DNA of 11,525 nucleotides from Sphingomonadaceae bacterium. Its GTDB lineage: Bacteria > Pseudomonadota > Alphaproteobacteria > Sphingomonadales > Sphingomonadaceae. The translations under genes were made by a program, and so were the position numbers. The notes beneath the pieces are model-generated. The model did not search any database and was not told where the DNA came from. It was given only the letters and a program-made list of their open reading frames with translations. How positions within the stretch are numbered: the first letter of the stretch is position 1; the number at the start of each line of letters is the position of its first letter. The stretch covers positions 1 through 11,525 of the forward strand of contig JAGREF010000219.1 in NCBI GenBank assembly GCA_020446665.1, given 5' to 3'. Positions 1-11,525 of this stretch are shown here, one piece after another.

Positions 1-426
1 GAGGGCAAGGAAATCCGCCGCATCTGGTCTGAACCCTTCTGGCTGCGCGCCTTTGCCGTCGGCGCGGTGGTCCAGATCCAGCCCAGCACATTCTTCCGCG
101 GCGATCTTTACCGCAAGACCGATGGGTTCGACGTGGATGACCGGGCTAGCTGGGATACCGGACTGCTGGCCAAGCTCCACCTTGCGGGTGGGCGATTCGA
201 GGTCATCGACGAATTCCTCAGCTACTTCAGGCTTTACGACGAGTCGATCACCGGCTCGGGCCGACTGCAGCAGATGCAGGTCGACAATATGATCGCCCGC
301 TTCGATGCCTTGATGGGCCGCCCCTATGACGCGAGTGACAAGCGCTATTGGCAGGCCATGCGCCTGTTCAAGCATCTGCGCTGGCCGAACCGGACGCTGG
401 AACGGCTGACCAAGGGCGCGATCTAA
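1..426 (+). CDS. Family 2 glycosyltransferase, C-terminal part (5' truncated)
   Basis: The reading frame is open from base 1 and ends at TAA (424-426), giving 141 residues without a start, so the gene begins outside the window. The visible part looks like the C-terminal half of a GT-A fold family 2 glycosyltransferase. It has the acceptor-side pattern QPSTFFRGDLYRKTDGFD at about residues 27-44, then RASWDTGLLAKLHLAGG at about 48-64, which resembles the usual 'D-x-x-L-W-x-R-L' block of these enzymes. Next come a typical 'FLSYFRLYDESITGSG' segment and a basic C-terminal tail. The nucleotide-sugar binding half and the DXD motif are not in the window, so donor and acceptor cannot be told. It lies at the edge of an exopolysaccharide locus and converges on the minus-strand glycosyltransferase next to it, overlapping by 4 nt. 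A role in surface polysaccharide assembly is inferred from this context. Confidence 0.8.
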   Translation, partial: EGKEIRRIWSEPFWLRAFAVGAVVQIQPSTFFRGDLYRKTDGFDVDDRASWDTGLLAKLHLAGGRFEVIDEFLSYFRLYDESITGSGRLQQMQVDNMIARFDALMGRPYDASDKRYWQAMRLFKHLRWPNRTLERLTKGAI

Positions 427-1421
427 GCCTGCACCTGCTTTTGAGCCTGCGCCCTTGCCGTGGCATCAAAGGCGCGCAGATCATGACCTGATGCTGCGCT
501 CAGCCGGTCGATCATTTCCTCGCGATCCTTCGCCCCTGCAAGTTCCCGCTCGAATTCATAGCGCTTGGCATCGACGAGGAAGCGATACCAGAAGCCCTGC
601 AGGAAATGATACACGAGCCCCGGCTTGCCATCGAGAAAGCCCAGCTGGATGAAATAACGATAGAGAAAATACCCCAGCGGCCCCACGCCCAGCGGCAGGC
701 GGTTGTAGAAATCGAGTTTCGTCTTGCGTTTGGACTTGGCCTGCCCGGTACTGGCAAGGCCCCGATCCTCGAACGGGTCGAACAGATCATGCTTGTCGAT
801 CAGCGCGTCCACCGCTTCGCGCGTGGCATAGCCATTATGCTTGGCGGTGAAGAAGGTCAGATCGTTGCGATTATCGTCGACGAAAGTCCCCTCGACATGG
901 ATCATCTGCCCGCTTTCGACGACGATATGTTCGTCCATCCAGCGCTGCTCGATCCGCCCCATGCCCGTGCGCCAAAGGCGCAGCAGCGTGAGCGGAAAGC
1001 GCCCGCCATGTTTGATCCAGCGGCCAAGGAAATGGTGCTGCCGGTCAAGGCTGATCGCGGTGACATCATCCGGCATACTCGCCAGCTTTTCGCGCAGCCG
1101 CTCGACCAGTTCGGGCCCGAACCATTCATCCGCATCGTGGCGCATGGTCCATTCGGTATCGATTTCGGTATTGTCGAGCGCCCACTGGAACTGGTCGGCA
1201 TAATTGACCCAGGCGCGCTTATAGACATCCGCCCCCAGTTCGGCGGCTTCCTCCGCCGTGCCGTCAGTAGAGCCCGAATCCACCACCACCACGCGCCGGA
1301 CCAGCCCGCGCAGGCTGGTGATGGCGCGCTCTATATGGAGGATTTCGTTGAAGGTGAGGATCACCACCGTCACTGATGGCGTATCCTGCTTGGGCGAATT
1401 GGATTGTGTAACCCCGGTCAT
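423..1421 (-). CDS. Family 2 glycosyltransferase, WaaE/KdtX-like
   Basis: A 332-residue cytoplasmic GT2 enzyme, expected to transfer a sugar from a nucleotide donor to a lipid-linked or core saccharide. The GT-A signatures are in order: VTVVILTFNE (17-26), VVVVDSGSTDGT (44-55), and the metal-binding DAD in MRHDADEW (93-100). The middle region HHFLGRWIKHGGRFP (129-143), LLRLWR (146-151) and WMDEH (161-165) follows the layout of WaaE/KdtX-type LPS-core glycosyltransferases. The C-terminal third (about 246-290) is aromatic and hydrophobic and may touch the membrane. The ATG at 1421 has only a weak AAGG ribosome site. A poor -10/-35 pair lies immediately upstream, so a leaderless transcript is possible. 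A hairpin separates the gene from the SGNH hydrolase gene upstream of it. The family call is firm; donor and acceptor are unknown. Confidence 0.9.
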   Translation of the reverse strand: MTGVTQSNSPKQDTPSVTVVILTFNEILHIERAITSLRGLVRRVVVVDSGSTDGTAEEAAELGADVYKRAWVNYADQFQWALDNTEIDTEWTMRHDADEWFGPELVERLREKLASMPDDVTAISLDRQHHFLGRWIKHGGRFPLTLLRLWRTGMGRIEQRWMDEHIVVESGQMIHVEGTFVDDNRNDLTFFTAKHNGYATREAVDALIDKHDLFDPFEDRGLASTGQAKSKRKTKLDFYNRLPLGVGPLGYFLYRYFIQLGFLDGKPGLVYHFLQGFWYRFLVDAKRYEFERELAGAKDREEMIDRLSAASGHDLRAFDATARAQAQKQVQA

Positions 1422-1429
1422 CGGGGGCC

Positions 1430-1457
1430 TTCATAGGCAGTGCTCGCCGCGATTCAA
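1430..1457 (-). promoter_or_regulatory. Weak sigma70-like promoter before the GT2 gene
   Basis: On the minus strand, TTGAAT (1457-1452), a 16-nt spacer and TATGAA (1435-1430) form a possible promoter, each hexamer matching the consensus at four of six positions. Only 8 nt separate the -10 from the ATG at 1421, so a transcript from here would start at or near the start codon. The position just downstream of a hairpin after the preceding gene makes an independent promoter plausible, but the match is poor. Confidence 0.28.
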
Positions 1458-1474
1458 ACGGGAAAGAGACAGGT

Positions 1475-1499
1475 GAGGCCGGATTTTCCACCCGGCCTC
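1475..1499 (-). terminator. Hairpin after the SGNH hydrolase gene, possible terminator
   Basis: Perfect 8-bp arms GAGGCCGG (1475-1482) and CCGGCCTC (1492-1499) flank a 9-nt loop, starting 8 nt beyond the TGA of the SGNH hydrolase gene. Downstream on the minus strand the sequence is pyrimidine-rich (ACCTGTCTCTTTCCC) but lacks a clean T run. It is therefore either a weak intrinsic terminator or a stabilising 3' hairpin at the end of the two-gene spike-like module. Confidence 0.5.
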
Positions 1500-1506
1500 C
1501 ACTGCA

Positions 1507-2976
1507 TCAGCCACGCCCGATCTGGCGCAAATGGTCCTTGAGCAGCACTGCATTGACAGTGCCGATGGCGATATTGCCATCCCGGTTGGGATGGAATGTG
1601 TCTGCGCTGACATAGTTATCGGCATTGCCCCAACCTGTCGGGGCCAGCTCATATCCTTGCCCGGTAGCGTAGGACGGGCCGACTTCTCGCACTGGCTCAC
1701 CCGCCGCATGGTCGTGGTTGAACACGCCATCAAAGCCAAAAACCTGCTTGCCGTTGATGGAGGTCTGGGCAGTCAGCGCCTTACGTTCCCGCGTTGCCCC
1801 GGTGCCGATTTCAACAGTCGCACCGATGCGTAGCTTGGTGCCAGGGTCGCTATTGTCGGATGCGATGCGAAAGCCTGTGGTGTTATCGACTGTTGCAGGT
1901 GTTCCGGAGTTGCCGGCGCGACCGGCTACAATCGGGTCCATCAGCGTTGCCCGTATGCCCACGGGCTCTCCCGCAAATTTCTGGGGCAATTCGAATGGCG
2001 ACATCCAGGCGCCACCAGCGGCAATAAAGGCTTGCCTTATCGCCTCGGCACGTTCGAAATTCTCCGCAAAGAGATATTCGAGCCCAAGCGAGATATTAAG
2101 TCCACCTGCGACCACCGCCTCGGGCAAGTGACGTCGGATATCATTGACGACCTGAGTCACGCTGTCGATCACTTCGCCTGTGTCATAGCCCAGGTCGTTC
2201 GCGCCCGCATGGATGAACACCACTTCCGGCCGATAGGCGATGATGTCGGACTGGACGCGCGCCGTGAAGGGAACCCGGTTGCCCAGCGCATCGGCGCGGA
2301 AGCCGCTGCCTCCGACGCCCGATGCCCAGACATCGTCCCAGCCCAGACCTTCGGCAAACCAGTTGGTCCAGCCATCCGCACCGGGGGTAGTAAAGCTGTC
2401 CCCCATGCAGATCGTGCGTGGTCCGCGGATGGGTGCCGCCCAAAGTGCGTCGGTCCAGCCGGTGCGCGCTTCGATGAAGCCCGCCTTGTACAAGATGATA
2501 TCAATCCGGCGGTGGCGGCGGCTGCCAAAGTCGATCAGGAAATGGTTGAACGTGCCCGGCGCGCCCATCAGGTCGAGTGTGATATATTCTCCATCGACCT
2601 TGACGTAAAAGCCGTCCTGCGTCGTGTGGAACAGCAATTCCAGCTGCGCGCCATCGTGATAGAAACTGATTTGCGCGCCCGCGGCTGAGCGTGTTCCCAC
2701 AGTCTGCGTGACCGTATCCGCTGGCACATAGGACTGGCTGGGTGGCGGAGAAACGCGCGGGATCGACCGGCTGAAGCTATACATTCCGCCGATGGGGAAT
2801 GAGGCAATCTGGTGGAAATTGGAGCCACTGGCCACTGGCCAACGCCGGGGCAGGCTGGGTGTTGCGGCAATCGTGACAGGCGGAGTCGGGTCCATGACTT
2901 TCGGCCCGTGGCTATCACGCGGCAGGGGCCAGGGGGCGATTGTGCGCTGCGGGCGCGGCACATGCAGCGCGCGCAT
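1507..2976 (-). CDS. SGNH/GDSL hydrolase with N-terminal beta domain; possible spike fibre or polysaccharide deacylase
   Basis: A 489-residue protein of the SGNH hydrolase superfamily (esterases and deacetylases). All four blocks are visible: MGDSF (191-195, nucleophile Ser194), GVGGSG (220-225, oxyanion Gly), GAND (258-261, oxyanion Asn260) and DTFH (459-462, Asp459 and His462). Residues about 92-185 form a beta-rich domain ending in IDIILYKAGFIEA, reminiscent of the jelly-roll that precedes the SGNH domain in CE2-type carbohydrate esterases. Residues about 352-430 are an extra beta-rich insertion between blocks III and V, ending in HDHAAGEPV. The N-terminus is proline-rich and basic, with no signal peptide or membrane segment. 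The ATG overlaps the stop of the preceding gene by one base (TGATG) and has no good ribosome site, which suggests translational coupling. It could be a phage/GTA-type receptor-binding fibre or a deacylase of the local polysaccharide. Fold call firm, role open. Confidence 0.88.
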   Translation of the reverse strand: MRALHVPRPQRTIAPWPLPRDSHGPKVMDPTPPVTIAATPSLPRRWPVASGSNFHQIASFPIGGMYSFSRSIPRVSPPPSQSYVPADTVTQTVGTRSAAGAQISFYHDGAQLELLFHTTQDGFYVKVDGEYITLDLMGAPGTFNHFLIDFGSRRHRRIDIILYKAGFIEARTGWTDALWAAPIRGPRTICMGDSFTTPGADGWTNWFAEGLGWDDVWASGVGGSGFRADALGNRVPFTARVQSDIIAYRPEVVFIHAGANDLGYDTGEVIDSVTQVVNDIRRHLPEAVVAGGLNISLGLEYLFAENFERAEAIRQAFIAAGGAWMSPFELPQKFAGEPVGIRATLMDPIVAGRAGNSGTPATVDNTTGFRIASDNSDPGTKLRIGATVEIGTGATRERKALTAQTSINGKQVFGFDGVFNHDHAAGEPVREVGPSYATGQGYELAPTGWGNADNYVSADTFHPNRDGNIAIGTVNAVLLKDHLRQIGRG

Positions 2977-3326
2977 CAGTCAAGCACCCAGGCGTCGAGA
3001 GTGGCAGTGGTGCCCGCAGAGACCAGCTGGCTAGTGGCAAAGGGCAGCATGGTAAGGCCGGGGTGGAGCGTGATGGCCAGCATCGAACCATTGGCCAACT
3101 CCATCTCCACCAGACCGCCGGTGATCACATCGGCGAGCAGCGCCTTGCCCGGAGCAATTGGCATATCTGGCAATAACGGGCGCACCCCGCGATAGGGCTG
3201 TTCCGCATTGGGCATGGGATTGTCCGGCGTGACCGGGTGCGCAATCTCCCCCTCAACCCCGGTGGCAAGTGCGGTGAGCGGGACGTAGCGCGAGGGATGA
3301 CGGATTACGGGTTCAGGATCAGGCAT
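2976..3326 (-). CDS. Small beta-rich protein, possible GTA/phage spike base protein (Rcc01079-like)
   Basis: A 116-residue protein. I chose the ATG at 3326 (MPDPEPV) because AAAGGAG sits six bases upstream; an in-frame start at 3359 would add 11 residues without such a site. The first half is proline-rich and looks unstructured. Residues about 60-116 form a run of short beta strands: KALLADVITGGLVEMELANG (61-80), then SMLAITLHPG, then LPFATSQLVSAGTTATLDAW (94-113). This order, a strand pair, a 'maximum-of-turns' Gly region and a C-terminal 'V-x-A-x-GTTAT' strand, recalls the spike base proteins of the Rcc01079 family that anchor head spikes on the R. capsulatus GTA. There is no signal peptide. 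It is translationally coupled to the SGNH hydrolase gene that follows, matching a base-plus-fibre pair. The family call comes from pattern memory only, so confidence in function is moderate; that it is a gene is likely. Confidence 0.6.
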   Translation of the reverse strand: MPDPEPVIRHPSRYVPLTALATGVEGEIAHPVTPDNPMPNAEQPYRGVRPLLPDMPIAPGKALLADVITGGLVEMELANGSMLAITLHPGLTMLPFATSQLVSAGTTATLDAWVLD

Positions 3327-3352
3327 GGGATTCTCCTTTCGAAGAGTCCCGC

Positions 3353-3367
3353 TAACCAATTTGGTTA
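3353..3367. promoter_or_regulatory. 15-bp palindrome upstream of the spike-like module
   Basis: Perfect 7-bp arms TAACCAA and TTGGTTA around a single T lie in the 60-bp gap between the GT4 gene and the small beta-rich gene, 26 bp before the latter's ATG. The gap is clearly AT-richer than its surroundings. No T-run follows on either strand, so an operator is more likely than a terminator. No regulator can be named. Confidence 0.4.
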
Positions 3368-3386
3368 TTTGTAGGAAAGTTGTTTT

Positions 3387-4601
3387 TTATTCCGGTACTT
3401 TTTCCGGGTGCCCAGATAGCTTTCCCGATGCTCCAAAAATGGCGAGAATTCGCTCTGCCACCCCATCCATCGTGAAGCGCTCTTCAAACAATTCCAGCCC
3501 GCGCGCGCCCATCGCCATGCGCTCTTCGCCCGACATGGCACTGAACCGGCGCAGTGCCTCGGCAAATCCCTCCACGCTGACGGGTGAGACCAGCCCGGCA
3601 TCAGCTTGCAGGATCTCGCCATGGATCTTCACCTGATCTGACAGGATGACCGGGCGGCTACAGGCCCCGGCTTCTGCCACGACCACGCCGAAATTCTCGT
3701 GATGCGACGGCAGCACCAGCGCTTCACAGCCATGCACGGCACCCCATTTCGCATCGCCGCGCACCATCCCGGCCCAGTGCACCCGGCCCGACGGGCAATG
3801 CTTGCTCTCGATAGAACGCAGGAGCTCGCCGTAGCTGCCATCGACCGGTCCTGCGAGCACAAGGTCAAGATCAGTCTCCGCCGCGATCCGTCCAAAGGCT
3901 TCGAGCAGGATATCAACGCCCTTTATTTCGGAAATGCGGCCAAGGAACAGCAGGTAAGGCCTGCTTCCCAGCCCCGGCACACAAGCGGCAAAGGCCTCGC
4001 ACATGCCATCGGCAAGGGCAGGCGGCGGGCTGGTGCCATAGCCGACCACCGCTTCGCGCATGTTCCAGGGCGAGAAGGTCGTCCGCGCCAGCTCACGCTC
4101 CAGTTCACAGGTAAAGGCGAGCGCTTCGGCTCCACGGCACAGCGGCCCTTCATTGAACTGCCACAGCACCTGCTTCATGCGGTGCTTGGCCGGGTCGCGC
4201 GTGCGGAACAGCGGGTCCAGCATGCCATGGCTGAAAACGATATAGGGCGTATCGCTCTTCGCCAGGCCCAGTCGCGCCGTTCGGGTTGCATAATTCCACA
4301 GCCCGTCGACGATGATTCCGTCATAGTCGGATGCATGTGTCGAAAGCCATTGCGGCGCCTTGGGAGAGCGCTTGGCCCAGCGAGCAATCCGGCCCAGAAT
4401 ACCCGGCAAGGCAGGCGGTGTGCTGCCCATGGCATGGACCTTCACCGGCGCGCTGTTGACCCACTCGTCGTCTGGCAGGTCAAGCGTAAGCAATTCCTGC
4501 TCATGCCCCATTGCGCGGAAGCTCTCTCCCAGCCGGAACACGCCTTCGATGGGGCCGCCGCTGCGCGGATCGGCGGTGGCGATCACATGCAGTATCTTCA
4601 T
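3387..4601 (-). CDS. Family 4 glycosyltransferase
   Basis: A 404-residue GT-B fold, retaining glycosyltransferase expected to add a sugar to a lipid-linked intermediate on the cytoplasmic face of the inner membrane. The start is the ATG at 4601, giving MKILHVIATADPRSGGPIEG, the usual GT4 first strand with a Gly-rich loop; the frame stays open upstream, but that stretch lies inside the preceding gene. The donor-binding half shows LLFLGRISEIKG (217-228) and SHHENFGVVVAEAGACSRPV (299-318), including the E-x7-E motif (Glu302/Glu310). The gene overlaps the Wzy-like gene by ATGA (4598-4601), so the two are translationally coupled. It ends at TAA (3387), followed by a 60-bp gap before the spike-like module. 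Linkage specificity cannot be read from sequence. Confidence 0.92.
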   Translation of the reverse strand: MKILHVIATADPRSGGPIEGVFRLGESFRAMGHEQELLTLDLPDDEWVNSAPVKVHAMGSTPPALPGILGRIARWAKRSPKAPQWLSTHASDYDGIIVDGLWNYATRTARLGLAKSDTPYIVFSHGMLDPLFRTRDPAKHRMKQVLWQFNEGPLCRGAEALAFTCELERELARTTFSPWNMREAVVGYGTSPPPALADGMCEAFAACVPGLGSRPYLLFLGRISEIKGVDILLEAFGRIAAETDLDLVLAGPVDGSYGELLRSIESKHCPSGRVHWAGMVRGDAKWGAVHGCEALVLPSHHENFGVVVAEAGACSRPVILSDQVKIHGEILQADAGLVSPVSVEGFAEALRRFSAMSGEERMAMGARGLELFEERFTMDGVAERILAIFGASGKLSGHPEKVPE

Positions 4602-5959
4602 TGCGCCGGGGCGTAGGGGGGATAGGCTGCCGGACGAGAGCGACGATTGCGTGCCAGCAATTCGCCCGGCCCGCGCTTCACCCGCGCCGCCTTGATGATG
4701 GCCAGCAAGGTCACGATTGCAAAGGCTGCTGTGAACCGTTCGGTTGCGCCAAAGGGCGAGAAGGGGATGTTCCAGACCATGGAAATGGCGAGCAAGGCCC
4801 CCAATGGCACCAACACCCGCCCGCGTTTCAGCAGCCAATAGGTCGCCACCAGTGGGATCGTGAAGGCATAGAGCCAGAAAATTGCGCCGAAAATGCCCGA
4901 TTCCACCCACGATCCAAAGAAATAGCTATGCGCCGGGATGCGGCGATCCTTCACATATTGCGTCTTGGGAAAATCAATCCCCCAGCGAATGCGCAGGGTC
5001 CGGTACATTTCCAGATATCGGCGATTCTTCGCCCAACTGCCATGGCCTAGAATTGGGGAATCCTGAATGGCAACGACCGAAATCAGCGACTCCGGGCGTC
5101 CGCCCAGCAGCAATGGCAAGTCACCGCCGGATTGTTTGCGATACTTTACCTGTGCGTCGCGCCCCAATGCGCCGGAATCTGCTGCATTCTCATATACGGT
5201 CGTAAGTATGCCCGTTGCCCCGATTCCGCCGATAAGCAGGAGCGCGAACATCCAAGGCTTCATCGCTTCGCGCGCATTGCCGAACTTGTTCAGGACGACA
5301 AATGCAAGGCAGACACCCGCCGTCATGGTGCTGATGGCAAAGGCCGAGCGTGCCACTTTGGTCAGCAGGAAAGCTGCGACCGCCAGGAAAATCAGCGGGG
5401 CGAATTCGCGCAGTGTGTTGGTCAAACGGGATGGCACGCTCAGCAGGCAGGCCGTGAACATCATCAGGCCCTGTGCATAGCCAAACTTCCACGGCGACTC
5501 GATGAAGTTTTCCGGCACGTTGAAGACCAGTGCGATCGACAGGCCGAAACCGAACGCGAGGATGTAATTTCGATCGCGGGGCAGGAACAGCCACAGCGCG
5601 CAGACCTGGATGGCGAAGAAGATGATCCGCCCCCAGCCGCGAAGGAAGTCCTCCATCGGGATGGAGCGGTAAATATCTGTGGCTACCTGGCACAGCAGCC
5701 ACAGCCCCATGAAAATCAGCAGCACTCTGATCTGCGCCAGTCTCTGGAGCGAGCCGGGCTGCCGGATCATGAAACCCAGCAGCACAATCCCGGCGAAGTC
5801 CATCAGATAAAGCTGGCCGCCCAGCTCAACCATCAGAAGCTGTGTCAGCGGATAGAAAAAGGCAATTACCAGCCAAGGATCAAATGTGATCCGACCGGGC
5901 GGAGCATAAATTTCCGGTGTTGTTGTCGCACCGGCAGGCTGGGGCTGGATCAGGCTCAT
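4598..5959 (-). CDS. Wzy/WaaL-type O-antigen/exopolysaccharide polymerase or ligase
   Basis: A polytopic inner-membrane protein of 453 residues with about ten or more hydrophobic segments spread over residues 28-425. A long, more polar stretch (about 257-345) fits the large periplasmic loop of the Wzy_C/O-antigen ligase family. That loop holds GGRPESL (286-292), SPILGHGSW (301-309) and IPAHSYFFGSWVESGIFG (341-358), motifs often seen in this family. Its role would be joining repeat units in the periplasm, or transferring polymer to an acceptor. It lies between two GT4 genes in one operon, which favours the polymerase role. I chose ATG 5959, 2 bp after the previous stop; a TTG at 5965 overlapping that stop by 4 nt (TTGA), with GGAG four bases before it, would add two residues and is a fair alternative. 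The C-terminus (about 427-453) is basic and proline-rich. Confidence 0.88.
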   Translation of the reverse strand: MSLIQPQPAGATTTPEIYAPPGRITFDPWLVIAFFYPLTQLLMVELGGQLYLMDFAGIVLLGFMIRQPGSLQRLAQIRVLLIFMGLWLLCQVATDIYRSIPMEDFLRGWGRIIFFAIQVCALWLFLPRDRNYILAFGFGLSIALVFNVPENFIESPWKFGYAQGLMMFTACLLSVPSRLTNTLREFAPLIFLAVAAFLLTKVARSAFAISTMTAGVCLAFVVLNKFGNAREAMKPWMFALLLIGGIGATGILTTVYENAADSGALGRDAQVKYRKQSGGDLPLLLGGRPESLISVVAIQDSPILGHGSWAKNRRYLEMYRTLRIRWGIDFPKTQYVKDRRIPAHSYFFGSWVESGIFGAIFWLYAFTIPLVATYWLLKRGRVLVPLGALLAISMVWNIPFSPFGATERFTAAFAIVTLLAIIKAARVKRGPGELLARNRRSRPAAYPPYAPAQ

Positions 5960-5961
5960 AT

Positions 5962-7185
5962 TCAATCGGCTCCGGCCGCCTCTTGCAATGCGCTGGCATA
6001 TTTGGCCAGCAATCTTTGCTTTGACCAGCGCTCCTGTGCCCGATTTGCAGCCATCTGTCCAAGCCTGTCTCGCTGCGTTTCATCATCTGCCAATGTCGCG
6101 ACCGCCCGTGCAAAGCTGGCCGCGTCGCCGGGCGGGGTTATCAGTCCGCAGCCATCAACCTCAGCAGCCAGCGCAGTGTCGGGGGCAGCGGTGGCCACAA
6201 CCGGACGACCTGAGGCGAGCATATTGGTCAGCTTGGAAGGCAGGACAAGGTCAGCAGCATCGGCGATTTGCGGCAGCAGGTGGATATCGGCAATTGCCAG
6301 TAATTCGCCCAGCCGGTCTCGCGGTTGGAGCGGGCGCAGATGGAGATTGTCGAGCCCGGCGGCCTGTTCTTCGAGCATGGCCCGGCCAGACCCATCCCCA
6401 CAGACGACAAAATGCAGCTTTTCCCGGGATTTCAGCTCACGCGCTGCCTCCGCAATCAGTCCCACACCCTGCTTCAAGGCCAGATTTCCGGAATAAAGAG
6501 CAATCTGCCCGTCCGGGAGGCCAAGTTCCGCGCGCAGCGTGCTGCCGTCAATATGCGGGCCGACACCCTCGGCTTCTGCCCAGTTACGCAATTCCAGGGA
6601 GTGCGTTTCCACAGCACCCTTGGCACGTGCCTTGGCGAGCATGGGTTGGGATATGGTGCTGACCCGGTCAAACCGGCTGATGATCGCCCGCTCCACCCAT
6701 CCTGCCAGCCGCGCCATCGGGCCACTGGACAGCAAGCCCGTAGCCAGGGCCGCCTCCACTTCGAAATCCTGGATATGCAGCCAGCTGGCAGCCCCCGCTT
6801 TGCGCGCAGCATGCAGCGCCACTGGCGCAGCAAGCAATGAGGGTGCGATGGTAAAGACCATATCCGGCCTGAATTCCCGCGCCGCCCTCCGGGCAGGCCG
6901 CAAGGCAAAAAGCCCGAATGACAGATGGTGTATGATTCGTTTGATACCCGATGGATTGGCCGGAATGTAATGCCGCACCCGTGTGACCTGCACCCCCTGC
7001 TCAAGCGATTCGCCGCCCGGCGGAGCGAATGACACCGCCAGTTTCCAATCCGGGTAATAGGGATTGCCGACAATAGCCCGCACTTCGTGGCCTGAAGCCG
7101 CAAGTGATTCGGCCAGGCCAGCGGTGTAGGGACCGATTCCAATCGGCTCTGGCGCGTAATTGAGTCCCAGGATTAGAATTTTCAC
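5962..7185 (-). CDS. WcaI-type family 4 glycosyltransferase
   Basis: A 407-residue GT-B glycosyltransferase resembling WcaI of colanic acid synthesis. The start is GTG at 7185, preceded by AGGA seven bases upstream and giving (M)KILILGLNYAPEPIGIGPY, the characteristic WcaI-like N-terminus. The longer frame to 7251 adds a cysteine- and arginine-rich leader that looks non-coding. Other family features are GHEVRAIVGNPYYPDWK (32-48), SWLHIQDFEVEAA (134-146), YSGNLALKQG (231-240), VVCGDGSGR (260-268) and LVLPSKLTNMLASGRPVV (313-330). It is the first gene of the minus-strand operon with the polymerase and second GT4. Upstream is a divergent gap shared with the small exported protein and carrying the 19-bp element. 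In E. coli WcaI is assigned as a fucosyltransferase; that substrate should not be assumed here. Confidence 0.92.
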   Translation of the reverse strand: MKILILGLNYAPEPIGIGPYTAGLAESLAASGHEVRAIVGNPYYPDWKLAVSFAPPGGESLEQGVQVTRVRHYIPANPSGIKRIIHHLSFGLFALRPARRAAREFRPDMVFTIAPSLLAAPVALHAARKAGAASWLHIQDFEVEAALATGLLSSGPMARLAGWVERAIISRFDRVSTISQPMLAKARAKGAVETHSLELRNWAEAEGVGPHIDGSTLRAELGLPDGQIALYSGNLALKQGVGLIAEAARELKSREKLHFVVCGDGSGRAMLEEQAAGLDNLHLRPLQPRDRLGELLAIADIHLLPQIADAADLVLPSKLTNMLASGRPVVATAAPDTALAAEVDGCGLITPPGDAASFARAVATLADDETQRDRLGQMAANRAQERWSKQRLLAKYASALQEAAGAD

Positions 7186-7372
7186 GCTACCATCCTGCCG
7201 CAAGCGAAGTGAGCAACTGCAGCAAATCGGCTTCTTTCGGCCCCTTCTCACAACCTTTCGTTAAGCAAATCAACCTATTTGCCGTATCGGACCTACGGAA
7301 ATGCCCGTAATTTTTCCTTGACGGGACAATGCTGCATGTGCACAAACGGGATTGACCAATGGAGGTAGCGCG
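7186..7372. promoter_or_regulatory. Divergent intergenic region between WcaI-type GT gene and small exported protein gene
   Basis: This 187-bp AT-richer gap must serve both flanking divergent genes. It contains the 19-bp element CGGAAATGCCCGTAATTTT (7296-7314), a TTGACG hexamer (7318-7323) three bases after it on the plus strand, and a perfect 8-bp palindrome TGTGCACA (7337-7344). A convincing -10 is not visible at the standard spacing from TTGACG (the bases there read CACAAA). On the minus strand no strong promoter is evident either, so expression may depend on an activator. Confidence 0.5.
7296..7314. repeat. 19-bp element, copy 1 (putative shared operator)
   Basis: Sequence CGGAAATGCCCGTAATTTT matches the copy at 9284-9302 at 17 of 19 positions, differing only at the two central bases after CGGAAA. 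Seen from the minus strand it contains a loose inverted repeat, GGAAA...TTTCC. It lies 110 bp before the GTG of the WcaI-type gene and 58 bp before the ATG of the small exported protein gene. Confidence 0.5.
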
Positions 7373-7594
7373 ATGAAAAAGATTCTTGCACCGGTACTCG
7401 CTTCGGCGATGCTGCTCGGTACGACTGCGGCGCAGGCGGAAACCCGTCCCGCTGAAGTCCGTTTTTCCCAGCCCGTCACTGAAGAGAATAATCTCGAAGG
7501 TGAGGAAGTATTCCTGGTGATTTTCGCAATTGCTGCGGTGATCGCTGGCCTGATCTTCGCTTTTGACGGCGGCAACGGCAACAGCCCGACCTGA
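7373..7594 (+). CDS. Small exported bitopic membrane protein of unknown function
   Basis: A 73-residue protein. The ATG at 7373 is preferred over one at 7352 because GGAGG lies seven bases upstream and because it opens a classical signal peptide: MKK, a hydrophobic core, then AQA at 20-22 with probable cleavage before Glu23. The mature part is short: an acidic linker (residues 34-45, with EENN and EGEE), one hydrophobic helix (46-64, VFLVIFAIAAVIAGLIFAF) and a polar tail DGGNGNSPT. After cleavage the linker would be periplasmic and the tail cytoplasmic. It is the only plus-strand gene inside the exopolysaccharide locus and has its own terminator. Small proteins of this layout are familiar to me near sphingomonad polysaccharide genes, but I know of no assigned function. 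A helper or regulator of the envelope machinery is speculation. Confidence 0.82.
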   Translation: MKKILAPVLASAMLLGTTAAQAETRPAEVRFSQPVTEENNLEGEEVFLVIFAIAAVIAGLIFAFDGGNGNSPT

Positions 7595-7618
7595 TCTCAG
7601 GTAGCTGCGAATTTCAGG

Positions 7619-7648
7619 GGCCGGTCCGTGAAAGCGGGCCGGCCTTTT
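7619..7648 (+). terminator. Rho-independent terminator of the small exported protein gene
   Basis: A 10-bp stem, GGCCGGTCCG (7619-7628) with CGGGCCGGCC (7635-7644), contains one G-T pair and closes a 6-nt loop TGAAAG. It is followed by TTTT (7645-7648). It starts 24 bp after the TGA at 7592-7594 and makes the small gene a single-gene transcript. Confidence 0.85.
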
Positions 7649-7836
7649 CGCATGCGCAGGTGATTCGCCGCTTCAGCATTTGAGCCATTGGGCTACGGAG
7701 GCATGGTGAGCAGAGACCATGCACTGTCGGCACGACATCATTGGATTGTTGCTGAACTGCAGCCATGCGCCCGGCCACTGGTAATCAGGCGGGCTGTAAC
7801 GATGTAAGGCCTTGTACCAAGCCGCCACCGTATCAC

Positions 7837-9231
7837 TCAAAAAGCGCGATCGTGCACCAGCACACGCAACGTGCGGAATACGATGCGCAGGTCGCCCCAC
7901 AGGCTCCAGTGCGAAATATATTCGAGGTCTGACTGCAGGCGCCGTGACAGGTCGATCTCTTCATCCGTTGCCCCGCGGAGCCCCCGCACTTGCGCCAGCC
8001 CGGTGAGGCCCGGTTTGAGTGAGTGGCGATGCCAATAGCGGCCATCCACTTCCCAGAACAATTTGTCCCCCGCCTGCGAGCCCAGCGCATGCGGGCGTGG
8101 CCCCACCACGCTCATCTCGCCTTTCACCACATTGATCAGCTGTGGCAGTTCATCAAGGCTGGTCCGGCGTAGAAAGTTCCCTACCCGTGTGACCCGGTCA
8201 TCATCCTTGCTGGCCGAGCGATTGCCATCGGCATCGCCAAGTTCCACCCGCATCGACCGGAATTTGTACATTTCAAAGAAGCGATTGCCCTGGCCCAATC
8301 GTCGCTGGATGAACAGCACCGGCCCCCGATCCTCCAGCTTGATGGCGAGCGCAATCAACAGCAATAGCGGTGCGAAAACCAGCAGCGCGGCCCCTGCTGA
8401 CAGCACGTCAAACAGCCGTTTGGCAATCCGCGCTCGCAAGCCCAGTGGGCCAATCGCCACCACCAGCCCGGTCTTGCCCAGGGCTTCGTAGCGGTTGACC
8501 CCGACGACACCCATCAACTCCGCAGTGGCACTGATCACTTCGCCATGCACCCCCGCTGCGCGCAATACAAAGGACCAATGCTCACGCCGTTCAAATGGGC
8601 TGGAGACAATCACCTGATCCTGGTTGGCCAGGTAGCGCCCCAGCCGGTCCAGCGCATGCGGATCCTCCATTGAAGGCACGAGGCCGTGTTCGGCCGCATC
8701 GATATGCATCGCATGGGGCAAATGGAATTCCGGCCCGCCATCATCAATCACCAGGATGTTGCGAACTGACGGCCCCCAATTCCGACGAACCAGCCGAATG
8801 GCGAGGTCACGCATCCCGGCCATGGAGAGGCCGGCAAATAGCATGCCAAGCGTGAAAGTGCCCCGAGAAAAGCTCTCATTCGACTTGGTATAAAAAGCGA
8901 TGAAATTGAGCAGGGCAGCGGAGATCACCAGAGCCGCGACCATCCGCCAGATGGCATAGTGGCGCTCAGACAGCGCGCGAATGGAATAGCAGGACTGGTA
9001 CAGTGCAATCGTGAGATATAGCGGCAGCAATAGCTGCGCTTCGATCAGGGCGCGGTTGTTGGGCAATTCCCCAAGATAAAGCCATTCTGCCAATCCGAAG
9101 CCGCCCAGAATGCACAGGCAGTCAGCTAGCAAGAGGTAAAGATATGCGCGCAGCCGTCTGCGCTCCAGTGACGGAACGAGAGGCGCCTTCGATCGGGCGG
9201 CCAGGGGCAGCGGTTCAAATGGCGCATTCAT
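7837..9231 (-). CDS. Polyprenyl-phosphate sugar-phosphate transferase (exopolysaccharide initiating enzyme, GelB/SpsB/WbaP-like)
   Basis: A 464-residue PNPT that would transfer a hexose-1-phosphate from a UDP-sugar to undecaprenyl phosphate, the first step of repeat-unit synthesis. About four hydrophobic segments lie at 29-52, 64-84, 93-115 and 121-143. A soluble, nucleotide-fold-like middle domain follows (about 156-250), then a membrane helix at 276-298 after KRLFDV (271-276), then the catalytic domain. The catalytic domain shows RGPVLFIQRRLG (302-313), MYKFRSM (321-327), TSLDELPQL (357-365), SVVGPRP (374-380) and LKPGLTGLAQVRG (405-417). The architecture and length match bacterial polyprenyl glycosylphosphotransferases such as WbaP and the sphingan starter enzymes. 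The ATG at 9231 lacks a ribosome site (the upstream bases read CTCCTT), yet no better start is present. The upstream gap has an inverted repeat and the 19-bp element. Glucose or galactose specificity cannot be told. Confidence 0.95.
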   Translation of the reverse strand: MNAPFEPLPLAARSKAPLVPSLERRRLRAYLYLLLADCLCILGGFGLAEWLYLGELPNNRALIEAQLLLPLYLTIALYQSCYSIRALSERHYAIWRMVAALVISAALLNFIAFYTKSNESFSRGTFTLGMLFAGLSMAGMRDLAIRLVRRNWGPSVRNILVIDDGGPEFHLPHAMHIDAAEHGLVPSMEDPHALDRLGRYLANQDQVIVSSPFERREHWSFVLRAAGVHGEVISATAELMGVVGVNRYEALGKTGLVVAIGPLGLRARIAKRLFDVLSAGAALLVFAPLLLLIALAIKLEDRGPVLFIQRRLGQGNRFFEMYKFRSMRVELGDADGNRSASKDDDRVTRVGNFLRRTSLDELPQLINVVKGEMSVVGPRPHALGSQAGDKLFWEVDGRYWHRHSLKPGLTGLAQVRGLRGATDEEIDLSRRLQSDLEYISHWSLWGDLRIVFRTLRVLVHDRAF

Positions 9232-9263
9232 TTCAAGGAGTTCGGTTTAGTCGCTCCAATTGC

Positions 9264-9282
9264 TCTTGTGCGATGCACAAGA
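9264..9282. promoter_or_regulatory. Perfect inverted repeat upstream of the initiating transferase gene
   Basis: Arms TCTTGTGC and GCACAAGA (8 bp each) surround the spacer GAT, a 19-bp dyad typical of a dimeric regulator's operator. It ends one base before the 19-bp element and begins 33 bp before the ATG at 9231. On the minus strand a TTGAAA (9305-9300) with 17-bp spacing would place the -10 inside the dyad (TCTTGT, poor). This suggests a repressor site or an activator-dependent promoter. The 3-nt spacer does not fit a CRP site. Confidence 0.55.
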
Positions 9283-9283
9283 C

Positions 9284-9302
9284 CGGAAAAACCCGTAATT
9301 TT
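9284..9302. repeat. 19-bp element, copy 2 (putative shared operator)
   Basis: Sequence CGGAAAAACCCGTAATTTT matches 7296-7314 at 17 of 19 positions. It lies 52 bp upstream of the initiating transferase ATG, in the same orientation relative to that gene as copy 1 is to the WcaI-type gene. On the minus strand it overlaps a TTGAAA hexamer and would occupy the -35/-10 spacer. Confidence 0.5.
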
Positions 9303-9350
9303 CAAGCCAGAGCAGACTTTGGATGTAGCGCTGTCCTGCGATGGGGCAAA

Positions 9351-10382
9351 TCACCGACGCACATTTGCAAAGCGGCAAATCTCCGTAAGCTCTTGCGATA
9401 GAAGAGTTTCTGCTGACTGGTTATTAGCCAGGAGCGCCCGATGCAGTGCGACGAGCCGTGCAAGCAACCGGTCGAGCTTCCGCCCCCGCCACAAGCCTAA
9501 TTGCGCTGTTATGTCCCGCTCGTCCTTCCAAAAAATGCGCCGCGCTTTCTTCTCCGATTCGATCACGTCCGATATCCGCCCTCCGGGGTCAAGCCGCGCC
9601 GCAATCTGTGCCAGTTGCGCCACGCGGCGCTCTATCGCAAGCAATAGCCCGACCGGGTTCAGGGACATTTCGTGCATCCGCCTGAGCTCGGCCGGCAATT
9701 TTCCCGACTGACCGGACAGGACCGCATTGACCAATGGCATGAAACCATCTTCTTCGGTCCGCGCGCCAATCAATTCAAGCGCTTCGGCGCTGGCCGGTTG
9801 CGGCGATTGAGGCGACGCATCAAGGAACAAGGCCAGCTTTTCGACTTCGGATTGAGCCAGTCGCACATCCAGCCCGGCGCCGCGGGCGATCCGCTCGGCC
9901 AGATCGCCATTCAGGCGAACCCCCGCTGCATCAGCCATATTGCGCACCGTTGCCGTGGCAGATCGCAAATCGGGCGGATAGAACATCGCCACCAGCGAAT
10001 CGTCACGCTTCTCAAGCAATTTCGCTGTGCGTGACTTGTCTGTGGCAGAAGTTGCGATAACCAGAACCGGGCAGGCATCGCCTTGGCCTTCCAGCAGGTT
10101 ATGCACCGCATCATGTGCTTCATCGCCATTGGCGCGGACATAAATGTGACGTGTATTGCCAAACAAGGAGCCGGAGCGCGCTTCATCCCCCAACAGCACC
10201 GGATCCTTCCGCAAATCCGCGCCGGACATTTCGACGCGTTCCCCCGGTTCTGGCAGCAATTCGATTATCCGTGCAGCGGCGGCGCTTGCCCCGGCTTCGT
10301 CCGGTCCGCAAAAGAAGAACACACTGCATTGTTGCGCCGCTCGCTGGGCAGCCGCGGCAAAATCGCGCTGGGTCGCCTTCAT
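9351..10382 (-). CDS. holA: DNA polymerase III subunit delta
   Basis: A 343-residue HolA, the delta subunit of the clamp loader that opens the beta sliding clamp on DNA. Length is typical for the family. The N-terminal AAA+-like region begins with FFFCGPDEAGASAAAARIIE (22-41), the degenerate nucleotide-fold start seen in delta. It is followed by the clamp-binding region with LFGNTRHIYVR, the PVLVIATSATDKSRTAKLLE segment, and YPPDLRSATATVRNMADAAG. The C-terminal collar domain includes NPVGLLLAIERRVAQLAQIA and a helical bundle to the end. Its ATG overlaps the stop of lptE by 4 nt (ATGA, 10379-10382), so it is the third gene of leuS-lptE-holA. This gene order is also found in E. coli. No clear terminator follows within the 119-bp gap to the exopolysaccharide gene. 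Confidence 0.96.
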   Translation of the reverse strand: MKATQRDFAAAAQRAAQQCSVFFFCGPDEAGASAAAARIIELLPEPGERVEMSGADLRKDPVLLGDEARSGSLFGNTRHIYVRANGDEAHDAVHNLLEGQGDACPVLVIATSATDKSRTAKLLEKRDDSLVAMFYPPDLRSATATVRNMADAAGVRLNGDLAERIARGAGLDVRLAQSEVEKLALFLDASPQSPQPASAEALELIGARTEEDGFMPLVNAVLSGQSGKLPAELRRMHEMSLNPVGLLLAIERRVAQLAQIAARLDPGGRISDVIESEKKARRIFWKDERDITAQLGLWRGRKLDRLLARLVALHRALLANNQSAETLLSQELTEICRFANVRR

Positions 10383-10876
10383 TCGCTTTCGCGCAGCGCC
10401 AGCGAGAGCCGCGTCACGATCCGGTCAGCGACTTCGCGCGTGAGGTTCTCCAGCGCAGTCTGCTCAGCCGCGATGGTCGCATATTCGCTGGAGACCACGT
10501 CAATCCCGGCATCGGAACCCGCAGACGCATCCAGCAGGACAGAGCCATCGGTCGTATCGACGAGCTGGTAGCGTGCGCGCAATGTCCGGCGTTCGCGCCC
10601 GATCGTATCGTCATTGATCAGGCCAAGGCCCTGTAGCGAATCATCCAGTCGCACATCCAGCCGATAGCGCGCTGTCGCACCTTCGCTGCCAGCGACGCCG
10701 AGCCGGTCATTCAGCGCATTGCGCATCAGCCAGCCCGCCTTGCCCGGAATGGGGGAGACCTGCACCTGCGCAAGGCCACGCGCCACTTCCCCGCTACCGC
10801 CGCCAGCATACATGGGCTGCATTCCGCAACCGGACAGCGCCATCAGGGCAGGGACAAGGATCAGCGTGCGTTTCAC
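10379..10876 (-). CDS. lptE: LPS assembly lipoprotein LptE
   Basis: A 165-residue outer-membrane lipoprotein that plugs and assembles the LptD translocon for lipopolysaccharide insertion. The signal peptide ends in the lipobox LSGC (14-17), so Cys17 would be acylated. The residues after it (GMQPMYAGG) match the 'G-C-G-F-x-P-L-Y' start usual in alphaproteobacterial LptE. The body has the expected alpha/beta pattern, with RYRLDVRLDD and RARYQLVDTTDGSVL strands and a long C-terminal helix ending LSLALRESE. The start is GTG (10876), overlapping the leuS stop by 4 nt (GTGA). The sequence family is highly divergent, so the assignment relies on lipobox, size and position between leuS and holA together. 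Confidence 0.92.
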   Translation of the reverse strand: MKRTLILVPALMALSGCGMQPMYAGGGSGEVARGLAQVQVSPIPGKAGWLMRNALNDRLGVAGSEGATARYRLDVRLDDSLQGLGLINDDTIGRERRTLRARYQLVDTTDGSVLLDASAGSDAGIDVVSSEYATIAAEQTALENLTREVADRIVTRLSLALRESE

Positions 10877-11525
10877 GTAACGATATTCACCAGCCTGTCG
10901 GGCACCACGATCACTTTGCGGATCGCCGCGCCATCAATCGAACGCTGGACCTTCTCACTCGCCAAGGCAAGGGCTTCAAGATCTTCCTTCGAAGCGCCCT
11001 TGGGCGCCGTGAGCGTATCGCGCAATTTGCCCATATGCTGGACCGCAATGGTGACTTCATCATCCACCAGCAGCGCCGGATCGACGGCGGGCCAGCCCGC
11101 TTGCGCGATCAGTCCCTCGCCACCGGCATTGGCCCATGCTTCTTCCGCCAGATGCGGCATCATCGGGCTGGCGAGCAGCAGGATCGTGCGGATGGCCTCG
11201 CTCCGCGTAGCAGAGGGCTGCGCCTTTTCGACCGCGCCGGTCAATTCGTAGAGCCGCGCCACGGCCTTGTTGAAAGACAGTGCTTCGATATCCTCTGCCA
11301 CTGCGGCGATGGTCTGGTGCGTCTTGCGCAGCAGTGCCTTGTCGTCACCTTCCGCCGCCGCATCATATTGCCCGAACAGGCGCCACAGGCGCTGAACGAA
11401 ACGCCAGCAGCCTTCGATCCCGGCTTCGGACCAGGGCAGGTCGCGTTCAGGCGGGCTGTCGCTGAGCATGAACCAACGGACGGCATCGGCCCCGTATTTG
11501 GCGATGATCTCGTCCGGGTCGACGA
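10873..11525 (-). CDS. leuS: Leucyl-tRNA synthetase, C-terminal 216 residues (truncated by window edge)
   Basis: The frame is open to the right edge and ends at TGA (10873-10875); the start lies outside the window, so about three quarters of the usual 840-870 residues are missing. The first visible residues, VDPDEIIAKYGADAVRWF, are the segment that normally follows the KMSKS catalytic loop in class I synthetases. MLSDSPPERDLPWSEAGIEG comes next, typical of LeuRS. The remainder is the helical anticodon-binding domain (GCWRFVQRLWRL, FNKAVARLYEL, LLLASPMMPHLAEEAW) and the small C-terminal domain ending VIVVPDRLVNIVT. It charges tRNA-Leu in the cytoplasm. An internal ATG at 11469 is not the start, since homology continues upstream of it. 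It heads the leuS-lptE-holA operon. Confidence 0.97.
   Translation of the reverse strand, partial: VDPDEIIAKYGADAVRWFMLSDSPPERDLPWSEAGIEGCWRFVQRLWRLFGQYDAAAEGDDKALLRKTHQTIAAVAEDIEALSFNKAVARLYELTGAVEKAQPSATRSEAIRTILLLASPMMPHLAEEAWANAGGEGLIAQAGWPAVDPALLVDDEVTIAVQHMGKLRDTLTAPKGASKEDLEALALASEKVQRSIDGAAIRKVIVVPDRLVNIVT

Follow-up and report, generated by a model that had tools for sequence, protein, structure and literature searches.

Can the receptor-binding spike of a gene transfer agent (GTA) be encoded among the genes that build its receptor, and does this occur in the Sphingomonadaceae? The question is raised by two overlapping genes in an 11,525-nucleotide stretch of DNA (hereafter the window), which is an entire contig of a Sphingomonadaceae draft genome (G000; 2.37 Mb in 448 contigs, 77.5% complete). 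In Rhodobacter capsulatus, the spike genes of RcGTA adjoin capsule genes and share regulation with them, according to PMC10218006, and the binding of the RcGTA fibre to the capsule has already been published. Other papers describe the docking of fibre residues 2-10 in the base pentamer (PMC7296036), the existence of phage relatives of both RcGTA spike genes (PMC8601537), and ectopic GTA loci (PMC13420450).

Organization of the gene pair and the surrounding locus

A preliminary description of this DNA had proposed two genes coupled through a TGATG overlap, and the open reading frames bear this out. The small gene runs from 3326 to 2976 on the minus strand and encodes 116 amino acids counted from its ATG, and the SGNH gene runs from 2976 to 1507 on the same strand and encodes 489 amino acids. 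Base 2976, within TGATG, is used twice, being part of both the stop codon of the small gene and the start codon of the SGNH gene. The features of the pair and its neighbours are the following:

2976..3326, minus strand: spike-base-like protein, 116 aa, with a low-confidence N-terminal arm (residues 1-45) and a C-terminal beta domain (46-116)
2974..2978, minus strand: TGATG stop/start overlap, seen in the sequence and retained in relatives
1507..2976, minus strand: SGNH/GDSL (CE2-like) protein, 489 aa, proposed spike fibre (Pfam, PHROG, alignment, fold comparison)
2950..2976, minus strand: codons of the N-terminal peptide MRALHVPRP, a proposed base-binding anchor by analogy with RcGTA fibre residues 2-10
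2395..2397, minus strand: codon for S194, the presumed nucleophile within the GDSF block (no variation in alignment A1)
2194..2199, minus strand: codons for N260 and D261 within block III (both invariant in A1)
1591..1602, minus strand: codons for D459 through H462 within the DxxH block V (D459 and H462 without variation in A1)
423..1421, minus strand: family-2 glycosyltransferase, downstream neighbour (Pfam)
3387..4910, minus strand: family-4 glycosyltransferase, upstream neighbour (Pfam; open frame, true start probably near 4600)
4598..5965, minus strand: Wzy/O-antigen-ligase-like protein (Wzy_C 31.0 bits, slightly below the cut-off of 31.7)
5962..7251, minus strand: WcaI-family glycosyltransferase (NCBIfam)
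7837..9231, minus strand: WcaJ/EPS-type polyprenyl glycosylphosphotransferase, the initiating transferase (Pfam and NCBIfam)

Genes farther upstream are, judging by eye, presumably holA, lptE and leuS; the holA-like gene gave no Pfam match. On the opposite strand, between the WcaJ and WcaI genes, positions 7373-7594 (+) encode a protein of 73 aa that starts like a signal peptide and is hydrophobic in its C-terminal part, and BLAST places relatives of it near the same genes in four other loci (L013, L022, L023 and L024). A scan of positions 1380-3480 yielded one promoter-like site (shuffle mean 0.7) and no terminators (shuffle mean 1.7), so there is no sign of a separate transcription unit for the pair. 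No RNA families were found across the window.

The small protein resembles the base of the RcGTA head spike

The small protein has no Pfam match. Against the NCBIfam family NF048002 (“spike base protein, RCAP_Rcc01079 family”) it scores 19.3 bits (E 1e-3, residues 67-113), which falls short of the curated cut-off of 28 bits; because of this score, we regard it as a divergent sister rather than a member of that family. Its AlphaFold model is beta-rich at residues 46-116, with low model confidence, and the predicted structure shows a jelly-roll fold like that of Rcc01079. When the model was compared with 350,542 PDB chains using Foldseek, the RcGTA spike base Rcc01079 ranked first, with a modest E-value and many non-viral rows in the list, and a profile-profile comparison with the spike base gave a weak match (E 8e-5). 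The fold of the small protein also matches the Carin1 phage spike base (8cjz_h), a phage capsid part of 92 aa that in addition has a profile match to the curated spike bases. In length, the window protein (116 aa) exceeds the Rcc01079 PDB chain (84 aa). A protein search returned one near copy. FtsI and other unrelated PDB chains obtained in sequence searches (FtsI at 6e-4 with the profile) were taken as chance matches.

In a tree of spike bases, which comprises only 89 columns, has many open forks and excludes L025, the small protein occupies a long branch of its own. The predicted fold and the profile comparison thus support the earlier description of the small protein as beta-rich and spike-base-like, probably as a sister that has diverged from the RcGTA head-spike base and lies outside the curated family; relative to the literature searched, this divergent base clade is new. 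We also considered that the jelly-roll resemblance could be due to chance, and that the pair consists of an ordinary SGNH hydrolase and an unrelated beta-sandwich partner. The NF048002 score under the cut-off, the modest Foldseek E-value with its many non-viral rows and the low model confidence are in line with this. However, the NF048002 match, the profile-profile comparison and the first-ranked fold all agree, and the gene order and genomic setting are the same as those of curated spike pairs (see below), which makes a chance resemblance quite improbable.

The partner is an SGNH hydrolase with a preceding beta domain

The preliminary description had recognized the second protein as an SGNH hydrolase with extra beta domains, and the assignment is well founded: Lipase_GDSL_2 matches at 47.1 bits (cut-off 32.9; E 5e-12, Pfam), and the SGNH domain carries the Ser, Asn and His catalytic blocks, with S194, N260, D459 and H462 invariant across the 23 sequences of alignment A1. 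The model of the protein (mean pLDDT 81.6) has as its first five PDB fold matches enzymes of carbohydrate esterase family 2 (CE2; e.g. 2waa and 2wao) or the acetyl xylan esterase Est2A, at a query TM of only 0.30-0.37, and the comparison reveals the CE2 architecture of a beta domain preceding the SGNH fold. Its layout is an N-terminal peptide, the beta domain and the SGNH fold, with an insertion at about residues 340-440 ahead of the DxxH block; the N-terminal peptide, the inserted stretch and the coupled spike-like partner set it apart from CE2 enzymes. There are also phage-encoded counterparts of low identity (about 27%): PHROG 9703 (“head decoration”) matches at E 5.9e-9, and among viral models a Bacillus phage Mater protein aligns over 482 columns with a TM of 0.58.

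At the N-terminus, A3, L4, P7 and R8 are conserved at 86-95% in alignment A1 and are followed by a variable stretch. By analogy, this peptide is reminiscent of the base-docking residues 2-10 of the RcGTA fibre.

A pair that always accompanied secreted, signal-peptide-bearing polysaccharide-modifying enzymes had been held to speak against a GTA spike. When the first 40 residues were scanned crudely for hydrophobicity, the SGNH proteins of the 14 loci described below reached at most 1.67 and the base proteins at most 1.62, except for L017 at 2.02, compared with 2.2 and 2.4 for two exported-looking proteins of the window. By this measure that objection does not hold. An ordinary secreted polysaccharide esterase is likewise set back, both by the lack of a signal-peptide-like stretch in the crude scan and by the spike-like partner.

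The pair is conserved beside polysaccharide genes

The SGNH gene was detected at E 1e-10 or better in 11 of 298 genomes of the family, representing 5 of 96 genera, and was partial in G137. A contig scan gave six loci, three of which appear to correspond to G065, G037 and G221; the set thus comprises 14 loci, each from a different genome and one of them the window's. In all 14, the base gene directly precedes the SGNH gene, an adjacency and unchanged order that place the pairing above chance. Taking the conserved N-terminal Met as the SGNH start, the one-base overlap is kept in 13 loci (in 6 of these the script chose an in-frame start that lies five codons farther upstream, which it gave as a gap of -16); in the remaining locus, L025, the overlap is four bases. 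The N-terminal peptide is conserved on the partner, which has no Leu-Gly repeat.

Every one of the 14 loci also holds at least one polysaccharide marker, in agreement with the expected conservation beside polysaccharide genes. The order WcaJ-WcaI-(Wzy)-GT4-pair-GT2 is present in 11 loci, with Wzy not found in L024; the short contig L018 retains WcaI-GT4-pair-GT2, and in L017 and L025 the pair lies within other polysaccharide loci, the evidence in L025 being a glycosyltransferase and a single sugar-nucleotide gene. A search of the 14 loci for five GTA markers found none of them. The conserved locus sets back the idea of a prophage remnant.

Could the pair nevertheless belong to a phage or prophage and serve phage particles instead of a GTA? 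Distant SGNH relatives occur on seven viral contigs, four of which (L155, L156, L157 and L159) have terminase, portal or major head genes alongside; on another, L154, the relative comes after a tape-measure gene. The phage-family scan covered five of the seven contigs, leaving out L153 and L158. The SGNH protein of L025 also matches proteins of Enterobacter phages whose annotation is head outer capsid or head decoration. Such neighbours, and the curated spike bases found amid phage-looking genes (L056 and L062, judged by eye) or with a GTA-like capsid, portal and terminase (L060), agree with such a use by phage particles. Against it, the chromosomal gene order is conserved across genera, the five GTA markers are absent from the 14 loci, and the small protein is unmatched in 50,697 phage records; we therefore consider it very improbable.

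As a separate observation, a 122-aa gene without a PHROG match (L159:7189-7557) overlaps the SGNH gene of that viral contig by one base, as in the window, and may be another kind of spike base.

Curated spike bases have two alternative genomic locations

NF048002 spike bases were found in 9 of 385 genomes of the class and in 50 of 298 genomes of the family, 47 of the latter above the cut-off. We classified 45 of the 55 NF048002 rows (E at most 2.4e-14, 43 genomes), leaving out the 10 weaker ones, of which one, G037, is of the window's own type. Twelve of these 45 strong loci contain GTA capsid and portal genes, 25 contain a polysaccharide marker, eight neither and none both. Two or more kinds of marker are present in 20 of the 25 polysaccharide-side loci, and a single kind in the other five (L092, L098, L106, L107 and L121). 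In control windows located 500 kb from a spike locus, a fixed and not a random offset, the marker frequency was 0/20 versus 25/45 for the spike loci (p 5e-6; p 1e-4 for the strict count), with a marker set derived partly from L057, L058, L061, L063 and L016, so that L057 and L058, which are among the 45, match themselves.

In the 12 GTA-cluster loci, the spike base is located 87-185 bp behind the GTA capsid gene (directly behind it in L096, L099, L104, L108, L109, L110, L112, L113, L114, L116, L118 and L126), unlike in R. capsulatus, where the spike-base gene is in a separate locus. The GTA capsid marker, taken from L026, matches RcGTA Rcc01687 at 2e-85. On the tree, well-supported branches force at least five changes in the polysaccharide location. 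The NF048002 genes therefore have two alternative addresses in this bacterial family, a result that is new to our literature searches. They share with the window type a base usually followed by a long gene, and a frequent polysaccharide setting (25/45); they differ in that 12 of the 45 loci, versus none of the 14 window-type loci, lie in a GTA cluster, and in that many of their fibres begin like MxxxGFGFG. Such Gly-rich hydrophobic starts are frequent in both settings, e.g. MGRLGFGFG in L094 (polysaccharide) and MFGFGF in L108 (GTA cluster). Behind the base in L104, L105, L110, L129 and L131 the script found no fibre gene. Pfam gave no match in the seven fibres scanned behind curated spike bases, and among five other fibres from EPS loci that were compared with PHROG there was a single weak match.

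At the class level, five of ten loci have Pfam-supported polysaccharide genes (L057, L058, L059, L061 and L063), the first three being counted among the 45 family loci too. Two genomes of another family have a spike base followed by a long gene (L054:9337-9597 and L055:9054-9314); these stretches contain no GTA or polysaccharide markers, a GTA-like portal is present elsewhere in both genomes, and a gene near the spike base is one that we take to be murA-like. Together, the 14 pair loci and the curated polysaccharide-side loci indicate that a spike beside the genes for its likely receptor recurs widely.

Relation between the pair and GTAs

No GTA gene was found in the window's own genome, whose draft comprises 448 contigs and is 77.5% complete; a GTA structural cluster is present in G065, a genome of the same genus. 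Co-occurrence was analyzed in the 277 genomes that were at least 90% complete and no more than 5% contaminated. A GTA capsid gene was present in 7 of 10 pair carriers and 179 of 267 others (p 1.0), in 26 of 35 versus 145 of 224 genomes when both spike types at polysaccharide loci were taken (p 0.34), and in 34 of 43 versus 152 of 234 for all genomes with a strong NF048002 match (p 0.08); at most six capsid candidates were scored per genome, so that some capsids may be missed, and G076 and G102 have TIGR02217 without a capsid row. Judged by eye, TIGR02217 is present in 37 of the 43 genomes with a strong NF048002 match. A simple dependency of the pair on a GTA is thus unsupported over the 277 genomes, carriers being at the background rate.

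Neither a GTA capsid match nor a good TIGR02217 match is present in eight near-complete genomes that carry the pair at a polysaccharide locus: G002, G015 and G137 of the window's type, and G041, G079, G243 (TIGR02217 at 2.9e-12), G257 and G286 of the curated type, the GTA status of single genomes having been judged by eye from search lists. In six of the eight, covering both spike types, GTA-like remnants were detected, a count that comes from carriers only. In G041, rated 100% complete, the portal match is partial and has three in-frame stops (G041:C1:1320949-1321578), and the polysaccharide locus retains an open spike pair. G286 and G257 have GTA pieces carrying stops, and G243, G002 and G015 have partial megatron matches; no GTA-like remains were found in G079 and G137. 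The remnants imply that the missing GTA may reflect later loss.

These results bear on another explanation, namely that the pair has been domesticated as a polysaccharide-tailoring module that works without particles. In this case a former phage spike would act as an O-deacetylase on the locus's own polysaccharide, either inside the cell or once it has lysed, and the small protein would be its assembly or binding partner. Such a module would suit the fixed place in the same polysaccharide gene order (11 of 14 loci), the CE2 acetyl esterases as best PDB folds together with the invariant catalytic residues, the lack of association with GTA presence, and the retention of the pair where the genome has no intact GTA. 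For G002, the one such genome tested, the frames are intact and pairwise dN/dS is similar for the pair (0.09-0.18) and the neighbouring polysaccharide genes (0.11-0.20), with synonymous sites near saturation. On the other hand, the crude scan detected no signal-peptide-like stretch, which leaves the SGNH protein no obvious route to the polymer; the partner resembles a virus spike base whose curated relatives lie inside GTA clusters; and the remnants in six of the eight carriers (both types) allow for a later loss of the GTA. On balance, we regard a tailoring module as rather unlikely.

The interpretation given in the preliminary description is thus partly supported. Its GTA assignment finds its strongest support, which is indirect, in the curated family, whose spikes lie either within the GTA cluster or close to polysaccharide genes; it gains none from the incomplete own genome or from the carriers, which have GTAs at the background rate. 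That a GTA uses the spike pair is a plausible hypothesis.

Discussion

The window pair is similar to the RcGTA head spike (Rcc01079/GhsA base and Rcc01080/GhsB fibre) in consisting of a small jelly-roll base and a putative fibre, and in its position in a polysaccharide locus, just as the RcGTA spike genes are adjacent to capsule genes (PMC10218006). It differs in its partner, a 489-aa SGNH/CE2-like protein compared with an RcGTA fibre of 325 residues, and in the N-terminal peptide, which is not that by which the RcGTA fibre is held (both as given in PMC7296036). Our literature searches, which covered titles and abstract openings and few subscription journals, returned no paper that places head-spike genes in polysaccharide loci of an organism other than R. 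capsulatus, or that treats them in Sphingomonadales; a spike pair bearing an SGNH (esterase) protein is likewise new to these searches.

We favour as fairly probable that the pair is a capsid head spike, by which gene-transfer particles would attach to the polysaccharide of the cell itself and probably de-esterify it. The starting point is that at none of the 14 loci does either gene occur apart from the other or away from polysaccharide genes. The base would form a ring on the capsid vertices, with its low-confidence N-terminal arm contacting the capsid, and the N-terminal peptide of the SGNH protein would dock in this ring, by analogy with RcGTA fibre residues 2-10. The SGNH domain, with its invariant catalytic residues, may then strip acyl groups from the polysaccharide that the adjacent genes produce, or may simply grip this polymer. 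Location in the polysaccharide locus would keep the receptor and the receptor-binding protein matched and co-inherited.

We tentatively extend this to a bolder proposal, which we put forward as possible: an esterase-tipped GTA head spike may constitute a cassette inside the operon that builds its receptor, lock and key moving between strains together, and the spike genes of the family may shuttle between a capsid-side slot and capsule loci, so that kin recognition by the particles would be heritable and swappable.

The adjacency of spike and capsule genes, published for R. capsulatus, is here recurrent and accompanied by an alternative slot in the GTA cluster. This recurrence and the alternative slot make it testable why some GTA parts lie off the main cluster, with receptor matching as the proposed reason. 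If the favoured reading is true, the esterase-type spike would be a way for a particle to get through its producer's own slime.
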